This document shows positions 1-64,000 of a stretch of 64,000 bases of DNA, piece after piece (positions within the stretch are counted from its first letter, which is position 1; every line of letters starts with the position of its first letter). The translations under genes and the position numbers were made by a program. Source of the DNA: Draconibacterium mangrovi (GTDB lineage: Bacteria; Bacteroidota; Bacteroidia; Bacteroidales; Prolixibacteraceae); assembly GCF_010586825.1 (NCBI RefSeq), contig NZ_JAAAGB010000010.1, positions 62,001-126,000 of the forward strand, given 5' to 3'. Below the pieces are notes generated by a model that saw nothing but the letters and a program-made list of their open reading frames with translations, did no database searches and had not been told where the DNA came from.

Positions 1-67
1 CCTGAGACTCACCGGCAAATGCTTTTAATAAATTCTGTTCGGTTTTTGTACCTGCTAACTTTGTCAT
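1..67 (-). CDS. Rubrerythrin, N-terminal fragment (cut by window edge)
   Basis: The first 22 codons of a minus-strand gene are visible, starting at the ATG whose first base is 67. The peptide begins MTKLAGTKTEQNLLKAFAGE, which matches the typical start of rubrerythrin, including the first helix with the metal-ligand Glu of the diiron four-helix bundle. Rubrerythrins reduce hydrogen peroxide in anaerobes and microaerophiles. A purine-rich stretch lies just before the start. The rest of the gene, including the C-terminal rubredoxin domain, would lie outside the window. The call rests on this short segment only. Confidence 0.8.
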   Translation of the reverse strand, partial: MTKLAGTKTEQNLLKAFAGESQ

Positions 68-232
68 TCTTCTCTTGATTTTTTAGTTTTTCTGTTCAAA
101 AGTTTAAAGATAATGATTTCGACATTTGTAAACTATACAAAAAGATAGTTTTGAATTAGTCTGAATAAACGGCTTCCAGCATTGTCATAAACAAGAAATT
201 TACGATCTTTGCTAACTCTTAAAATGATATTT

Positions 233-655
233 ATGAGCATGGAAGAAATTCAGCAGGAGATAATTGAAGAGTTTTCGATGTACGAAGACTGGATGGACAA
301 ATATGGCTACCTGATTGAATTGGGGAACGATTTGGAAGAGCTTGACGCCAAAGATAAAAACGACCAGAACATTATAAAAGGATGTCAATCGCGGGTGTGG
401 TTGGTAGCCGAATTGAAAGATGGTAAAATATATTTCAAAGGCGAGAGTGATGCCGTTATCGTTAAAGGTTTGGTGGCACTGCTTCTACGCGTTGTTTCGG
501 GCCGTACACCACAAGAGCTGCTTGAAACAGAGCTGCACTTTATCGACGATCTGGGCCTGAAACAACACCTGTCGCCTACCCGTTCAAACGGTCTGCTTGC
601 CATGGTAAAACAAATTCGTTTATACGCTGTTGCTTATAGCAAGATTGCAGGATAA
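233..655 (+). CDS. sufE: SufE family cysteine desulfurase sulfur acceptor
   Basis: SufE accepts persulfide sulfur from the cysteine desulfurase SufS and passes it to the SufBCD scaffold for Fe-S cluster assembly in the cytoplasm. The protein shows the family core: a helical start (EIIEEF..WMDKYGYLIELG) followed by the active-site motif KGCQSRVW. The start at 233 (MSMEEIQQ) puts the reactive Cys at residue 51, the same position as in E. coli SufE. ATG codons at 224 and 239 and a TTG at 209 are alternatives. The next gene, 12 nt downstream, is a MIP18-family Fe-S factor, which fits a small SUF-related operon. The sufBCDS genes are not in this window. Confidence 0.92.
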   Translation: MSMEEIQQEIIEEFSMYEDWMDKYGYLIELGNDLEELDAKDKNDQNIIKGCQSRVWLVAELKDGKIYFKGESDAVIVKGLVALLLRVVSGRTPQELLETELHFIDDLGLKQHLSPTRSNGLLAMVKQIRLYAVAYSKIAG

Positions 656-667
656 GGAGGGAACGAA

Positions 668-973
668 ATGGATAAAAGAATAGATTTAATTATAAATAAC
701 CTGAAAGAGGTTTACGACCCGGAAATACCGGTAAACGTATACGACCTGGGACTGATTTACAACGTAGATATTGACGAAAATAACCAGGCTAATATTTTAA
801 TGACACTTACCGCACCGGGCTGCCCGGTGGTTGATGTGTTGGTTGATGACATTACCCAGGCCGCCCAATCGGTTGATGGTGTAGAAAAAGTTGATGTAGA
901 ATTAACGTTCGAACCGCCGTGGGATAAATCGATGATGAGCGAAGAAGCCCGACTTGAACTGGGATTTTTTTAA
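668..973 (+). CDS. MIP18/DUF59-family Fe-S assembly protein (SufT-like)
   Basis: This 101-aa protein is a single MIP18 (DUF59) domain, the family of SufT and PaaD, which take part in Fe-S cluster maturation. Visible hallmarks are DPEIPVN at residues 17-23 and TAPGCP with Cys52, the conserved cysteine thought to contact cluster or client. It follows sufE by 12 nt and probably shares its transcript. The start has an unusually strong Shine-Dalgarno sequence, AAGGAGG, ending about 7 nt before the ATG, which is rare in Bacteroidota. A strong hairpin terminator follows the stop codon. Confidence 0.88.
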   Translation: MDKRIDLIINNLKEVYDPEIPVNVYDLGLIYNVDIDENNQANILMTLTAPGCPVVDVLVDDITQAAQSVDGVEKVDVELTFEPPWDKSMMSEEARLELGFF

Positions 974-980
974 CAATAAA

Positions 981-1017
981 AAAAAGGGCTGCAATTTTGT
1001 AATTGCAGCCCTTTTTT
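981..1017. terminator. Bidirectional intrinsic terminator
   Basis: The stem GGGCTGCAATT (986-996) pairs perfectly with AATTGCAGCCC (1001-1011) across a TTGT loop. An A-run on the left and a T-run on the right give a U-tract on both strands. It sits between the convergent MIP18-family gene and lon and can end both transcripts. Confidence 0.9.
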
Positions 1018-1039
1018 TTATAACTCGATTCAACCGTTC

Positions 1040-3493
1040 TTATTCAATCTTCATCGGCTTATCTACTTTAGCCTTTAAAAGTGCAATCTCAAGCACATCC
1101 ATAATGGTATTTACAAAGTGGAACTTCAATCCTTTAATGTAAGCCTCTTTTATATCCTCAAGGTTTTTCTTGTTCTGCTCCGAAAGAATGATCTCAGTAA
1201 TGCCGGCGCGTTTAGCGGCAAGAATTTTCTCCTTTATACCACCAACCGGGAGTACTTTCCCGCGCAGGGTGATCTCGCCTGTCATTGCCAGGTTTTTCTT
1301 CACTTTACGCTGCGTAAATGCCGATGCCAGCGATGTTACCATGGTCACCCCAGCCGAAGGACCATCTTTAGGAATAGCTCCTTCCGGAACGTGAACGTGT
1401 ACATTCCACTTTTCGAATACTTCAGGATTCAGATCCAGCTCATCAGCGTGCGATTTCAGGTATTCGTGGGCCAGCATTGCCGACTCTTTCATAACATCGC
1501 CCAGGTTTCCGGTAAGTGTTAAAGCTCCTTTACCTTTACTCAGGCTGGTTTCCACAAACAGAATCTCGCCACCAACAGCAGTCCAGGCCAAACCTGTTAC
1601 CACACCGGCAAATTCGTTACCCTGGTATTTTTCTTTTGAATACTCGGTAACACCTAAATATTCGCGCACATCAGCTTTGGTCAGTTTTTTATTGTACGAT
1701 TCCTCGAAAGCAATTTTCTTGGCAACACGACGAATCAGTTTTGCCAGCTTTTTATCCAGCTCACGAACACCACTTTCGCGGGTGTATCCGTCAATAATCA
1801 ACTCGATAATATCTTTTGGGAAAGTAATATCTGATTTCTTTAACCCATGATTCTCCAACTGTTTTGGAATCAGGTGACGTTTCGCAATCTCTACCTTTTC
1901 TTCTAACAGGTAACCGCTTACTTCAATGAGTTCCAAACGGTCGCGCAAAGGCGGTGCAATCGTACTCAGCGAGTTGGCCGTAGCAATAAACATCACTTTC
2001 GACAAGTCGTAATCATGCTCAATGTAGTTATCATGGAACTCGCTGTTTTGCTCCGGATCAAGTACTTCCAACAGTGCTGAAGCAGGGTCGCCATGAAAAT
2101 GTTTCGACACCTTATCGATCTCATCCAGGATAAACACCGGATTCGATGATTTTGACTTTTTAATATTCTGAATGATACGACCCGGCATAGCACCGATGTA
2201 TGTTTTTCGGTGTCCGCGAATCTCCGACTCATCATGCAAACCACCCAAACTCATTCGTGCATATTTGCGGCCAAGGGCGCGTGCTACCGATTTTCCTAAC
2301 GACGTTTTTCCAACTCCCGGAGGGCCGTACAAACAAAGGATCGGCGCTTTCATATCGTTTTTCAGTTTCAACACGGCCAGGTGCTCCAACATACGTTCTT
2401 TCACTTTCTCCAGTCCGTAGTGGTCTTCATCCAGCACTTTGTTGGCGTGTTTCAAATCGAAATTATCCTCAGTATATTCATTCCAGGGCAAATCGAGCAA
2501 AGTCTGACAAAACGTGAACTGCACCGAATATTCGCCGGCGGCCGGGTTTAATCGTCCCAGTTTTTCCACCTCGCGATGGAAAAATTCATCCACATCTTTG
2601 GTCCACTTTTTCTCTTTCGCCTTTTCTTTTAGCGCATTAATTTCCTGCTCCACGGGGTTTCCACCCAGCTCATCCTGAATGGTTTTCATTTGCTGGTTTA
2701 ACATGAACTCACGCTGTTGTTTGTCCATGTCGGTTTTCACCTTTTTCTGAATATCATGCTTCAACTCCAGCATCTGCACTTCTTTCACCAAAAAGCTAAT
2801 GGCTTGCACACCACGGTCTTTCAGGCTTTCAATTTCCAGCAACTTTTGTTTGTCGTCAACATTTATATCGGTGTTCGAACAAATAAAGTTGATCAGGAAA
2901 GTTGAGTTTTCGATATTCTTAACGGCAAAAGTGGCTTCGGGTGGCACATTGGCCGAGAACTGCGCAACCTTAATCGACAGGTCTTTCAGCGAACCAACAA
3001 TGGCGTTAAACTCATTGTCATCTTTCGATGTAATATCGGTTAAGGGTTCAACCGATGCTTTAAAATAAGGCTCTTCGCTAACAATCTCGTTTATTCTAAA
3101 ACGGCGTTTCCCCTGAATGATAACAGAAGTTGATCCGTCGGGCATTTCCAGCACCTTCATAATTTCGGCCACTGTACCAATCTCGTACAAATCGCCTGCT
3201 TCGGGTTTGTCAACCGTATAATCTTTTTGGGCCACGGTACCCAGCAATTTGCTTCCCTGATTAACATCGCGAATGAGCTTCAACGATCGCTCGCGGCCAA
3301 CGGTAATTGGCAAAACCACCCCCGGAAACAAAACAGTGTTACGCAGTGGCAAAATCGGAAGAACCGATGGTACTTCCACATTCTTTAAATCCTTGTCATC
3401 GCCATCGGCAATAATTGGAAGAAAGTCTGATTCGTTATCCATCATTCCCGATCCGAACATTGTTTGAAAAGCTGTATTTTTATATTTACCCAT
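1040..3493 (-). CDS. lon: ATP-dependent Lon protease (S16 family)
   Basis: Lon is a homohexameric cytoplasmic AAA+ serine protease that degrades misfolded and regulatory proteins. The 817 residues show the full bacterial LonA order: an N-terminal substrate-binding domain (about 43-250), a coiled-coil linker, an AAA+ module with Walker A GPPGVGKT (390-397) and Walker B FILDEID (Asp457, Glu458), and a C-terminal S16 peptidase domain. The catalytic dyad is Ser713 (PKDGPSAG) with Lys756 (GGIKEK), matching E. coli Ser679/Lys722 in spacing. The C-terminus is compact and the N-terminus about 40 residues longer than in E. coli, as is common in this phylum. It is a single-gene unit ending at the shared terminator at 981-1017. 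No HAIR/CIRCE-type heat-shock element was recognised. Confidence 0.97.
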
Positions 3494-3516
3494 ATTTCTT
3501 ATTTATTATAATGACA

Positions 3517-3538
3517 TTCTGTCGCTAAACAGACAGAA
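3517..3538. repeat. 7-bp inverted repeat upstream of lon
   Basis: TTCTGTC (3517-3523) and GACAGAA (3532-3538) form a perfect inverted repeat with an 8-nt spacer, starting 23 nt before the lon start codon. It could be an operator or a 5'-UTR hairpin, and no factor can be named. The rest of the 264-bp gap between lon and rpmE2 shows nothing else recognisable apart from the rpmE2 terminator. Confidence 0.35.
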
Positions 3539-3703
3539 CAGGCAAAACATTGCCGGTTTTATGTGCAGGGTACAATAACGCAATTGCCATGCCATTTAAG
3601 CAGACCGCTTACATTGTCGGTTTGTTCACCTGAATTCGGGAAATAACCCGACAAAATTGCATTAATACGTTTTGGGGAACGACATTTCTGAACGTATAGA
3701 AAT

Positions 3704-3733
3704 AAAAAAAGCATTCATCAAAACGACGAATGC
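3704..3733 (-). terminator. Intrinsic terminator of rpmE2
   Basis: Read on the minus strand, GCATTC pairs with GAATGC (3728-3733 with 3711-3716) around an 11-nt loop and runs into seven T residues (complement of 3704-3710). It lies 24 nt past the rpmE2 stop codon. Confidence 0.75.
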
Positions 3734-3757
3734 TCTTCTTTATATCGGTAAGAAATA

Positions 3758-4021
3758 TTATTTCTTTCTGTTTTCCATGTGTTTACCGTAACGGCTCATG
3801 AATTTATCAACACGACCTGCAGTATCCACAAGTTTAGTTTTACCAGTGTAAAACGGGTGCGAAGTGTTAGAAATTTCCAGTTTGTAAACAGGGTATTCAA
3901 CACCGTCGATAGTCTCAGTCTCTTTTGTATCAACAGTAGAGCGGGTAATAAAAGTATGTCCGTTCGACATATCTTTGAATGCTACCAATCTGTATTCCGT
4001 TGGATGAATGTCTTTTTTCAT
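3758..4021 (-). CDS. rpmE2: 50S ribosomal protein L31 type B
   Basis: This 87-aa protein carries the L31 signature: MKKDIHPTEYRLVAFKD at the start, then the SNTSHPFYTGK segment and a basic tail. It lacks the four zinc-binding cysteines of type A L31 and is therefore the zinc-independent (C-minus) form. L31 sits in the 50S subunit and contacts the 30S head. In many bacteria this form is induced on zinc starvation, but in Bacteroidota it is often the only copy. No Zur-like operator was recognised upstream. It is a single-gene unit with its own terminator. Confidence 0.95.
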   Translation of the reverse strand: MKKDIHPTEYRLVAFKDMSNGHTFITRSTVDTKETETIDGVEYPVYKLEISNTSHPFYTGKTKLVDTAGRVDKFMSRYGKHMENRKK

Positions 4022-4177
4022 TTTGCTTTATTTTTTTATTGAATGGTTACACTCTCTTGTGCAATCCATTCGAAAATTTATATTTCTACTCTAAATTTCG
4101 GGCTGCAAAGATATATATTGTTTGCAACTTTCCAAAAACTTATTCTATTTATTTGCTTATTAAACAAGTTGTTAAAA

Positions 4178-5344
4178 CTACGAAATCAACGGTGCTTTTA
4201 CAACCTTCTTACTCCGGTCGAACATATAGCGCATGGTATAATGCGTTTTGGCCTTTTTAGCGCCTGTTGCTTCGTAAATTGCAATAATTTTCGGGTTAAA
4301 ATCACCTGCCCACGACAGCTCAACTTTGGTGTAATGTTGGTGCGATTTCTTTTTCATAATCTGCTCCTGGTGCCAGAAAATTCCGGACTCGATTCCTGCG
4401 CGCTGGTATTTTGGGTCAACCCCCATCAGGAAGATTCGGGTTCGGTTCATCACCTTTTTCTTTTTGTAATAAAAGAACTTTAAAATACCGGGCAAATTCA
4501 GTTTTCCATTTAGTTTTATCAGCAGCTGATTAATGTCCGGAATCATCACAAACATAGCAATCGGCTTATCCTCAGCGTACGCAAACCAGATCATTTCAGG
4601 ATCGAGAATTGCTTTCGACTCGGTCAGAAAATCATACAGATCATCCGGATCGAGCGGTTTGTAATGCTCGTGGAACGACCAGGCTGCATCGTAGATTTCG
4701 CAAAAATCTTTTACGAACTTATCGGTTTGTTTAAAATCGAAATGTTTGAACTGATATTGTGGTTTTTTAGCCACCCAACCGGCAATTTTCCAGAAACGTT
4801 CGGGAAACGGAACGGTATAATCGAGGTGGAAACAATACTGCTCAAAATACACTTCGAAACCAAATCCGCGAAACAGCTTTTCGTAATACTTTGGATTGTA
4901 AGGCATACCAAAACCTTGCGGCATAAAACCGTCAACCAGCAAACCCCAGTTTACGTAGTTCTCGCCAAAGTTTATCGGGCCGTCCATGGCTTCCATGCCA
5001 TTTTCTTTGTTCCAGTCGGCAGCTGCTTTAAAAAGTGTATTGGCTGCTTCCTCATCGTCGATGCACTCGAAAAAACCACAGCCTCCGGTTGGTTGCTCGT
5101 AAGTTTTTGCCAGGTTGAAATTTATAAATGCAGCAATCCGGCCAATCAGTTTGCCATTATCGTCAAGCAAAATCCAACGAATAGCTTTTCCGTTCCTAAA
5201 AGTTTTGTTCTTTTTCGGATCAAATATACTCTCAACCATCCCCTGCAAAGGAGCGGCCCAGTTCGGATCATTCTTATAAATTATGTGCGGTAACTGGTGG
5301 AACTGTTTTTTCGTTTTCTTGTCAACGACTTCTAGTAACTGCAT
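4178..5344 (-). CDS. GNAT-fold protein, tandem paralog 1
   Basis: A 388-aa cytoplasmic protein of a family usually left as hypothetical or GNAT-like (related in layout to E. coli YghO). The C-terminal third looks like an N-acetyltransferase: GVDPKYQRAGIESGIF matches the acetyl-CoA-binding motif A (Q/R-x-x-G-x-G/A) in a weakened form, followed by a motif-B-like ELSWAGDFNPKIIAIYEATGA. The N-terminal half contains a Cys/Phe-rich GGCGFFECIDDEEAA segment and MDGPINFGEN, both conserved in the neighbouring paralog. It lies 50 nt downstream of that paralog (5395-6558) and is probably co-transcribed with it. Substrate unknown. Confidence 0.7.
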   Translation of the reverse strand: MQLLEVVDKKTKKQFHQLPHIIYKNDPNWAAPLQGMVESIFDPKKNKTFRNGKAIRWILLDDNGKLIGRIAAFINFNLAKTYEQPTGGCGFFECIDDEEAANTLFKAAADWNKENGMEAMDGPINFGENYVNWGLLVDGFMPQGFGMPYNPKYYEKLFRGFGFEVYFEQYCFHLDYTVPFPERFWKIAGWVAKKPQYQFKHFDFKQTDKFVKDFCEIYDAAWSFHEHYKPLDPDDLYDFLTESKAILDPEMIWFAYAEDKPIAMFVMIPDINQLLIKLNGKLNLPGILKFFYYKKKKVMNRTRIFLMGVDPKYQRAGIESGIFWHQEQIMKKKSHQHYTKVELSWAGDFNPKIIAIYEATGAKKAKTHYTMRYMFDRSKKVVKAPLIS

Positions 5345-5394
5345 TTCTCAAATTTGTCGCAATAATAGTTTAAAAAAAACAATAAGTATAAATT

Positions 5395-6558
5395 TTATTC
5401 AATAATCGGTGCCCTTACAAATTCTTTATCCCGGTCGAACAAATAACGCATTGTACGGTGAGTTTGAGTACGGTCGGCACCAAACGATTTAAACAGGGCA
5501 TTCATCTTTGGATTAAAATCTCCAATCCAGCTCATTTCCATATCATTGTACCATTTTTTTCGTAGCATTACTTTCTTTAAATGATGGAAAATTGCCGATT
5601 CAATTCCTTTTCCCTGATAGCCCGGTACCACACCCAAAACAATAACCCGGCAACGTGTAATGGTTTTACGTTTTTTGAGATAAAGCAACTTTAAGCCCTG
5701 CCATAAACTCAGCTTGCCGGTTTTTAATTTTTGTAGAATCTGGTTCAAATCAAGTATCTGCATAAAAAAAGCAATGGGTTTTCCGTTGTGATAGGCATAC
5801 CAAATAAATTCCTCATCAAGAATAATTTTAGCCCCCGATAAAAGATCTTTCAGCAACTGAAATTTAATTGGTTTATAATTATCGTGATTCCCCCATGCTT
5901 TTTCATGAATTTCGATAAAATCGCGAATAAACTTGTCCTGGTTTTTAAATGAAAAATGCTCAAACGAATAACCAGGCTTTTTCGCCACCCATTCTGCAAT
6001 TTTCCAGAACCGATCGGGCAAATCGGGATTGGTAATGTCGAGCGAATAACTGTATTGTTCGTAATAGGTTTTAAAACCATAGGCGGCAAATAAATCGTTG
6101 TAGTACGGAGGGTTGTAATTCATTCCAAACGTTTGTGGCCGAAATCCGTCCTTTAGCATTCCCCAGAAAAAGAAATTCTCATCGAAATTTACCGGGCCAT
6201 CCATGGCTTCCATGCTTTGTTCTTTCAACCAATCGCGAGCTGTATCAAGTAGTTTAAATGCTGCTTCTTCATCATTAATACACTCAAAAAAACCACAACA
6301 GCCGGTGGGCTGATCGTAGCCCGAAGCATAATCCTCATCGTAAAATGCGGCAATTCGACCAACTAATTTTCCATCGTTTTTTAATACCCACCGCCGGGCA
6401 TCGCCTTTTTTGAAACGGCCGTTTTTTGCCGGATCAAAAGTATTTTCGATCATCAGCCGAAGCTGGGGAATCCAATTGCGATCCTTCTTATAAATTATTT
6501 CCGGGACTTTATGAAACTCGTCTACCAGGTGTTTGCCGGTAACCTGAATAACCTCCAT
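5395..6558 (-). CDS. GNAT-fold protein, tandem paralog 2
   Basis: This 387-aa protein aligns end to end with the downstream gene at 4178-5344 and arose by tandem duplication. Shared blocks include the IIYK.D..W start, TGCCGFFECINDEEAA, MDGPVNFDEN, the GVVPGYQGKGIESAIF acetyl-CoA-loop-like motif and a final TMRYLFDRDKEFVRAPII. Here the loop reads Q-G-K-G-I-E, closer to a working GNAT motif than its partner's Q-R-A-G-I-E, so the two copies may have diverged in activity. No signal peptide or membrane segment is present. Substrate unknown. Confidence 0.7.
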   Translation of the reverse strand: MEVIQVTGKHLVDEFHKVPEIIYKKDRNWIPQLRLMIENTFDPAKNGRFKKGDARRWVLKNDGKLVGRIAAFYDEDYASGYDQPTGCCGFFECINDEEAAFKLLDTARDWLKEQSMEAMDGPVNFDENFFFWGMLKDGFRPQTFGMNYNPPYYNDLFAAYGFKTYYEQYSYSLDITNPDLPDRFWKIAEWVAKKPGYSFEHFSFKNQDKFIRDFIEIHEKAWGNHDNYKPIKFQLLKDLLSGAKIILDEEFIWYAYHNGKPIAFFMQILDLNQILQKLKTGKLSLWQGLKLLYLKKRKTITRCRVIVLGVVPGYQGKGIESAIFHHLKKVMLRKKWYNDMEMSWIGDFNPKMNALFKSFGADRTQTHRTMRYLFDRDKEFVRAPIIE

Positions 6559-6615
6559 AGCCTTTCTGGTTTATGCTTGAACAATATTCGAAAATAATAC
6601 TTCGGCAGTAAAAAT

Positions 6616-6652
6616 GAAAAAGGACTTACCCTTTTCAAACAGAATAAGTCCT
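6616..6652 (-). terminator. Intrinsic terminator of the Bax-inhibitor-1 gene
   Basis: AGGACTTA (complement of 6645-6652) pairs with TAAGTCCT (complement of 6621-6628) and is followed by a T-rich run on the minus strand. It lies 33 nt after the stop of the gene at 6685-7455. Confidence 0.7.
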
Positions 6653-6684
6653 CTTTTAAAATTGAGTTGAGGTGTAAACTGGTA

Positions 6685-7455
6685 TTAGTCGCGGCTGGCA
6701 ATTTTCGACAGCAGACGCAAAATCTCGAGGTACAACCAGATAAGTGTTACCATTAATCCAAAAGCCCCGTACCACTCCATGTATTTTGGAGCACCCGATT
6801 CGGCTGCCCTTTGGATAAATGCAAAATCGAGTACCAGATTTAATGCTGCAATACCTACAACAAACAGGCTAATTCCGATACTGAGTGGTGAATTGCCGTA
6901 TAAAAATGACATTTCGGCACCAAACATTCCAGCAATAAAGCTGACAAAATATACCAGTGCAATACCGGCCGTAGCCGCAAAAACACCCATCATAAATTTT
7001 TGTGTTACCTTAATTATTCCCGAGCGGTACAAAAACAGCATCACCATAAAAACGGCAAGTGTCAGCATAACGGCACGCATTACAATTCCGGAATACTGCA
7101 TCTCAAATATGGCTGATATTCCGCCTAGGAACAGCCCTTCGAAAATAGCATAAATTGGTGCCGAAATACCCGAACTCTTCGGGCGAAAAACAGTTACCAA
7201 AACAGTAATAAAACCGCCAATAGCGCCAACAGCCAGCCACGGCCCCACTGCCGCCAAACCGGCTTCCGGGTTTGTGGAAACAGCTTCAAAAAACTTATTC
7301 CAGGTAAATACCGCACCGGCAATTACCAACAACAACATTAATGCTGTTTTATTTACAGTTCCGTTTACAGTCATTACATCCGACTGTGCTGTATAACCTG
7401 TGTTAAAAGTTTTTTCTTTTAAAACAGGATTTGAAGATTTTGTAAGATTCATCAT
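6685..7455 (-). CDS. Bax inhibitor-1/YccA family membrane protein
   Basis: A 256-aa integral membrane protein with seven predicted hydrophobic segments, starting near residue 37 after a short cytosolic N-terminus. The family signature is visible in the PIYAIFEGLFLGGISAIFE block, the LVLDFAFIQRAAESGAPKYM segment (with acidic residues that form the pH sensor in the structurally known homolog BsYetJ) and the C-terminal WLYLEILRLL motif. Family members are proposed to be pH-dependent calcium leak channels or, for E. coli YccA, an FtsH modulator. It stands alone with its own terminator. Confidence 0.92.
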   Translation of the reverse strand: MMNLTKSSNPVLKEKTFNTGYTAQSDVMTVNGTVNKTALMLLLVIAGAVFTWNKFFEAVSTNPEAGLAAVGPWLAVGAIGGFITVLVTVFRPKSSGISAPIYAIFEGLFLGGISAIFEMQYSGIVMRAVMLTLAVFMVMLFLYRSGIIKVTQKFMMGVFAATAGIALVYFVSFIAGMFGAEMSFLYGNSPLSIGISLFVVGIAALNLVLDFAFIQRAAESGAPKYMEWYGAFGLMVTLIWLYLEILRLLSKIASRD

Positions 7456-7573
7456 TTTAATTCAATTAAACGTTCAATGCCCGGTTTTTAGCTTTTACCG
7501 AGACGTGACAAAAATAACAAACAACCTGCCACGAAGTTTCAGCATGACAGCTTTGCAGTTAAAGAAAGTTAAT

Positions 7574-7640
7574 TCCCCAAGTTGCGAGACGCGAGTTGCG
7601 AGTTGTTAGCCTCCAGTATCTAAAATCCAGCATCCAGACT
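7574..7640. repeat. Short degenerate tandem repeat of the GTTGCGAG type
   Basis: The sequence reads GTTGCGAG, ACGCGAG, TTGCGAG in succession, followed by CCAGTATC/CCAGCATC near-repeats. It lies in the 183-bp gap upstream of the Bax-inhibitor gene and abuts the 3' end of the AlkD-like gene. It looks like low-complexity intergenic repeat material, with no function suggested. Confidence 0.4.
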
Positions 7641-8343
7641 ATTCCTGAAACTGTTCCTGAAAATACTCACTGGTTAATTCTTCAAACAAACTCTCGCCAA
7701 GTTTCACCGCATTTTCCGATCCGCTCAACTGAAATTCTTTCGCCAGCTCTATGCATTGTTCATTCAGCATTTTCGAGCGGGTTCCCATTCCAATTACCGA
7801 ACGATAGATAGGCGTGTATAATTTTTTGTCTTTTGCCAGTGTTGTCAGTTCCTCGAAAAAAGGTTCAAACATTTCGTCGATGGCTTTTTTGTCAGCTATT
7901 GCCAATCGCCCAATCAGGTGAACTCCGGTAAAACGCACCAGGTGTTTTTTGCCACGGCACCACTCCAGCGCTTTCACAAAAGCAAACTTGCTTTTCACCC
8001 ATAAATTAGTTGAGGACTGTTCGGCAATCTCGATATTCTCGAAACTTTTTGTCCAGAAATCCATCTGTTCTTCGCTTACTTCCTCCGGATTATCAATTAA
8101 GGTGGCCAGAATCATCGTTTCGCGCCATTGTTTGTTCCAAAGTTTTAGCGCCAGCAAATGATCGGCTTCGTATGATTGGGCAATTTCACGCAAATCGAGC
8201 AACGACACTCCCCAATTCATTTTATACGAAATCCCGCGTTCATTCATCGCTGCCGCAACTTCTCCGCTTTGCCGAAGTCGGATCACTTTAATCAGTTGCT
8301 GAAATTTCTTTTCCGTTTCGTGGTTATCGAGAATAAAATCCAT
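7639..8343 (-). CDS. AlkD-like DNA alkylation repair protein
   Basis: This 234-aa helical protein resembles the AlkD/AlkC HEAT-like DNA glycosylase family. The block LDLREIAQSYEADHLLALKLWNKQ followed by WRETMILATLID corresponds to the conserved region with a Trp and an acidic or basic pocket around the flipped alkylated base. AlkD-type enzymes excise N3- and N7-alkylpurines. The usual catalytic Asp region is not obvious to me, so activity is uncertain. It is transcribed alone, divergently from the flippase gene at 8481. Confidence 0.72.
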   Translation of the reverse strand: MDFILDNHETEKKFQQLIKVIRLRQSGEVAAAMNERGISYKMNWGVSLLDLREIAQSYEADHLLALKLWNKQWRETMILATLIDNPEEVSEEQMDFWTKSFENIEIAEQSSTNLWVKSKFAFVKALEWCRGKKHLVRFTGVHLIGRLAIADKKAIDEMFEPFFEELTTLAKDKKLYTPIYRSVIGMGTRSKMLNEQCIELAKEFQLSGSENAVKLGESLFEELTSEYFQEQFQE

Positions 8344-8480
8344 TATTGCTATTTCCCATTTTACTATTCAACGAACAAAAATATAAAAAGCACCAGTATT
8401 TCTTTGTTTTCGCGAAAAAGCTTAATCAAAGCAATTATTTTTATGATATTTACATCAAATGAGACACCTGTTTTTAGTGC

Positions 8481-9827
8481 ATGAACTTCTCCAGTTATTT
8501 CAGAAATAGTATTCGCCGGTTTAACCAAAGTGAGTTTTATAAAAACATTGCTTCGCTGTTTACCGGAATGGTGCTGGCACGTGCGGTTCCCTTTGTTTTT
8601 GCGCTGGCGATTGCACGGCTGTATGCACCCGAACAGTTTGGCGATTTTGTACTTTACCTCACCATTGCTTCGGTACTTTCTATCATATCCACCGGCAAAT
8701 ACGAAAAGGCAATTATACTGGTTGAAACATCAGCGGAACGCAAGCTTATCGGGAGTTTTGCACAGAAAATTAATGCCGCCGTTAACTTAACTGCGCTGGT
8801 AATAGTTGGCCTAATCATCCTGGTTTGGCAACCCGAGACAAGCCAAAAACTGCATATCCTACTTGTTCCGTTTTATGCCTATTTTTTTAGCGCCATTCAA
8901 TTGATCCGGAATATTTATATCAGCAAAAAACAGTTTAACCGACTCTCGGTTTTAGAAATTACGAGAGCAATTTTAACCGGTGTTTTGCAATGCGCATTTT
9001 TTCTGTTTCCGGCAACAGGATTGTTTTTAGGTGCCGTTGTCGCTCAACTTTTTACATTTTTCATTTTCTCATTTCGGGTTGATGAAGCAAGTTTGTTCCG
9101 CCTCGGGAAATTTAAGTCGGAAGAAAAAGCACTGGCGCAGCGTTACATTAAATTTCCAAAGTTCTCGATCGTTTCGGAAGTAATGAATTTTGTAAGCAGC
9201 CAGCTGCCGGTCTTTCTTTTTAAACCATTTTTTGGCGACAAAATGCTGGGACTGTATTCTTTTTCGCACCGATACATCAGCGTGCCGGTTCAGCTGTTAA
9301 GCATTTCCATTTCCAGTGTTTATATACAGAACGCCAAAACGCTGGAGCAAACACCGGCCAAATTAAAAGAACTTACCTACTCACTCTTCCGAAAACAAGT
9401 GTTGCTCGGCATCATTCCATTTGCAGTACTTGGTTTTTGGGGGCAACAAATCTTCTCCATTTTATTTGGAGACGAATGGGCATTTTCCGGTTACCTGGCC
9501 CAGTTTATTGCACCCTGGCTTTATTTTGTAATGCTGGGTTCGCCACTTTCGGCCATCCTGATCGTTAAGGAAAAACAAAACGTATCGATGTGGTACAACA
9601 TATTTTTACTGATTGCCCGGATTGCCAGTTTACTAGTTGGGGGATTAATTCTTAAAGATGTTGTGTCCACCGTGATTTTGTATAGTTTGTCGGGCGTGAT
9701 ATTTTTTGCATTTCTAACGATTTACTCCTTGCTTTTGGCAGGCGTAAATTTGAAACAAGCGGGAATCTACTTTTTTAAAATGGTACTTTTGATTATTCCA
9801 ATTGCACTGCTTAAAATTTGGTTGTAA
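8481..9827 (+). CDS. Polysaccharide/oligosaccharide flippase (Wzx-like, MATE/PST superfamily)
   Basis: A 448-aa protein with about 12 hydrophobic segments and the family's N-terminal pattern: ASLFTGMVLARAVPFVFALAIARLYAPEQFGDFVLYLTIASVLSIISTGKYE. PST-family flippases move undecaprenyl-linked glycans across the inner membrane for O-antigen or exopolysaccharide assembly. Its stop is 2 nt before the ATG of the asparagine-synthetase-like gene, so the two are co-transcribed. No other glycan genes flank it, so this is an orphan pair rather than a full polysaccharide locus. Confidence 0.88.
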   Translation: MNFSSYFRNSIRRFNQSEFYKNIASLFTGMVLARAVPFVFALAIARLYAPEQFGDFVLYLTIASVLSIISTGKYEKAIILVETSAERKLIGSFAQKINAAVNLTALVIVGLIILVWQPETSQKLHILLVPFYAYFFSAIQLIRNIYISKKQFNRLSVLEITRAILTGVLQCAFFLFPATGLFLGAVVAQLFTFFIFSFRVDEASLFRLGKFKSEEKALAQRYIKFPKFSIVSEVMNFVSSQLPVFLFKPFFGDKMLGLYSFSHRYISVPVQLLSISISSVYIQNAKTLEQTPAKLKELTYSLFRKQVLLGIIPFAVLGFWGQQIFSILFGDEWAFSGYLAQFIAPWLYFVMLGSPLSAILIVKEKQNVSMWYNIFLLIARIASLLVGGLILKDVVSTVILYSLSGVIFFAFLTIYSLLLAGVNLKQAGIYFFKMVLLIIPIALLKIWL

Positions 9828-9829
9828 GA

Positions 9830-11380
9830 ATGTTGTATCTCAAAAAATATAATTGGTCGACTGAAAAAAATGTCAGTGTTTCCGGCTTTGCCTGGCTGGG
9901 AGAAGATTATTTCTGCGGACAGGATTTTGTAGCGCAGATACAAAAACTTACTTCTGATTTAGGGCAATTTAAAGATTTTGTTTCCCGATTGAACGGACAA
10001 TTCTCCATCGTTGTAAACAATGAAGAAGAAACATGGGCTAAGTGTTGCCACACCTGGAGTTTTCCGCTTTTCTATAAAATCGACAACGGTAATTTTTCCA
10101 TCAGCGACCAACCTGAACAGCTGCAACGAACAGATGAAGACAAAGAAATTGATGCTTTTGCCTCCTCCTATTTTTTACAATTTGGCGTAACACCTTTTCA
10201 GCAAACGTTAAAAGCAACTATCGCACAAATTCAACCGGGTGAGATTGTCTGCTTCAAAAATAAATCAGGAAATGTAACTTCTGATTTTGTATTTCAACTT
10301 CAGCATAAACCAAATGCAGAACAAACTCCCCAGGATGTTGAAACACATTTCCGCAACGTTTTTAAAAAGTACTTCAAACAAATAAAAAATAAACAGATAT
10401 TATTGCCGCTTACCCGGGGCTACGACTCGCGTTTACTGGCTTGCCTGTTAGCAGAATTCGGTCATAAAAATGTGCTGTGTGCCACATGGGGAAGAAAAAA
10501 TAATACGGAGAAACAAACCGCCCAAAAAGTGGCCAAAAAACTGGGATTTCAATACCAATTTATTGAGTATAATGAGGAGCTGATCGATAATTTTAAAAGC
10601 GACCCGACATTTACCGACTATGCAAACTATTCCGGTCACTGGTCATCGATGCCGTATTTGCAGGATTATTTTGCAGTAAAATTGCTTAAAGAAAAGAAAC
10701 TCATCAACGAAAAAGCAGTTGCACTTCCCGGTCATCCCGGCGATTTTTTAAGAGGGGCACATCTTAATAGTTCAATTCTTGATCTTAAAGCATCAGAGTT
10801 GGGAGCAACGCTTATAAAAACACTGGGAACTTCACTGCCGGCGAAACCTGATTTTAGAGCTGCATTGCAAAAATACCTCGAAGAAAATCGTTTCATACAG
10901 AAAAGTCTTACACCGGCTGAAGCATACGAAATCTGGGATTTACAAGAGCGGCAATGTAAATTTATCAGCAACTCGAACCAGGTTTATGCCTATTTCGGAG
11001 TTAATGTTTTAATGCCGCTTTTCGATAAACAAAGTCTTCAGTTTTTTGCCGGAATTGATGCCCGAAACAAAAACAGAGAACACCTTTACAACAAAACGCT
11101 CGAAGATTATTTTTTCAAAAAACACGGGGTTGATTTTGATTTGAAACAAATCTCAGATCAGAAAGACTCAAAATTTCAAAACCTAAAAACCCGGCTTATA
11201 AAAGCAGCTCCTCATCACTTAAAAACCTTGTACTACCCCATGAAAGACGGAATATTTTACCGCGAAATAACCGACCAACTGCGGCGAGATATAACAATGA
11301 AACATCCGCTAAAACCCCATTCGTTTAATGCCTACATAGTTCAGTGGTATTTGCATTTTCTGGCTTCTCAAGCCAAATAA
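9830..11380 (+). CDS. Asparagine-synthetase-like protein with altered active sites
   Basis: From the ATG at 9830 the protein has 516 residues with the AsnB two-domain layout: an N-terminal class II glutamine-amidotransferase-like fold (LNGQFSIVV.., then FPLFY, then SISDQPEQL) and a C-terminal ATP-pyrophosphatase-like synthetase domain. The N-terminal nucleophile Cys is absent (the protein starts MLYLKKYNW), so the glutaminase must be inactive. The PP-loop, normally SGGxDS, reads LTRGYDSR at about residues 194-201. Such proteins occur in surface-polysaccharide loci and may amidate sugar acids with ammonia or another amine. Co-transcription with the flippase supports a glycan-modifying role, which remains inference. 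A TTG at 9818 is an unlikely alternative start. Confidence 0.75.
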   Translation: MLYLKKYNWSTEKNVSVSGFAWLGEDYFCGQDFVAQIQKLTSDLGQFKDFVSRLNGQFSIVVNNEEETWAKCCHTWSFPLFYKIDNGNFSISDQPEQLQRTDEDKEIDAFASSYFLQFGVTPFQQTLKATIAQIQPGEIVCFKNKSGNVTSDFVFQLQHKPNAEQTPQDVETHFRNVFKKYFKQIKNKQILLPLTRGYDSRLLACLLAEFGHKNVLCATWGRKNNTEKQTAQKVAKKLGFQYQFIEYNEELIDNFKSDPTFTDYANYSGHWSSMPYLQDYFAVKLLKEKKLINEKAVALPGHPGDFLRGAHLNSSILDLKASELGATLIKTLGTSLPAKPDFRAALQKYLEENRFIQKSLTPAEAYEIWDLQERQCKFISNSNQVYAYFGVNVLMPLFDKQSLQFFAGIDARNKNREHLYNKTLEDYFFKKHGVDFDLKQISDQKDSKFQNLKTRLIKAAPHHLKTLYYPMKDGIFYREITDQLRRDITMKHPLKPHSFNAYIVQWYLHFLASQAK

Positions 11381-11429
11381 CAAATCCGTTCATCCCAAAT
11401 TTGGTTATATTTGTTAAAAACGAACAAAA

Positions 11430-12554
11430 ATGATTCAACTTAAAGGCTGGACACGCAATACGCTATTTATTGTCGGACTTCTTTTCATCATTTTTCTGTT
11501 GTGGTATTTTAGTGCCATCGTCACCTACATTCTTATTTCGGTGGTGCTGTCGTTTGTTGGCCGCCCGCTAACCCGCTGGCTAACAAAAATTAAATACAAA
11601 CGTTTCAAAATTCCCAAAGGGCTGGCCGCTTTTGCAACCCTGGTAAGTTTATGGATTGTTTTTATTTCCTTTTTCAGATTCATTATCCCGCTCTTGCTAA
11701 GCGAGGTTGAAACCCTGTCGCAAATTGACTTTACGCTCGTTCTCGACTCCATTGAAGAACCCTTACTGAACCTGATGCACTTTTTCAGTAAGGACACCGT
11801 GAGTATCGAATCGAAGAATTTTATGGATATTGTAACAGAAAGTTTGGGAGCTGAAATCGATTTTTCACAAGTATCGAATTGGTTTGGGCTGGTTGCCGGA
11901 ACCATTGGAGAATTGCTGATCGGTTTCTTTTCTGTTTCGTTTATCACCTTTTTCTTTTTGAAAGAAGAAACCATGTTTAGCACCTTCATTATATTGTTGG
12001 TTCCTACTCATTTAGAAGAAAAAGTAGCCCACATACTCAATTCTATTTCTTACCTGTTACGTCGGTATTTTATTGGCTTACTTTTAGAAGTTTTTATGGT
12101 AATGCTGCTCGATACCATTGGCCTTACCATCGTTGGAATGGAATTCAACCATGCGGTTGTAATTGGGTTGTTTTGCGGGATGTTTAACGTTATTCCGTAC
12201 CTGGGTCCTTGGATGGGGGCAGCACTTGGTTTGCTCATCGGGGCTGCTTTACATATTAATCTCGATTTTATGAATGAAGTTTTGCCAACTTTAGGCTGGA
12301 TGACAGTGGTTTTTCTTTCGGTTCAGGTAATCGACAATGTTCTTTTTCAGCCACTTATTTATTCCAGCAGCGTAAAAGCACACCCTCTCGAAATTTTTCT
12401 GGTAATTATAGCTGCCGGAAGTATGGCCGGAATTATCGGAATGATCCTGGCTATTCCGGTATACACCATTATTAGGGTAATTGCTGCTGAATTTTTCGAG
12501 AACATGAAACTGGTGAAAAAGCTTACCGAACACCTCGAAAAAGAGAAAAATTAA
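11430..12554 (+). CDS. AI-2E family transporter (PerM/TqsA-like)
   Basis: A 374-aa polytopic protein with about eight hydrophobic segments: two near the N-terminus, one near 60-80, an extracytoplasmic amphipathic region (about 90-150), and a C-terminal cluster. The family signature VIGLFCGMFNVIPYLGPWMGAALG is intact at about residues 246-269. Members export autoinducer-2 or act as Na+/H+ antiporters, and the substrate cannot be told from sequence. The gene starts 49 nt after the asparagine-synthetase-like gene. Confidence 0.9.
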   Translation: MIQLKGWTRNTLFIVGLLFIIFLLWYFSAIVTYILISVVLSFVGRPLTRWLTKIKYKRFKIPKGLAAFATLVSLWIVFISFFRFIIPLLLSEVETLSQIDFTLVLDSIEEPLLNLMHFFSKDTVSIESKNFMDIVTESLGAEIDFSQVSNWFGLVAGTIGELLIGFFSVSFITFFFLKEETMFSTFIILLVPTHLEEKVAHILNSISYLLRRYFIGLLLEVFMVMLLDTIGLTIVGMEFNHAVVIGLFCGMFNVIPYLGPWMGAALGLLIGAALHINLDFMNEVLPTLGWMTVVFLSVQVIDNVLFQPLIYSSSVKAHPLEIFLVIIAAGSMAGIIGMILAIPVYTIIRVIAAEFFENMKLVKKLTEHLEKEKN

Positions 12555-12778
12555 AACTAAAAACCCGTAACCAATCGATATTAAAAATCGAAACATCATT
12601 TCCCATAAATGTAACCAATCATATTTTTCAAACATTCTCAGCTATTTAACGTAAAAAATTTAATTCTTTCAGAACCTTAAGGTCTTTTTATTGTTAATAG
12701 GATAAGTCTGGATAAAAAGGCCTTTAATTTAATACTAAACTTAACAGAATGAGAGAACACTTCTTTTGGGGAGGTTTC

Positions 12779-13909
12779 ATGAAAAAAACGCAAATTTTCA
12801 TATCCCTGTTCGCATTTGTTACCTGTATTTTGCTTTCAACTAATCTGTATGCCGATTCATCCGAATCTGTTGTAACCGAAGGACATTCGCACGAAGATGT
12901 AAAACGTGGAGAACGTTTCTTCAAAGGATTATTACCCTTCGATCGGGAGTATTCGTCATGTGTTTCCTGTCACAATCTAAACCGGGTTGACACACTCAAC
13001 TGGAATCCTTCGGCAATGGATATTGCAATTAAATATGTTGACAAGGATTTTGAATCGTTTCAAGCCTCGGTATTGAATCCAGTAGGTGTAAAAATGGAAG
13101 CTTCGCATGTTAATTTCGATATTTCGGAAGAAGATCTAAAAACAGTAAAAATTTATTTAGACAATTTGGCACACACCGGAGTTCCTCCGGCAAAACCAAC
13201 GCATTACAATCTTATTCTATTTCTGTTTTTAGGTTTATTAATTACCTGGGCAGTTGTTGAACTGATTTTTATCCGAAAAATTAAACTGAAATTCATTCCT
13301 TTAATAATATTGCTTGGCGCTTTTGGCTGGCAGGTAAAAATGATTGTTACCGATGCCATTAAATTAGGCCGCCAGGAAAATTATGCGCCCGATCAACCCA
13401 TAAAATTCTCGCATAAAGTACACGCCGGCGAAAACGGCATTGATTGTATGTATTGCCACACAACGGCAGAACAAAGTAAATCGGCAGGAATACCGGCAAC
13501 CAACCTTTGTATGAATTGCCATATTCTGATTCGAGAAGGAACAAACAGCGGCAAGTTTGAAATTGCCAAAGTAGTGGATGCCGCAGAAAACGGGCACTCA
13601 ATTGAGTGGAAACGAATTCATAACCTGCCCGACCATGTTTATTTCAGCCATGCCGTGCACGTTGGTTCAGGCAAACTCGACTGTATGCAATGCCACGGTC
13701 CGGTTGAGGAAATGGATATAATGGAACAACACAGCGACCTATCGATGGGCTGGTGCGTTAACTGCCACCGCGATACCGAAGTTGACTTTGGCAATAATGG
13801 CTATTACGAACATTACGTGAAGTTGCACGAAGAAATGAAATCGGGAGCGATCGACTCGGTAAAAGCAGCTAACATTGGCGCCAATGATTGTATGCGCTGC
13901 CACTATTAA
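12779..13909 (+). CDS. actA: Alternative complex III subunit A, multiheme cytochrome c
   Basis: ActA is the multiheme c-type cytochrome of alternative complex III, which oxidises menaquinol in the membrane and hands electrons to a periplasmic carrier or oxidase. I chose the ATG at 12779 because a GGGGAGG sequence ends 4 nt before it and a clean signal peptide follows (MKKTQIFISLFAF.., cleavage near YADSS). An ATG at 12749 is in frame. Six CxxCH haem motifs are visible: 61-65, 223-227, 244-248, 302-306, 326-330 and 371-375. The first lies in a separate N-terminal mono-haem domain joined to the pentahaem part by two membrane segments (about 144-165 and 170-190). It is the first gene of the act operon. 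Confidence 0.92.
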   Translation: MKKTQIFISLFAFVTCILLSTNLYADSSESVVTEGHSHEDVKRGERFFKGLLPFDREYSSCVSCHNLNRVDTLNWNPSAMDIAIKYVDKDFESFQASVLNPVGVKMEASHVNFDISEEDLKTVKIYLDNLAHTGVPPAKPTHYNLILFLFLGLLITWAVVELIFIRKIKLKFIPLIILLGAFGWQVKMIVTDAIKLGRQENYAPDQPIKFSHKVHAGENGIDCMYCHTTAEQSKSAGIPATNLCMNCHILIREGTNSGKFEIAKVVDAAENGHSIEWKRIHNLPDHVYFSHAVHVGSGKLDCMQCHGPVEEMDIMEQHSDLSMGWCVNCHRDTEVDFGNNGYYEHYVKLHEEMKSGAIDSVKAANIGANDCMRCHY

Positions 13910-13941
13910 TCATTCAAGTTTAAAGCAGAATCAAACAAACT

Positions 13942-16881
13942 ATGACAAAATATTGGAGAAGTTTAGACGAGTTGAATAATCCGGTTGAGTTTAAACAAAA
14001 CGAAATTAAACTGGAACTGGATGCCAAGCGTGCTGTAATGAAAAAGGCGTCAGGCTCATCAAGACGCGATTTTCTTAAGACTTTTGGATTTAGCGTTGCA
14101 GCGGCAGCAGTTGTTGCCAGTTGTAAAAAGCCGGTAGACAAGGCGATTCCTTACCTGGTAAAACCTGAAGAAGTAACACCTGGAATGGCTAATTATTACG
14201 CCTCTAGCTATTTTGAAGCCAACGAATATTGTAGCGTTTTAGTGAAAGTGCGCGACGGACGCCCCATAAAAATTGAGGGTAACGACCTGTCGTCAGTTTC
14301 GCAAAAAGGTACTTCGGCACGTGTGCAGGCGTCGGTTTTGGATTTATATGACGACGCCCGTTTTAAAACACCATTAAAAAGAGGCGAAGCAACCAACTGG
14401 GAAGAAGTAGATAGCTATATCACAAAAAAGTTAGAGCAACTAAATAATGATAATAAAAAAGTTGTTCTACTCACGTCGAGCATAATTTCGCCAACAACAA
14501 TAAAAGTAATTGCGAGCTTTCAGGAAAAATATCCGAATGTTGAGTGGGTAAAATACGATGCCGTTTCGGCAAGTGGAATATTGGAAGCCAACCAACAAAG
14601 TTTTGGAGCAGCACTCGTTCCTGACTACCGATTTGAACGTGCAAAAGTAATTGCCAGTTTTGACGCCGATTTTCTTGGTACCTGGCTTTCTTCAACCGAA
14701 TACACAAAAGGTTATGCAGCCGGAAGAAAAGTGCTGGACAAAGGCGATGAAATGAGTCGTCATTATCAGTTCGAGTCGGGAATGACATTGACCGGATCGA
14801 ATGCTGATGTTCGTGTACCGATAAAACCTTCGGAAGAAAAGACAATATTAACAGCGCTGTATTATCAATTATTGCAGGCAAAAGGCTTTATGACCATCGC
14901 AGCACCGGGCAGTCCGGTTGATGTAAAAGGATTGGCTGAGGACCTGCTGGCAAACGAAGGAAAATCTCTGGTAATTTCGGGAAGTAACGATGTAAATATC
15001 CAATTGATTGTAAATGCCATTAATAATCTTTTGGGAAATTATGGTTCAATCATTCTATTTGACAGACCATTAAATACACATCAGGCGATAGATGCCGATT
15101 TTGAAAAGGTAATCAGCGGATTAAAAAATAAAGAAATTGCAGGCATGCTTTGCTGGGGAGTAAACCCGGTTTACAATCATCCAAAAGGAAAAGAGATAAA
15201 AGCACTAATCTCAGGTGCGGAACTCTCGGTTTCGTTTTCCGACAGAAAAGATGAAACAACTGCCGCCTGCCATTGGGTGTGCCCTGCACCACATTACCTT
15301 GAAGCATGGAACGATGCCGAGCCGAAAAAAGGACTTTTCAGCTTGTCGCAACCTACTATTTCAAAACTCTTTGACAGCCGACAGATTCAGGAAACGCTGT
15401 TAAAATGGACCGGCAAAGAGCAGCCTAACTATTACGAAATTTTAAAAGCAAACTGGGAAGAGAATTTTTCCAGTTTACAATCAAAATATTCCGATTCCCG
15501 GTTATTCTGGAACGATACCTTGCAAAAAGGTGTTTTCGAAACAGAGCTAACTGCTGAAACACCTTTGTATAGCGAAATTGGATTAGAAAATGCTTTACAA
15601 CTTGGCGGTGAGCTATCTCAGGGCTGGGAAGTTGTTTTCTACCAGAGTATGGCTTTGAAGGACGGAAGTGCTGCGAACAATCCGTGGTTACAGGAATTGC
15701 CCGATCCCGTTGCAAAGATCAGCTGGGATAACTTTGCCGCAGTTCCGGTAAAATGGGCCGAAGAAAATGGAGTTCAGAATGAATCGGTAATCACCATAAA
15801 CGGAATTGAAATGCCCGTTTTTGTGCAGCCCGGACAAGCACCCGATACCATTTCAGTGGCTTTGGGTTACGGCCGCGAAGTTGCCGGAAAAGTTGGCGAC
15901 GGTGTTGGTAAAAATATGTATGCACTGACATCGATACAAAACAATGCTAAACAGCTTTGGATTAGTGGTGCTGATGTGCAGACCACAACAAAAACTTTCG
16001 AACTGGCGCTGTCGCAAACGCACCATTCGATGGAAGGCCGTCCAATTGTTCGTGAAACCAATTTCGATAAATGGCAACTCGATCCGGCTTCGGGTAATGA
16101 AATTCGTCAGGAACATCTGGAACATCACGTTTCGATGTATCCCGAGCAGGAATTTAAAGGTCATCATTGGGCGATGGCAGTCGATCTGGGAAGTTGTGTG
16201 GGATGTGGAAACTGTTCCATCTCTTGCCAGGCTGAAAACAACGTGCAGGTAATCGGTAAAGAACAGGTTCGCAACCGCCGGATCATGCACTGGATTCGTG
16301 TTGACCGCTATTTCTCAAACGATGCAGAAAATCCGGATGTATATCATCAGCCGGTAATGTGTCAGCATTGCGACAATGCACCGTGTGAAAATGTTTGTCC
16401 GGTTTCGGCAACTCCACACAGCGAGGAAGGCTTAAACCAAATGGCCTACAACCGCTGCGTGGGAACAAAATATTGTGTGAACAACTGCCCGTACAAAGTG
16501 CGTCGTTTTAACTGGTTTCAGTATGTGCAAAATCCGGAATTCGATTACGCATCAAACAGCGATTTGGGACGTATGGTTCTTAATCCTGATGTTACCGTTC
16601 GCTCTAGAGGAGTGGTAGAAAAATGCTCGTTCTGTGTACAACGCATTCAGGAGAAAAAAGCGGAGGCAAAAGTTGCCGGCAGAATGCTAAAAGACGGCGA
16701 AGTACAACCGGCCTGTGTTCAATCTTGTCCGGCCGACGCACTGGTTTTTGGCGATCTGAACGATGAGAACAGCAAAATAAACAAGTTGTTTAAGAACGAG
16801 CGCAATTACCATTTACTGGAAGAGTTGCACACCCTGCCATCGGTAGGATATTTAACTAAAGTAAGAAACAAAAAAGCATAA
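13942..16881 (+). CDS. actB: Alternative complex III subunit B, fused molybdopterin-oxidoreductase-like/Fe-S protein
   Basis: The 979-aa ActB joins a molybdopterin-oxidoreductase-like domain (about 75-700, no molybdenum cofactor in known complexes) to a ferredoxin-type domain with four cysteine clusters (about 750-960): CVGCGNCSISC, CQHCDNAPCENVC, CVGTKYCVNNC and CSFCVQ..CVQSC. Together these fit 3Fe-4S plus three 4Fe-4S centres. The N-terminus carries the Tat variant signal SSRRDFLKTFGF (Arg41-Arg42) and then VVASC (Cys61), a possible lipidation site. It starts 32 nt after actA and ends 6 nt before actC. The fusion of the two domains is the usual form in Bacteroidota. Confidence 0.94.
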   Translation: MTKYWRSLDELNNPVEFKQNEIKLELDAKRAVMKKASGSSRRDFLKTFGFSVAAAAVVASCKKPVDKAIPYLVKPEEVTPGMANYYASSYFEANEYCSVLVKVRDGRPIKIEGNDLSSVSQKGTSARVQASVLDLYDDARFKTPLKRGEATNWEEVDSYITKKLEQLNNDNKKVVLLTSSIISPTTIKVIASFQEKYPNVEWVKYDAVSASGILEANQQSFGAALVPDYRFERAKVIASFDADFLGTWLSSTEYTKGYAAGRKVLDKGDEMSRHYQFESGMTLTGSNADVRVPIKPSEEKTILTALYYQLLQAKGFMTIAAPGSPVDVKGLAEDLLANEGKSLVISGSNDVNIQLIVNAINNLLGNYGSIILFDRPLNTHQAIDADFEKVISGLKNKEIAGMLCWGVNPVYNHPKGKEIKALISGAELSVSFSDRKDETTAACHWVCPAPHYLEAWNDAEPKKGLFSLSQPTISKLFDSRQIQETLLKWTGKEQPNYYEILKANWEENFSSLQSKYSDSRLFWNDTLQKGVFETELTAETPLYSEIGLENALQLGGELSQGWEVVFYQSMALKDGSAANNPWLQELPDPVAKISWDNFAAVPVKWAEENGVQNESVITINGIEMPVFVQPGQAPDTISVALGYGREVAGKVGDGVGKNMYALTSIQNNAKQLWISGADVQTTTKTFELALSQTHHSMEGRPIVRETNFDKWQLDPASGNEIRQEHLEHHVSMYPEQEFKGHHWAMAVDLGSCVGCGNCSISCQAENNVQVIGKEQVRNRRIMHWIRVDRYFSNDAENPDVYHQPVMCQHCDNAPCENVCPVSATPHSEEGLNQMAYNRCVGTKYCVNNCPYKVRRFNWFQYVQNPEFDYASNSDLGRMVLNPDVTVRSRGVVEKCSFCVQRIQEKKAEAKVAGRMLKDGEVQPACVQSCPADALVFGDLNDENSKINKLFKNERNYHLLEELHTLPSVGYLTKVRNKKA

Positions 16882-16887
16882 ACGCCT

Positions 16888-18273
16888 ATGTATAATTCAG
16901 CCGTAAGGGGAAAGCTAATTGATGGCGAAAAGTCGTTCAGCCAGATCTCGAAGGAGATATTAGCACCCATCCACGCCAAAACGCCGCTGTGGTGGTATGC
17001 AGCCATGATGGTGAGTTTGGGCATGTTCGGATTTGGTTTGTATTGCAAATACATCACCGTTTCAACCGGAATTGGTACCTGGGGAGTAAACAACTCGGTA
17101 GCCTGGGGTTGGGCCATCATCAACTTTGTTTGGTGGATCGGAATCGGACATGCCGGAACAGCATTTTCCATTTTCCTGCTCATTTTACGGCAAAAATGGA
17201 GAACTGCCATTAACCGTGCAGCAGAAGCGATGACCGTTGTTGCCGTTTTCTGTGCAAGCCTTTTCCCGCTGTTACACATGGGGCGTCCGTGGTTGTTTTT
17301 CTTCATTTTCCCGTATCCGAATACGCGTGGTCCGCTTTGGGTGAATTTTAACTCACCGCTTTTCTGGGACTTTGTGGCCATTTCAGCTTACCTGCTTATT
17401 TCAGCAAGTTTCTGGTATTTCGGTATGGTACCTGATTTTGCAACGATCCGCGACACGGCAAAATCGAAAATTAAAAAAGCTGTTTACGGATTTTTTGCCT
17501 TCGGCTGGACAGGATCGAGCCGCGAGTGGCTGCGTTTTGAAGGCCTGAGTTTTGTACTTGGAGGAATTGCTGCTGTATTAGTTGTTTCGGTGCACTCGAT
17601 TGTATCTACTGACTTTGCTGTTTCGGTTCAAGCCGGATGGCACACCACCATCTTCCCGCCATACTTTGTAATCGGAGCAATTTTCTCGGGATTTGCCATG
17701 GTGCTCACCCTTGTTATTACGATGCGTGGCTTATACAATATGAATGATTTTATTACCGACCGACACGTTGATGCGGTTTGCCGAATCCTGATATTTATTT
17801 CGCTGATTATGGGAACTGCCTATATGACCGAGATCTTTATTGCCTGGTATTCGGCTTCGGAATATGAGACTTATATGTTCTTTAAAAACCGTTTGTTTGG
17901 TGATTATGCGTTCCAGTTTTGGGCTATGTTTACGGCCAACGCTGTGATTCCGCAGTTGTTCTGGTTTAAAGCGGTGCGCAAACGCATGTGGATCGTATTC
18001 ATCATTTCCATCATCATCAATATCGGTATGTGGTTCGAGCGCTTTAATATTGTGGTTACCACGCTTAGTCGCGATTACCTGCCGGCTGCTTGGGCCAACT
18101 ACTCGCCCACCTATGTTGAAATAGGATTCTTTGTCGGTACACTCGGAATGTTTTTGGCCGGAGTACTGTTGTTCTTCCGCTACATTCCAATGATTGCCAT
18201 CTCTGAATTAAAAAGTGTGGCAAAATTCGACAAACCAAATAACGGACAACTAAAAGCAAAAAGTCATGAGTAA
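16888..18273 (+). CDS. actC: Alternative complex III subunit C, NrfD/PsrC-like quinol-binding membrane protein
   Basis: A 461-aa protein with about ten transmembrane helices and the polysulfide-reductase NrfD layout. ActC binds quinol and is thought to be a site of proton movement. Conserved-looking features are the PLWWYAAM start of helix 1, the GIGHAGTAFS segment, LLHMGRPWLFF and a C-terminal tail in the cytoplasm. The start lies 6 nt after actB, and its 3' end overlaps actD by 8 nt, so translation is probably coupled. Confidence 0.94.
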   Translation: MYNSAVRGKLIDGEKSFSQISKEILAPIHAKTPLWWYAAMMVSLGMFGFGLYCKYITVSTGIGTWGVNNSVAWGWAIINFVWWIGIGHAGTAFSIFLLILRQKWRTAINRAAEAMTVVAVFCASLFPLLHMGRPWLFFFIFPYPNTRGPLWVNFNSPLFWDFVAISAYLLISASFWYFGMVPDFATIRDTAKSKIKKAVYGFFAFGWTGSSREWLRFEGLSFVLGGIAAVLVVSVHSIVSTDFAVSVQAGWHTTIFPPYFVIGAIFSGFAMVLTLVITMRGLYNMNDFITDRHVDAVCRILIFISLIMGTAYMTEIFIAWYSASEYETYMFFKNRLFGDYAFQFWAMFTANAVIPQLFWFKAVRKRMWIVFIISIIINIGMWFERFNIVVTTLSRDYLPAAWANYSPTYVEIGFFVGTLGMFLAGVLLFFRYIPMIAISELKSVAKFDKPNNGQLKAKSHE

Positions 18274-18763
18274 AAAATATATCCTTGGCGTTTTTGACGA
18301 CGAAGCAACTTTAGTTGATGCCTTTGAAAAACTAAAAGACAAAGGAGTAATGCCGGTTGAGGTTTACACGCCCTACCCGGTACACGAAATACTGGAAGGA
18401 ATGCCCATAAAAACACGCATTACACATGCAGCATTCTTTTACGGATTGTTTGCAGCACTGGGTATCCTCGGATTCCTGACTTATGCAGCGGTAATCGACT
18501 GGCCCTTACGTTACGGAGGAAAACCGTTTAATGCCTTCCCGTCGTTTATTGTGGTAACTATTGTGGCAACTATCCTCTCAATAACCTTGCTTACGCTCTT
18601 TACCTTTTCGGCGCGGGCGAAAGTGTTTCCCGGCAAAAAAGCTGAGATCTTTCACGAGCGGGCCACCGACGATAAATTCGTTATGGTCTTCGACGAAGAC
18701 GGTATTGCAAACGACAGCGAGTCGTTAAAAGCAATTCTAACTGAACATGGTAAAATTGAATAA
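18266..18763 (+). CDS. actD: Alternative complex III subunit D (DUF3341)
   Basis: A 165-aa membrane subunit with a cytosolic N-terminal domain (KYILGVFDDEATLVDAFEKLKDKG) and two transmembrane helices (about 50-75 and 90-112), matching the DUF3341 family of ActD. The motif VYTPYPVHEILEGM is typical. ActD helps hold ActC and ActF together. It overlaps actC by 8 nt and ends 2 nt before actE. Confidence 0.93.
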   Translation: MSKKYILGVFDDEATLVDAFEKLKDKGVMPVEVYTPYPVHEILEGMPIKTRITHAAFFYGLFAALGILGFLTYAAVIDWPLRYGGKPFNAFPSFIVVTIVATILSITLLTLFTFSARAKVFPGKKAEIFHERATDDKFVMVFDEDGIANDSESLKAILTEHGKIE

Positions 18764-18765
18764 TT

Positions 18766-19482
18766 ATGAACTCGATAAAATCCATTAGAAAATATTTTGC
18801 ACCGTCCTTTAGGGCGGTGAACAAGCATGGACAGCAGCTTATTGGAACTTTGAAAATTGTTATTTTACAAGTTAACAATTTTCAAAGTTTCAATACCAAG
18901 AAGCCAAGCACTGTCCACACCGCCCTAAAGGACGGTGCAAAATTTGCCTTTTTACTTTTAACTTTTGCCTTGATTTCATCCTGTGATTACAACCGCCGAA
19001 CAACAGGCTGGCAGTATTTCGATGATATGGTTACCTCGCCGGCTTACGAGAGCTACACGCCCAACCCGAATTTTGCCGACGGAAAAACCATGCAACCGCC
19101 TGTTCCGGGAACAATCCCTCGTGGAACGGTTCCTTATGCTTATCAAAAAACCGATGAAGACCGGGCACTGGCAGCAGCCACACTGGTAAACGAGTTAGAA
19201 CCAAGCAAAGAGAACCTGCAACGCGGCGAAAAAATGTATGGTATTTACTGTATGCAATGCCATGGCGAAAAAGGCGACGGACAAGGCTCGTTGTATGTAA
19301 GCAAAAAGTACACCTACCCACCGGCCAGTTTGTTGAGCGATAAAATGATGGCCAGCCCTGAAGGAGATATTTACCATGTGATTACAGTAGGCTTTGGAAT
19401 TATGGGCGAGCACGGTTCGATGATTAAACCAGACGACCGCTGGAAAATTTCGATGTACGTAAAAGAGGTATTACAGAATTGA
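18766..19482 (+). CDS. actE: Alternative complex III subunit E, lipoprotein cytochrome c, with repeat-encoded N-terminal insert
   Basis: ActE is the mono-haem cytochrome c of the complex. The frame has one haem motif, CMQCH at 162-166, with a likely Met ligand in the MGEHGSM region, and a lipobox LISSC whose Cys73 would be lipidated. The start codon is 2 nt after actD. Residues 12-60 are encoded by a 151-bp palindromic repeat (18794-18944). Removing 147 nt (49 codons) would give MNSIKSIRKYF joined to AFLLLTFALISSC, a textbook 24-residue lipoprotein signal. No in-frame start codon exists after the repeat, so the insert must be translated if actE is expressed. Secretion with this long n-region is unproven. 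Confidence 0.88.
   Translation: MNSIKSIRKYFAPSFRAVNKHGQQLIGTLKIVILQVNNFQSFNTKKPSTVHTALKDGAKFAFLLLTFALISSCDYNRRTTGWQYFDDMVTSPAYESYTPNPNFADGKTMQPPVPGTIPRGTVPYAYQKTDEDRALAAATLVNELEPSKENLQRGEKMYGIYCMQCHGEKGDGQGSLYVSKKYTYPPASLLSDKMMASPEGDIYHVITVGFGIMGEHGSMIKPDDRWKISMYVKEVLQN
18794..18944. repeat. 151-bp foldback (REPIN/MITE-like) element inside actE
   Basis: The outer 26 bp (18794-18819, beginning ATTTTGCACCGTCC) recur as a perfect inverted copy at 18919-18944. Each end is itself a hairpin of the form CACCGTCC-TTTA-GGGCGGTG. A second inverted pair lies inside (about 18841-18862 against 18873-18894), leaving a loop of about 10 nt, so nearly the whole element can fold into one long stem. The pentamer TTTGC occurs at both edges (18796-18800 and 18943-18947) and could be a target duplication, though it overlaps the repeat end. 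The form resembles a REPIN, or a non-autonomous miniature element moved by a RAYT/IS200-type transposase. None is present in this window. Confidence 0.85.
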
Positions 19483-19511
19483 AGAGTTTAAAATGAGAAA
19501 TACTATACCAT

Positions 19512-19645
19512 ACCCCATTGGCTGTAGCCATTTCCCCTCACGAGGGGAAACATCTTTGAAGCAGGACAGAGCGTAACATGTTTCGCACCGGCTCAATTAA
19601 AAACATGCTCCCCTTTTGAGGGGAGCTCCCGACAGGGAGAGGGGT
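19512..19645. repeat. Intergenic REP-like palindromic element between actE and actF
   Basis: Three hairpins sit within 134 bp: TTTCCCCTcacgAGGGGAAA (19531-19550), GCTCCCC-TTTT-GAGGGGAGC (19607-19626) and CTCCC-gaca-GGGAG (19626-19639). ACCCC and GGGGT bound the outside. It fills most of the 202-nt actE-actF gap, the only wide gap in the operon. Similar CCCC/GGGG hairpin repeats are common in intergenic DNA of this phylum. It could act as a transcript-stability or attenuation structure within the operon. Confidence 0.7.
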
Positions 19646-19684
19646 AAACTAGTAACAGATTGAAAAGAACAAAAAGAAACAGAT

Positions 19685-20845
19685 ATGGAAGACCGATTAA
19701 CACTTTCCAATAAGTTTAAAATTCTCACCTACGCATTAATGGGTGTTGGTGTAGTTTCGTTTGCACTGGGTTTTGTTTTTGATGCCGAGCGCACCTGGGC
19801 AAACTACCTTTTAAACAACTACTATTTTGTGTCGCTGGCCATTGGTGCTGCCTTTTTTGCCGCCATCCAGTACATTACACAATCTGGCTGGTCGGCCATG
19901 TTTAAACGCGTGCCCGAAGCAATGGTAGCTTATCTTCCCTTTGCAGCGGTGTTCTTCCTGATTCTGTATTTTGGAATGCATTCGGTTTTTGAGTGGACCC
20001 ACCACGAGGTTGTTTCGCACGATCATATTTTGCAGCACAAATCGCCATATTTGAATGTGCCGTTCTTTTTTGCACGCGTTGTTGTATTTTTTGCTGCGTG
20101 GATTATCCTGTCGAAAGTATTGCGCAAATTATCGCTAAAAGAAGATGAAGTTGGCGGCATGTATTATTTCCAAAAATCGGAGCTCTATTCCAAGATTTTC
20201 ATTTTTGTGCTCGCGTTTACATTCAGCCTGTTTTCGGTTGATATGCTAATGTCGCTCGAACCACACTGGTTCAGCACCATGTTTGCCGGAAAAAGTTTTA
20301 TGGCCGGAGTTCTGCACGCCTCATCTATAATTGCACTGATTGTAATTATACTGTCGAAACAAGGTAAATTCTCGCTACTCAACCACAGTCACCTGCACGA
20401 TTTTACCCGCTATATTTTTATGTCGAGTATTGTTTGGGGTTACTTTAATTTTGCCGAATTCATGCTCATCTGGTACGGAAATATCCCGGAAGAAACATCG
20501 TATTTTGTGCACCGATGGCATGGCGTTTACAAAATCCTGTTCTTTGCCAATATCATTATCAACTGGGCAATCCCGTTTTTGGTGCTGATGCCACGCAAAA
20601 GCTCAAGGAGCAAATTGTTTATGATCCCGGTTATTCTGCTTCTGATTATCGGACAATACACCGAACTTTACTATATCATCTGGCCGGCAACGGTTCACGA
20701 AGTTAAGTTTGGCTTGCTCGAGATCGGTACTTTCCTGGGTTATGCCGGATTATTTTCGTGGGTAGTTGGCACAACACTTACCAAAGCCAGTTTGGTTCCG
20801 AAAAATCATCCTTATATGGAAGAAAGTATTCAGCACCATTTCTAA
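19685..20845 (+). CDS. actF: Alternative complex III subunit F, NrfD-like membrane protein
   Basis: A 386-aa protein with about ten hydrophobic segments and the reduced NrfD-like fold of ActF, the paralog of ActC that lacks a quinol site. Typical pieces are WSAMFKRVPEAMVAYLP near residues 69-85, SLEPHWFSTMFAG and a HSHLHDFTRYIFMSSIVWGYFNFAEF segment. It closes the act operon. In many Bacteroidota, cytochrome oxidase genes (coxB, coxA) follow directly, but here a 678-bp non-coding stretch and unrelated genes follow. Confidence 0.93.
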   Translation: MEDRLTLSNKFKILTYALMGVGVVSFALGFVFDAERTWANYLLNNYYFVSLAIGAAFFAAIQYITQSGWSAMFKRVPEAMVAYLPFAAVFFLILYFGMHSVFEWTHHEVVSHDHILQHKSPYLNVPFFFARVVVFFAAWIILSKVLRKLSLKEDEVGGMYYFQKSELYSKIFIFVLAFTFSLFSVDMLMSLEPHWFSTMFAGKSFMAGVLHASSIIALIVIILSKQGKFSLLNHSHLHDFTRYIFMSSIVWGYFNFAEFMLIWYGNIPEETSYFVHRWHGVYKILFFANIIINWAIPFLVLMPRKSSRSKLFMIPVILLLIIGQYTELYYIIWPATVHEVKFGLLEIGTFLGYAGLFSWVVGTTLTKASLVPKNHPYMEESIQHHF

Positions 20846-21523
20846 AATGCCTGTATCGCGCGTAGCTTAAGGCCTCCCTCAAATTACCGCTGCCCAATCC
20901 AAGGCCTTTTCCTTTGGTTTAAGGAAGAATTCTGCCCAATAACTGAGGCCGGAATATAATACTGTTAGCAATTCTGACCTTATAACAACAACTTTAAGAG
21001 ATAAAGAAATCGAATTTGACCTTATATATCGGTTTCCTTTTGTATTCTGTGTGTGCGAATAAGTTATGCATTGTTTTCCAAATGCCCTTGTGCACGCCAA
21101 ATGCTTTTGGAATTCATTTCCTGGTTTATTTCGATACATGAAATATATTTTGAATAATATGCATAAGCTTTTCTTACAATTGAAATAGGCTTCGCTAACA
21201 CAAAACACGGTCTGTAAAACAGTAAATAAAGGAAAAGCTGTAAATAATTAGGTCACTTTAACTTAGCGATCGGTTGTAAATGCGTCATAAAAGGTCAGAT
21301 TACAACATTAATACACCGCAAAAGAGAAACAACAGGGCAGTAAGGTGGGAAAAACATGCAGAAACAAGATCGGCAGGCGATAATCAGCAGAATAAGCGTT
21401 CCAGGAAACGATCACATTTAGAAATCGTCGTTTTGCCTATAAAAATCCCCCAGTCCCAAAATATTAACTTGGAATAATTGAGTTTATGTTTACTTTTAAA
21501 ACATAAAACCAATAATTATTCCC
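20846..21523. other. 678-bp region without a convincing gene
   Basis: No reading frame here looks coding. The longest (20879-21208 minus and 21280-21477 plus) have odd composition and no recognisable motif. A weak hairpin, AAGGCCT (20869-20875) with AGGCCTT (20902-20908) followed by TTCC, may end the act transcript. A perfect 9-bp inverted repeat, TTTATGTTT (21483-21491) and AAACATAAA (21499-21507), lies 16 nt before the next gene and could be an operator or 5'-UTR hairpin. No tRNA or other structured RNA was recognised. Confidence 0.5.
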
Positions 21524-22123
21524 ATGTTATTAAACTCAATTCTCCCTAATTGGTCGGAAATCAGCGTATTCGAACAGGCTTTCTGGATCATCGCCATTCC
21601 GGCTACCGTTTTTTTTCTGCTGCTATTAGTTTTAACCATCTTCGGCGGAGATGCCGATGCAGACGTTGATGTTGATACGGATGTTGACGGTGACATAGCT
21701 GGCGATTCAATTCCATTCCAATTTATTTCATTAAAAAACATTGTTGCTTTTTTTACTGTATTCGGCTGGTCGGGCATTGGCTTTATCAGTATGGGCTTAC
21801 CCCCCGGACAGGTTATTCTTTTCTCAACCTTATGTGGCCTTACAATGATGTTCCTAATGGCCTCACTGTTCTATTTTATGTCGAAACTGGCTGAAAACGG
21901 AACACTGCGTATGGGAAATGCCATCGGCAAATTAGGTGAAGTCTACCTGGTAATTCCGGCCAAACGAGGAGGAATGGGAAAAGTGCAACTGAATGTTCAG
22001 GGATCGATGCGTACACTCGATGCCATTACCGATGATGAAGAAACTATTCCTACTTCTTCAATAGTTCAGATACTAAATGTAATTGATGATCATATTCTCC
22101 TTGTTCAAAAACAAGGCAATTAA
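21524..22123 (+). CDS. YqiJ/NfeD-like OB-fold membrane protein
   Basis: A 199-aa protein with three or four transmembrane segments (about 17-40, 68-85, 92-118) and a C-terminal OB-fold domain (about 125-195: GKLGEVYLVIPAKRGGMGKVQLNVQG). It contains a notable Asp-rich stretch of alternating D-A/V between the first two helices (residues about 43-60). Such NfeD-family proteins are partners of flotillins, as in B. subtilis YuaF-FloT and E. coli YqiJ-YqiK. The flotillin follows 21 nt downstream, supporting a membrane-microdomain role. Confidence 0.85.
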   Translation: MLLNSILPNWSEISVFEQAFWIIAIPATVFFLLLLVLTIFGGDADADVDVDTDVDGDIAGDSIPFQFISLKNIVAFFTVFGWSGIGFISMGLPPGQVILFSTLCGLTMMFLMASLFYFMSKLAENGTLRMGNAIGKLGEVYLVIPAKRGGMGKVQLNVQGSMRTLDAITDDEETIPTSSIVQILNVIDDHILLVQKQGN

Positions 22124-22144
22124 TAACCCTTTTAATTAAATTTT

Positions 22145-23593
22145 ATGAACGATTATTTTGTTATTCTTCTAAGCATTGCTGCTCTTTTTGTATTCATCAT
22201 CATCGTAGCAATGATGCGGCGTTACAAACGCTGTCCTTCCGACCGTATTTTGGTTGTTTATGGTAAAGTTGGCAAAGGAGCAAACAGCGAAAGCCGCTCT
22301 GCCAAGTGTATTCACGGTGGTGCAGCCTTTATCTGGCCGATTATTCACTCTTATGCCTTTTTGGATTTAACACCAATTTCTATTGAAATCAATCTTAAAA
22401 ATGCGCTAAGTAAACAAAACATCCGTGTTGATGTGCCCTCGCGTTTTACAGTAGGTATTTCTACCGAACCAAACATTATGAACAATGCCGCTGAACGACT
22501 GCTCGGACTTACGCAGGAGTCAATCAGCAACCTGGCAAAGGACATTATTTTTGGTCAGTTGCGTTTGGTTGTTGCCACAATGGATATTGAGGAAATAAAC
22601 AGCAACCGCGACAAATTTCTTGCAGCTGTGTCATCGAATGTTGAGGCAGAACTCAAGAAAATTGGGTTGAAACTGATCAACGTGAATGTTACCGACATCA
22701 ACGATGAATCAGGATATATTGAAGCTCTTGGTAAAGAAGCGGCAGCAAAAGCGATCAACGATGCTAAAAAGAGCGTAGCCGAGAAAAACCGCGATGGAGA
22801 GATCGGTCAGGCAGAAGCTCTGCAAGACCAGCGTGTACAAGTTGCAAGTGCTGATGCAACGGCTGTTGAAGGAGAAAACATTGCAAAAGTTACTATTGCA
22901 AATTCAGATGCCGACAGACGAGAAAAAGAAGCTGAGGCAAACCGACGGGCCGTAGCTGCCGAAAAGGTAACTGATGCAAAAGCATTGGAAGAAGCCTATG
23001 CAGCCGAAAAACTGGCAGAACAAGTTCGTGCCGAAAGGGACAAAGCTACCCAAATTGCCAACATTGTAATTCCTGCCGAGATTGATAAAGAAAAAGTTCA
23101 GATAGAAGCAGAAGCAGTGGCTGAACAAACGCGCAGAATTGCAAAAGGTGAAGCCGATGCCATTTATATGAAGATGGCTGCTGAAGGTAAAGGTATCTTT
23201 GAAATCCTGAGCAAACAAGCCGAAGGTTTCGAACAACTGGTGAAAGCCGCCGGCAACGATGCACAAAAAGCAGTACTAATGATGATTGCTGACAAATTAC
23301 CGGAACTGGTTGCAACGCAGGTTGAAGCCATTAAGAACATTAAAATTGACAAAGTTACTGTTTGGGAAACCGGAAACGGAAAAGACGGAAAAACATCAAC
23401 GGCTAACTTTATGCAAGGAATGCTGGGTTCCATACCTCCTCTCGACGATATTTTTAAATCGGCAGGCATGGAACTTCCCAACTATCTAAAAGGTGATACT
23501 AAACCTGAGGAACCTGTTACCGAGGAATCTGAAGTTTCAGCAAACAATGACGCTGATTTTGACGAACCGGAAGTAATCGACCCTGAAAAATAG
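22145..23593 (+). CDS. Flotillin/YqiK-family SPFH protein
   Basis: A 482-aa membrane-anchored SPFH protein. It has one N-terminal transmembrane segment (about 5-23), an SPFH/band-7 domain (about 30-200) and a long Ala/Glu-rich coiled coil (about 200-370) with the EA repeats of flotillins, which oligomerise into membrane scaffolds. The acidic C-terminus (PEEPVTEESEVS..) is low-complexity. It pairs with the NfeD-like gene upstream, and a strong terminator follows. In this family the pair affects membrane fluidity and stress resistance, and the client proteins are unknown. Confidence 0.92.
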   Translation: MNDYFVILLSIAALFVFIIIVAMMRRYKRCPSDRILVVYGKVGKGANSESRSAKCIHGGAAFIWPIIHSYAFLDLTPISIEINLKNALSKQNIRVDVPSRFTVGISTEPNIMNNAAERLLGLTQESISNLAKDIIFGQLRLVVATMDIEEINSNRDKFLAAVSSNVEAELKKIGLKLINVNVTDINDESGYIEALGKEAAAKAINDAKKSVAEKNRDGEIGQAEALQDQRVQVASADATAVEGENIAKVTIANSDADRREKEAEANRRAVAAEKVTDAKALEEAYAAEKLAEQVRAERDKATQIANIVIPAEIDKEKVQIEAEAVAEQTRRIAKGEADAIYMKMAAEGKGIFEILSKQAEGFEQLVKAAGNDAQKAVLMMIADKLPELVATQVEAIKNIKIDKVTVWETGNGKDGKTSTANFMQGMLGSIPPLDDIFKSAGMELPNYLKGDTKPEEPVTEESEVSANNDADFDEPEVIDPEK

Positions 23594-23620
23594 ACATTCA
23601 TGTAAAGAATAGTTTGATTC

Positions 23621-23651
23621 ACCGGTTTTCTTTGGGAAACCGGTTTTTTTA
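23621..23651 (+). terminator. Intrinsic terminator after the flotillin gene
   Basis: ACCGGTTT pairs with AAACCGGT around a short loop and is followed by a run of T residues (about 23644-23650). It lies 28 nt past the flotillin stop codon. Confidence 0.85.
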
Positions 23652-23723
23652 TGCCTTTATTTATTTTTTAAAACCAAACCCGTAATTTGCAAGGGTTAAA
23701 TCTTACTATTCAATAAAAACAAT

Positions 23724-24647
23724 ATGGAATTATTCGAAGCGCGCAATGTAAACAAGGTTTTTGCCAGCACTCAGGCATTAACCGATGTTAGCATTTCGGT
23801 GAAAGAACAAAGTATTTTTGGTTTGCTTGGCCCCAATGGCGCGGGCAAAACCACTCTCATCCGCATTATTAACCAGATTACCGCCCCCGACAGCGGTGAG
23901 ATATTTCTGAACGGAAGAAAGATGAACAGGACAGATATCTCCCACATTGGCTACCTGCCTGAGGAACGCGGACTGTACAAAAAAATGAAGATTGGCGAGC
24001 AGGCAATTTACCTGGCTCAGCTAAAAGGCATGTCGTATCGTGATGCATCGAACAACCTGAAAAAGTGGTTCGAGAAATTTGATATCATGCCCTGGTGGAA
24101 CAAAAAAGTGGAAGAGCTTTCGAAAGGAATGCAGCAAAAAGTGCAGTTTATCACCACCGTTGTTCATCAGCCCAAACTGTTGATTTTTGATGAGCCTTTT
24201 AGCGGTTTCGACCCGATAAATGCCAATCTGCTGAAAAAGGAAATTCTGAACCTGAAAGCAGAAGGTGCCACCATAATCTTTTCCACACACAACATGGGTT
24301 CGGTTGAAGAACTGTGCGATCACATTGCGCTGATCAATAAATCGAAAAAGATTGAAGACGGGCCAACCGACGAAATCCGAATGAAATACAAAACCAACAT
24401 TTTCGACATAAAATACCGGGGCGAGTTCCGAGAAATCGATTTGGCTTTGGGCAACGATTACAAAATCATCAGTCACGATGAGTCGGATAAGGCAAACACC
24501 TTGAAAGTGCAATACATGAACGGAAAATCAAATAACGAATTGTTGTCGTCCATTATGCCGGCAGCCGAAATTCTGGCATTTGAAGAGCTTATTCCGAGTA
24601 TGAACGATGTTTTTATTAAAGCCGTTGAAGAGTCGAACAAAAACTAA
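23724..24647 (+). CDS. ABC transporter ATP-binding protein (NatA-like)
   Basis: A 307-aa cytoplasmic ATPase. Walker A is GPNGAGKTT (36-44), the ABC signature is LSKGMQQ (132-138) and Walker B is LLIFDEP (Asp156, Glu157). The C-terminal 80 residues form the extension typical of the DrrA/NatA/CcmA export group (DUF4162-like). It pairs with the ABC-2 permease 10 nt downstream. The Na+-efflux pump NatAB of B. subtilis is the nearest characterised layout, but the substrate is not deducible. Confidence 0.9.
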   Translation: MELFEARNVNKVFASTQALTDVSISVKEQSIFGLLGPNGAGKTTLIRIINQITAPDSGEIFLNGRKMNRTDISHIGYLPEERGLYKKMKIGEQAIYLAQLKGMSYRDASNNLKKWFEKFDIMPWWNKKVEELSKGMQQKVQFITTVVHQPKLLIFDEPFSGFDPINANLLKKEILNLKAEGATIIFSTHNMGSVEELCDHIALINKSKKIEDGPTDEIRMKYKTNIFDIKYRGEFREIDLALGNDYKIISHDESDKANTLKVQYMNGKSNNELLSSIMPAAEILAFEELIPSMNDVFIKAVEESNKN

Positions 24648-24657
24648 ACAAACCGTC

Positions 24658-26001
24658 ATGAACAACACATTGCTAATATTAAAACAAGAATACCTTAAAC
24701 GGGTAAAAAAGAAATCGTTCATCATATTAACCATCCTGATGCCGTTTTTAATTGCCGGCGTTTACGGACTGGTCATCTATTTCTCGATAAAAGACGATAC
24801 GGAAGAACGCACCATCGCGGTATACGATGCCACCAATTTATTTCTTGGCGAATTCAGCGAGGAAGGCACAACGAACTACCATTTTATTCCGAAAAATGAA
24901 TATGAAACATTAAAAACCAATCTGAAAGGCAGTGGTTATTACGGCCTTCTGTTTATTCCATCAGATATTTATTCGAATAACCAGGCGCAACTTTTCTCCG
25001 AGAAACAGTTGCCGTTTGAATTGACTGAACAAATTGAGCGCAAACTCAGCCGTTTTATCGAAAATGATAAACGCCAAAAAGTAATCGAGGAATCGGGCAT
25101 CCCCGATCTGGAAGAACGCCTGAGCAAAACACGAACCAGTGTAAACCTGAGCACGCTTAAGGTATCGCAATCGGGCGAAACCAAAAAAAGCTCATCAGTA
25201 GTGGCTTTTATTGCCAGTTATGCCATGGGGCTGCTCATTTATTTCTTTGTGTTTATGTACGGCGCCATGGTTATGCGCAGTGTAATGGAAGAAAAGAAAA
25301 GCCGTATTATAGAGGTGATCATCTCATCGGTAAAACCCAGCCAGCTGATGGCCGGCAAAATTATCGGAACCGCATTGGTTGGCCTCACACAGGTTGCTAT
25401 CTGGCTTGTTTTAGGAGGCATTGGACTGGTAGTGGTACAGAGTCTCTTTTTCACGCCCGAAACGGCACAGCAAATGGGACAAAGTATTATGGAATCGCAG
25501 GGGCAAATGAACCCGGCAGCCATGCAGGCCGCCCAACCGAACCAGGTTAAGGAGGTTATGGAAATGATTGGCAACCTGAATCTGCCACTTATTTTGTTCG
25601 CTTTTGTGTTCTATTTCCTTGCCGGTTATTTATTGTACAGTGCTTTATTGGGTGCTGTTGGTGCCGCTGTCGACAACGACGAAGATTCGCAGCAAATGGT
25701 ATTCCCGGTAACTTTCCCATTAATCCTTTCGATTATGCTGCTGTTTCCCATAGCAAAAAACCCGGAAGGCCCGCTGGCATTTTGGTGTTCCATAATTCCG
25801 TTCACTTCACCGGTGGCTATGATGGCGCGTGTTCCTTACGAAATACCTGTTTGGGAACTATTACTTTCGATGGGCCTATTGGTGCTGACAACCATCGTGT
25901 GCATTATGGCAGCTGCCAAAATTTACCGAATTGGGTTACTGATGTATGGTAAAAAGGTAAATATTAAAGAACTGATTAAGTGGCTTCGGTATAAAGGATA
26001 G
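24658..26001 (+). CDS. ABC-2 type permease (NatB-like)
   Basis: From the ATG at 24658 this is a 447-aa permease: a first transmembrane helix at about 21-43, a large extracytoplasmic domain (about 45-180), then five helices in the C-terminal half. The motif MVMRSVMEEKKSRIIEVIISSVKPSQLMAGKIIG is characteristic of NatB/ABC-2 permeases, and PFTSPVAMMARVPYEIPVWE is another family block. It forms an exporter with the ATPase directly upstream. A longer in-frame reading from 24607 would overlap that gene and is not favoured. Confidence 0.9.
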   Translation: MNNTLLILKQEYLKRVKKKSFIILTILMPFLIAGVYGLVIYFSIKDDTEERTIAVYDATNLFLGEFSEEGTTNYHFIPKNEYETLKTNLKGSGYYGLLFIPSDIYSNNQAQLFSEKQLPFELTEQIERKLSRFIENDKRQKVIEESGIPDLEERLSKTRTSVNLSTLKVSQSGETKKSSSVVAFIASYAMGLLIYFFVFMYGAMVMRSVMEEKKSRIIEVIISSVKPSQLMAGKIIGTALVGLTQVAIWLVLGGIGLVVVQSLFFTPETAQQMGQSIMESQGQMNPAAMQAAQPNQVKEVMEMIGNLNLPLILFAFVFYFLAGYLLYSALLGAVGAAVDNDEDSQQMVFPVTFPLILSIMLLFPIAKNPEGPLAFWCSIIPFTSPVAMMARVPYEIPVWELLLSMGLLVLTTIVCIMAAAKIYRIGLLMYGKKVNIKELIKWLRYKG

Positions 26002-26101
26002 CTACAGAAATAGTAGGTTTTCTTAACAAAGAAGTGAAAAACATGATTTTTTTCATATTTATTATTTAGAATAAATAAAAATTACATATATTGCACCCAT
26101 T

Positions 26102-26176
26102 ATGAAGAACACCGGTAACAATATGATGATGTGTTGTTGTTTCCTGAAAAACGGGAAAGGTGTTGTAGTGTTTTAA
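26102..26176 (+). CDS. Leader peptide of the cysK attenuator (Met3-Cys3)
   Basis: A 24-codon reading frame starts at ATG 26102 and ends at TAA 26174. Codons 8-13 are ATG ATG ATG TGT TGT TGT, giving a run of three Met then three Cys, both rare amino acids. It is followed 28 nt later by an intrinsic terminator and 100 nt later by cysteine synthase. Its position and codon run fit a ribosome-sensing leader peptide. Transcription probably starts close to 26100, so the mRNA may be nearly leaderless. No protein function beyond sensing is implied. Confidence 0.85.
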   Translation: MKNTGNNMMMCCCFLKNGKGVVVF

Positions 26177-26235
26177 CTTGAGCTAAATTGCAAGATTATA
26201 CGAGGCCTTTCCGTGAACGGAAAGGCTTTTTTTTT
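26141..26235 (+). promoter_or_regulatory. Cysteine-responsive transcription attenuator upstream of cysK
   Basis: Terminator: GCCTTTCCG (26205-26213) pairs perfectly with CGGAAAGGC (26218-26226) across a TGAA loop, followed by nine T residues (26227-26235). Antiterminator: GGAAAGG (26154-26160), inside the last third of the leader frame, can pair with CCTTTCC (26206-26212), the left arm of the terminator. A ribosome stalled at the Cys codons (26132-26140) would leave 26154-26160 free and allow read-through. A ribosome that reaches the stop codon at 26174 would cover it and let the terminator form. The logic is that of the trp/his attenuators, with cysteine (and possibly methionine) as the signal. 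Confidence 0.82.
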
Positions 26236-26276
26236 GTTAAAAGAATATTTACCGAAATAACTCAATAATTAAAAAA

Positions 26277-27188
26277 ATGAAAGCTAAGAACATTTTAGAG
26301 ACCATTGGCAACACGCCACATGTGAAAATTAACCGCCTCTATCCGGAGGACTACGAAGTTTGGGTGAAAGTTGAAAAAACAAACCCGGGAGGAAGTATAA
26401 AAGACCGTATTGCACTAGCGATGGTAGAAGATGCGGAAAAGAAAGGGATATTAAAAGAAGGTTCGGTGATTATTGAACCTACATCAGGAAATACCGGAAT
26501 CGGATTGGCATTGGTGGCAGCCGTAAAAGGTTACCGACTAATTCTTACCATGCCTGAATCAATGTCGTTGGAGAGAAGAAGAGCTTTGAAAGTATTTGGT
26601 GCCGAATTGGAACTAACACCAAAAGAAAAAGGAATGAAAGGTGCCATTGCCAGAGCTGAAGAACTGGCCAGTGAGCTGGACAATGCCTGGATTCCGCAAC
26701 AGTTTAACAATCCGGCAAACGTGGCGGTACACCGCGATTTTACCGCACAGGAAATTCTAAATGATTTCCCTGAAGGTTTTGATTACCTCATTACCGGTGT
26801 TGGTACCGGAGGCCACATCAGTGGAGTTGCCGAAGTTTTAAAAGCAAAATTTCCGAACCTGAAAGTTTTTGCCGTTGAACCGGATTCAAGCCCGGTAATT
26901 GGCGGTAAAGATCCCGGTCCTCACGGAATTCAGGGAATTGGTGCAGGTTTTATTCCGAACAACCTGAATACCGAACTTCTTGACGGAACAATAGAAATCA
27001 GCAAAGACGAAGCTTTTGAATACGCACAAAAAGCAGCAAAACAAGAAGGTTTGTTTGTTGGTATTTCATCGGGTGCATCGTTGGCAGCAGTTGCCAAAAA
27101 GATTAAGGAGCTTCCGAAAGGATCGCGGATTCTTACCTTTTCGTACGATCATGGCGAACGTTACTTATCTATAGAAGGATTATATTAA
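26277..27188 (+). CDS. cysK: Cysteine synthase (O-acetylserine sulfhydrylase)
   Basis: A 303-aa PLP enzyme that makes cysteine from O-acetylserine and sulfide. The PLP lysine is Lys42 in NPGGSIKDR. The substrate loop is [13 protein letters not shown], the glycine-rich phosphate-binding loop is [10 protein letters not shown], and a C-terminal SSGAS contacts PLP. Length and motifs fit CysK rather than cystathionine beta-synthase, since no CBS or haem domain is present. Expression is likely controlled by the attenuator directly upstream. A terminator at 27211-27243 makes it a single-gene unit. Confidence 0.95.
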
Positions 27189-27210
27189 AACTAACTTCAA
27201 TATAAAACAA

Positions 27211-27243
27211 GGGGATCATTCGAAAGAGTGGTTCCCTTTTTAT
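27211..27243 (+). terminator. Intrinsic terminator of cysK
   Basis: GGGGATCATT (27211-27220) pairs with AGTGGTTCCC (27227-27236) over ten positions when G-U pairs are allowed, followed by a T-rich run. It lies 22 nt after the cysK stop codon. Confidence 0.7.
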
Positions 27244-27421
27244 TTCCGAACATTTAAGCCCCATCAATCAAATCTATCAAACAAAAGTTTACTCTTGGTT
27301 GTTTTTTCTTAAATTAACAAAACTAATAATGAAACGAGCTATTAAAGTATCCCTTTAAAACACAGGGTTCTAACTAAGCGAGTTACATGAGTTACCTTAA
27401 AGAATAAACAATTATAAACGA

Positions 27422-27892
27422 ATGAAAGGATTAACTATGTTTTTAACCGGATTGATAGTAGGAATACTCTTCACCATTATAATGATAGTGGTTATTTTAC
27501 CCAAACAAATGTTTGTAGTAAACGAAAGTAAACTGGATTTTGACGAAACAGTTGCAGCCATTGAACAATCGGCGAAAGATAACAACTGGAGCATGCCGCA
27601 TTTATACGATTTACAGGCAACTATGAAAAAACACGGTTTTGACGTAAAACCTGTTAAAGTTTTTTCGCTGTGTAAACCCGATCATGCTTACCAGATTTTA
27701 AGCAGCGATCAGGAACGTGTAGTTTCGGCGTTAATGCCATGCAGAGTGGCTGTTTACGAACGAAATGGTAAAACCTATGTTTCGATGCTGAACTCGGGCC
27801 TTTTCTCAAGATTTATGGGCAGCAAAGTAAAAACAGTTATGGGAGCCGCCAGCGAAGAAAATAAACAAATACTTGCCCCGGTTATTCAATAA
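27422..27892 (+). CDS. Membrane-anchored DUF302 protein
   Basis: A 156-aa protein with one N-terminal transmembrane helix (about 5-27) and a DUF302 domain (about 35-155), recognisable from DFDETVAAIEQSAKDNNWSMP, the FSLCKPDHAYQIL strand and the MPCRVAVYERNGKTYVS motif. DUF302 domains are small alpha/beta folds of unknown activity, often found beside sulfur or metal genes. Cys residues at the CKP and MPCR positions could bind a metal. The next gene, 25 nt downstream, is a heavy-metal-associated lipoprotein. Confidence 0.85.
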   Translation: MKGLTMFLTGLIVGILFTIIMIVVILPKQMFVVNESKLDFDETVAAIEQSAKDNNWSMPHLYDLQATMKKHGFDVKPVKVFSLCKPDHAYQILSSDQERVVSALMPCRVAVYERNGKTYVSMLNSGLFSRFMGSKVKTVMGAASEENKQILAPVIQ

Positions 27893-27917
27893 GATCACAT
27901 AAAAACTAAAAAATACC

Positions 27918-28226
27918 ATGAAGAAACTATTTTATCTAATTGCCCTGATTGGGTTTGTTGCCTGTAATTCAGGAACACAAAAAAGTACCGAAGTAGCACC
28001 ACCCGAACAACTGGTTGAAGCCACTATTGATATTGGCGGATTGCATTGCGATGCATGTGTGGCTTCGGTTGAAAAGGGAGTAAATACCCTAAATGGGATA
28101 GAAACTGTAAAAGTGACACTCGCAGATTCGACTGCAATTGTAAAATACAACGCTTCTGCTGTGTCTATCGAGGAAATTGAGAAAAGCATCGAAAAGCGCG
28201 GATACACTATAAAAGCTGTAAAATAA
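27918..28226 (+). CDS. Heavy-metal-associated (HMA) domain lipoprotein
   Basis: A 102-aa protein with a lipoprotein signal (lipobox FVAC, Cys16) and one HMA domain (about 34-102). The metal-binding motif is HCDACV with Cys44 and Cys47, followed by the typical GIETVKVTLADSTAIVKYNASAVS strand. HMA domains carry Cu+ or other soft metals, and this one would face the periplasm or outer surface. No metal-transporting ATPase lies in the window. The DUF302 gene upstream is probably co-transcribed. Confidence 0.9.
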   Translation: MKKLFYLIALIGFVACNSGTQKSTEVAPPEQLVEATIDIGGLHCDACVASVEKGVNTLNGIETVKVTLADSTAIVKYNASAVSIEEIEKSIEKRGYTIKAVK

Positions 28227-28339
28227 GCAACACGGAACAAGTAAAATGCTATTGTTCACAATGTTCGGGTGATAACTCACCTCCTTTTTCGGCATAATAT
28301 TTGTAAAATTCCGTACATTGCATAAAAGCCTTAGAAACA

Positions 28340-28492
28340 ATGAAAGACAATTTTAAGAACGGAAAACCGGAATTACAGGAAACAGGTGCGGTGTGGAATG
28401 TTAAAATCGACATCCCCTCTTCGGTTTCTACAAATTCCATTCGGCTTTATAAAAAAGCCAAAAAGCTGAAAATGAAAGTTATTCTGAATTAA
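28340..28492 (+). CDS. Small hypothetical protein (50 aa)
   Basis: A 50-codon frame, ATG 28340 to TAA 28490-28492, encodes a basic peptide ending KKAKKLKMKVILN. It lies directly before a strong terminator, and upstream sequence around 28290 resembles a Bacteroidota -7 element (TAATATTTG). No family is recognised. It may be a real small gene, or the 3' tail of the HMA transcript with chance coding. No signal peptide or cysteine pair is seen. Confidence 0.4.
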   Translation: MKDNFKNGKPELQETGAVWNVKIDIPSSVSTNSIRLYKKAKKLKMKVILN

Positions 28493-28495
28493 ATA

Positions 28496-28528
28496 AAAGC
28501 TTTGATCATTGAGGTCAAAGCTTTTTTT
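28496..28528. terminator. Bidirectional intrinsic terminator
   Basis: AAAGCTTTGA (28496-28505) pairs perfectly with TCAAAGCTTT (28515-28524) and is followed by T residues on the plus strand. A-rich sequence on the left also gives a modest U-tract for the convergent permease gene ending at 28547. Confidence 0.8.
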
Positions 28529-28546
28529 ATTCTATTACTTCAGTTG

Positions 28547-29746
28547 TCACTTTTTAATTTTCCCAACATACAAACGAATATAGAAATAAGCAATTGTCAG
28601 AATGGCGTAACTCCCCGCCTGTAAATACAACTTTAGCACTTCTGTTTTAACCTCTGTAATTCCCACACCCATTGTACGCAAACGCAAGTAGGCAGGAACA
28701 GTAGTTGTTCCGGGCAGAATTTTGGAAAGACCTACTAACCAATCGGGCATGGCAGACACAGGCCACGAAATACCGCTTAAGAATAAAGCGATCGGCGACA
28801 AAAACATCATAAATACAATAGCCGACTCGCGATGTTTAAAGAAGGTCGACAATCCAATTCCGAAGAAGATTACCGCCAATAAAAACGGGAATAACAATAT
28901 CAGTACATCAAACATATTGCCTTTATCGGGATAGTTAAACCAATCGTGAATAATGATCAATGCCAAGCAAATATTAAATGCAGAGATGAGCAAGTAAGCT
29001 CCAACTCTACCCAAAATCAATGGAATAATTTCGCGTCTGCGTTTGTTTTCCGGCAACCTGAACGGTGATCCTTTTGACTCGGAAAAGGTACCTCCCATAA
29101 TTCCAATACCAATCAGTAATGTTTGCTGTATGATAATGATGATCAATCCCGGCATGATAAAACTACCGTACGAACCTGCCGGAATGTAAAGCATGTGCGT
29201 TTGAATACTCAGCGGACTGGCCGAAACTTTTGCCTGTCGCAACGATTTCCCTTCGGCAAGGTAATGTTGCACTCTTACTCCTGCCCCAAAATAAGCATTC
29301 ACAGTTTGTGCCGCCGTGTAGAATGTTTTGTATTTTAACAGGTAACTACCATCGGCGTAAATAGCAACATTGGCCTGTTTTGTCGATAGAACATTTTTCT
29401 GAAATCCTTTCGGGATAAGCAGAACACCATCTATTTTATTGGCCATAAAAAGTTCTTCGGCCTCTTTCAAACTTTGCGGATTATAAGAAACCTCAACATC
29501 ACGCGATGCATCCAACATATTTGTGTATTTCCGGCTGGTAGCTGTTTGATCTAAATCCACAACACCAATTGGCAAGTCGGTAAGCACTTCGTTAAAGTAT
29601 CCGAAAGAATACAACAAAGGATAAATTAGCAAGGCACCAACCAAAATCAACACAGCCCCGCTATCTGAAAAAATAGCTTTCAGTTCATTTTTAAAATGAA
29701 AAGCCATTAATTCGAAGCTGTTTATTTTATTCTTGTCTTTCGTCAT
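28547..29746 (-). CDS. ABC-2 type permease, distal subunit
   Basis: A 399-aa permease of the ABC-2/YhhJ group: an N-terminal helix (about 32-50), a large extracytoplasmic domain (about 55-190), and five helices afterwards including the SGISWPVSAMPDWLVGLSKILPGTT block typical of this family. It starts 5 nt after the upstream permease (29752-30933), and the two probably form a heterodimer. The operon contains no ATP-binding subunit. Together with HlyD and TolC it would build a trans-envelope exporter. Confidence 0.88.
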   Translation of the reverse strand: MTKDKNKINSFELMAFHFKNELKAIFSDSGAVLILVGALLIYPLLYSFGYFNEVLTDLPIGVVDLDQTATSRKYTNMLDASRDVEVSYNPQSLKEAEELFMANKIDGVLLIPKGFQKNVLSTKQANVAIYADGSYLLKYKTFYTAAQTVNAYFGAGVRVQHYLAEGKSLRQAKVSASPLSIQTHMLYIPAGSYGSFIMPGLIIIIIQQTLLIGIGIMGGTFSESKGSPFRLPENKRRREIIPLILGRVGAYLLISAFNICLALIIIHDWFNYPDKGNMFDVLILLFPFLLAVIFFGIGLSTFFKHRESAIVFMMFLSPIALFLSGISWPVSAMPDWLVGLSKILPGTTTVPAYLRLRTMGVGITEVKTEVLKLYLQAGSYAILTIAYFYIRLYVGKIKK

Positions 29747-29751
29747 AATTC

Positions 29752-30933
29752 CTATTGTTTTCCCCAGTGTTTCGGATCGCTCAGGCTCTTCTTATACATT
29801 TTAAATACAGCCATTCCCGATAGCATAAATAGGAGAATGTAACACAAATACGGCAAGGCTTCTTTTATTGGTGCTCCGCGTAACGATTGTGAAATAAAAA
29901 GTTTCTCCCACCAGGTAAATGGGAAGATCGCCGTAATCATTTTTACAAAAGGTATCATTCCTTCTATCGGGAAAGTAAGTCCCGAGAATGTTATTCCCAT
30001 CATTATGTAAGCACTGCCCACCGACAGCGACAATCGTAGATTTTTTGTTAAAGCAACGAATATTAATCCCAGCATTTGGTAGGCAAGAATTGTAATAAAC
30101 TGACCGCAAAAAATGATTACAAAGCTGCCATTTAACGGCATGCCTTCAACCTCATAGAGCAGGTAAGCAATCAGCATTGCGATACCGGAATAAATTATGG
30201 TATAAGGAAACAGTTTCCCAACAATTGCCATACGCACGCTGTTGTTTCCTGCTTCTAGCAGACTTTGCCCGGTTCCACGTTTCAATTCATTTCCGAAGGT
30301 GTAAACCGAACTCATAAAAGCAAACAAAAACAAAGTAAAATAAAGCATTGCCGAGTTAAGGAAGTAGGCATAATTTGTATACGGATTGAACAAGACATGC
30401 TTTTGAATTTGCACAGGAACAACCCGCGCCATGGCTTTTTGAGCATTGTTGCCTTCAAGTGCCAGTTTTTTAATCTGAATTCCGGCCGACAAAGTATTCA
30501 ACGTAGTTAAAACCGAACGTTGTACAACTCCTGCAACTGTTACGTTTGTACCGTTGATGTAAACCGGAACAGGTGCTTCCATTCCCTGAAATACTTTTTT
30601 CTCCAAATCATTGGGCAATACAACAATGGCCTGAACAACACCTTGTTTTAACCACTCCTGTGCCTGGTATATATCCGGTGCGCCGGCTACAATCTCCACA
30701 TCGGGCGAGGCGTTTAAAGCATTTCCAACTTTTACGGAAAGTGATGAATTATCCTGATCGACCAAAGCAATAGGTAAACGTTTTGCCGCTCCTTGCTGAA
30801 AGATAAAAAAGAGCAGCAAAATACCCGTGATCGGCCCGATTAAGAGCAGAAACCGATAGGCTGGATTTTGCTGAATCCGCCTGACCTCACGAATCATTAC
30901 TTCAAAAATAGGATGTCTCTTTTTCCCGTTCAT
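29752..30933 (-). CDS. ABC-2 type permease, proximal subunit
   Basis: From the ATG at 30933, one base past the HlyD stop codon, this 393-aa protein repeats the architecture of the downstream permease: one N-terminal helix (about 27-46), a long extracytoplasmic domain with an ALVDQDNSSLS motif, then five helices with the family block GLTFPIEGMIPFVKMITAIFPFTWWEKLF. An in-frame ATG at 30960 would overlap hlyD and is less likely. No Walker motifs are present, so it needs an ATPase encoded elsewhere or works by another energy source. Confidence 0.88.
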   Translation of the reverse strand: MNGKKRHPIFEVMIREVRRIQQNPAYRFLLLIGPITGILLLFFIFQQGAAKRLPIALVDQDNSSLSVKVGNALNASPDVEIVAGAPDIYQAQEWLKQGVVQAIVVLPNDLEKKVFQGMEAPVPVYINGTNVTVAGVVQRSVLTTLNTLSAGIQIKKLALEGNNAQKAMARVVPVQIQKHVLFNPYTNYAYFLNSAMLYFTLFLFAFMSSVYTFGNELKRGTGQSLLEAGNNSVRMAIVGKLFPYTIIYSGIAMLIAYLLYEVEGMPLNGSFVIIFCGQFITILAYQMLGLIFVALTKNLRLSLSVGSAYIMMGITFSGLTFPIEGMIPFVKMITAIFPFTWWEKLFISQSLRGAPIKEALPYLCYILLFMLSGMAVFKMYKKSLSDPKHWGKQ

Positions 30934-30934
30934 T

Positions 30935-31921
30935 TTATTTCGTTTCGGGTAAAGTAACAACAGCTGTCATTCCGGGACGCAAACCTTCTATTTTATTCAC
31001 CGGACGCGCCTCAACTTCAAACGATTTTAAATCGAACTCCCCCGAAGTTTTTGTTGCATTCCAACGGGCAAAATCAGCCGACGGGCTAATGTATTTTACT
31101 TTGAATTCGAACTCCTGCCCATCAAGACCGGGGATTTTAGCTTTAAACACACTTCCCATTTTAAAATGAGTCATATAATCTTCGCGGATGTATAGTGTAA
31201 CCCAAATATCGTTTAAATCGAGTAGGGTTACTACCGGGAATCCTGTTGAAACCAACTCACCATCTTCAACATTCACTCCCGAAACCTCACCATCAGCAAT
31301 GGCGTTAATTGTTGTTTCTTCCAGGTAAGCTTCCACCTCAGCAATGGCAGCATCGGCACGTTTTACCATTGCAGCTGCTGCGGTTTTATCTTCTTCGCGT
31401 GCTCCCTTTTCGGCTTTCTGCCAAATGGCTTTAGCGGCATTTGCAGTTTCGCGGGCGGCTTTCATCTGCGTTTCAACCTCATCGCGTTTTTGTGCCGGCA
31501 CCACTCCTTCATCGTATAAATTCTGAATACGTGCAAATGTCTTTTCAGCAAACTGGGCAGCTGCTTCGGCTTTTACATAAGTGCTGTAAGCTGCAGTAAT
31601 ATCCTCCTGTTGTGCACCGTTTTGTGCTTTCCGGCTTTGAGCACTTGCAGCAGTGCGGGCGGCATTTGCATTGGCCAGTTTTGCATTTATCTCGGGGCTG
31701 TCGATAGAAAAAATAAAGTCGCCTTTTTTTACGATCTGTCCTCTGTCAACAGCAACTTTCTGTATTCTACCCGGAACTTTTGAGGCAATATTGTATTGCT
31801 GAGCCTCAACCTCTCCTTGCAGAATTACAGGCTCGGGTTTGGTTACAACAATAAATGTGTACACTATAAATGCTACGATAGCTACAAGTACAATTATTGA
31901 GCTTAACGTCTTCTTGTTCAT
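30935..31921 (-). CDS. HlyD/EmrA-family membrane fusion protein
   Basis: A 328-aa periplasmic adaptor. It has one N-terminal membrane anchor (about 7-26), a split biotinyl-lipoyl domain (VPGRIQKVAVDRGQIVKKGDFIFSIDSPE and the later DGEVSGVNVEDGELVSTGFPVVTL), a long Ala-rich helical hairpin (about 80-200) and a beta-barrel domain at the C-terminus. It links inner-membrane permeases to a TolC channel. The tolC gene lies 27 nt upstream and the permeases directly downstream. Confidence 0.92.
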   Translation of the reverse strand: MNKKTLSSIIVLVAIVAFIVYTFIVVTKPEPVILQGEVEAQQYNIASKVPGRIQKVAVDRGQIVKKGDFIFSIDSPEINAKLANANAARTAASAQSRKAQNGAQQEDITAAYSTYVKAEAAAQFAEKTFARIQNLYDEGVVPAQKRDEVETQMKAARETANAAKAIWQKAEKGAREEDKTAAAAMVKRADAAIAEVEAYLEETTINAIADGEVSGVNVEDGELVSTGFPVVTLLDLNDIWVTLYIREDYMTHFKMGSVFKAKIPGLDGQEFEFKVKYISPSADFARWNATKTSGEFDLKSFEVEARPVNKIEGLRPGMTAVVTLPETK

Positions 31922-31948
31922 GATCTATGTTTTTTGCTTTTGTTTTTC

Positions 31949-33475
31949 TTAAAGTGATTCGGTTACGGTATTTTCTCCACTTGAGAAATCGATGTATTGT
32001 TCGGGAACACCCGCTGTTTGAAGGAAATTTGCCAACCCAACATCATAATTATATAAAACACTCAGTCGTAATGTTTTTACCTGCAATACTTTTGTGTTCG
32101 CCTCCACCACATCGGTTGAAGTTGCTAGTCCCTCATTGAAGGCAGTCTCAGTACTTTGTCGGTATTCGTTAGCCAGCTCCAACGTTGTTTCCAATTCAGT
32201 TTTTTGCTCCATCTGCATTTGCAATTCGTTGTAGAGTTTTACCAAATAAGCTTCCAGATCGTTGTTGGCTTTTTGTTCCGCAAATTCTACCTGGTTGTGC
32301 AAAGTTTCGCTGGCCAGTATGTTGTTCTTGCGGCTCATGCCCTGAAACAAATTCCACTTCATTCCAATTCCAAGCTCCCATTCGGGCATGTATGGCGAAA
32401 AGTTTTTGTCGGCAATGTTGTAATTACCCATTGCTGCAATCGTTGGTAAATATTCGTTTTTTTCTATTCGGTGTTTTATCTCAACAAGTTCCTTTTTCCC
32501 CTGTATCTGTTTTAGTTGAGGGTTTAATTCTTTGGCACGATCTAACCATGCTGCCAGACCTGTTAATTCGGAATTGATAAACAAATTATTGGCGGGAATA
32601 ACCCGCCCCAACGAGTCGGTAGCCAATGTTGCTCTTAAGCCGGTTCGCAATATTTCAACATTCCGAACGGCCTGTTTTGCTTCGCGTTCGGCCTCATTTT
32701 TTGCCACCTTGGCATGAAGCAATTCAACCTTGGCTATCATTCCGTTTTCGAATAATTTTTTTGCATCGTTGTAATGGTTCTCCATACTTTTCAGCATCTC
32801 TATACGAAGTTTTTCCACTTGTAAACCAAGGGCAAGACCATAGTAACGCGTAACCAGTTCGGTGAGTAAAACACCTTCGGTGTGGCGCAATTCCTGCTGA
32901 CTAATCCCCAGATTCACTTCGGCAGCCTGGTTGGCGCCGTTTATTTTGCTTCCTGCATAAATTGGCATCGCGAAACTCGCTGTCAGTAAGGCAAAATTCT
33001 TGTCCTGAATAATTTCATCCCAGTCGTGTGCTTCAATGGCTTCACCTCCTTCAAGTAATTGCTGACGTACGATTTGGGTACTCATTTCGTCGCTTAAATA
33101 AGGATAAAGCGCATTGGTTGCCGGGTCAGGATTTGGAACGCCGCTAAAAACACCATAGTTGCCCAATGTTTGGTACACAGGTGAAATGGCTTCGCCCACA
33201 GGAGTTAGATCGAGATGCAAAGGATCGGACATGGCCATTGCCGTTGCATTTAACGAAACCTGTGGCAAACGCATACCTTTCTTCGATTTGATCTCGTATT
33301 CTTTTTGCCTGATCTGTTCTTTTTGGCGCAACAGGGCCGGATTTTGCTCCAGCATTATTTGCATAGCCTGATCGAATGACAACAATTGTTCGTGTGATTG
33401 CCCGTGAACCGTTATTCCCACGGCCAAAAGAACCAGTAATAATAAGACTGTTTTCTGTTGTTTAATTGTTTTCAT
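31949..33475 (-). CDS. TolC-family outer membrane channel
   Basis: A 508-aa protein with a signal peptide (cleavage near VHGQS, residue 25) and the duplicated helical repeat of outer membrane efflux proteins. Typical blocks are LSFDQAMQIMLEQNPALLRQKE at the start and the second-half EYRQSTETAFNEGLATSTDVVEANTKVLQ motif. Trimers form the exit duct for the HlyD/permease pair encoded downstream. It lies 60 nt downstream of the tetR gene and shares its transcript. Confidence 0.93.
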   Translation of the reverse strand: MKTIKQQKTVLLLLVLLAVGITVHGQSHEQLLSFDQAMQIMLEQNPALLRQKEQIRQKEYEIKSKKGMRLPQVSLNATAMAMSDPLHLDLTPVGEAISPVYQTLGNYGVFSGVPNPDPATNALYPYLSDEMSTQIVRQQLLEGGEAIEAHDWDEIIQDKNFALLTASFAMPIYAGSKINGANQAAEVNLGISQQELRHTEGVLLTELVTRYYGLALGLQVEKLRIEMLKSMENHYNDAKKLFENGMIAKVELLHAKVAKNEAEREAKQAVRNVEILRTGLRATLATDSLGRVIPANNLFINSELTGLAAWLDRAKELNPQLKQIQGKKELVEIKHRIEKNEYLPTIAAMGNYNIADKNFSPYMPEWELGIGMKWNLFQGMSRKNNILASETLHNQVEFAEQKANNDLEAYLVKLYNELQMQMEQKTELETTLELANEYRQSTETAFNEGLATSTDVVEANTKVLQVKTLRLSVLYNYDVGLANFLQTAGVPEQYIDFSSGENTVTESL

Positions 33476-33535
33476 TTCTATTCTGGTAAAATGTATTTTG
33501 TTGTATTCTTAGAAATTCAATTCTATTGTTTTTGC

Positions 33536-34114
33536 CTATTTCAAAAACTTAAAAATTAGTTTAAGCAAATGCTGAATATCCTCTTCTGCTATAATATCCC
33601 GATCGTTGTATTTGTATTTTTGATTGATAAACTGAATGGTGGTAATTACTAATATCAGGTACAAATCACTAACGATGAGCGTCTTGTCTAAATCGTTGCC
33701 TGATCGTCCCAGTTCCATCAATTTTTCAAGCAGCATTTGTGTATTTTCCTGAATATGTTTATCGATTACGAAATTATAATCGTTGGTAAGCACATACAAA
33801 AATTTCACCCGGATTGGCTCCTTGTTTGCCAATTCAACAAAATGGCGAATTATATTTTCGATGGTTTCATGAAAAGGGTTACCCTGCTCGATCAGTTTTT
33901 CGAACATGCCGAACACTTCGCTGTAAACCTCTTGTAAAATAGTGTTTACGAGTTCGTATTTCCCTTTGTAATGCATGTAGAAATAGCCCGAAGCCACTTG
34001 TGCATCCTTTGAAATAAGTGCTACCGAAGCGCCTCCAAAACCATTATCAACCACCATCTTCATGGTCGACTGTTTTAACCTTTTAATTTTTGTTTGATCT
34101 GTAATCCGTGCCAT
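33536..34114 (-). CDS. TetR/AcrR-family transcriptional regulator
   Basis: A 192-aa repressor with an N-terminal helix-turn-helix (about 13-58: GFGGASVALISKDAQVASGYFYMHYKGKYELV) and an all-helical ligand-binding domain. It is first in a five-gene export operon (tetR, tolC, hlyD, two permeases), so autoregulation is likely. A 14-bp perfect palindrome (34130-34143) lies 15 nt before its start codon and is a good operator candidate. The inducer is unknown. Confidence 0.92.
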   Translation of the reverse strand: MARITDQTKIKRLKQSTMKMVVDNGFGGASVALISKDAQVASGYFYMHYKGKYELVNTILQEVYSEVFGMFEKLIEQGNPFHETIENIIRHFVELANKEPIRVKFLYVLTNDYNFVIDKHIQENTQMLLEKLMELGRSGNDLDKTLIVSDLYLILVITTIQFINQKYKYNDRDIIAEEDIQHLLKLIFKFLK

Positions 34115-34129
34115 ATCTTCGAATTACTA

Positions 34130-34143
34130 AATGAACGTTCATT
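34130..34143. promoter_or_regulatory. Palindromic operator candidate for the TetR regulator
   Basis: AATGAACGTTCATT is a perfect 14-bp palindrome 15 nt upstream of the tetR ATG, with partial symmetry beyond it. TGAACGTTCA-type palindromes are common targets of AcrR/TetR repressors. Its position would overlap the promoter or start site of the export operon. Binding is inferred from symmetry and position only. Confidence 0.7.
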
Positions 34144-34235
34144 CATTAATGCAAATGTAATTGCTTTTAAGAAATGACAGGTGGTTCTTTTACCGAAATG
34201 ATGAAGTTTTAGGATGAAATAACATTTAGAGGCAC

Positions 34236-34263
34236 AAAAAAACCGGATTCAAATGAACCCGGT
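34236..34263 (-). terminator. Intrinsic terminator of the TIM-barrel gene
   Basis: On the minus strand ACCGGGTTC pairs with GAATCCGGT (one G-U pair) around an ATTT loop and runs into seven T residues. It lies 23 nt after the stop codon of the gene at 34286-35224. Confidence 0.85.
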
Positions 34264-34285
34264 CTTCAGATAAAATATTGTTCGT

Positions 34286-35224
34286 TTAAACAAAAAGCTT
34301 CGCATTAATATTATCGATACTTGCTTTCACACCTTCGAAAGGTTTACCATTACCCTGGTTGTCGTCTTCCACAAAGAAGTATTTCATACCTGCAGTTTCG
34401 CGTGCATCTAAAATACTCTTATAATCTGCAACACCAGCGCCAACAGAAACAATATCGTCTTTGTCAACGGTATAAAATGGTTCAACAACCTCGTCGCCCA
34501 TACCTTTAAAGTGAAGCAATTGGAAACGTCCAGGATATTTGTTGAACATTTCCACAGGATCCTGACCCGCTTTCAATGCCCAGTAACAATCCAGCTCCAT
34601 AGTAATCAGGTCTGCATCCATTTCTTTCAGGAATACATCATAATAAGGTACGATTCCGTCGGTTGGTTTAAACTCGAAATTATGGTTGTGGTAACCAAAT
34701 TGAATACCTACATTTTTCATGATCTCGCCAACTTTATTCCATTCGGCAATCATTCTTTTGTAAGTTTCTATATTCCTGTCTTTTTCTTCAATCCAAGGCT
34801 GAACACAATATTCAACACCAATTTCGGCATGCGCATCGGCCATTATCTGGGCACTTGCAGTAGTAATACCTTCTGCTTCAACACTGGTATGGCTACTAAC
34901 CACTTTCATACCATTGTCTTCCACCATTTTCTGGAATTCTTTTGGTGCTACGCCATAAAATTTACCATCGGCATACGAGGCCATTTCAACATATTTATAT
35001 CCCATGTCGGCAATCTTCTTCAACGAACCAGCCGCATCAGCTGCCATGGCATCGCGAATAGTATAAAGCTGCAGGCCAACTCCCATTCCGGTTGCAGCCT
35101 TAACAACCTCTGCAGCCTGTTCAACAGGTTTTTTACCACCCGAGCCGCATGCATAGGTTCCGAGTGCCAAAACACCAACAGTACCTGCCGTAGAAATCCT
35201 TAGAAACTCTCTTCTATTCTTCAT
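34286..35224 (-). CDS. Sugar phosphate isomerase/epimerase-like TIM-barrel protein, Tat-exported
   Basis: A 312-aa protein with a Tat-type signal (NRREFLRISTAGTVGVLALG), followed by an ACGSGG segment that could be a lipobox (Cys26). The body is an AP-endonuclease-2/xylose-isomerase-like TIM barrel: GVGLQLYTIRDAM, YKYVEMASYADG, FGYHNHNFEF, MELDCYWALKAG and LLHFKGMG strands carry the His/Glu/Asp ligands of the metal site. Related Bacteroidota proteins act on sugars or inositols in the periplasm. It is a single-gene unit, and its substrate is unknown. Confidence 0.88.
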   Translation of the reverse strand: MKNRREFLRISTAGTVGVLALGTYACGSGGKKPVEQAAEVVKAATGMGVGLQLYTIRDAMAADAAGSLKKIADMGYKYVEMASYADGKFYGVAPKEFQKMVEDNGMKVVSSHTSVEAEGITTASAQIMADAHAEIGVEYCVQPWIEEKDRNIETYKRMIAEWNKVGEIMKNVGIQFGYHNHNFEFKPTDGIVPYYDVFLKEMDADLITMELDCYWALKAGQDPVEMFNKYPGRFQLLHFKGMGDEVVEPFYTVDKDDIVSVGAGVADYKSILDARETAGMKYFFVEDDNQGNGKPFEGVKASIDNINAKLFV

Positions 35225-35436
35225 GATTTTTTGTTTTTAGTTAGTTATACTGATATTAATATTTATTCAAATTGAACGCTCAAAATAGTGAGTTAATTTT
35301 TGAAAGCGTCTAAAATTATAAAGATTTTGCAGAAAATACCAAAATCGGTTAAATATGTCGCTTTAACACAAAAGCAATTTAATACAGATCAGCGTACCTG
35401 TTTTGCGTTTATACTTTGGAAAAAGACGGATAGAAA

Positions 35437-37722
35437 TTAAAACGGAAATCCCAGACTAAAATGAAAACGCGACTCGTTGTCCTGATTATTACCCGATATT
35501 AATAACTGCATCGGCCCCATAAGCGAATCGTACTTAAATCCGAAACTATAGCCCCAAATATTATCGCCAAATGGCTGTGTTGTCAGATGTTCGAACAAAT
35601 CTTCGTAAGTACTCGCGGTGGCAGCTACATTAACTTTTGTAGTTACGTATAGTCCCGAAGCGATTTCCCAGCTTAATGATGATTTTGCAACCGCATAGTT
35701 GTAGGTGTAAATTTCAGCAAAATTAAAGCCTGCCAGGTCTTTAAACTGTAGCTTGCCGGGGCCAAACTGCGATCCGCCCAACATATAAATCCCGTTGGCA
35801 CCTGAATCATCGGTGCTAAATCCTGCTCCCACCTCGAAATTATAGGTAAGCTTGCGGGCAAACGTTGTATACCAGTTATGATCGATCGTTAAAGTTGCAT
35901 ATGGATCATTAATTTCCCCGATTAAATAATCTCTCGGTTCTGCAGTATTTAAGTTCATTTTGCTGTTGGCCGACAAAATATGCTGAAATCCAATATTCAG
36001 TTTTATACCTCTTTTCGGGAAATAAAGATCGTCGGTGGTATTTACCTTGTAGTACAACTGATAACCCCAGTCGTGCGATTTCAGGTAATCGAAATCGGTT
36101 TCCGGATAAATCGATTGCAGATCGGCTCGTGGTGTTAAACGGTTGTATTTATAAAATGCATTGCCCCCTAATTGGTGATTCAAACCAAACAAATACTCCA
36201 GTCCGTACCCCCCGGCGAAATAACCCTTTTTGTAGTTACCAAGCCGATTGCCACCATCGTAAAACGGAAGTTTAAAGCTGTAGGTGTCCATAAAGAAATA
36301 GTCGGACAGGCGTTGTTTCTTGCCAACGAACTTATTCAACTTGATTTCCATACCCGGGTTTTCGGCAATATTAAAGGAGACTAACATGCGTGTTGCCGGA
36401 GCAATCATATTTCGCAATGTAAAATTGGTGGTAATCCCAACCCCCAGATCATCGTCGTAGCGTGGAGCGAGCTTCACCATTGCTCTTGGTCTTTCTTTTA
36501 CATGAAAAACAAGAATATAACCTTCACTGTTCCAATCTCTTTTTAGCGAATAAGTCAGCTTCCCGAAATGCATGGAGCCATACATAAAATCAATGGCTTC
36601 CTTAATATCTTCTGCACTAATCCTATCACCAATTTCTATTCCCGATTTCGACAAAACAAAATTCCTGCTCAAATACTTCAACCCCGTTACTTCCATTCCT
36701 GTAATCCTGATCTTTTCAGGTTGCGGAATTCGATTTACAGCGTTGAATTTTAAGTCGTATTTATCGGCCAGTGCTTTTATTTCATTCCATTTTCCCCGGG
36801 CGGCATCTTCGCCAATCTGCTGAATTTCCTGTCCTTTCACAAAATCGGCAGCTGAATAATCATGCAGATCCGGGATGATCAATACATCGCATTTTGAAAA
36901 CTGTTCTTTGGCGTCAACAATCCCACCAAGAGCTATCGACCGCTGCAGAATATCCGTCATCGACCTGATATCGTCAGCAGTAATATCTTCCTGAAAGCCG
37001 ACATAAACCCCAATAATTATATCGGCGCCCATATATATGGCTTCCTGAACCGGAAAATTGCGGGTAACTCCTCCGTCAACCAAAAGCATCGAGTCCATTT
37101 GAACCGGTGAAAAAACGGTTGGGATAGACATGCTTGCACGAATCGATTTCACCAAATCGCCGGAGCTGTGTTCAATGGTTTCTCCCGATATCATATCAAC
37201 CGACATACAATGAAATGGTACAGGCAGTTTGTTAAAATCTTCTTCTTCGGTAAGGGGCCAGAGCAGTTCGGAAAAATAAGCTTCAAGATGTTGCCCGTCA
37301 ATAACACCGGCCGGCAGGTTGATCCTTTTTTCACGTATCGGAATATCGAAAAGGTATTTCTTTGTTTCTTCCTTTTCGTCCATGGCTACACTTAACAGCC
37401 TTTCTTTATCGGTTAACAACACATCCCAGTTGGCGTTTTTATTGATATCAGAAAGCTCATCCGCCGTATAACCAACAGCGTATAAACTGCCCATAATACT
37501 TCCCATGCTGGTTCCGGTAATAATATCGGGTCGTATTCCGGCTTCTTCAAGCACTTTTAGCACACCAATATGCGCCAAACCTTTTGCTCCTCCTCCGCTT
37601 AAAACCACAGCGACTTTGGGCTTTTCAACATTATTATCTTCTTGAGAATAAACAGGAAAAACAGCCAGTAGAAAAAATACAATGGCTACTAATTGATTAG
37701 TTGTGAGGATAGAATTTTTCAT
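35437..37722 (-). CDS. Patatin-like phospholipase with outer-membrane barrel
   Basis: A 761-aa protein with a signal peptide (cleavage near VYSQ, residue 27), a patatin domain (about 35-240), a POTRA-like segment (about 345-415) and a C-terminal 16-strand-type barrel (about 420-761) ending in Phe. The oxyanion loop is GGGAKG (43-48), the nucleophile is Ser72 in GTSMG, and the catalytic Asp is Asp216 in DGG, so the dyad is intact. This is the PlpD/type Vd-like fusion of a lipase with a transport barrel, very common in this phylum. It would sit in the outer membrane with the lipase in the periplasm or exposed. Confidence 0.93.
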   Translation of the reverse strand: MKNSILTTNQLVAIVFFLLAVFPVYSQEDNNVEKPKVAVVLSGGGAKGLAHIGVLKVLEEAGIRPDIITGTSMGSIMGSLYAVGYTADELSDINKNANWDVLLTDKERLLSVAMDEKEETKKYLFDIPIREKRINLPAGVIDGQHLEAYFSELLWPLTEEEDFNKLPVPFHCMSVDMISGETIEHSSGDLVKSIRASMSIPTVFSPVQMDSMLLVDGGVTRNFPVQEAIYMGADIIIGVYVGFQEDITADDIRSMTDILQRSIALGGIVDAKEQFSKCDVLIIPDLHDYSAADFVKGQEIQQIGEDAARGKWNEIKALADKYDLKFNAVNRIPQPEKIRITGMEVTGLKYLSRNFVLSKSGIEIGDRISAEDIKEAIDFMYGSMHFGKLTYSLKRDWNSEGYILVFHVKERPRAMVKLAPRYDDDLGVGITTNFTLRNMIAPATRMLVSFNIAENPGMEIKLNKFVGKKQRLSDYFFMDTYSFKLPFYDGGNRLGNYKKGYFAGGYGLEYLFGLNHQLGGNAFYKYNRLTPRADLQSIYPETDFDYLKSHDWGYQLYYKVNTTDDLYFPKRGIKLNIGFQHILSANSKMNLNTAEPRDYLIGEINDPYATLTIDHNWYTTFARKLTYNFEVGAGFSTDDSGANGIYMLGGSQFGPGKLQFKDLAGFNFAEIYTYNYAVAKSSLSWEIASGLYVTTKVNVAATASTYEDLFEHLTTQPFGDNIWGYSFGFKYDSLMGPMQLLISGNNQDNESRFHFSLGFPF

Positions 37723-37812
37723 GCCCGAATGGCTTATTTAATTTCCTTTTTCCTGCGCTAAAATAAATACAGGCCCCGAAAACAGTTCAATACAATCCTG
37801 ACCCGGTTTATA

Positions 37813-37989
37813 TTAATCGCATGAATTTAAGAAATTAACCAATTCGTGCACATCTTTTTTCGACGAAAATGGATAACCACCATTGGTTTGCAGAGAGTAA
37901 ATATTGTGATATAAAATACTCTCCTTCTGGGGTGTAGCATCTTCAATCATTGCAATCGCTTCCTGGTATAACTGGTCTCTGTACTTCAT
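37813..37989 (-). CDS. Small hypothetical protein (58 aa)
   Basis: A 58-codon frame starts at ATG 37989 and stops at TAA (37813-37815). It encodes an acidic soluble peptide (MKYRDQLYQEAIAMIEDATP...) with regular amphipathic helices at the N-terminus and a C-terminal HELVNFLNSC motif. It fills most of the 327-bp gap between the patatin gene and the LytTR regulator, and its amino-acid use looks like a real protein. It is co-directional with both neighbours and 60 nt downstream of the regulator. No family recognised. Confidence 0.6.
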   Translation of the reverse strand: MKYRDQLYQEAIAMIEDATPQKESILYHNIYSLQTNGGYPFSSKKDVHELVNFLNSCD

Positions 37990-38049
37990 TCTATTTTGTG
38001 TTTAACTGACAAATATATTATTATCTGATAGATAGCACCGGGAATTTAC

Positions 38050-38820
38050 TTATTTACCAACCCATTCCTTGAATTCGGTTGCCTTTAAACGGCTAATTGT
38101 AATGGGTTCGTCAAAAGGAGGAATGAGTCTCAGAATCAACTTCCCGCCAAAATGATTTTCGAATTTCCGGATGGCATTAATATGCACAATCGAACTTCGG
38201 TTGGTGCGAAAAAACAGATCAGGGTCGAGCTGTTCTTCCAGCTTTTCAATGGTTAAATCAATTACATGTTCTTTGCTCTGGAAAGTTACGGCTGTTGTTA
38301 CGCGGTTTTCGGTGTAAAACCAGGCTACATCTTCCACATCGAGTTTAAAATACGATGTTGCCCCGCTAATGAGAAAACGCTTCCGGTATTTCTTTTCGCC
38401 TGATGTTATTGCCTGCAGCAGCTCTTTATAATCGGGAGCACTTTCCGACTTTTCGTTTGATACCAAAACCATGTGTTCGAGTTTCTCAACAGATAAACGA
38501 AGCTTGTCTTCTTTTATCGGTTTTAACAGATAATCGATACTGTTTACCTGGAAAGCGCGCAAAGCATATTCGTCGTAAGCCGTGGTAAATATTACCATAC
38601 TGGTTACATTTACCTGGTCGAATATGGAGAAACTGATACCATCGGTTAGCTGAATATCCATAAAGATTAGGTCGGGTGCCGGATTATTTTTCAGCCAGGC
38701 AACCGTGCTCTTTACACTTTCAAACCATTCAACAATTTGCCAGTCGGGCCGCAGTTTTTCAACCATTCCCCTTAGCAAACGATAGTTGTGTAACTCATCT
38801 TCAACAATAATAACTCTCAC
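38050..38820 (-). CDS. LytTR-family response regulator
   Basis: A 256-aa two-domain regulator. The receiver domain (1-120) has the phospho-acceptor Asp55 in LIFMDIQL, the acidic pocket Glu7/Asp8 and a Lys in the LLKPIKED motif. The LytTR DNA-binding domain (about 150-256) contains FFRTNRSSIVHINAIRKFENHFGG. It is the last gene of the series MFP-RND-TolC-histidine kinase-regulator, 92 nt after the kinase. Pairing with the kinase is very likely, and a role in controlling the pump is inferred from the operon. Confidence 0.94.
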   Translation of the reverse strand: MRVIIVEDELHNYRLLRGMVEKLRPDWQIVEWFESVKSTVAWLKNNPAPDLIFMDIQLTDGISFSIFDQVNVTSMVIFTTAYDEYALRAFQVNSIDYLLKPIKEDKLRLSVEKLEHMVLVSNEKSESAPDYKELLQAITSGEKKYRKRFLISGATSYFKLDVEDVAWFYTENRVTTAVTFQSKEHVIDLTIEKLEEQLDPDLFFRTNRSSIVHINAIRKFENHFGGKLILRLIPPFDEPITISRLKATEFKEWVGK

Positions 38821-38912
38821 ACTCTGCTTTTTAATTATACTTTTCTTCGTTTATCGATTTTGCGGCTCAATATCTGAGTTAAATTTCAATTTATCTGTAA
38901 CTCAAATCGCAT

Positions 38913-39983
38913 TCACAATAACGGTACTTTCACTTCAAACCAGTTCTCATCGTACTGAACCACAATTTCTTTTTCTGTCAAAATCTCATAACGCCTTACC
39001 AGGTTCCTTAATCCTGTTTTAGTAGAATAAGAGGCCTCTCTCCGATTCAAACTATTGGAAACCACCAAATAATCACCCTCAAGGTATACCTTAATCCGAA
39101 GCGGTGTTTCCCGGCTTGTTATATTGTGTTTAATTGCATTTTCAATGAGCAACTGTCCCGTTAAAGGGGCAATTTCACGGTCCTTGTTATCGTTTTCCAC
39201 ATGGGTTGTCACATTTAAACCCTCACCTAACCTTTCTTTATGCAAGGCACAATAGGCTTTCATAAAATCGAGCTCCTCGCCTAACTTCACCAATCGTTTT
39301 TCTTTACTCTGCAAAACATACCTGTACACATCGGTAAAGTTTTCGGTAAACTCCACGGCCACATCCGGATTGTAAATAATCAGCGATTTTAACACACTCA
39401 GGTTATTGAAAAGAAAGTGCGGATTTAACTGGTCTTGCAACGAGTTGTAGTCCATGCGCAACTTTTCGCGTTTCATTTCAGCAATTTGCTCCTGCGTGTC
39501 GAACCATTTTTGAGTAAAACGGGCAATTGTAAGTGAATTGGCCACCATTTGCACAAAAACCAATCCGGTAACCATTCCCATAATTACCCCTGAGCGCGAT
39601 TCGCCAATACCCAGTTTAGGATCGATGAAATACATTATCGCACGATGAGCAAAATAAAGGAATAATATTCCCACCGTAATCTGTAAGAAAAGCCGCAACT
39701 TTATCTTTTTTGGTACAGGCAGAAAACGCTCCAGAATATTATCGAGAATAATCTGCAACTCGGCCGCAACATTAAAAGCAAGAATTACTACCACATAAAT
39801 TACAAGTGGTATTTTAATATCATCCTTGGCGGGAATATGTGTAACATAAGAAATAAAATGTAACACCAGTACAGCAATAATGCTAATGATAACAAAGCGC
39901 CCCAGAACACTGACGGGCTCGTAACTGGGCAACCTCATCACAAGGTTTTCCTTTTTCTTGCTATGTAGTTCTAAACACTTCAT
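38913..39983 (-). CDS. LytS/YehU-type sensor histidine kinase
   Basis: A 356-aa membrane kinase with four N-terminal helices (about 25-165) and the His_kinase domain of the LytS class: the H-box QLNPHFLFNNLSVLKSLI has the phospho-His, followed by an HATPase domain with LIENAIKHN (N-box) and GLRNLVRRYEIL. No extracytoplasmic sensor domain is evident, so signals are probably sensed in the membrane. It lies 16 nt after the TolC gene and 92 nt before the LytTR regulator. Confidence 0.93.
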   Translation of the reverse strand: MKCLELHSKKKENLVMRLPSYEPVSVLGRFVIISIIAVLVLHFISYVTHIPAKDDIKIPLVIYVVVILAFNVAAELQIILDNILERFLPVPKKIKLRLFLQITVGILFLYFAHRAIMYFIDPKLGIGESRSGVIMGMVTGLVFVQMVANSLTIARFTQKWFDTQEQIAEMKREKLRMDYNSLQDQLNPHFLFNNLSVLKSLIIYNPDVAVEFTENFTDVYRYVLQSKEKRLVKLGEELDFMKAYCALHKERLGEGLNVTTHVENDNKDREIAPLTGQLLIENAIKHNITSRETPLRIKVYLEGDYLVVSNSLNRREASYSTKTGLRNLVRRYEILTEKEIVVQYDENWFEVKVPLL

Positions 39984-39999
39984 TTCTTTCTTAACGGTC

Positions 40000-41394
40000 C
40001 TAGTTTTCTTCTTCAGGCATATACAGGTTTCCGGTTACACTTTGCCACCTGGTTTTAAGCACCTCGAAACTGGCAATAGTTTGAGTTAGCTGCGCTTTAG
40101 CCTGAACCCACTGCGCCTGTGCATTCAACATATCGGTGGTTGTATTTATGCCCACCTCAAAACTGGCCTTGGTTTCGTTCATACTTTCCTCGGCCTCGGC
40201 AACACTTTTTTGCGCCAAAAGAATGGATTCGTAAGCTTCCTCAACCTGCACCTTTACCTGCATAACCTCAAGATTAATCAAATCATTTGTATGTTGCAAA
40301 TCTGTTACGGCCTGTTGTACTTTTAATTGCGCCGCACGCTGTTTCTTTTTTCCTTGTCCCCACTGGAAAATCGGGATAGAAACCTGCGCCGCCAGCATTG
40401 GCTGAAAATCGATTTCCTCGTACAGATCTTTTACCCAGTAACTGGTATATTGTGCGCTAAGACCAACGGTTGGCAAATAATCGGCACGTGTAATTTTAGC
40501 ATCCAACTCTGAAATTTCTTTTTGCTTTTCAAGAATTTTAAGCTCGTTTCGTTTATTACCAGCCTGTGTCAATCCATCTTCCAGATTAAACAATTTTACT
40601 TCGGGACTTGCATTGTGACTAATTTGAATTTCAGTATCAAGTGGCTGACCCAAAATCTGATTCAAATACATTTTGGCCACTTTTAAACCGTTTCGCGCTT
40701 TTATCAGGTTCAAATCGGCTTCGTTTTTCTGTACAGTTACCCGCAGTTTTTCACTTGCCGGCTGCAATCCAACTTCGTACATCGCCGTCATTTGCTCTTC
40801 AAGTTCGGTAAGCATCTTAATGTATTCGTCTGCAATTTTGATATTCTCTTCAACTGTTGCCACCTGCCAAAAAGCCTTGTCAGTTTGCTCAATAACTTCC
40901 GAATACTTCATATTCAACGCCATATCGGCAATAGAAACTCCGGCATCGGCCTGCTTATTCGAGAAGCGAATTTTTCCGCCGGCATAAATCGCCTGGTTAA
41001 CTTCGAAACCACTATTTATCAATGTTAAACTTCCCAAATCGATATTCGTTCCGGGGCTCCACACATCGCTGGGTCCCGAGAAATTACCATTTATTGCATC
41101 TTCTTCGCTGTTGGCCGTTTGTAGAAAATGACCGGGTATACTTATCGGATCCATTCCCGGGCGGTGCATCAACGATGACGAAAAACCAACCGAAGGCAAA
41201 TAAGCCGTTCTGGCGACTTCCTGGTTTACCTGCGCTTCGCGGTTTTGTAGGGCCGCATTTTTCAATTCCTTATTGAAAGCAATAGCTTGCTCGCGGCATT
41301 CTTCCAGTGTCATTACTTTTTGTGCAAAAGTGTTACCAAATACAGTTAGCAAAACGATAACTGTACTGGCTATATATTTAAGTAATTGATTCAT
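40000..41394 (-). CDS. TolC-family outer membrane protein of the RND operon
   Basis: A 464-aa protein with a signal peptide (cleavage near TFAQK, residue 25) and two outer-membrane efflux protein repeats, seen in MTLEECREQAIAFNKELKNAALQ and later ASFEVGINTTTDMLNAQAQW. It is the exit duct for the RND pump encoded upstream. The 155-nt gap to the pump gene holds a long inverted repeat, while the kinase follows only 16 nt downstream. Confidence 0.93.
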   Translation of the reverse strand: MNQLLKYIASTVIVLLTVFGNTFAQKVMTLEECREQAIAFNKELKNAALQNREAQVNQEVARTAYLPSVGFSSSLMHRPGMDPISIPGHFLQTANSEEDAINGNFSGPSDVWSPGTNIDLGSLTLINSGFEVNQAIYAGGKIRFSNKQADAGVSIADMALNMKYSEVIEQTDKAFWQVATVEENIKIADEYIKMLTELEEQMTAMYEVGLQPASEKLRVTVQKNEADLNLIKARNGLKVAKMYLNQILGQPLDTEIQISHNASPEVKLFNLEDGLTQAGNKRNELKILEKQKEISELDAKITRADYLPTVGLSAQYTSYWVKDLYEEIDFQPMLAAQVSIPIFQWGQGKKKQRAAQLKVQQAVTDLQHTNDLINLEVMQVKVQVEEAYESILLAQKSVAEAEESMNETKASFEVGINTTTDMLNAQAQWVQAKAQLTQTIASFEVLKTRWQSVTGNLYMPEEEN

Positions 41395-41436
41395 TCCTAT
41401 TTATACTTTTTTGATTGAATTCATTTTTCTTTTTTA

Positions 41437-41521
41437 GAAAAGTTGACCCCGATTTTTACCTAACCACAAGGATTAGAAATTGTCGTCCCCCATCGACATA
41501 TAAAAAACGGGGCAACTTTTT
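41437..41521. repeat. Long imperfect inverted repeat between the RND pump and tolC
   Basis: The arm GAAAAGTTGACCCCGATTTTT region (about 41437-41457) is complementary, with few mismatches, to AAAAACGGGGCAACTTTTT (about 41503-41521), across a 45-nt centre. It lies inside the operon after the pump stop codon (41550) and before tolC (start 41394). It could be an mRNA processing or stability hairpin that sets a different expression level for tolC and the two-component genes, or a partial terminator. Confidence 0.6.
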
Positions 41522-41549
41522 CTATCTCTGTCTACATTCACAATCACAA

Positions 41550-44500
41550 TTATGCTTTTGTCGTTAATTTACTTCCATCAACACGATACAAAACGGTGTA
41601 AAGCACCGGAACAACTACAAGGGTAATTATCGATCCAACTGCTAAACCGAACATGATAACGATGGCTGTTGAGTTAAACATCGAGTCGGTGATAAGCGGT
41701 GCCATACCCAAAATTGTTGTCAGCGAGGCCATCATTACCGGACGCAAACGCGATAACGCAGCATCGATAGTTGCTTTCAAGCGATCTTTTCCTCCCTTGA
41801 TGTTCTGGTTTATTTCATCGAGCAGAACCACCGCATTTTTTATCATCATACCAATCAATCCCAAAGCACCGATGATTCCTGCAAAGGTGAGGTACACACC
41901 TGTAGTTGCCAGACCCAGAACAATACCTACAAATGCAAATGGCACCACCAGGAAAATGATTATTGGTTGTTTAAGATTATTAAATATGCCGATGATTATA
42001 ATCGCCATTAAGCCGATTGCAAGCGGCAAGAACATAAACAGCGCCGAGTTGGCTTCGCCTGAACGGGCAGTAGCTCCTTCCCAGTGCAGTTCGTATCCTT
42101 CGGGCATATCAATTGCTTCAACTTTAGCTTGAAATTTCGCCTGAACTTCGGCAGCTGTGTATCCGTCGGCAGCGTCGCATTGTGCTTTAATTGCCCGTTT
42201 ATTATCTAAACGATGTATCAATTCGTAGTCCCATGTTACTTTCATGGTATCAACAATTTGCGACAGTGGCACACTTTCACGGCTTTGCTGTCCCCAAACC
42301 GGGATATTCAGCAGTTGCTCTATATTATCAGCCACTTTGTTATCGGTGCGCAATACGATCGGCAGCATTTTATCGCCTTCGTAAATGGCTCCGATTGGTC
42401 GTCCGTCAGTGGCTACCAAAATGGAATTCCCCATATCTGCACGCGACAATCCAAGTGGTTGCGCACGTTCAACCGAATAAACAGGAACAATTTTTTTGGT
42501 TTGATTTTTCCAGTCGTCGGTAACATTTACAGCCGATGGCTCTTCTAAAAAAATACGTTTTGCCTGGTTGGCCAAATCCTTTAATACAGCAGGATCGGGG
42601 CCAATAAACTGCGCCTCAATATCGGCATCGGCAAAAGCTGCTCCGTATTCCATCACCCGAACAAATGCATTCGGATAATTCTCATTCAGGTAGTTTTCAA
42701 TCTCAGGGATTAATGTTTCTACCCTGTCGGTATTGTTTGTTTCAACAATAAAATCGGCATAGTTTGCTCCACCTGTTTGCATATGACGCATTAACAGGTA
42801 ACGCGCGGGCGGACGACCAACAGATCCGGTAACCGCATGCACACCATTCATGGCCAAAATATCTTCCTGAATTTGTTTTACATCGTCTTCAACAGAATCA
42901 ATATCGGCTCCCTGTGGCAGGAAGTACTCAATAAAAAACTGGTCATAATCTATTTTCGACATAAAGTCGACTTTTACAAAACGGAACGACCAGAATGCAA
43001 AGATCAGGATTGCAAAAGAACTTAGTGCAAACATGTATTTATTGCGTACGGCCCATTTCAGGAATTTCCCAAAACTCTTGTACAAACCTTTATCGTAAGT
43101 TTCGGCATGTTCACCTTTCGGACGTTCTTTTCTGTAGAAATATTTTGCGTTAAACGGTGTCTGTATCATCGCAAAAATCCAGCTTAAAGTAAGCGAGATA
43201 ATCAGCACGGTAAACAGTGACGATAGAAACTCACCGGCCTCGTTTGGTGACATGCGCAATGGCAGAAACGCCAGAATTGCAACTGCCGTAGCCCCCAACA
43301 ATGGCAGCGCGGTCTTTTGTGCCGTATTTACAAAAGCTTTGCTTCGGTCCATGCCCGATTTCAGGTCGACCAGAATTCCATCAGCAACAACAATAGCATT
43401 GTCAACCAACATACCCATGGCCAAAATAATAGCTGCCAGCGTAACCCGGTGCAATGGTAGGCCTATGGCCAACATCACAATCAAAGTTCCCATGATGGTA
43501 AAAATCAAACCGCTTGAAATAAGCAGTCCTGACCGGTATCCCATGGCAAACATCAGCACTACAATTACAATACCTACCGACATGGCCAAGTTCAACATAA
43601 AGTCTTTTACTGCATCATCAACGCGGTCGGGCTGATAATACACCTGGTTGATTTCGAAACCAACCGGCAATTCTTTTTGTAATTCGGCCAGCTTTTCATC
43701 CAGTCGCTCCCCCAGTTTCACCACGTTAATTCCACTCTCATTCGATAAACCCAGCGTTAAACCGGCTTTATCTTTGTAGAAGAGTGCTGCGTTTTGTGGC
43801 TCGAGGAACGATCTTTCAATCGTCGCAATATCGCCCAAACGGAAGTTTCCTCCGCCGGGGACCTGAATCAATAGATTTTCAATTTCTTCAATCGAAGTTA
43901 TTTTTTGCCCCACTCCTACACGGATCGATTCGTCGCCTGTAACAATCGATCCCGGGTTGATAATCGCCGTTTCGTTTTGAATAGCTGCAGCAATGAAGAG
44001 CGGGTTTACACTTAAGCCTGCCAGCTTTTCAGGAGAAAAAACAATGTCGATGGATTCGGTTTTTTCACCAAAAATCTGCGAGCGGCGAACACCATTAACG
44101 CTTAAAAGCTCGCGTTCGATGTATTCGGTGTATTTTACCAACTCATGATGCGAATATCCGTCGGCAGTTATGGCGTACAAAATTCCGTAAACATCGGCAA
44201 AGTCATCATTTACAATTGGATCCATAGCTCCGGCCGGCAACGAACCTTTTGCATCGTTAACTTTTCGTCTCAGGTGATCCCAAAGCTGCGGCAACTGCGG
44301 CGTTTTTACCGTTGGCTGAATGTAAACGGTAATGATCGACAAACCGGGGCGCGACACAGATTGTATCTCATCGATATTTTCCAGTTTCTGAATGGCTTTT
44401 TCCAGCGGATCGGTCACCTCCAATTCAACTTCGTGCGCGGTGGCTCCTTGGTAAACGGTAATTACCGTGGCTGCCTTAATCGGAATCTCGGCATCCTCCA

Positions 44501-44597
44501 GTTTCCCAATATTATTGTAAGCAATTATACCTCCCAGCAATACTGCTACCAGTATGGTGGAGATCATTGCTTTTTGATTCAGTAATTTTTCCAGCAT
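41550..44597 (-). CDS. RND efflux transporter, inner-membrane pump (HAE1/AcrB type)
   Basis: A 1015-aa RND pump with 12 transmembrane helices and two large periplasmic loops. The start sits one base inside the stop of the fusion-protein gene (TAATG overlap). Visible family blocks include the N-terminal MLEKLLNQKAMI and helix 1, the helix-4 GMLVDNAIVVADGI region with Asp residues used in proton relay, and the second-half GIIGALGLIGMMIKNAVVLLDEI block. It exports drugs, bile acids or lipids through the TolC protein encoded downstream. The substrate is not deducible. Confidence 0.95.
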   Translation of the reverse strand: MLEKLLNQKAMISTILVAVLLGGIIAYNNIGKLEDAEIPIKAATVITVYQGATAHEVELEVTDPLEKAIQKLENIDEIQSVSRPGLSIITVYIQPTVKTPQLPQLWDHLRRKVNDAKGSLPAGAMDPIVNDDFADVYGILYAITADGYSHHELVKYTEYIERELLSVNGVRRSQIFGEKTESIDIVFSPEKLAGLSVNPLFIAAAIQNETAIINPGSIVTGDESIRVGVGQKITSIEEIENLLIQVPGGGNFRLGDIATIERSFLEPQNAALFYKDKAGLTLGLSNESGINVVKLGERLDEKLAELQKELPVGFEINQVYYQPDRVDDAVKDFMLNLAMSVGIVIVVLMFAMGYRSGLLISSGLIFTIMGTLIVMLAIGLPLHRVTLAAIILAMGMLVDNAIVVADGILVDLKSGMDRSKAFVNTAQKTALPLLGATAVAILAFLPLRMSPNEAGEFLSSLFTVLIISLTLSWIFAMIQTPFNAKYFYRKERPKGEHAETYDKGLYKSFGKFLKWAVRNKYMFALSSFAILIFAFWSFRFVKVDFMSKIDYDQFFIEYFLPQGADIDSVEDDVKQIQEDILAMNGVHAVTGSVGRPPARYLLMRHMQTGGANYADFIVETNNTDRVETLIPEIENYLNENYPNAFVRVMEYGAAFADADIEAQFIGPDPAVLKDLANQAKRIFLEEPSAVNVTDDWKNQTKKIVPVYSVERAQPLGLSRADMGNSILVATDGRPIGAIYEGDKMLPIVLRTDNKVADNIEQLLNIPVWGQQSRESVPLSQIVDTMKVTWDYELIHRLDNKRAIKAQCDAADGYTAAEVQAKFQAKVEAIDMPEGYELHWEGATARSGEANSALFMFLPLAIGLMAIIIIGIFNNLKQPIIIFLVVPFAFVGIVLGLATTGVYLTFAGIIGALGLIGMMIKNAVVLLDEINQNIKGGKDRLKATIDAALSRLRPVMMASLTTILGMAPLITDSMFNSTAIVIMFGLAVGSIITLVVVPVLYTVLYRVDGSKLTTKA

Positions 44598-45670
44598 TAC
44601 AACAATCCTCCAATATTAGTTACCGATGGTGTTTTAATGGGTTGAACTTTTTGGCCTTCCACCAGGTAATGTACTCCGGCAGTAACAACCTGTTCGCCGT
44701 TGTTAACGCCCGATACAATATTTACACGTCCCTGGCTCCCGTCAAGCGAAATTTGAACTTCGCGCTTTTCAATTTTACTTGTTGACGGATTGAATACCCA
44801 AACGTAAGTGCTTGTTTTTTCGTGGAAAACTGCCGAAGCTGCCACCGATAACTGATTTTGCTCGGCCGTGTTATAAACGGTGACTTCCGCTGTCATTCCC
44901 GGAGCTACTGCCAAATCATTTTTATTCTCGAACGAAAATTTCACTTCGTACAAACCATCTTGCATCGCTTTTTCGCTAACGCTAAACAACTTTACCGGCA
45001 AATTGCTGATGCCCGCGTTGGCTACCGTCAGATAACTTTCTTTATCGCTTTTTACACGCTGAAGCTGACTTTCGGAAACCGATACCACGGCTTCAAGATG
45101 CGAATTGTCGATAATTGAAACAATCGGTGTTCCTGCTCCAACAGTTTGGAAATTCTCAACAAACTTTTCGTAGATATAACCTGAAAACGGGGCTTTCAGC
45201 TCGGTGTCGCGCAATTGGTTTTGTGCATTTTCGTAGGCTGTTTTTGTCATCAGGTACCCCGACTTGATCTTTTCAAAAGTATTTTCCGGAATTTTGTTTT
45301 GCTCAATCAGTTGTTTGTAACGCAGGTACTCACTTTCGGTCTGCTCAAACTGGGCTTTTGTGGTTTCCACCTGCAGTTTGTAATCGCGTTCATCGATTTC
45401 GGCAATAACCTCGCCTTGTTTTACGTAATCGCCTTGTTTTACATTTAGTTTTAACAACGGACCTCCAACACGAAAAGAAAGCGAAGTAAGACTTTTCTCC
45501 TTTATCTTACCGTTTAATGTAACCGAGTTCTGAGTTACCCCATCGGTAACGGTTTCGATCTTTACATTTTTAATGGTTTCGGCCACGGCCTCTTCTCCGG
45601 TGCTGCTTTTGCACCCGGTAAAAGCAACCAAAGCAGCCGCTAATACGAACACAATGTTTTTGAATTTCAT
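44597..45670 (-). CDS. RND efflux membrane fusion protein
   Basis: A 357-aa periplasmic adaptor, probably lipidated: the signal FVLAAALVAFTGC gives lipobox Cys20. It has a lipoyl domain (GGPLLKLNVKQGDYVKQGEVIAEIDERD), a helical hairpin (about 85-145), and beta-barrel and membrane-proximal domains. It is the first gene of the RND operon, overlapping the pump gene by one base. An imperfect inverted repeat lies 47 nt upstream of its start. Confidence 0.93.
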   Translation of the reverse strand: MKFKNIVFVLAAALVAFTGCKSSTGEEAVAETIKNVKIETVTDGVTQNSVTLNGKIKEKSLTSLSFRVGGPLLKLNVKQGDYVKQGEVIAEIDERDYKLQVETTKAQFEQTESEYLRYKQLIEQNKIPENTFEKIKSGYLMTKTAYENAQNQLRDTELKAPFSGYIYEKFVENFQTVGAGTPIVSIIDNSHLEAVVSVSESQLQRVKSDKESYLTVANAGISNLPVKLFSVSEKAMQDGLYEVKFSFENKNDLAVAPGMTAEVTVYNTAEQNQLSVAASAVFHEKTSTYVWVFNPSTSKIEKREVQISLDGSQGRVNIVSGVNNGEQVVTAGVHYLVEGQKVQPIKTPSVTNIGGLL

Positions 45671-45716
45671 CTGTATAATTTTTATTATTTTTCGATAATC
45701 TTAAAAATTAAAATTT

Positions 45717-45741
45717 GACAGATGGAACCGCTCCGTCTGTC
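45717..45741. promoter_or_regulatory. Imperfect palindrome upstream of the RND operon
   Basis: GACAGATGGA (45717-45726) and TCCGTCTGTC (45732-45741) form a 10-bp inverted repeat with one mismatch and a 5-nt spacer, 46 nt before the fusion-protein start codon. It could be an operator, for example for the LytTR regulator encoded at the end of the operon, or a 5'-UTR hairpin. LytTR targets are usually two direct repeats, so this link is weak. Confidence 0.45.
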
Positions 45742-45916
45742 GCTCTCACATAAAATTTGTTCATTCTTATTGTGTAATTTTTGAATGAAAAATTTCATGT
45801 TCGTTTCATACTATGCTTTTTGATATATAATCTAATCACGCGACAAAATTAATTTCCCTGATTTTTAAAGACTTACATTTTTGCACCGAATGATAAAATG
45901 CCTTCCTGAAATGCCT

Positions 45917-46687
45917 TTAAACAGGTTCAACACTTGTAATGCGTTCTCTCAGGTGCTTCATATACTTGTTCAACTGCAACTGAACACTTGAAATGGTTGA
46001 TTGGGTGTAATTTTGTGATTTCTGGATATTGTTCTGCACACGCTTTATCATCAGGTCGAAATTGGAGATCATTGCATTGGCAATTTCTTTATCGCCCTCG
46101 TGCCTCTCCTTAACTTTTCCGCTGTCAGATTTGCGCACTGCCCGCTCCAATTCGTGTAGCGACTGATAGCTAACCCTTTTTCCCAAAGCCTGATAATAAA
46201 TGGTTAAAAATGCTTCAACCCCAAAAAAGATTTCTTTCACATCTTTTAAAATGGGAAGTAAATCAGCTCTTAGCATGGCTTTTTCGCCCATGGCCGTTTC
46301 ATACGGATTAGTGCCATAATTAATGGTAAAACTGGCGGGATTGCCAATAACCATGTCAGCCTCATAATTTTGAATCGGGGCTAACATGGCGGTGAAATGA
46401 TCCTTGCGTAAATGAACCAAATTGGCATTGATAAACAGCACAATTTCGTTGCTGGCATACTCAACGCCACAGGCCATCGCATAACTCTTTCCATGGTTTT
46501 CAGGCAGCTTTAAATACTCGAAATGATAATGAGAAACCAGGGTTTTCAGAACATTCTCAGTTCCGTCGGTCGATCCGTCGTCAACTACAATCACCTCGGC
46601 TTCAGGGTTGTGTTTGCAACACGAAGCAACCACATTAAAAATGGTTTCCTCTTCGTTGTAGGTACAAACAATAATGCTTGTTTTCAT
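45917..46687 (-). CDS. Family 2 glycosyltransferase
   Basis: A 256-aa cytoplasmic GT-A enzyme. It opens with SIIVCTYNEEETIFNVVASC and the nucleotide-sugar/metal motif VIVVDDGSTDGT, followed by a GKSYAMACGVEYA segment and the NANLVHLRKDHF region that replaces the usual DADD block. No transmembrane segment is present. The C-terminal helices (NNIQKSQNYTQSTISSVQLQLNKYMKHL) look like a coiled coil. It lies 99 nt downstream of the cyclase gene on the same strand, and no functional link is evident. Confidence 0.88.
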   Translation of the reverse strand: MKTSIIVCTYNEEETIFNVVASCCKHNPEAEVIVVDDGSTDGTENVLKTLVSHYHFEYLKLPENHGKSYAMACGVEYASNEIVLFINANLVHLRKDHFTAMLAPIQNYEADMVIGNPASFTINYGTNPYETAMGEKAMLRADLLPILKDVKEIFFGVEAFLTIYYQALGKRVSYQSLHELERAVRKSDSGKVKERHEGDKEIANAMISNFDLMIKRVQNNIQKSQNYTQSTISSVQLQLNKYMKHLRERITSVEPV

Positions 46688-46786
46688 CTGTTTTCTGTTT
46701 TCAGAAGCGAAGATAAAACGGATTACGGGGGGTATGCGAAAGGAAATTCGTGAAATGCTAAAACTAAGGACTGGAATGAAAACGAC

Positions 46787-47908
46787 CTAGTTTTCAGCTT
46801 TATGTACCTCGTAAATCTTTATGGAATTTTTCTTACCAAAAAACTTAATCAGGTCGACGTATTCAATTTTATATTCTTTGGTGGTTTTAATCAGTTTTAC
46901 AGCAAATTCGCTGGTTACCAATATCTTTTTCTTGTAGCGTTTACACTGTTTTTGAATGCGTGCGGCAGTGTTTAAAACATCGCCGTGAAAAGCCAGCTCG
47001 CGTTTTATCTCGCCCACCTCGGCGGCCATTACTTTCCCAACGTTTAACGATGCTGTAAAAACGGGCATCATTCCGTAATGGGTCTCAAAATACTCTCGGC
47101 GTTTACTCAAGGCTTTTTCGTACAGGTAATAAAAATCAACCGCACTTTTATACGAGGATTCCCGTTTGGTAGTCCACGACACCACCACCTCGTCGCCAAC
47201 AAACTGATAAACACGTCCCCGGGTTGCCAACAACGAATTGGAGACACATTTAAAACAATCCTGAATAAAATAGCTGTATTTTTTGTGCCCTAATTTTTCG
47301 GCCACTGCAGTAGACGACTGCAAATCGAGAAACATAAAGATCAACTCCTCTTCGCGGGGTTTCTGGTAGTATCCCATCATAATTTTCCCGAGCGGCGCAT
47401 AACCAACCTGCTGCAAAAGCGTGTTGATCAATTGATAAACGTAGCCTCCAACAAACAATACTATAAGAAAAAAGAGGATGGTTGAGTTGAATAAAAACCG
47501 TGGCAAATGCGATACTGACTCGATAAAACTCAGATCTTCGGATACACTGTAATGAACAATTCCTAAAAGAATGCTTATAACTAAAAAGATAAGAATGTCG
47601 AGAAAAACAACCCCCACCGCCAGCTTGCGCATTTTGAAGTTTCGAACCAGGTTCGGGTAAACCATATTAAGCGTAAACCAACTTAATGTAGCAAAGAGCG
47701 AAATCACTACTGATGACCACAAAATCTCATCAACCAAAAAGCTCATTCCTTTTGATAACATATCGCCCATATGGTCGTCGCGGGCACCCAGCATGCGCAT
47801 AAAAATGGCAAAGCGGATGACCACATTCCAGTAAATCAAAGTAAAAACCAACAGTTGAAACTGATGTCGGCGTACCGAGCCTTTATATGTTCTTTCAAGT
47901 TTTGGCAT
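46787..47908 (-). CDS. Membrane-bound class III nucleotidyl cyclase
   Basis: A 373-aa protein with four transmembrane helices (about 18-40, 62-84, 97-120, 140-162) and a C-terminal class III cyclase domain (about 185-370). Metal-binding Asp195 (FLDLQSST) and Asp239 (VGDEVVVSW) are present, as are transition-state Asn313 and Arg317 (HGDVLNTAARIQ). The positions that normally select the base are unusual: Gln235 where adenylyl cyclases have Lys, and Ala306 where they have Asp. The product could be cAMP, cGMP or a pyrimidine cyclic nucleotide. It starts 10 nt after the HD-PycTM gene, so both are on one transcript. Confidence 0.88.
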   Translation of the reverse strand: MPKLERTYKGSVRRHQFQLLVFTLIYWNVVIRFAIFMRMLGARDDHMGDMLSKGMSFLVDEILWSSVVISLFATLSWFTLNMVYPNLVRNFKMRKLAVGVVFLDILIFLVISILLGIVHYSVSEDLSFIESVSHLPRFLFNSTILFFLIVLFVGGYVYQLINTLLQQVGYAPLGKIMMGYYQKPREEELIFMFLDLQSSTAVAEKLGHKKYSYFIQDCFKCVSNSLLATRGRVYQFVGDEVVVSWTTKRESSYKSAVDFYYLYEKALSKRREYFETHYGMMPVFTASLNVGKVMAAEVGEIKRELAFHGDVLNTAARIQKQCKRYKKKILVTSEFAVKLIKTTKEYKIEYVDLIKFFGKKNSIKIYEVHKAEN

Positions 47909-47918
47909 TAAGCAGTTT

Positions 47919-49082
47919 TTACATGATTTTTGAGAGGTACTGCACTAAAAATGTAAGCACTGCCACCACAAAACTCACCATAAAAACGCGGTATGAATAC
48001 CTCAACAGTTTATATTTTTTAGCCAACACTTTTCCCAGGTTATATTGGTCTTTGGTTAGTGTTCCGTACAAATAATCATAATCGCTCATCATTTCTTTAA
48101 CGCCCTTTTTATATTTCTCGTAAGGCATATTTACAAAGTTGCCAAAAAACAGCAGGTTCAGTTTCCGCTTTTTCAGGTCTTCATCGCTGTATTGTCCCGA
48201 TCCGTACTTTGGAATTACCGAAAGAATGGCAAATACCAGCGATATTAAACAGCCTACAATAAGTATAATTCCGGGAATGAGGAAATTATGCTCGCTGGTG
48301 CGCAAAGTCAGTGCGCTTGTACTCATTAGCACCGATACCAGCACAGCGTTAATGGTAAGCATTATATTGGCTTTATTATCGGCTATCGAGCTCAAATTAA
48401 TTTGGTTGCGAGCCGTAAGCCTGAACATGGTTTCAATTCCACGAGCTGTACTTTTCTGGGTGTGTGTCGGTAATTCCGGAGCTTTGTCGGCCGACAGTTT
48501 TTTGATACGATTCTCAACTTTTTTGATATTCTTTAAGCGAACCGGCTCAAACGTATTCCTCGCATATTCGGTATGGAATTTTATGCCCAGAATAAAATCC
48601 AACGTTTGTTTCCAGTATTCCAGTTTCGAGCATTTTCGTTCAACAAAATTGCACATCTCTTTCCGCAGCAAATTCGAGATTTCCATAAAATTGTCCATTC
48701 CTGCATGCGCATGATCGGCGTCGCCAATAATTTCTTCGAGCAATGAATTTTTGGGCGCTCCCATTTTTGTCGCCCTAATGCACTTTTCCACTTCAACAAT
48801 AAAAGCTTCATCCATGCCTTTTTCGGCAAGAAATTGTCGGGCAATTTTACAGCTTTCTTCCTCGTGGTCTTTTAACGAAACCGCGTGACCGATATCGTGA
48901 AACCAGGCTGCCACCACCACAATATCCTTTTCTCTTTCGCTCAGTCCCTCAGCATCGGCAATGGTTTCCGACACCTTTGCAACCAGCCGGGTGTGCTCAA
49001 TAGAATGGTAATTCAACAAAGCCGAAACTTTCTCTTCGTAATATCGGGTAGCAAATTCCTTAACCTCTTCAACAATTTTCAT
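47919..49082 (-). CDS. HD phosphohydrolase fused to PycTM (DUF5706) membrane effector domain
   Basis: A 387-aa protein of two parts. Residues 1-175 are an HD domain with an intact metal set (His30, His62-Asp63 in AAWFHDIGH, and Asp121 or Asp123 in GDADHAH). Residues about 215-385 are the PycTM effector domain known from Pycsar anti-phage systems: the block RLTARNQINLSSIADNKANI leads into two helices (about 241-260, 268-290), and a third follows near 363-382. In Pycsar, PycTM proteins respond to cyclic pyrimidine nucleotides and damage the inner membrane. The next gene encodes a class III cyclase, the matching enzyme type. The HD domain could hydrolyse the signal. Defence function is inference. 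Confidence 0.86.
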   Translation of the reverse strand: MKIVEEVKEFATRYYEEKVSALLNYHSIEHTRLVAKVSETIADAEGLSEREKDIVVVAAWFHDIGHAVSLKDHEEESCKIARQFLAEKGMDEAFIVEVEKCIRATKMGAPKNSLLEEIIGDADHAHAGMDNFMEISNLLRKEMCNFVERKCSKLEYWKQTLDFILGIKFHTEYARNTFEPVRLKNIKKVENRIKKLSADKAPELPTHTQKSTARGIETMFRLTARNQINLSSIADNKANIMLTINAVLVSVLMSTSALTLRTSEHNFLIPGIILIVGCLISLVFAILSVIPKYGSGQYSDEDLKKRKLNLLFFGNFVNMPYEKYKKGVKEMMSDYDYLYGTLTKDQYNLGKVLAKKYKLLRYSYRVFMVSFVVAVLTFLVQYLSKIM

Positions 49083-49304
49083 CAGCTATCAATTTTAGTA
49101 ATTTCTGAATATCCGGAAACGGCCACTTCACAAAGTATAGCTCCTATTTAATTTTACTGAAGTTAAAAATAACTACTTTTGAATCAATGTAAACAATATA
49201 CACGGAACTTTTATTTTTTAAACTTTTTCTTAGCCGGGATTTTTGTCGGATTTTGCAACTATCCTCTGAGCTGCTTACTGCAAAGCATTAACAACTTTGT
49301 TCTG

Positions 49305-52300
49305 ATGAAAAAAGACCTGATTAAAATTAGCATCGTTTTTTTTGCATTTATTGCAGGCTGTTATTCTCCTGCATTTGCACAAAACAATATAAGTTACAGC
49401 GTATTTCTGGCAGGAAATACATCTCCCGACGAAGCTGCCAAACCTGATGATTTCATTAATGAATTAACTAACGTTCCACAGCCACATGCTTTTGTTTACC
49501 TGGGAAATTACTCCGATTACAGCATCAACGGTGATGAAATGGAATTCAGCTTTTACCCGCAAATAAAAAATAAAAACACACCCTTACTTTTTGCGAACGG
49601 AATTAAGGAATGGTACAGCGGAAAAAAGCAGACTAAAAAGGTTACCAAAGCCATACACAATCATTTCCCGGATAACGAAGTATACACCAACGACTGGGGC
49701 TGCCCCGGCCCAACCGAAGTTGAGCTAACTGATCAGATAACTGTAATTCTTATCGATACCTACTGGTGGCTTACGGCACTCGACACGCGCTATGGAAAAT
49801 GTGGGATCGAAGAAGATGAAGATGTTTTTATCTGGTTGCAGGATGCGCTGCGCAGAAACAAAAATAAAACGGTTATTGTGGCCGGGTTTCACCCGATAGA
49901 ATCGGTTGGCCCGCACGGAGGTAATTTTTCAACCGCCGCGAGTGTTTTGGGATTTCCGTATGCTATTTACAAAAATACGCTGGGTGGCAGAAACGACCTG
50001 GTTCACCCCGATTACCGGAACCTGCGCCAGCAAATGCAAGCTGTTTTTCACGAATTCCCGAATGTAATTTATGCATCGGCGCTCGAAAACAGTCTGCAGT
50101 ATATTAAAACCGACAACATCCACCAGGTAATCAGCGGATCGATGGTTAAACAATCGTACGTTAACAGTAACAAAGCAGATTTTGCAAGCAGCAGCGCCGG
50201 CATCTCACGCATCGATATTCATGAAGACGGCGATGTTACTCTTAACTTTTTTACAGTTGAAAATGGAACACAAACACCCGTTTTTAGTCGCCTGCTATAC
50301 TCCTTAACACCAGAAACAGAGGAAGACTTAACCGCCAAACGACAAGAGCTTTTTAAAGATTCAACACACTCCTCTTACGCCAGCCTGCAATATCAGGCTA
50401 CAAAAAGTTACGAAAAATGGATGGGTACGAATTACCGCCAGGTTTGGGAAACGCCTGTTGAAGCCCGAATTTTTGATATCAGCAAAGAAAAAGGTGGACT
50501 TACCGTTTTAAAACGGGGAGGTGGCCAACAAACCAAATCGCTGCGTTTGGAAACCGATGAAGGCCATCAATACGTGCTGCGTTCGCTGGAGAAATTTGCC
50601 GAAGGAGCACTCCCCAACGAAATGAAACCGACTTTTGCCAAAGATATTGTTCAGGATCAAATCTCTGCATCAAATCCCTACTCGGCAATGCCGGCAGCGG
50701 TTTTAGCTGAACATGCAGGCGTTTTCCACACCAATCCCGAGGTGGTTTATGTGCCGCAGGATCCGTTACTTAGACAATACAAAGAAGACATGCAAGGCGG
50801 CTTGTTTTTGTTTGAAGAACGACCGGCAAACGATAGAAGCGACCTGAAAAGTTTTGGCTACTCGGAAGACATTGTTGGTACCGACGATGTACTTGAAAAA
50901 ATTATAGAAAGTGAAGATCACCAGGTGGATCAACAGGCTGTTTTGCGCGCCCGCCTGCTCGACATTTTTATTAACGACTGGGACCGTCACGACGACCAGT
51001 GGCGCTGGGCTTCGTTTGAAGAAGGCAGTAAAACCATCTATCAACCCATTCCGCGCGACCGTGATCAAACGTTTTTTGTAAACCAGGGAATTTTACCCGG
51101 ATTTGCATCGCTACCCTTTATTTTGCCAAAGCTGCAGAACTTTCAGCCACGCACAAAAAATGTGATCGGATTAGGATTTAACGCCCGCTATTTCGACCGG
51201 ACTTTTCTGAATCAGATGGAATGGGAAGACTGGCAAAAAGCCAACACCGAACTGATGAACCGTATGACGCCGGAAGCAATCGAAGAAGCGATGGCTACTT
51301 TCCCAAAAGAAGTACAGCCAATGGTAGCCGACTCTACGGCAAAAATTCTGCTCGAACGAAAAAAATACATGGAAGAGATGGCCCGCGAGTTGTATCTCTA
51401 CCTGGCCAAACGAATAAATATTCCCGGAACGGATCGTAAAGATCTTTTCGAGATCAAACGAAAAAACGACAACGAAACCGAAATAAGTGTTTACCACATA
51501 AAAAAAGACGACAGCAAAGGGAAACTCATTTATCAGCGCACCATTAAAACCGATGAAACACACGAGGTGGTTTGTTACGGGCTCGATGACGAGGATCGTT
51601 TTGAGATCAGTGGAGAAGTAAACAAGGGCCCCATCATAAGAATTGTTGGTGGCCAGGATAAAGATGTGGTGGTAAACAATTCGAAAGTGAGCGGCATTAA
51701 AACGGAAACGCTGGTTTACGACCTGCTAAAAAGTACCGAAATTGAAGGAAACGGCAGAACGAATGCCAAACTCACCAACAACAAAATTATACACGAATAC
51801 GATAGGAAATATTTTAAACGCGACGTGGGAATGCCATTGGCCAGCGGTGGTTACAATGCCGATGATGGTGTTTATATTGGCTATGGGCGGTCGTGGTATA
51901 AGCAGCGATTCAGGCGCGATACCAAAACATCGTTACTGGGTGAGTATTCCATTGCAAATACCTCTTTGAATTTGAATGCACAATACGAGTCATTGTCGAC
52001 AAACAATGGTTTGGATGCTATTTTTGGCGTGGATGCAAGTACCGAAAATTACACCACTAATTTTTTCGGCTTCGGAAATAATTCGACATACACCAACAGT
52101 GGCTACGACGAGGATTATTATAAAGTAAAACAGCGCAGAATGGTTGCTCAGTTCGCTGTTCAGAAACGATTTGGCGAGTCGGTTTGGGCGCGTTACAACG
52201 AAGATGACGAAAATAAAGACCACCCGGTTAATGAGCACAAAATAGGACTAACGGCGCAGTGGCAACTAAACGATACCAAAGAAGAAGACGATAAATTTAT

Positions 52301-52913
52301 TACCGACTTTGATGAAAACGGCCTTTCTCCGGAATACCTTAGCCAGATTCATTATGCTGTTTTAGGTGGCTATTACGGGTACCAAAACCTGAACAAAGAT
52401 TTCAGGCCAACGCGGGGTTTTGTGGTGGATGCATCGGCCAACCGTTACATAAACTTACAGGGCGACGAACCCGATTTTAGCAAAATTAGCGGGTCGGCTG
52501 CTACCTTGCTGAGTTTTACCAAATATCCGCGTACTGTTTTTGCATTCCGAGTTGGTGGTGAGAAAATATTTGGCGATTACTTTTTTCACGACGCCGCAAT
52601 TTTAGATGGCAAAACAAATCTTCGCGGTTACCGAAAAACCCGGTTTTACGGCGATGCAAGCGCCTATTTTAACTCTGAGCTGCGTTTTAAAGTCATCGAT
52701 TTTAAAAACTACCTGCTTACCGGGGAACTAGGCGTACTATTATTCGACGATGTTGGCCGTGTGTGGTTTGATGGTGAAGAATCATCAAAATGGCACAACG
52801 GTTATGGCGGGGGAATTTGGGTGTCGCCGTTTAAAATGGCCATCATAACTGCCACCCTAAACAAAAGCCGTGAAGAAACGTTGGTTCAATTTAACTTTAG
52901 CTTTTTATTTTGA
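49305..52913 (+). CDS. Degenerate metallophosphoesterase / kinase-like / BamA-type barrel fusion
   Basis: From ATG 49305, 1202 residues with a signal peptide (AFA-Q, about residue 25; an IAGC lipobox-like motif at Cys19 is an alternative). Residues about 28-360 align with the metallophosphoesterase domain found on Bacteroidota barrel proteins (GCPGP.EVEL, LIDTYWWL, GPHGG), but the metal ligands are lost. A middle region (about 390-620) has a kinase-like NDWDRHDDQWRW (about 558-569) and PRDRDQ. The last part (about 870-1202) is a surface-antigen/BamA-type beta-barrel ending FNFSFLF. An upstream TTG at 49179 is in frame but unlikely. It heads an operon with the next two genes. Confidence 0.82.
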   Translation: MKKDLIKISIVFFAFIAGCYSPAFAQNNISYSVFLAGNTSPDEAAKPDDFINELTNVPQPHAFVYLGNYSDYSINGDEMEFSFYPQIKNKNTPLLFANGIKEWYSGKKQTKKVTKAIHNHFPDNEVYTNDWGCPGPTEVELTDQITVILIDTYWWLTALDTRYGKCGIEEDEDVFIWLQDALRRNKNKTVIVAGFHPIESVGPHGGNFSTAASVLGFPYAIYKNTLGGRNDLVHPDYRNLRQQMQAVFHEFPNVIYASALENSLQYIKTDNIHQVISGSMVKQSYVNSNKADFASSSAGISRIDIHEDGDVTLNFFTVENGTQTPVFSRLLYSLTPETEEDLTAKRQELFKDSTHSSYASLQYQATKSYEKWMGTNYRQVWETPVEARIFDISKEKGGLTVLKRGGGQQTKSLRLETDEGHQYVLRSLEKFAEGALPNEMKPTFAKDIVQDQISASNPYSAMPAAVLAEHAGVFHTNPEVVYVPQDPLLRQYKEDMQGGLFLFEERPANDRSDLKSFGYSEDIVGTDDVLEKIIESEDHQVDQQAVLRARLLDIFINDWDRHDDQWRWASFEEGSKTIYQPIPRDRDQTFFVNQGILPGFASLPFILPKLQNFQPRTKNVIGLGFNARYFDRTFLNQMEWEDWQKANTELMNRMTPEAIEEAMATFPKEVQPMVADSTAKILLERKKYMEEMARELYLYLAKRINIPGTDRKDLFEIKRKNDNETEISVYHIKKDDSKGKLIYQRTIKTDETHEVVCYGLDDEDRFEISGEVNKGPIIRIVGGQDKDVVVNNSKVSGIKTETLVYDLLKSTEIEGNGRTNAKLTNNKIIHEYDRKYFKRDVGMPLASGGYNADDGVYIGYGRSWYKQRFRRDTKTSLLGEYSIANTSLNLNAQYESLSTNNGLDAIFGVDASTENYTTNFFGFGNNSTYTNSGYDEDYYKVKQRRMVAQFAVQKRFGESVWARYNEDDENKDHPVNEHKIGLTAQWQLNDTKEEDDKFITDFDENGLSPEYLSQIHYAVLGGYYGYQNLNKDFRPTRGFVVDASANRYINLQGDEPDFSKISGSAATLLSFTKYPRTVFAFRVGGEKIFGDYFFHDAAILDGKTNLRGYRKTRFYGDASAYFNSELRFKVIDFKNYLLTGELGVLLFDDVGRVWFDGEESSKWHNGYGGGIWVSPFKMAIITATLNKSREETLVQFNFSFLF

Positions 52914-53536
52914 AGGCACTTACTCAATGCATAATCGTTCTGGTAATCCTTTTATGTGTGCAACAATCGGTGGCACAGGAAGTGATTTTGATTCGGCATG
53001 CTTCAGTAAAACTGGAACGACATGGCTGGATGGGTGCAAAAAAAGCTTCGAAAATGCGCGATGCTTACGACACGGCCCCGATCAGTCAGTTCGATCCGGA
53101 TACGGTATTAAACAAAGTTCCAAAACGAATAACGGATACGGTTTATGTTAGTGGTCTGTCGCGTTCAATCGCAACGGGATTAAAACTTTTTGGCGATTCG
53201 GCAACAATTGTGTCTTTGCAAGAACTCAACGAATTTGAGATGCACATGGTTTGGCTCCCCCTGTATTTGCCCTTTAAAGTGTGGACTTCTATATCTAGAA
53301 CAACGTGGTTAATGGGGCTGGAAAAACCGGGAACAGAATCGTTTCAGGAAGCCCGTGAGCGTGTAGATGATGTTTGTTCTTTTATTGAAAGAAAGGCAGA
53401 ACAAAACAAACAGGTAATAATGGTAACACATGGATTTATAAACCGAAACATCGCGAAAGAGTTGGAAAAACGCGGTTGGCAGGTGGTACAAAACAATGGT
53501 AAAAAAAACCTGGGAGCCACCGTTTTAAGAAAATAA
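52910..53536 (+). CDS. Secreted histidine phosphatase family protein
   Basis: A 208-aa protein with a signal peptide (cleavage near SVAQE, residue 23) and the phosphoglycerate-mutase-like fold. The catalytic motif is LIRHASV (RHG-type with Ala), and the second His is in VTHGFINR. The start is TTG at 52910, overlapping the TGA of the barrel gene by 4 nt, which implies translational coupling. No closer ATG fits the signal peptide. It may act on phosphorylated periplasmic or extracellular substrates together with the upstream protein. Confidence 0.82.
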   Translation: MKALTQCIIVLVILLCVQQSVAQEVILIRHASVKLERHGWMGAKKASKMRDAYDTAPISQFDPDTVLNKVPKRITDTVYVSGLSRSIATGLKLFGDSATIVSLQELNEFEMHMVWLPLYLPFKVWTSISRTTWLMGLEKPGTESFQEARERVDDVCSFIERKAEQNKQVIMVTHGFINRNIAKELEKRGWQVVQNNGKKNLGATVLRK

Positions 53537-53563
53537 TTGTATCAATTGTACGTTAATAGGCTT

Positions 53564-54607
53564 GTGAAATATTTTTTAGCATTCATCCTCAGTTTTATGT
53601 CGGTGGCAGGATTTGCGCAGGATTCACTTTCGCGCGAAGACTGGACGCCCTATTTTGAAAACAATTTGCCTACACGTTTTTTGTACCTTAAAATGGAAGG
53701 CCCTTTTCAGTACAATATTTCATCAACATCGGAACTACCAGAAATTGGAGATGGATCGGCAGAAATTACAGGGAACAGGACGGTTACTGCGCGTTTAAAA
53801 TTCCCCATTCTGAATAAACAAAGGGTAAAACTAACCGGAGGATTTCGCTATGTAAACGAGCAGTTTTATTTTGAAGATATAAAACCCGGCGACTACCCCA
53901 TGTACGTGGGACTTAATGACAGAGGCTTGCGACGTTTAGGTTTTGACATGAAAGGAATGTTTCATTTGCACGACAATCATTCACTTGTTGTGCAAACCGA
54001 TTGGAGTCTGGCAGGCGATTTTCATATTCACAACAACAAATACTTTTCTTTTGGCGACTTGCTAAAATCCTCACTGGCGATTGGTTATGCCACCCGAAAA
54101 GACCTGAACACCTATTATGCTTTCGGAGCCTATTTTGGCTACACTTTTGGAGATCCTGCAATTTACCCGGTTTTTAATTACTCAAAACGCTTTGCAAATG
54201 GAATTGGACTGGATTTACTTCTGCCCCAAGGATTTAAGGCCTGGAAACAGATCAACGAAAGATTTTATGTAGTTTGCGATGCCGAGATATCGGGAACCAG
54301 TTACACCGTACGTGTCGACGATACCATATTAAATGAAACTGAAAGTATACAGCTACGCCAATCCACCATTGATGCAACGGTTGGAATAATTACTCAAATA
54401 AATAAATGGGTTGGTTTTGAGGCGAAATTTGGTTACTCAAACAACATTAACTTTAATATTACGGAATCGAACTTTAAACCTGGAAGCACTTTGCCGCGCC
54501 CGGATACCGACTATCTGATCAAATCCACTGTTTCCGGTGCTCCTTATGCAAGTGTGGCTTTGTTCTTGTCGGTTCCCAGAAACTTAATGGATCGATGTAT
54601 TGAATAA
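53564..54607 (+). CDS. Outer-membrane beta-barrel protein of unknown function
   Basis: With a GTG start at 53564 the protein is 347 aa with a clear signal peptide (KYFLAFILSFMSVAGFAQ). A TTG directly after the previous stop codon (53537) is in frame but would lengthen the n-region. The body alternates hydrophobic and polar residues in long strands, resembling the DUF6268 group of porin-like proteins in this phylum. It follows the histidine phosphatase by 27 nt and is third in the operon. Confidence 0.75.
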   Translation: MKYFLAFILSFMSVAGFAQDSLSREDWTPYFENNLPTRFLYLKMEGPFQYNISSTSELPEIGDGSAEITGNRTVTARLKFPILNKQRVKLTGGFRYVNEQFYFEDIKPGDYPMYVGLNDRGLRRLGFDMKGMFHLHDNHSLVVQTDWSLAGDFHIHNNKYFSFGDLLKSSLAIGYATRKDLNTYYAFGAYFGYTFGDPAIYPVFNYSKRFANGIGLDLLLPQGFKAWKQINERFYVVCDAEISGTSYTVRVDDTILNETESIQLRQSTIDATVGIITQINKWVGFEAKFGYSNNINFNITESNFKPGSTLPRPDTDYLIKSTVSGAPYASVALFLSVPRNLMDRCIE

Positions 54608-54622
54608 CACTCCTTTGCTGAT

Positions 54623-55093
54623 TTAAAAGGATTCATCAAGCTCGCGCACAATATCTTCCATTACTTTAACGACAGAATCGCCAATTTCGGTAGCACCATC
54701 AATTATTTTATCCAGATCCTCGTCCAGATCTTCATCAATGTATTTCTGAACCTTATCGCCAATTTTATTTACGTCGTCCTTAAAAAGTTCACGCAGTATA
54801 TCTCCAACACTTTCCTTGTTTTTTAAGGCATGATATTTAATGATCAATCCTTTAATTTTTATCTGATCTTCAACCGTAAAATCGTCGCGGTATTCGAGGT
54901 ACCACTCCGAATTATACTTTTCGAATTTCTCATCGGCCCACTCCCAGTCTTTCCGGCCATATTTTTTGTGGTTGTTCTCTACCCGCTCAACAAAACGTTC
55001 AAACCGGTCGAGATAATCTTCTTTCGTTGTTGGAGCAGAACATGCAACCAAACAAACCAAACAACACACTATCAAATATTTTGAGTACTTCAT
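54623..55093 (-). CDS. Acidic helical lipoprotein
   Basis: A 156-aa protein with a lipoprotein signal (CLVACSAP, lipobox Cys18). The mature part is rich in Asp, Glu and Lys, and wholly helical, with a C-terminal repeated pattern (DEDLDEDLDKIIDGATEIGDSVVKVMEDI). It is convergent with the barrel gene, 15 nt away, and no terminator is visible in that gap. The 23-nt gap to the upstream phosphoribosyltransferase suggests co-transcription. Function unknown. Confidence 0.78.
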   Translation of the reverse strand: MKYSKYLIVCCLVCLVACSAPTTKEDYLDRFERFVERVENNHKKYGRKDWEWADEKFEKYNSEWYLEYRDDFTVEDQIKIKGLIIKYHALKNKESVGDILRELFKDDVNKIGDKVQKYIDEDLDEDLDKIIDGATEIGDSVVKVMEDIVRELDESF

Positions 55094-55116
55094 TTACAGT
55101 TCTTATTTCAAATAAA

Positions 55117-55515
55117 TTAGGGTTTCCAGGGCCATTTTACGCAATCTTTAATTTCGGGAAACAGCACATAGTCAGCTCTTCCTTTCATGGCACAGGTTTT
55201 TACATCTAAACCTTTTAACTGTTCAAGTGCTGCCTCCATGGTTTTCCCCGATACCGATACATCGTCGACCAACAAAATACGTTTCCCTTCCAAATCCCAG
55301 TTGGCTTTTTCCAGTACTTTAGGCTCGTTGTAGCGCGGATTATTTTCGTCATCGCGGTAATTCATTGTCATCACCAACAGTTCGGCATCAAGATGATAGG
55401 CCACCATTGTTGCTGCCGGAACACCGCCTGTGCCAATGCCAATTACCACATCAATTTTGGGAAATTCAATTAGTCGCAGTCGTTCTGTTATTTCTTTAAA
55501 TGATAGTGAAACCAT
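55117..55515 (-). CDS. Phosphoribosyltransferase-family protein
   Basis: A 132-aa type I PRTase fold, shorter than hypoxanthine phosphoribosyltransferases (about 170-180 aa). The PRPP-binding motif is ILLVDDVSVSGKTM, and a GIGTGGVPAATMVAYHL loop precedes it. The C-terminal hood is reduced to a CVKWPWKP end, so it may be a xanthine- or guanine-specific minimal form, or a regulator. The sensor kinase gene lies 15 nt upstream on the same strand. Confidence 0.85.
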   Translation of the reverse strand: MVSLSFKEITERLRLIEFPKIDVVIGIGTGGVPAATMVAYHLDAELLVMTMNYRDDENNPRYNEPKVLEKANWDLEGKRILLVDDVSVSGKTMEAALEQLKGLDVKTCAMKGRADYVLFPEIKDCVKWPWKP

Positions 55516-55530
55516 GTTTTTCTTTGTTTT

Positions 55531-58500
55531 CTAATTTTTCAATGTTTGCTCGTATACCGGAATTTCAAGAAAGAACGTTGTGCCTTTTCCCATCTCGGTT
55601 TCGAACCAGATTCTGCCGGCAAAATTCTCAACGATATTCTTTACAATCGAAAGTCCTAATCCCATTCCACTGGTTTTGGTCGTAAAACTTGGGCTAAACA
55701 ACTTATCGCGCAACTCGGTATCAATTCCGGAACCGTTATCTTCCACCGAAATTACTGCCATGTGATGGCGTCGGTCCAGCCTGATTTTAATCCGTCCTTT
55801 TCGGCCCTCGGGAATGGCCTGAATGGCATTTCGAATCAGGTTTATAATTGCCCGCGACAACTGTTCCCTATCTGCATTTACTTCAAGATTTTCGTAGCCG
55901 TTCGAATCAAATTTAATGTCTATTTCACTGTGCGTTCCATACAGATCGATCGATTTTTTCAGCTGCTCGGATAAACAGAATACCTGGTTACGGGCCGTTG
56001 GAATTTTTGCAAAGTTCGAGAACTCGGTAGCAATATTCGAAAGGTTGTCAATCTGCTCGATAAGTGTTGAGGTCACCCGATCTAAAAACTCGTTATACTC
56101 TTCGTTTTTTCCTTTGGCGCGTTGCAAATACTGGATGTTCAGCTTCATCGGTGTTAGCGGATTTTTAATTTCGTGCGCAATTTGTTTTGCCATTTCGCGC
56201 CATGCCGATTCCCTTTCCGATCGTGCCAGCAAATCGGCACTCACTGCCAGCTCATCAACCTTTTTATTGTATTCCCGAACCAGGCTTCCAATTTCGTCTT
56301 TCCGGTTGTACTGAATAGGCTCGTTCCGTTTACCCAGCTGCATTTTTTGCAGGTTCTCCTGAATAACAACCAGAGGCCTTGTAATCTGGTTGGCTATAAA
56401 AACTGCTGCAATAATACTGGCCAAAAACAGTAATACGTATAGGTTGATGAACGCCACAATAAAGGTGGAAATCTCCTGGCTGTAGTTATCCTGCCTGATA
56501 AAATAAGGCAGGTTAATTACGCCCAGGTAATCGCCAAAATTATTGATAATTGGACGATACGCCGACAGGTACGACAGCTTTCCGATATTCTCGGGCTGGA
56601 AATAACTGATAGAGTAATTCTGATACACTTCGTAGTTGGCGCGGGCATTTATGCGCGACGATACCAGTCCGCGCTCAAAAATCTCGAAACGCGAAGAAGC
56701 GATAAGCGCCCCGTCAATTCCGTAAATATTAATATCAGTTCTGAAAATGTTGGAGAGTTTTGCCAGCTCCTCACGCATCCATTCTTCCAGTTCCGGCGTT
56801 ATCTCGTGTTTGTCGGTCAGGCGCATATCAATTTCTTCCGAAATCGACTTCATTTTCTCATTCAAATCGTCCTGATGTTTCTGCCGGTATTCTTTTACAT
56901 TGTAGAAAAGCGTAACCCCGGCAACAACCATTAACGAAATAAAAACAATGGAGATAATAGCCGCCTGTATTTTAAATTTCAGATCGAAAAATACCTTTCT
57001 TCCCCGAATCGACCGATTAAGGATCATTAAAACAACAAGCAGTGTAAGAAAATAAAATACAAACAAATAAGGAAAAGAAATGAGGTAATCGATAGGTGTT
57101 AGCAGCTCTCGCGAAACAACCACATAGTTCTGCTGGTTGGTACGATAAACCAGGTGTTCGTATTTTCCCTGACGAAGAAATGAAAACTCATCATCCGATT
57201 TCAAGTAAACGTGTCCGTTGTAGTTGTAGTTGTAATCGCCATACTTATCGGCAAGTTCTCCGGCATAATATTTTGCATAATTGAATTTTCGGTATTTCTC
57301 CGGACGAGTCATCGATTTATCAATCAGCAACTCGGGGAAACCAATGCCTTCGAACAATAAATCAGAATCCAGATCGATATAAATTGTTATGCCTTCACCT
57401 CCATCAACCAAAGGATAGTGCAAACGGCCGGTGTATGAAATCCTTCCGTTCATATTGTCCATAAAATAAAAGTTCGTACCGGGAATTTGAATTCCTTCCG
57501 ATTCAATTTTGTCATTCAAATAAGGCATGCACGACACTTCATAATCATCAGGAGGAATAATCAAATTACTTGCCTCGCGACACACCAGAATATTTAAGAG
57601 GTACTTCCTGAAATAAGTGTTGAAATAAGATTGCCGGATGTGTTCAATTGCATCGCCATCCCTATTTTGAAGTAACAAAGTTGGTATATCCGGATCCTTT
57701 GTAATCTGCTCTTGTATTTCGGTCATAAATACTTCCGCAGCCGGATCGCGCTCAGCAACCAGTGTCACAGCCAATAGTTTCTGCTGTCCTTTATCCATTT
57801 TGCTGATAGTACGGTTAATTACAACCAACGAATAAACAGAAACCACCGCCACATAAATAATCAGATAACTTAAGGTAAAGGTTTGCAAATAATGCCGTGT
57901 TATCAGCGAAGAAAGTATTACGCAAATAATAAATAGCAACAGTGCGTAAATAGATACATTTTGTACAGCAATATATTGTACCCCTGCAAAAAATAAACTA
58001 ATTACCAGCGTTAACAGAACCAGTTGGTAGAGTTTAAAATTTTTGAGTGTTTTTTCGTTCAGCCTGATGGTAAAAAATACAACTCCCAAAAGCAACAAAC
58101 TGATCGAAAAAATGCCCAAAACACTTTGTGGCGAGATATCGATAATCTTATTCAGCGCAAATGAAACGGTTGAATTATAGATGAGTTCCTTTATCAAATT
58201 ATCGACCAATAAATACAGGCTGGCATTAAAAATTAAGAGCAGGATTATGATTATTTTACGGGGTAAAACTGAGTTCCTCTGTAAATCACGAATATTCAGG
58301 TCGACCGCGAAATTGTAAATCCAAAACAGGAAAAATAAGGCCAGGAGAAAATAATCGCCCAGCGATGGCAACCACTCGTTTATGGCAAAATAATCGGGGC
58401 TAAAAAATCTTAGATGGAAGAATACTTTCGGGACCTGAAAAATGAGGTGAATCCAATACACCACAAACAACGCCACTCCCAGCGAAACCAGTTTCAGGAA

Positions 58501-59214
58501 AAACGGTGCATCGTTGTCTACAAATTCTTTTCGGAAATAAAAGAGCAGTAAAATAAGCCCTATAAAATAAATGGCCCCGGGAAAATACAGCTGATTGGTG
58601 GTACACAAATAATTTCCGTAGGGCAAAAGTGTAAACAGGTAATCGCCTTTCAGGTCGACAATATCGTAACCGTGATTGAATTTTTCTGTTCGTATAATAT
58701 AATCGTTGGGAAGCTTGTAATTTTTAAAGAAATTATTTTGCAGGTACTTGTTTTCGTAGGTATAGTTGCGTTTTATTAAATGAAAAACCGCTGCCGTATA
58801 CTCACCAACATTCATGGTATCAACCAGATAATATCCATTTGGCAATTTTGCCAGTCCACTGGTTTTTGGCAGATCATCCAGGCGGTCGTAAAAAGTAATT
58901 CCTCGGTCGGACCAAAAAAACAGTTCATTATTTTTAAAAACCATCGCAGCAAATCCGGTTTCGCGGATAAGTGTTTCATCCTGGCTAAAAAATTCGCTGA
59001 TATCCTCATCCAGTTCGTCTTCAATCAGCACTTGTTTAATTTCCTGCAGCTTATGCTGAAGCTCTGCTTCGCTTGCCAACAGCTGAGTCTGAAAATCGTC
59101 GATAAGTTTGGTTTCAGGATTTCGCCGCAGCAAACCATTTTCAAGAATGGCTGCCACTACCAAAATACCGATGGCTAAAATGAGGAAAGTATATTTATTA
59201 AGTTTAACCAACAT
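55531..59214 (-). CDS. Large NtrY-like sensor histidine kinase
   Basis: A 1227-aa multidomain kinase. It has a first helix (about 9-25), an extracytoplasmic domain (about 30-205), a block of roughly eight helices (about 210-460), a second extracytoplasmic domain (about 490-725), two helices around 730-785, a third extracytoplasmic sensor part (about 790-920), a helix and a HAMP domain (about 925-985). The HisKA domain has His1014 in HEIKNPLTPMKLN and the HATPase has GSGIDTELRDKLFSPSFTTK and GMGLGLSIVKNIV. It is two to three times the usual kinase length. No response regulator is adjacent. The rlmH gene lies 3 nt upstream. Confidence 0.9.
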   Translation of the reverse strand: MLVKLNKYTFLILAIGILVVAAILENGLLRRNPETKLIDDFQTQLLASEAELQHKLQEIKQVLIEDELDEDISEFFSQDETLIRETGFAAMVFKNNELFFWSDRGITFYDRLDDLPKTSGLAKLPNGYYLVDTMNVGEYTAAVFHLIKRNYTYENKYLQNNFFKNYKLPNDYIIRTEKFNHGYDIVDLKGDYLFTLLPYGNYLCTTNQLYFPGAIYFIGLILLLFYFRKEFVDNDAPFFLKLVSLGVALFVVYWIHLIFQVPKVFFHLRFFSPDYFAINEWLPSLGDYFLLALFFLFWIYNFAVDLNIRDLQRNSVLPRKIIIILLLIFNASLYLLVDNLIKELIYNSTVSFALNKIIDISPQSVLGIFSISLLLLGVVFFTIRLNEKTLKNFKLYQLVLLTLVISLFFAGVQYIAVQNVSIYALLLFIICVILSSLITRHYLQTFTLSYLIIYVAVVSVYSLVVINRTISKMDKGQQKLLAVTLVAERDPAAEVFMTEIQEQITKDPDIPTLLLQNRDGDAIEHIRQSYFNTYFRKYLLNILVCREASNLIIPPDDYEVSCMPYLNDKIESEGIQIPGTNFYFMDNMNGRISYTGRLHYPLVDGGEGITIYIDLDSDLLFEGIGFPELLIDKSMTRPEKYRKFNYAKYYAGELADKYGDYNYNYNGHVYLKSDDEFSFLRQGKYEHLVYRTNQQNYVVVSRELLTPIDYLISFPYLFVFYFLTLLVVLMILNRSIRGRKVFFDLKFKIQAAIISIVFISLMVVAGVTLFYNVKEYRQKHQDDLNEKMKSISEEIDMRLTDKHEITPELEEWMREELAKLSNIFRTDINIYGIDGALIASSRFEIFERGLVSSRINARANYEVYQNYSISYFQPENIGKLSYLSAYRPIINNFGDYLGVINLPYFIRQDNYSQEISTFIVAFINLYVLLFLASIIAAVFIANQITRPLVVIQENLQKMQLGKRNEPIQYNRKDEIGSLVREYNKKVDELAVSADLLARSERESAWREMAKQIAHEIKNPLTPMKLNIQYLQRAKGKNEEYNEFLDRVTSTLIEQIDNLSNIATEFSNFAKIPTARNQVFCLSEQLKKSIDLYGTHSEIDIKFDSNGYENLEVNADREQLSRAIINLIRNAIQAIPEGRKGRIKIRLDRRHHMAVISVEDNGSGIDTELRDKLFSPSFTTKTSGMGLGLSIVKNIVENFAGRIWFETEMGKGTTFFLEIPVYEQTLKN

Positions 59215-59217
59215 TAG

Positions 59218-59691
59218 CTATTCATGATGATATGGTTCGCCTTTCAAAATTGTCATTGCTCTGTATATTTGTTCTACGCACAACAATCGCACCATTTGAT
59301 GCGAAAATGTTAAGCGCGACAGTGAAATTTTTGAACTGGCATGTTTATACACTTCTTCAGAGAAACCGTATGGGCCGCCCACTACAAGTATCAGCTCTTT
59401 TGGCCCGCTTATCATTTTTTTCTCTAAAAACTGCGAAAACTCCACCGACGAAAACATCTTCCCTTTTTCATCGAACAAATGCAACTCCTTGCCAGCCGTC
59501 AGCTTTGAAAGAATAATTTCGCCTTCTTTATTTTTTTGTATCTCCGGGTTGGTATTCTTTCCCTTTTTGATATCGGGGATAACTTCCATCTCGAAACTGA
59601 TATAATGTTTCAGGCGTTTCAAATATTCGTTCATCCCATCGCGTAAATAGGCCGCATCAGTTTTACCAACAACCAGTAATGTAATCTTCAT
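59218..59691 (-). CDS. rlmH: 23S rRNA (pseudouridine-1915 N3)-methyltransferase RlmH
   Basis: A 157-aa SPOUT methyltransferase that modifies pseudouridine 1915 in helix 69 of 23S rRNA using S-adenosylmethionine. The knotted SAM site is formed by ELHLFDEKGK, ILVVGGPYGFSEE and SLSRLTFSHQMVRLLCVEQIYRAMTI, and the C-terminus ends GEPYHHE, as is typical. It is first on a transcript with the large sensor kinase, 3 nt away. Confidence 0.96.
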   Translation of the reverse strand: MKITLLVVGKTDAAYLRDGMNEYLKRLKHYISFEMEVIPDIKKGKNTNPEIQKNKEGEIILSKLTAGKELHLFDEKGKMFSSVEFSQFLEKKMISGPKELILVVGGPYGFSEEVYKHASSKISLSRLTFSHQMVRLLCVEQIYRAMTILKGEPYHHE

Positions 59692-59935
59692 TTCACAAAA
59701 ATCGTTTATATACAGAAGTTATCGTAGTTTGCCAGACTTTATCCAATTCTCAAACTTTCGGATAGACAAAATGGCGCCAACACATAATCCTCTGAAGGCG
59801 AATTAAATATAATTATGTTTCTACAACAATCGCCCAATTGATTTTTAATTTTATAAATTTACAGTAAAAATATGCGTATAAAAGTGTTTTTGCATAGTTT
59901 TTGCTTATTATGCAACACATATACTGAATTAAAAT

Positions 59936-60352
59936 ATGATGAGAAATTTTAAACATATATTTTCAATTATTCTGATATTTTGTAGTTTCCTTGCAGGAGC
60001 TGCTCATTTACCTCAGGATAAAAAGGTTCCGAACGAAATTAATGTTGGTTTGGCAACCGGAGATGCAAAAGTACTCTCCTCTTATTTTAACCAAAACGTA
60101 GAACTCGTAGTGCTTGATAACGACAATGTATACAGCAAAGCCCAGGCCCAACAAATTGTAACCAACTTTTTCAGTAAATTCCCCCCGATAGAAAAAAATG
60201 CTTTTAGCATTATTCACGACAGTGGAAAAGAGAATGCACAATACGTAATCGGGAAATTAAAAACAGAAAAAGGCGATTTCAGGGTTTACTTTTTGCTGAA
60301 ACAAAACGATGGCAAACAATACATTCACCAACTACGAATTGAACAACAATAA
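59936..60352 (+). CDS. DUF4783 secreted protein
   Basis: A 138-aa protein with a signal peptide (about residues 1-22, ending GAAHL) and an NTF2-like fold of the DUF4783 family: INVGLATGDAKVLSSYFNQNVELVV, the AQQIVTNFFSKFPP helix and a final YIHQLRIEQ strand. It overlaps the BrkB gene by one base (TAATG). Function unknown. Upstream, 59692-59935 is AT-rich and holds the promoter, with no gene seen. Confidence 0.85.
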   Translation: MMRNFKHIFSIILIFCSFLAGAAHLPQDKKVPNEINVGLATGDAKVLSSYFNQNVELVVLDNDNVYSKAQAQQIVTNFFSKFPPIEKNAFSIIHDSGKENAQYVIGKLKTEKGDFRVYFLLKQNDGKQYIHQLRIEQQ

Positions 60353-61284
60353 TGGCCGTTATGGCATCGGAAAAAATCACTTTTAAGCGAATTAAAAAGC
60401 TGAGCGAAAGAGCCGTTGAACACGCCAAACGTATTTCGCTCCCACTTTTTGATGGTGTGCCTGTTTACGATGTATTGTTATTTTTTTGGAGAAGCATTGT
60501 AGACGGGTCTATAACCACGCGTGCATCAGGTATTGCATTTTCCTTTTTTATTGCACTTTTTCCCGGTATCATTTTCCTTTTCACTCTTATTCCTCTCAGT
60601 GGATTTCAGGATGAGCTATTTGTAATTATTCAGGAGATAGTTCCGGTAAGTGTCTGGCCAACAATAGAAGAAACCATAACTGAGATAGTGATGCGCCCCC
60701 GTGGAGACTTGCTGTCGCTGAACTTTGTTATGGCACTAATTTTTGCCACCAATGGTTTTGTTTCGATGATGAGCGCTTTTGATGCTACCGTGCACAATAT
60801 TAACCGCCGGAAATGGTGGAGCCAGTATATTGCAGCAGCTCTTATGCTCGTAGTTTTTACCTTAGCCCTTACTGTCGCCATTGCCCTGTTAACCGGAGGC
60901 CAGATGTTGATCAATTACCTCGACCGCATTGATATTATTCAAGACAAGTTTCTGGTGTATCTGTTGATTGTAGGTAAATGGATAATAACGATCACGATCT
61001 TCTTTTTTGCCTTTTCATTTCTCTATTACATGGCGCCGGCCAAAAAAACAAAATGGCGTTTTATCTCTGCAGGAGGAACACTGGCAACCGTACTTAGTAT
61101 TGTTGGTTTTGCAGGCATGTCGTATTACCTCAATAATTTTAGCCAATACAATAAGCTCTACGGCTCTATCGGAACGCTGCTGGCAATCCTTTTTCTGATG
61201 TATGTAATGTCGTTGATTTTGCTGATCGGATTTGAGCTGAACGCGAGTATATACCAGGCACACACCTACCAAAATGAGGACTAG
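60352..61284 (+). CDS. YihY/virulence factor BrkB family membrane protein
   Basis: A 310-aa protein with six transmembrane helices after a cytosolic N-terminus of about 60 residues. The family block TTRASGIAFSFFIALFPGIIFLFTLIP is clear at about residues 55-81, and the final helices carry YNKLYGSIGTLLAILFLMYVMSLILLIGFELNA. Once mislabelled RNase BN, the family is now regarded as a membrane transport or envelope protein of unknown role. It is translationally coupled to the DUF4783 gene. Confidence 0.93.
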   Translation: MAVMASEKITFKRIKKLSERAVEHAKRISLPLFDGVPVYDVLLFFWRSIVDGSITTRASGIAFSFFIALFPGIIFLFTLIPLSGFQDELFVIIQEIVPVSVWPTIEETITEIVMRPRGDLLSLNFVMALIFATNGFVSMMSAFDATVHNINRRKWWSQYIAAALMLVVFTLALTVAIALLTGGQMLINYLDRIDIIQDKFLVYLLIVGKWIITITIFFFAFSFLYYMAPAKKTKWRFISAGGTLATVLSIVGFAGMSYYLNNFSQYNKLYGSIGTLLAILFLMYVMSLILLIGFELNASIYQAHTYQNED

Positions 61285-61330
61285 GAAAGGATGAAGGATT
61301 ATTGCTTAAGGATGAAGGATAATGTAGAGC
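61285..61330. repeat. Short direct repeat of AAGGATGAAGGAT
   Basis: AAGGATGAAGGAT occurs twice (about 61287-61299 and 61308-61320) with near-identical ends, in the 103-bp gap between convergent genes. No terminator hairpin is seen here. It looks like degenerate intergenic repeat material. Confidence 0.4.
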
Positions 61331-61387
61331 TTTTCTGAAATAACAATCAATCTTTTCAATCTGAAAACTAAAAACTGCGACTGCAAA

Positions 61388-62269
61388 CTATTTCTTCCCT
61401 TGTTTAAAAAGCAGCTCCTTTTCTTTTTTGGTTAAACTCTCGTAACCCGATTTTGCAATTTTATCAAGAATACGATTGATCTCGTCTTGCTGCTGGTGTT
61501 TCTGACGGTTGTATTCATGATCGTCTCGCGGAGGTTTTCGGTAAGTAACTTTCATTTTACTTTTGTGCTTAAAAAGTCCGCCAAAAAACCCGCCAATTTT
61601 ATTCACTAAATTAACCAGTCCCGCTCCCATATCTTTTCCTTTTCGCAATTGATAAATATAAAACCATCCCCAGAAAGCACCACCCAAATGCGCAATATTA
61701 CCACCGGGATTTGTTGAAGAAATACCGATTACGGATAATAAAACGTAAAAAGCAGCTACATATTTCAATGGAAAACGACCGATAAAAAACAGGTGTATCT
61801 CGCGGTTGGGATCGTAAAAAGCAATGGCCACCAAAACAGCAAAAATGGATGCGGAAGCACCCAGTAATAAACCGTTAGTAGAACTAAATACAGGAAGAAG
61901 ATTGTAAGCGATAACATACAAAAAGGCGCCCCAAAGTCCGCCCATAATATAAACGCCCAACAGTTTGCCTCCTTCGAAATGATAAAGAAACAACTGACCA
62001 AACCAGTACAGGCCAATCATATTAAAAAAGAGATGAATAAATCCCTGGTGTAAAAACATGTAAGTTATCGGTGTCCATGGGCGTTGCGCCAAAACTTCGG
62101 TAACCGAAGGAACTGATAACCACTGATACACCGGCAAACTTTGTCCGCTCAGGTAAAAAAATACCCCAATGATTTTCAGCAAAAGAAAAACACCAATATT
62201 TATGTAAATCAACCGGGTTAATACCGATCCTTCTTTAAATGTTCGTTTTATATCGCCTGCAATATCCAC
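61388..62269 (-). CDS. Rhomboid-family intramembrane serine protease, copy 2
   Basis: A 293-aa rhomboid. The catalytic dyad is Ser139 (LGASAS) and His194 (NIAHLGG), with the upstream HxxxN-type motif HQGFIHLFFNM. Six helices span about 20-205. A cytosolic tail of roughly 85 residues is very basic at first (FKHKSKMKVTYRKPPRDDHEYNRQKHQQ) and ends with a conserved helix (EINRILDKIAKSGYESLTKKEKELLF). It follows the other rhomboid by 30 nt on the same strand. Confidence 0.93.
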   Translation of the reverse strand: MDIAGDIKRTFKEGSVLTRLIYINIGVFLLLKIIGVFFYLSGQSLPVYQWLSVPSVTEVLAQRPWTPITYMFLHQGFIHLFFNMIGLYWFGQLFLYHFEGGKLLGVYIMGGLWGAFLYVIAYNLLPVFSSTNGLLLGASASIFAVLVAIAFYDPNREIHLFFIGRFPLKYVAAFYVLLSVIGISSTNPGGNIAHLGGAFWGWFYIYQLRKGKDMGAGLVNLVNKIGGFFGGLFKHKSKMKVTYRKPPRDDHEYNRQKHQQQDEINRILDKIAKSGYESLTKKEKELLFKQGKK

Positions 62270-62299
62270 TCCCCTGGTTTTTAAAAATCTGTATATTCG

Positions 62300-63028
62300 T
62301 TAATAAAAACGGTTGGAATGTTTGTTCCAGTATTTGATCATAAAATAACCAAACAACATTCCGCCCAGGTGGGCAAAGTGAGCAACACTTCCCTGAATTC
62401 CGGATACGCCAAAGAACAATTCCAAAGCACCGTAACCAATTACAAAATATTTGGCTTTAATGGGTATTGGCGGAAAGAGCAACATCAGCTCGGTATTTGG
62501 GAACAGCATTCCGAAACCTAACAAAATGCCGAATACTGCCCCCGAAGCACCAACTGTTGGCGTATTCATAAATGTTGTGATCTTTTCTGAAACTGTACCG
62601 GGAATATATTTCCCCTGTGCTGCAATTTCTTTGAAATAAGCCAGCTGATCGGGTGCAACATGCGCAACAGCCACTTTATACTCAACATAAGTAACCAGCA
62701 GCTGTATAAGCGCTGCCCCTACTCCTGTAACCAAATAAAAAGTAAGGAAACGTTTGGCCCCCCAAACGCCTTCCAGCACACGTCCAAACATATACAACGC
62801 AAACATATTAAAGAAGATATGCCCAAATCCCGGCGTACTGTGCATAAACATGTAGGTGAAGATCTGGTATAACCTGAATTTTTCAGAAAGCGGGAAATAC
62901 AAACCAAGAATGGAATACAGATCAGTTCCGGCTTGTTTTAAAACAATGGTGGCAATAAAAAACAACACGTTGGCAAGAATCAGGTTCTTTACCACTGGTG
63001 GCATATTTAAGGCTGGACGATAATTCAT
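62300..63028 (-). CDS. Rhomboid-family intramembrane serine protease, copy 1
   Basis: A 242-aa rhomboid with six helices and no long tail. The dyad is Ser162 (VGASGAVFG) and His220 (HFAHLGG), and the upstream motif HSTPGFGHIFFNM is present. A longer loop (about 113-155) lies between helices 3 and 4. It precedes the second rhomboid by 30 nt, and the two probably form an operon. Rhomboids cleave membrane-tethered substrates. The substrates here are unknown. Confidence 0.93.
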   Translation of the reverse strand: MNYRPALNMPPVVKNLILANVLFFIATIVLKQAGTDLYSILGLYFPLSEKFRLYQIFTYMFMHSTPGFGHIFFNMFALYMFGRVLEGVWGAKRFLTFYLVTGVGAALIQLLVTYVEYKVAVAHVAPDQLAYFKEIAAQGKYIPGTVSEKITTFMNTPTVGASGAVFGILLGFGMLFPNTELMLLFPPIPIKAKYFVIGYGALELFFGVSGIQGSVAHFAHLGGMLFGYFMIKYWNKHSNRFY

Positions 63029-63199
63029 TCGTATATTTTTTAATATTTCAAAAGTAACTGATGAAAGCCGGAACTCAAAAGCCCGGAACTTGTACTGTTA
63101 CTTTCTGAATTTAACATTCTTCGTTTGTTTATTGTTTTAAGGCAAGTGAGTTACAATGACCACGCCAATATTTTAAAACGTCAAATTAACGACAATCTG

Positions 63200-64000
63200 T
63201 CATTTTGAAAAACTTTTTTCGATATCATATGTCGAAATAATGGTCAACACCTTTTTCCCATCGGGCGAAAAGTTGGGTGTCGCACAGGCAAATAAATTGT
63301 CAATAAGGTGATCCACCTCTTCCTGTTTCAGGTCGGTGCCATAATCCATTGCCGAAGCTTTTGCCAGCGAAGCAGCAATTTGCTCCCTTGCTTTTGAGCG
63401 CGCATTTACAGGCGATGTTTTATATTCTTCCAATAACCTTTCTACCACCAGCTCTGGCGAAGAAACATCCAATACGCCCGGAGTCCCGTTGATAACGAAG
63501 GTATCTTTCCCAAACTCGCGAATATCAAATCCCAACGACAACAGATCCTCCAGAATCGATTTCAGCAAAGCCGAATCGGCAGGATTGAGTTCTATGGTTT
63601 GCGGAAACAACTGTTGCTGGCTGGCCACTGAATCCGTTTTTAGTACCTCCATAAATTTTTCGTACAGGATGCGTTCGTGTGCGCGTTTCTGGTCGATAAC
63701 CATCAAACCCGATTTTACAGGTGTTAATACATAACGCTGTTTCAGCTGCAAAACCTTTTTACCACTGAATTGCCCCGGTGCATTGGCATACAAATCATCA
63801 GTTCTCAATGCACTTTCGCGATATTCCGGCTCGGGTTTTAATTTCAATTGCGCTCCCTGGTAAAGATCTTCCCAGTTATCCAGGTTTTTCTTTTCCCTTC
63901 CTGCGCCGGGCGAAGCGCTTCGTCCCTGGCCGGCAGAATCCTTCTCGAACGGCGAGTAACCGCGTTCGGCAAACTGTTTTTCGTTGTCAAAAGGGTTGTA
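63200..64000 (-). CDS. mutL: DNA mismatch repair protein MutL, C-terminal part (5' end outside window)
   Basis: The reading frame is open to the right edge, so 266 residues of the C-terminal half are visible. It includes the linker (starting YNPFDNEKQF) and the dimerisation domain, with LKQRYVLTPVKSGLMVIDQKRAHERILYE. MutL couples MutS mismatch recognition to strand incision. The usual endonuclease motif DQHA-x2-E-x4-E appears here as DQKRAHE-R-I-L-Y-E, with His replaced by Lys, and the C-terminal CPHGRP motif appears as NFSPDGKKVL. An internal Met at 63847 is not the start. Confidence 0.93.
   Translation of the reverse strand, partial: YNPFDNEKQFAERGYSPFEKDSAGQGRSASPGAGREKKNLDNWEDLYQGAQLKLKPEPEYRESALRTDDLYANAPGQFSGKKVLQLKQRYVLTPVKSGLMVIDQKRAHERILYEKFMEVLKTDSVASQQQLFPQTIELNPADSALLKSILEDLLSLGFDIREFGKDTFVINGTPGVLDVSSPELVVERLLEEYKTSPVNARSKAREQIAASLAKASAMDYGTDLKQEEVDHLIDNLFACATPNFSPDGKKVLTIISTYDIEKSFSK

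Follow-up and report, generated by a model that had tools for sequence, protein, structure and literature searches.

The classical leader-peptide attenuators are those of the amino-acid operons trp, his, leu, ilv and phe in Proteobacteria, while the Cys T-boxes and S-box (SAM) riboswitches of Firmicutes read the tRNA or SAM directly, without translation. Attenuation is said to have been surveyed in Lopatovskaya 2010, and Canestrari 2020 reportedly deals with mycobacterial and other actinobacterial leader ORFs that carry cysteine runs. In Actinobacteria, mycobacteria included, leader ORFs with a run of Cys codons lie upstream of cysteine and sulfur genes, and the accessible portion of the article describing them gives them no conserved terminator hairpin (PMC1262725). 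A survey published in 2010 states, in the part available, that to its authors' knowledge leader peptides were unshown outside Proteobacteria and Actinobacteria before their own case in Firmicutes (PMC2965389). In the phylum Bacteroidota, amino-acid operons of Flavobacterium psychrophilum have been suggested to be attenuated through leader peptides (PMC9723704), and long 5' UTRs of Bacteroides thetaiotaomicron were found to carry short frames reminiscent of this (PMC7366714); the extracts of these two articles propose attenuation in the same phylum and name no cysteine or methionine leader. Another survey of short leader genes also covers Bacteroidetes, according to its available extract (PMC4833913). 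None of the literature matches listed describes an attenuator in Bacteroidota that reads cysteine or Met/Cys; as they covered subscription journals thinly, a prior mention is possible.

We analysed a window of 64,000 nucleotides (the whole stretch presented above) from a 5.9 Mb Draconibacterium genome, whose CysK shares 97% identity with the CysK of Draconibacterium sediminis and of D. orientale. Sequence comparison leads us to propose, with a probability of roughly 0.87, that cysK is controlled there by a ribosome-mediated transcription attenuator sensing charged cysteine tRNA and perhaps methionine tRNA as well. All the elements lie on the forward strand. The leader peptide frame MKNTGNNMMMCCCFLKNGKGVVVF has 24 codons (26102..26176, from the ATG at 26102 to the TAA at 26174-26176) and contains three Met codons (26123..26131) directly 5' of three Cys codons (26132..26140), the latter being the proposed control codons. 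Further on, within the same frame, comes GGAAAGG (26154..26160), the antiterminator 5' arm, which is complementary to CCTTTCC at 26206-26212. This second segment belongs to an intrinsic terminator (26205..26235) composed of a perfect 9-bp stem (GCCTTTCCG at 26205-26213 and CGGAAAGGC at 26218-26226), a TGAA loop (26214-26217) and nine T (26227-26235), the left arm of which thus serves also as antiterminator 3' arm. The putatively controlled gene, cysK, encodes a cysteine synthase A of 303 aa (26277..27188; TIGR01139, 403 bits for a curated cut-off of 351). The first-pass annotation had claimed this leader with its Met and Cys triplets, the terminator, the 7-nt segment able to pair with its left arm and a cysteine synthase as next gene, and all four are present as described. 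The predicted folding energy of the region 26098-26240 is -41 kcal/mol, while 200 shuffles average -27 (z -4.4).

A promoter scan proposed the pair TTTAGA, 16 nt, TATATT (26065..26092), the 3' end of which lies 9 nt before the ATG, so that the cysK leader would be nearly leaderless; the scan returned 7 promoter-like pairs, compared with 6.4 in shuffles, that is, no excess. A TATATTGC-like box occupies the same place in most of the Draconibacterium-type loci compared. We dropped the idea that the cysK leader is always nearly leaderless, as other genera have a promoter-like box further upstream. At the other end, a scan located a terminator-like hairpin 3' of cysK (27209..27238), which is consistent with a single-gene transcript. 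On the same strand, frames read by eye as an ABC-transporter-like ATPase and permease pair occupy 23724-26001 and end 100 nt before the leader.

The mechanism that we propose would work as follows. With plentiful Cys-tRNA, the ribosome would pass the Cys run and cover GGAAAGG within the leader frame; the terminator would then form and transcription would end near 26235. With Cys-tRNA in short supply, the ribosome would stall at 26132-26140, its front edge just before GGAAAGG, and the freed segment would pair with CCTTTCC, the left arm of the terminator, letting RNA polymerase read into cysK. Such a scheme implies that a transcript would start upstream of the leader, that the frame would be translated, that stalling would depend on the supply of Cys (and Met) and that read-through would change with it. 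As in the trp, his, leu, ilv and phe attenuators, there are control codons, an intrinsic terminator, an antiterminator exclusive of it and a biosynthetic target; unlike in these classical cases, control would be exerted by Cys and perhaps Met, the antiterminator arm lies within the frame and the phylum is Bacteroidota. The actinobacterial leaders share with this one a short Cys-run frame before cysteine or sulfur genes, whereas a conserved intrinsic terminator and a co-varying antiterminator set the cysK leader apart from them, as far as they are described in the accessible portion of the article (PMC1262725). The cysK leader would represent a cysteine attenuator whose intrinsic-terminator mechanism is complete.

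Conservation was studied upstream of cysK in the family Prolixibacteraceae. A CysK search in 140 family genomes gave a match at E <= 1e-90 in 121; the matches included 98 places of the window's CysK type, and the upstream DNA of 85 of these was read. A leader with at least two consecutive Cys codons followed by an intrinsic terminator was found at 70 of the 85 loci, versus 0/850 dinucleotide shuffles and 0/85 reverse strands. When an antiterminator at the right place was also required, 59 of the 85 loci remained, versus 0/850 shuffles; the locus counts are uncorrected for relatedness. Because the scan requires two consecutive Cys codons, their presence is no evidence in itself, and it is the contrast with the shuffles that counts. 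The same contrast bears on the reading of the leader as a chance short frame beside an ordinary terminator of the upstream gene, which the end of the permease-like frame at 26001 and the frequency of terminators in general could suggest: with 70 real loci against no shuffle and no reverse strand, and with the co-variation of both helices reported below, we regard it as having practically no chance of being correct.

Of the 15 loci without a consecutive-Cys leader, 13 show no Cys leader of any sort. Two of the misses (L119 and L153) retain a C-x-C leader and a terminator, three (L139, L141 and L147) retain only a terminator-like hairpin, and the other 10 have no terminator at the score used, with weaker hairpins in four of them. 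L139 (genome G009) and L141 (genome G020), close kin of leader-bearing loci, keep the terminator and have no readable Cys leader; they are possibly decayed or mis-sequenced attenuators. For the other type of cysteine synthase (about 55% identical), no Cys leader was seen at any of the 5 loci read. The cysK leader is present in Draconibacterium orientale, Maribellus luteus, Mariniphaga anaerophila and Sunxiuqinia elliptica, which makes the device directly testable in named organisms.

At the level of codons, TGT and TGC occur in ratios of 49/15, 38/26 and 40/11 at the three Cys positions of the 64 distinct leader peptides, the third being occupied by another codon in 13 leaders and by Cys in 51. 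Peptide residues beyond the Cys/Met zone are far more variable than the Cys positions. Both synonymous codons being used while the remaining peptide diverges, the comparison indicates that codons, and not bases alone, matter in the cysK leader. It also weighs on the idea that the product of the short frame is a small peptide with a function of its own, such as a metal-binding or an arrest peptide rich in Cys and Met, to which the terminator would respond. The frame is indeed kept, and motifs such as MCMCMCC resemble metal-binding sequences; the divergence of the residues outside the Cys/Met zone, the steady distance that this zone keeps from the antiterminator, the sulfur-assimilation nature of the target genes and the fact that a leader of 24 residues would hardly leave the ribosome all make this explanation very unlikely.

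The two helices were examined in an alignment of 40 sequences, from which near-identical leaders and, by hand, twelve duplicate or doubtful loci had been removed, and which includes a few sequences from outside the family. In these selected sequences, 90.0% of the cells of the antiterminator helix are paired. This percentage, the covariation score and the number of cells with a two-sided change (19) were each reached by 0/500 shuffles; the number of pairs with a two-sided change (4 of 7) was equalled by 134/500 shuffles and the number of pair types by 46/500. Sliding the partners by one to three columns lowered the pairing to between 41 and 70% (maximum 70.0%). The terminator helix is paired at 95.2%, with two-sided changes in 7 of 10 pairs, a value equalled by 1/500 shuffles. 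As both helices use the same left arm, they cannot both form.

A 5' region with a terminator would also be expected for a riboswitch or a protein-bound leader that is not read by the ribosome. Rfam 15 gave no match at gathering score in the window, and among 14 loci only one tRNA was matched. Apart from the two exclusive helices, the T run and the Cys codons, of which selection had required two, nothing resembling an aptamer core is visible in the alignment. We consider a riboswitch or protein-bound leader extremely unlikely. The ribosome-read attenuator has in common with the Cys T-boxes and the S-box the attenuation of transcription of sulfur amino-acid genes, and differs from them in being apparently read by the ribosome and in having no Rfam match.

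The spacing of the elements was measured on the 53 distinct leaders with a clear antiterminator. Counted from the start of the Cys run, the median positions are +23 for the antiterminator start (range 18 to 32), +42 for the stop codon and +71 for the terminator; in 52 of the 53 leaders the antiterminator segment is entirely before the stop codon. We then modelled the folding of the nascent RNA at equilibrium, with the front edge of the ribosome placed 13 nt past the first A-site base, which is the E. coli figure. With stalling at Cys codons 1, 2 and 3, the model predicted the antiterminator (P > 0.5) in 94, 98 and 100% of the leaders, respectively, and ribosome edges at codons -3 and -1, where Met is common, gave 96 and 94%. 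With the ribosome at codon +5 the predicted antiterminator fell to 45%, and at +7 to 4%, these late states blocking the segment partly by construction. Several features by which attenuators are generally recognised are found together at this leader: a cluster of control codons, an intrinsic terminator, an antiterminator excluding it and, in the model, a stall that frees the antiterminator and an advanced ribosome that covers it.

In the same model without a ribosome, the antiterminator was predicted in 68% of the 53 leaders, and its segment was sequestered by upstream sequence (P > 0.5) in only 26% of them, which means that the classical protector step would be missing in most. We accordingly rejected a general protector hairpin; the window itself has a possible one of 7 bp, in which TTTCCTG (26140..26146) pairs with 26152-26158 in a fold of 26135-26240. 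The general lack of this hairpin predicts that a loss of leader translation would raise read-through. It also distinguishes the cysK leaders from the trp type, with its conserved protector 1:2 hairpin, and we do not class them as trp-type in that sense.

The first-pass annotation had anticipated several of these results. It had proposed two mutually exclusive structures, and the co-variation of two helices that share the terminator left arm bears this out. Its argument that a ribosome held at the Cys codons leaves the segment free, and one at the stop codon covers it, agrees with the median spacing of +23 and with the nascent-RNA folding under the assumed footprint. The comparison of relatives that it called for showed Cys codons conserved through TGT/TGC changes, co-variation of both stems, and the leader frame with its Cys run in 70 of 85 family loci. 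Its general proposal, a Cys attenuator before cysK, gains from the conservation of the Cys run, the exclusive co-varying helices, the steady spacing and the nature of the target.

The covariance model R1, built from the 40 cysK leaders, gave one strong match in the genome of the window, the cysK leader itself, and its weak matches included a second leader. The latter, MVNTFSKIAMMKMTCMMCMCCDVIVVQRN, in which Met and Cys codons are interleaved, precedes with its terminator the sulfite reductase operon cysG-cysJ-cysI. The genes that follow it encode a DUF2061 protein, a CysG N-terminal protein (91 bits, cut-off 62), CysJ (737 bits, cut-off 668) and CysI (806 bits, cut-off 757); a uroporphyrinogen-III methyltransferase gene comes later. 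CysJ relatives occur in 86 of the 140 family genomes. At the 50 loci read (the best 30 and 20 picked across genera), a Met/Cys leader followed by a terminator was found 40 times, against 0/250 shuffles and 0/50 reverse strands, and three of the ten misses (L276, L285 and L288) have weaker relatives of the leader. The Cys codons of the sulfite reductase leaders are TGT in 147 cases and TGC in 17. Their antiterminator is paired at 98.4% in 32 selected sequences, with a two-sided change in 1 of 8 pairs (reached by 478/500 shuffles); it shows little co-variation because the sequence is nearly invariant. Outside the Met/Cys zone, many of these leaders have in common SSEI or TSV at the N-terminus and QK close to their end.

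The suggestion that methionine may be read together with cysteine, which the first-pass annotation drew from the Met run, gains support. Among distinct cysK leaders, Met occupies position -1 in 39/63 and position -3 in 36/63, as against 1 to 6 leaders per position from -9 to -4 (58 to 63 leaders) and at most 9/63 downstream, counts that are not independent since the leaders are related by descent. We rejected a universal MMM run: MMM before CCC is confined to Draconibacterium and some near kin. For the Met share, defined as Met / (Met + Cys) over the densest ten-codon stretch, the 39 sulfite reductase leaders compared give 0.57 and the 64 cysK leaders 0.34 (Mann-Whitney p 2e-11, an optimistic value as the sequences are related). 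The existence of a second Met/Cys leader in the genome and the fixed positions of Met speak for the suggestion; the MMM run did not prove general, and in 7 of the 64 distinct cysK leaders the densest Met/Cys (control) zone lacks Met. The enrichment at -1 and -3 supports, and does not prove, a reading of both sulfur amino acids. That the attenuator would read cysteine only, the Met codons being incidental or else acting as spare start codons or as sequence context, is a possibility to which we give a little less than even odds. It would account for the seven leaders whose control zone is devoid of Met, for the occurrence of Met at -1 in 39 of 63 leaders and not in all, and for the cysteine-specific function of cysK; the peaks at -1 and -3 and the mixed, Met-richer sulfite reductase leaders count against it. 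Since Met has a single codon, synonymous change cannot reveal selection on the Met codons.

Similar leaders were found beyond the family. In the class Bacteroidia, relatives of a siroheme-type nitrite/sulfite reductase, searched with a query from a locus found through R1 (L185), occur in 48/197 genomes. At the 30 best sulfite-reductase-type loci, 20 show a Met/Cys leader and a terminator, against 0/150 shuffles and 0/30 reverse strands, and in 7 of those 20 two leader-terminator units stand in tandem (L299, L305, L308, L309, L310, L311 and L320). At L309, the tandem units lie between a frame that looks by eye like MetX and the reductase gene. L295, which is the L185 locus, was scored as a miss, yet it has a frame with MCCCC. 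The naming of these genes as sulfite-reductase-type rests on one tested member, L185, a protein piece scoring above the cut-off of Pfam NIR_SIR and below those of all the NCBIfam nitrite and sulfite reductase models, so we infer sulfite rather than nitrite as substrate. The leaders of the class differ widely (MCMCMCMCCC, MMCCMMCCC, CCTMCCTCC), which argues for selection on Met/Cys codons and not on one RNA sequence.

Other target genes emerged from the R1 matches. At L186, a Met/Cys leader and a terminator precede an O-acetylhomoserine sulfhydrylase gene (TIGR01326, 696 bits); another Met/Cys frame lies upstream, at an R1 match of its own. At L187, a Cys-weighted leader stands before a cysE-like and cysK pair, the cysE-like gene scoring below its NCBIfam cut-off, and at L189 one stands before a gene that is similar by eye. 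Having been found through their resemblance to R1, these three loci are examples and not counts. R1 matches occur in 285 of 395 class genomes, a figure that we do not count as attenuators because, in the genome of the window, most of the next R1 matches read (L175-L178 and L180-L183) were ordinary terminators; our counts include only loci at which the leader frame itself was read. The use of R1 as a genome-wide finder of attenuators was rejected for this reason.

For cysK itself, genes of the window's type outside the family are mostly without a leader: a loose pattern gave candidates at 6 of 29 class-or-phylum loci, and a stricter one at 19 of 80 named cysK loci, 13 of them with family-type leaders by eye, this stricter scan having missed some leaders seen otherwise, such as those of L043, L046, L059 and L060. 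At L058, L060, L103 and L112, the titles of which name Ignavibacteria or relatives (assembly titles can err), Cys-run leaders and terminators precede cysK-type genes; from these loci, the device may reach beyond Bacteroidia.

Taken across loci, the sequences lead us to lean slightly towards a leader-peptide regulon of Bacteroidota that would read two tRNAs at once, with Cys-weighted leaders for cysK and cysE-cysK and Met-plus-Cys leaders, sometimes two in a row, for the shared step of sulfite reduction and for O-acetylhomoserine sulfhydrylase, where a shortage of either amino acid would open the genes. The Met/Cys leaders would then offer natural two-input (Met or Cys) switches, some of them in tandem, and a widespread translation-read switch of this kind would control sulfur amino-acid synthesis without a dedicated regulator protein.

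Two further leaders concern other genes. At L195 (1468-1660), a Cys-rich leader, MKTISHIAAAFCCVCCCCACWRGKASCVLR, and a terminator precede the gene of a RimK-like ATP-grasp protein. In the genome of the window, at L178 (G000:C22:201146-201268, reverse strand), a branched-chain leader, MRILSINVIVLLVVILGNTEKGH, stands with a terminator before ilvD (dihydroxy-acid dehydratase, 844 bits), which makes it probable that classical Ile/Val/Leu attenuation is at work in this genome as well.
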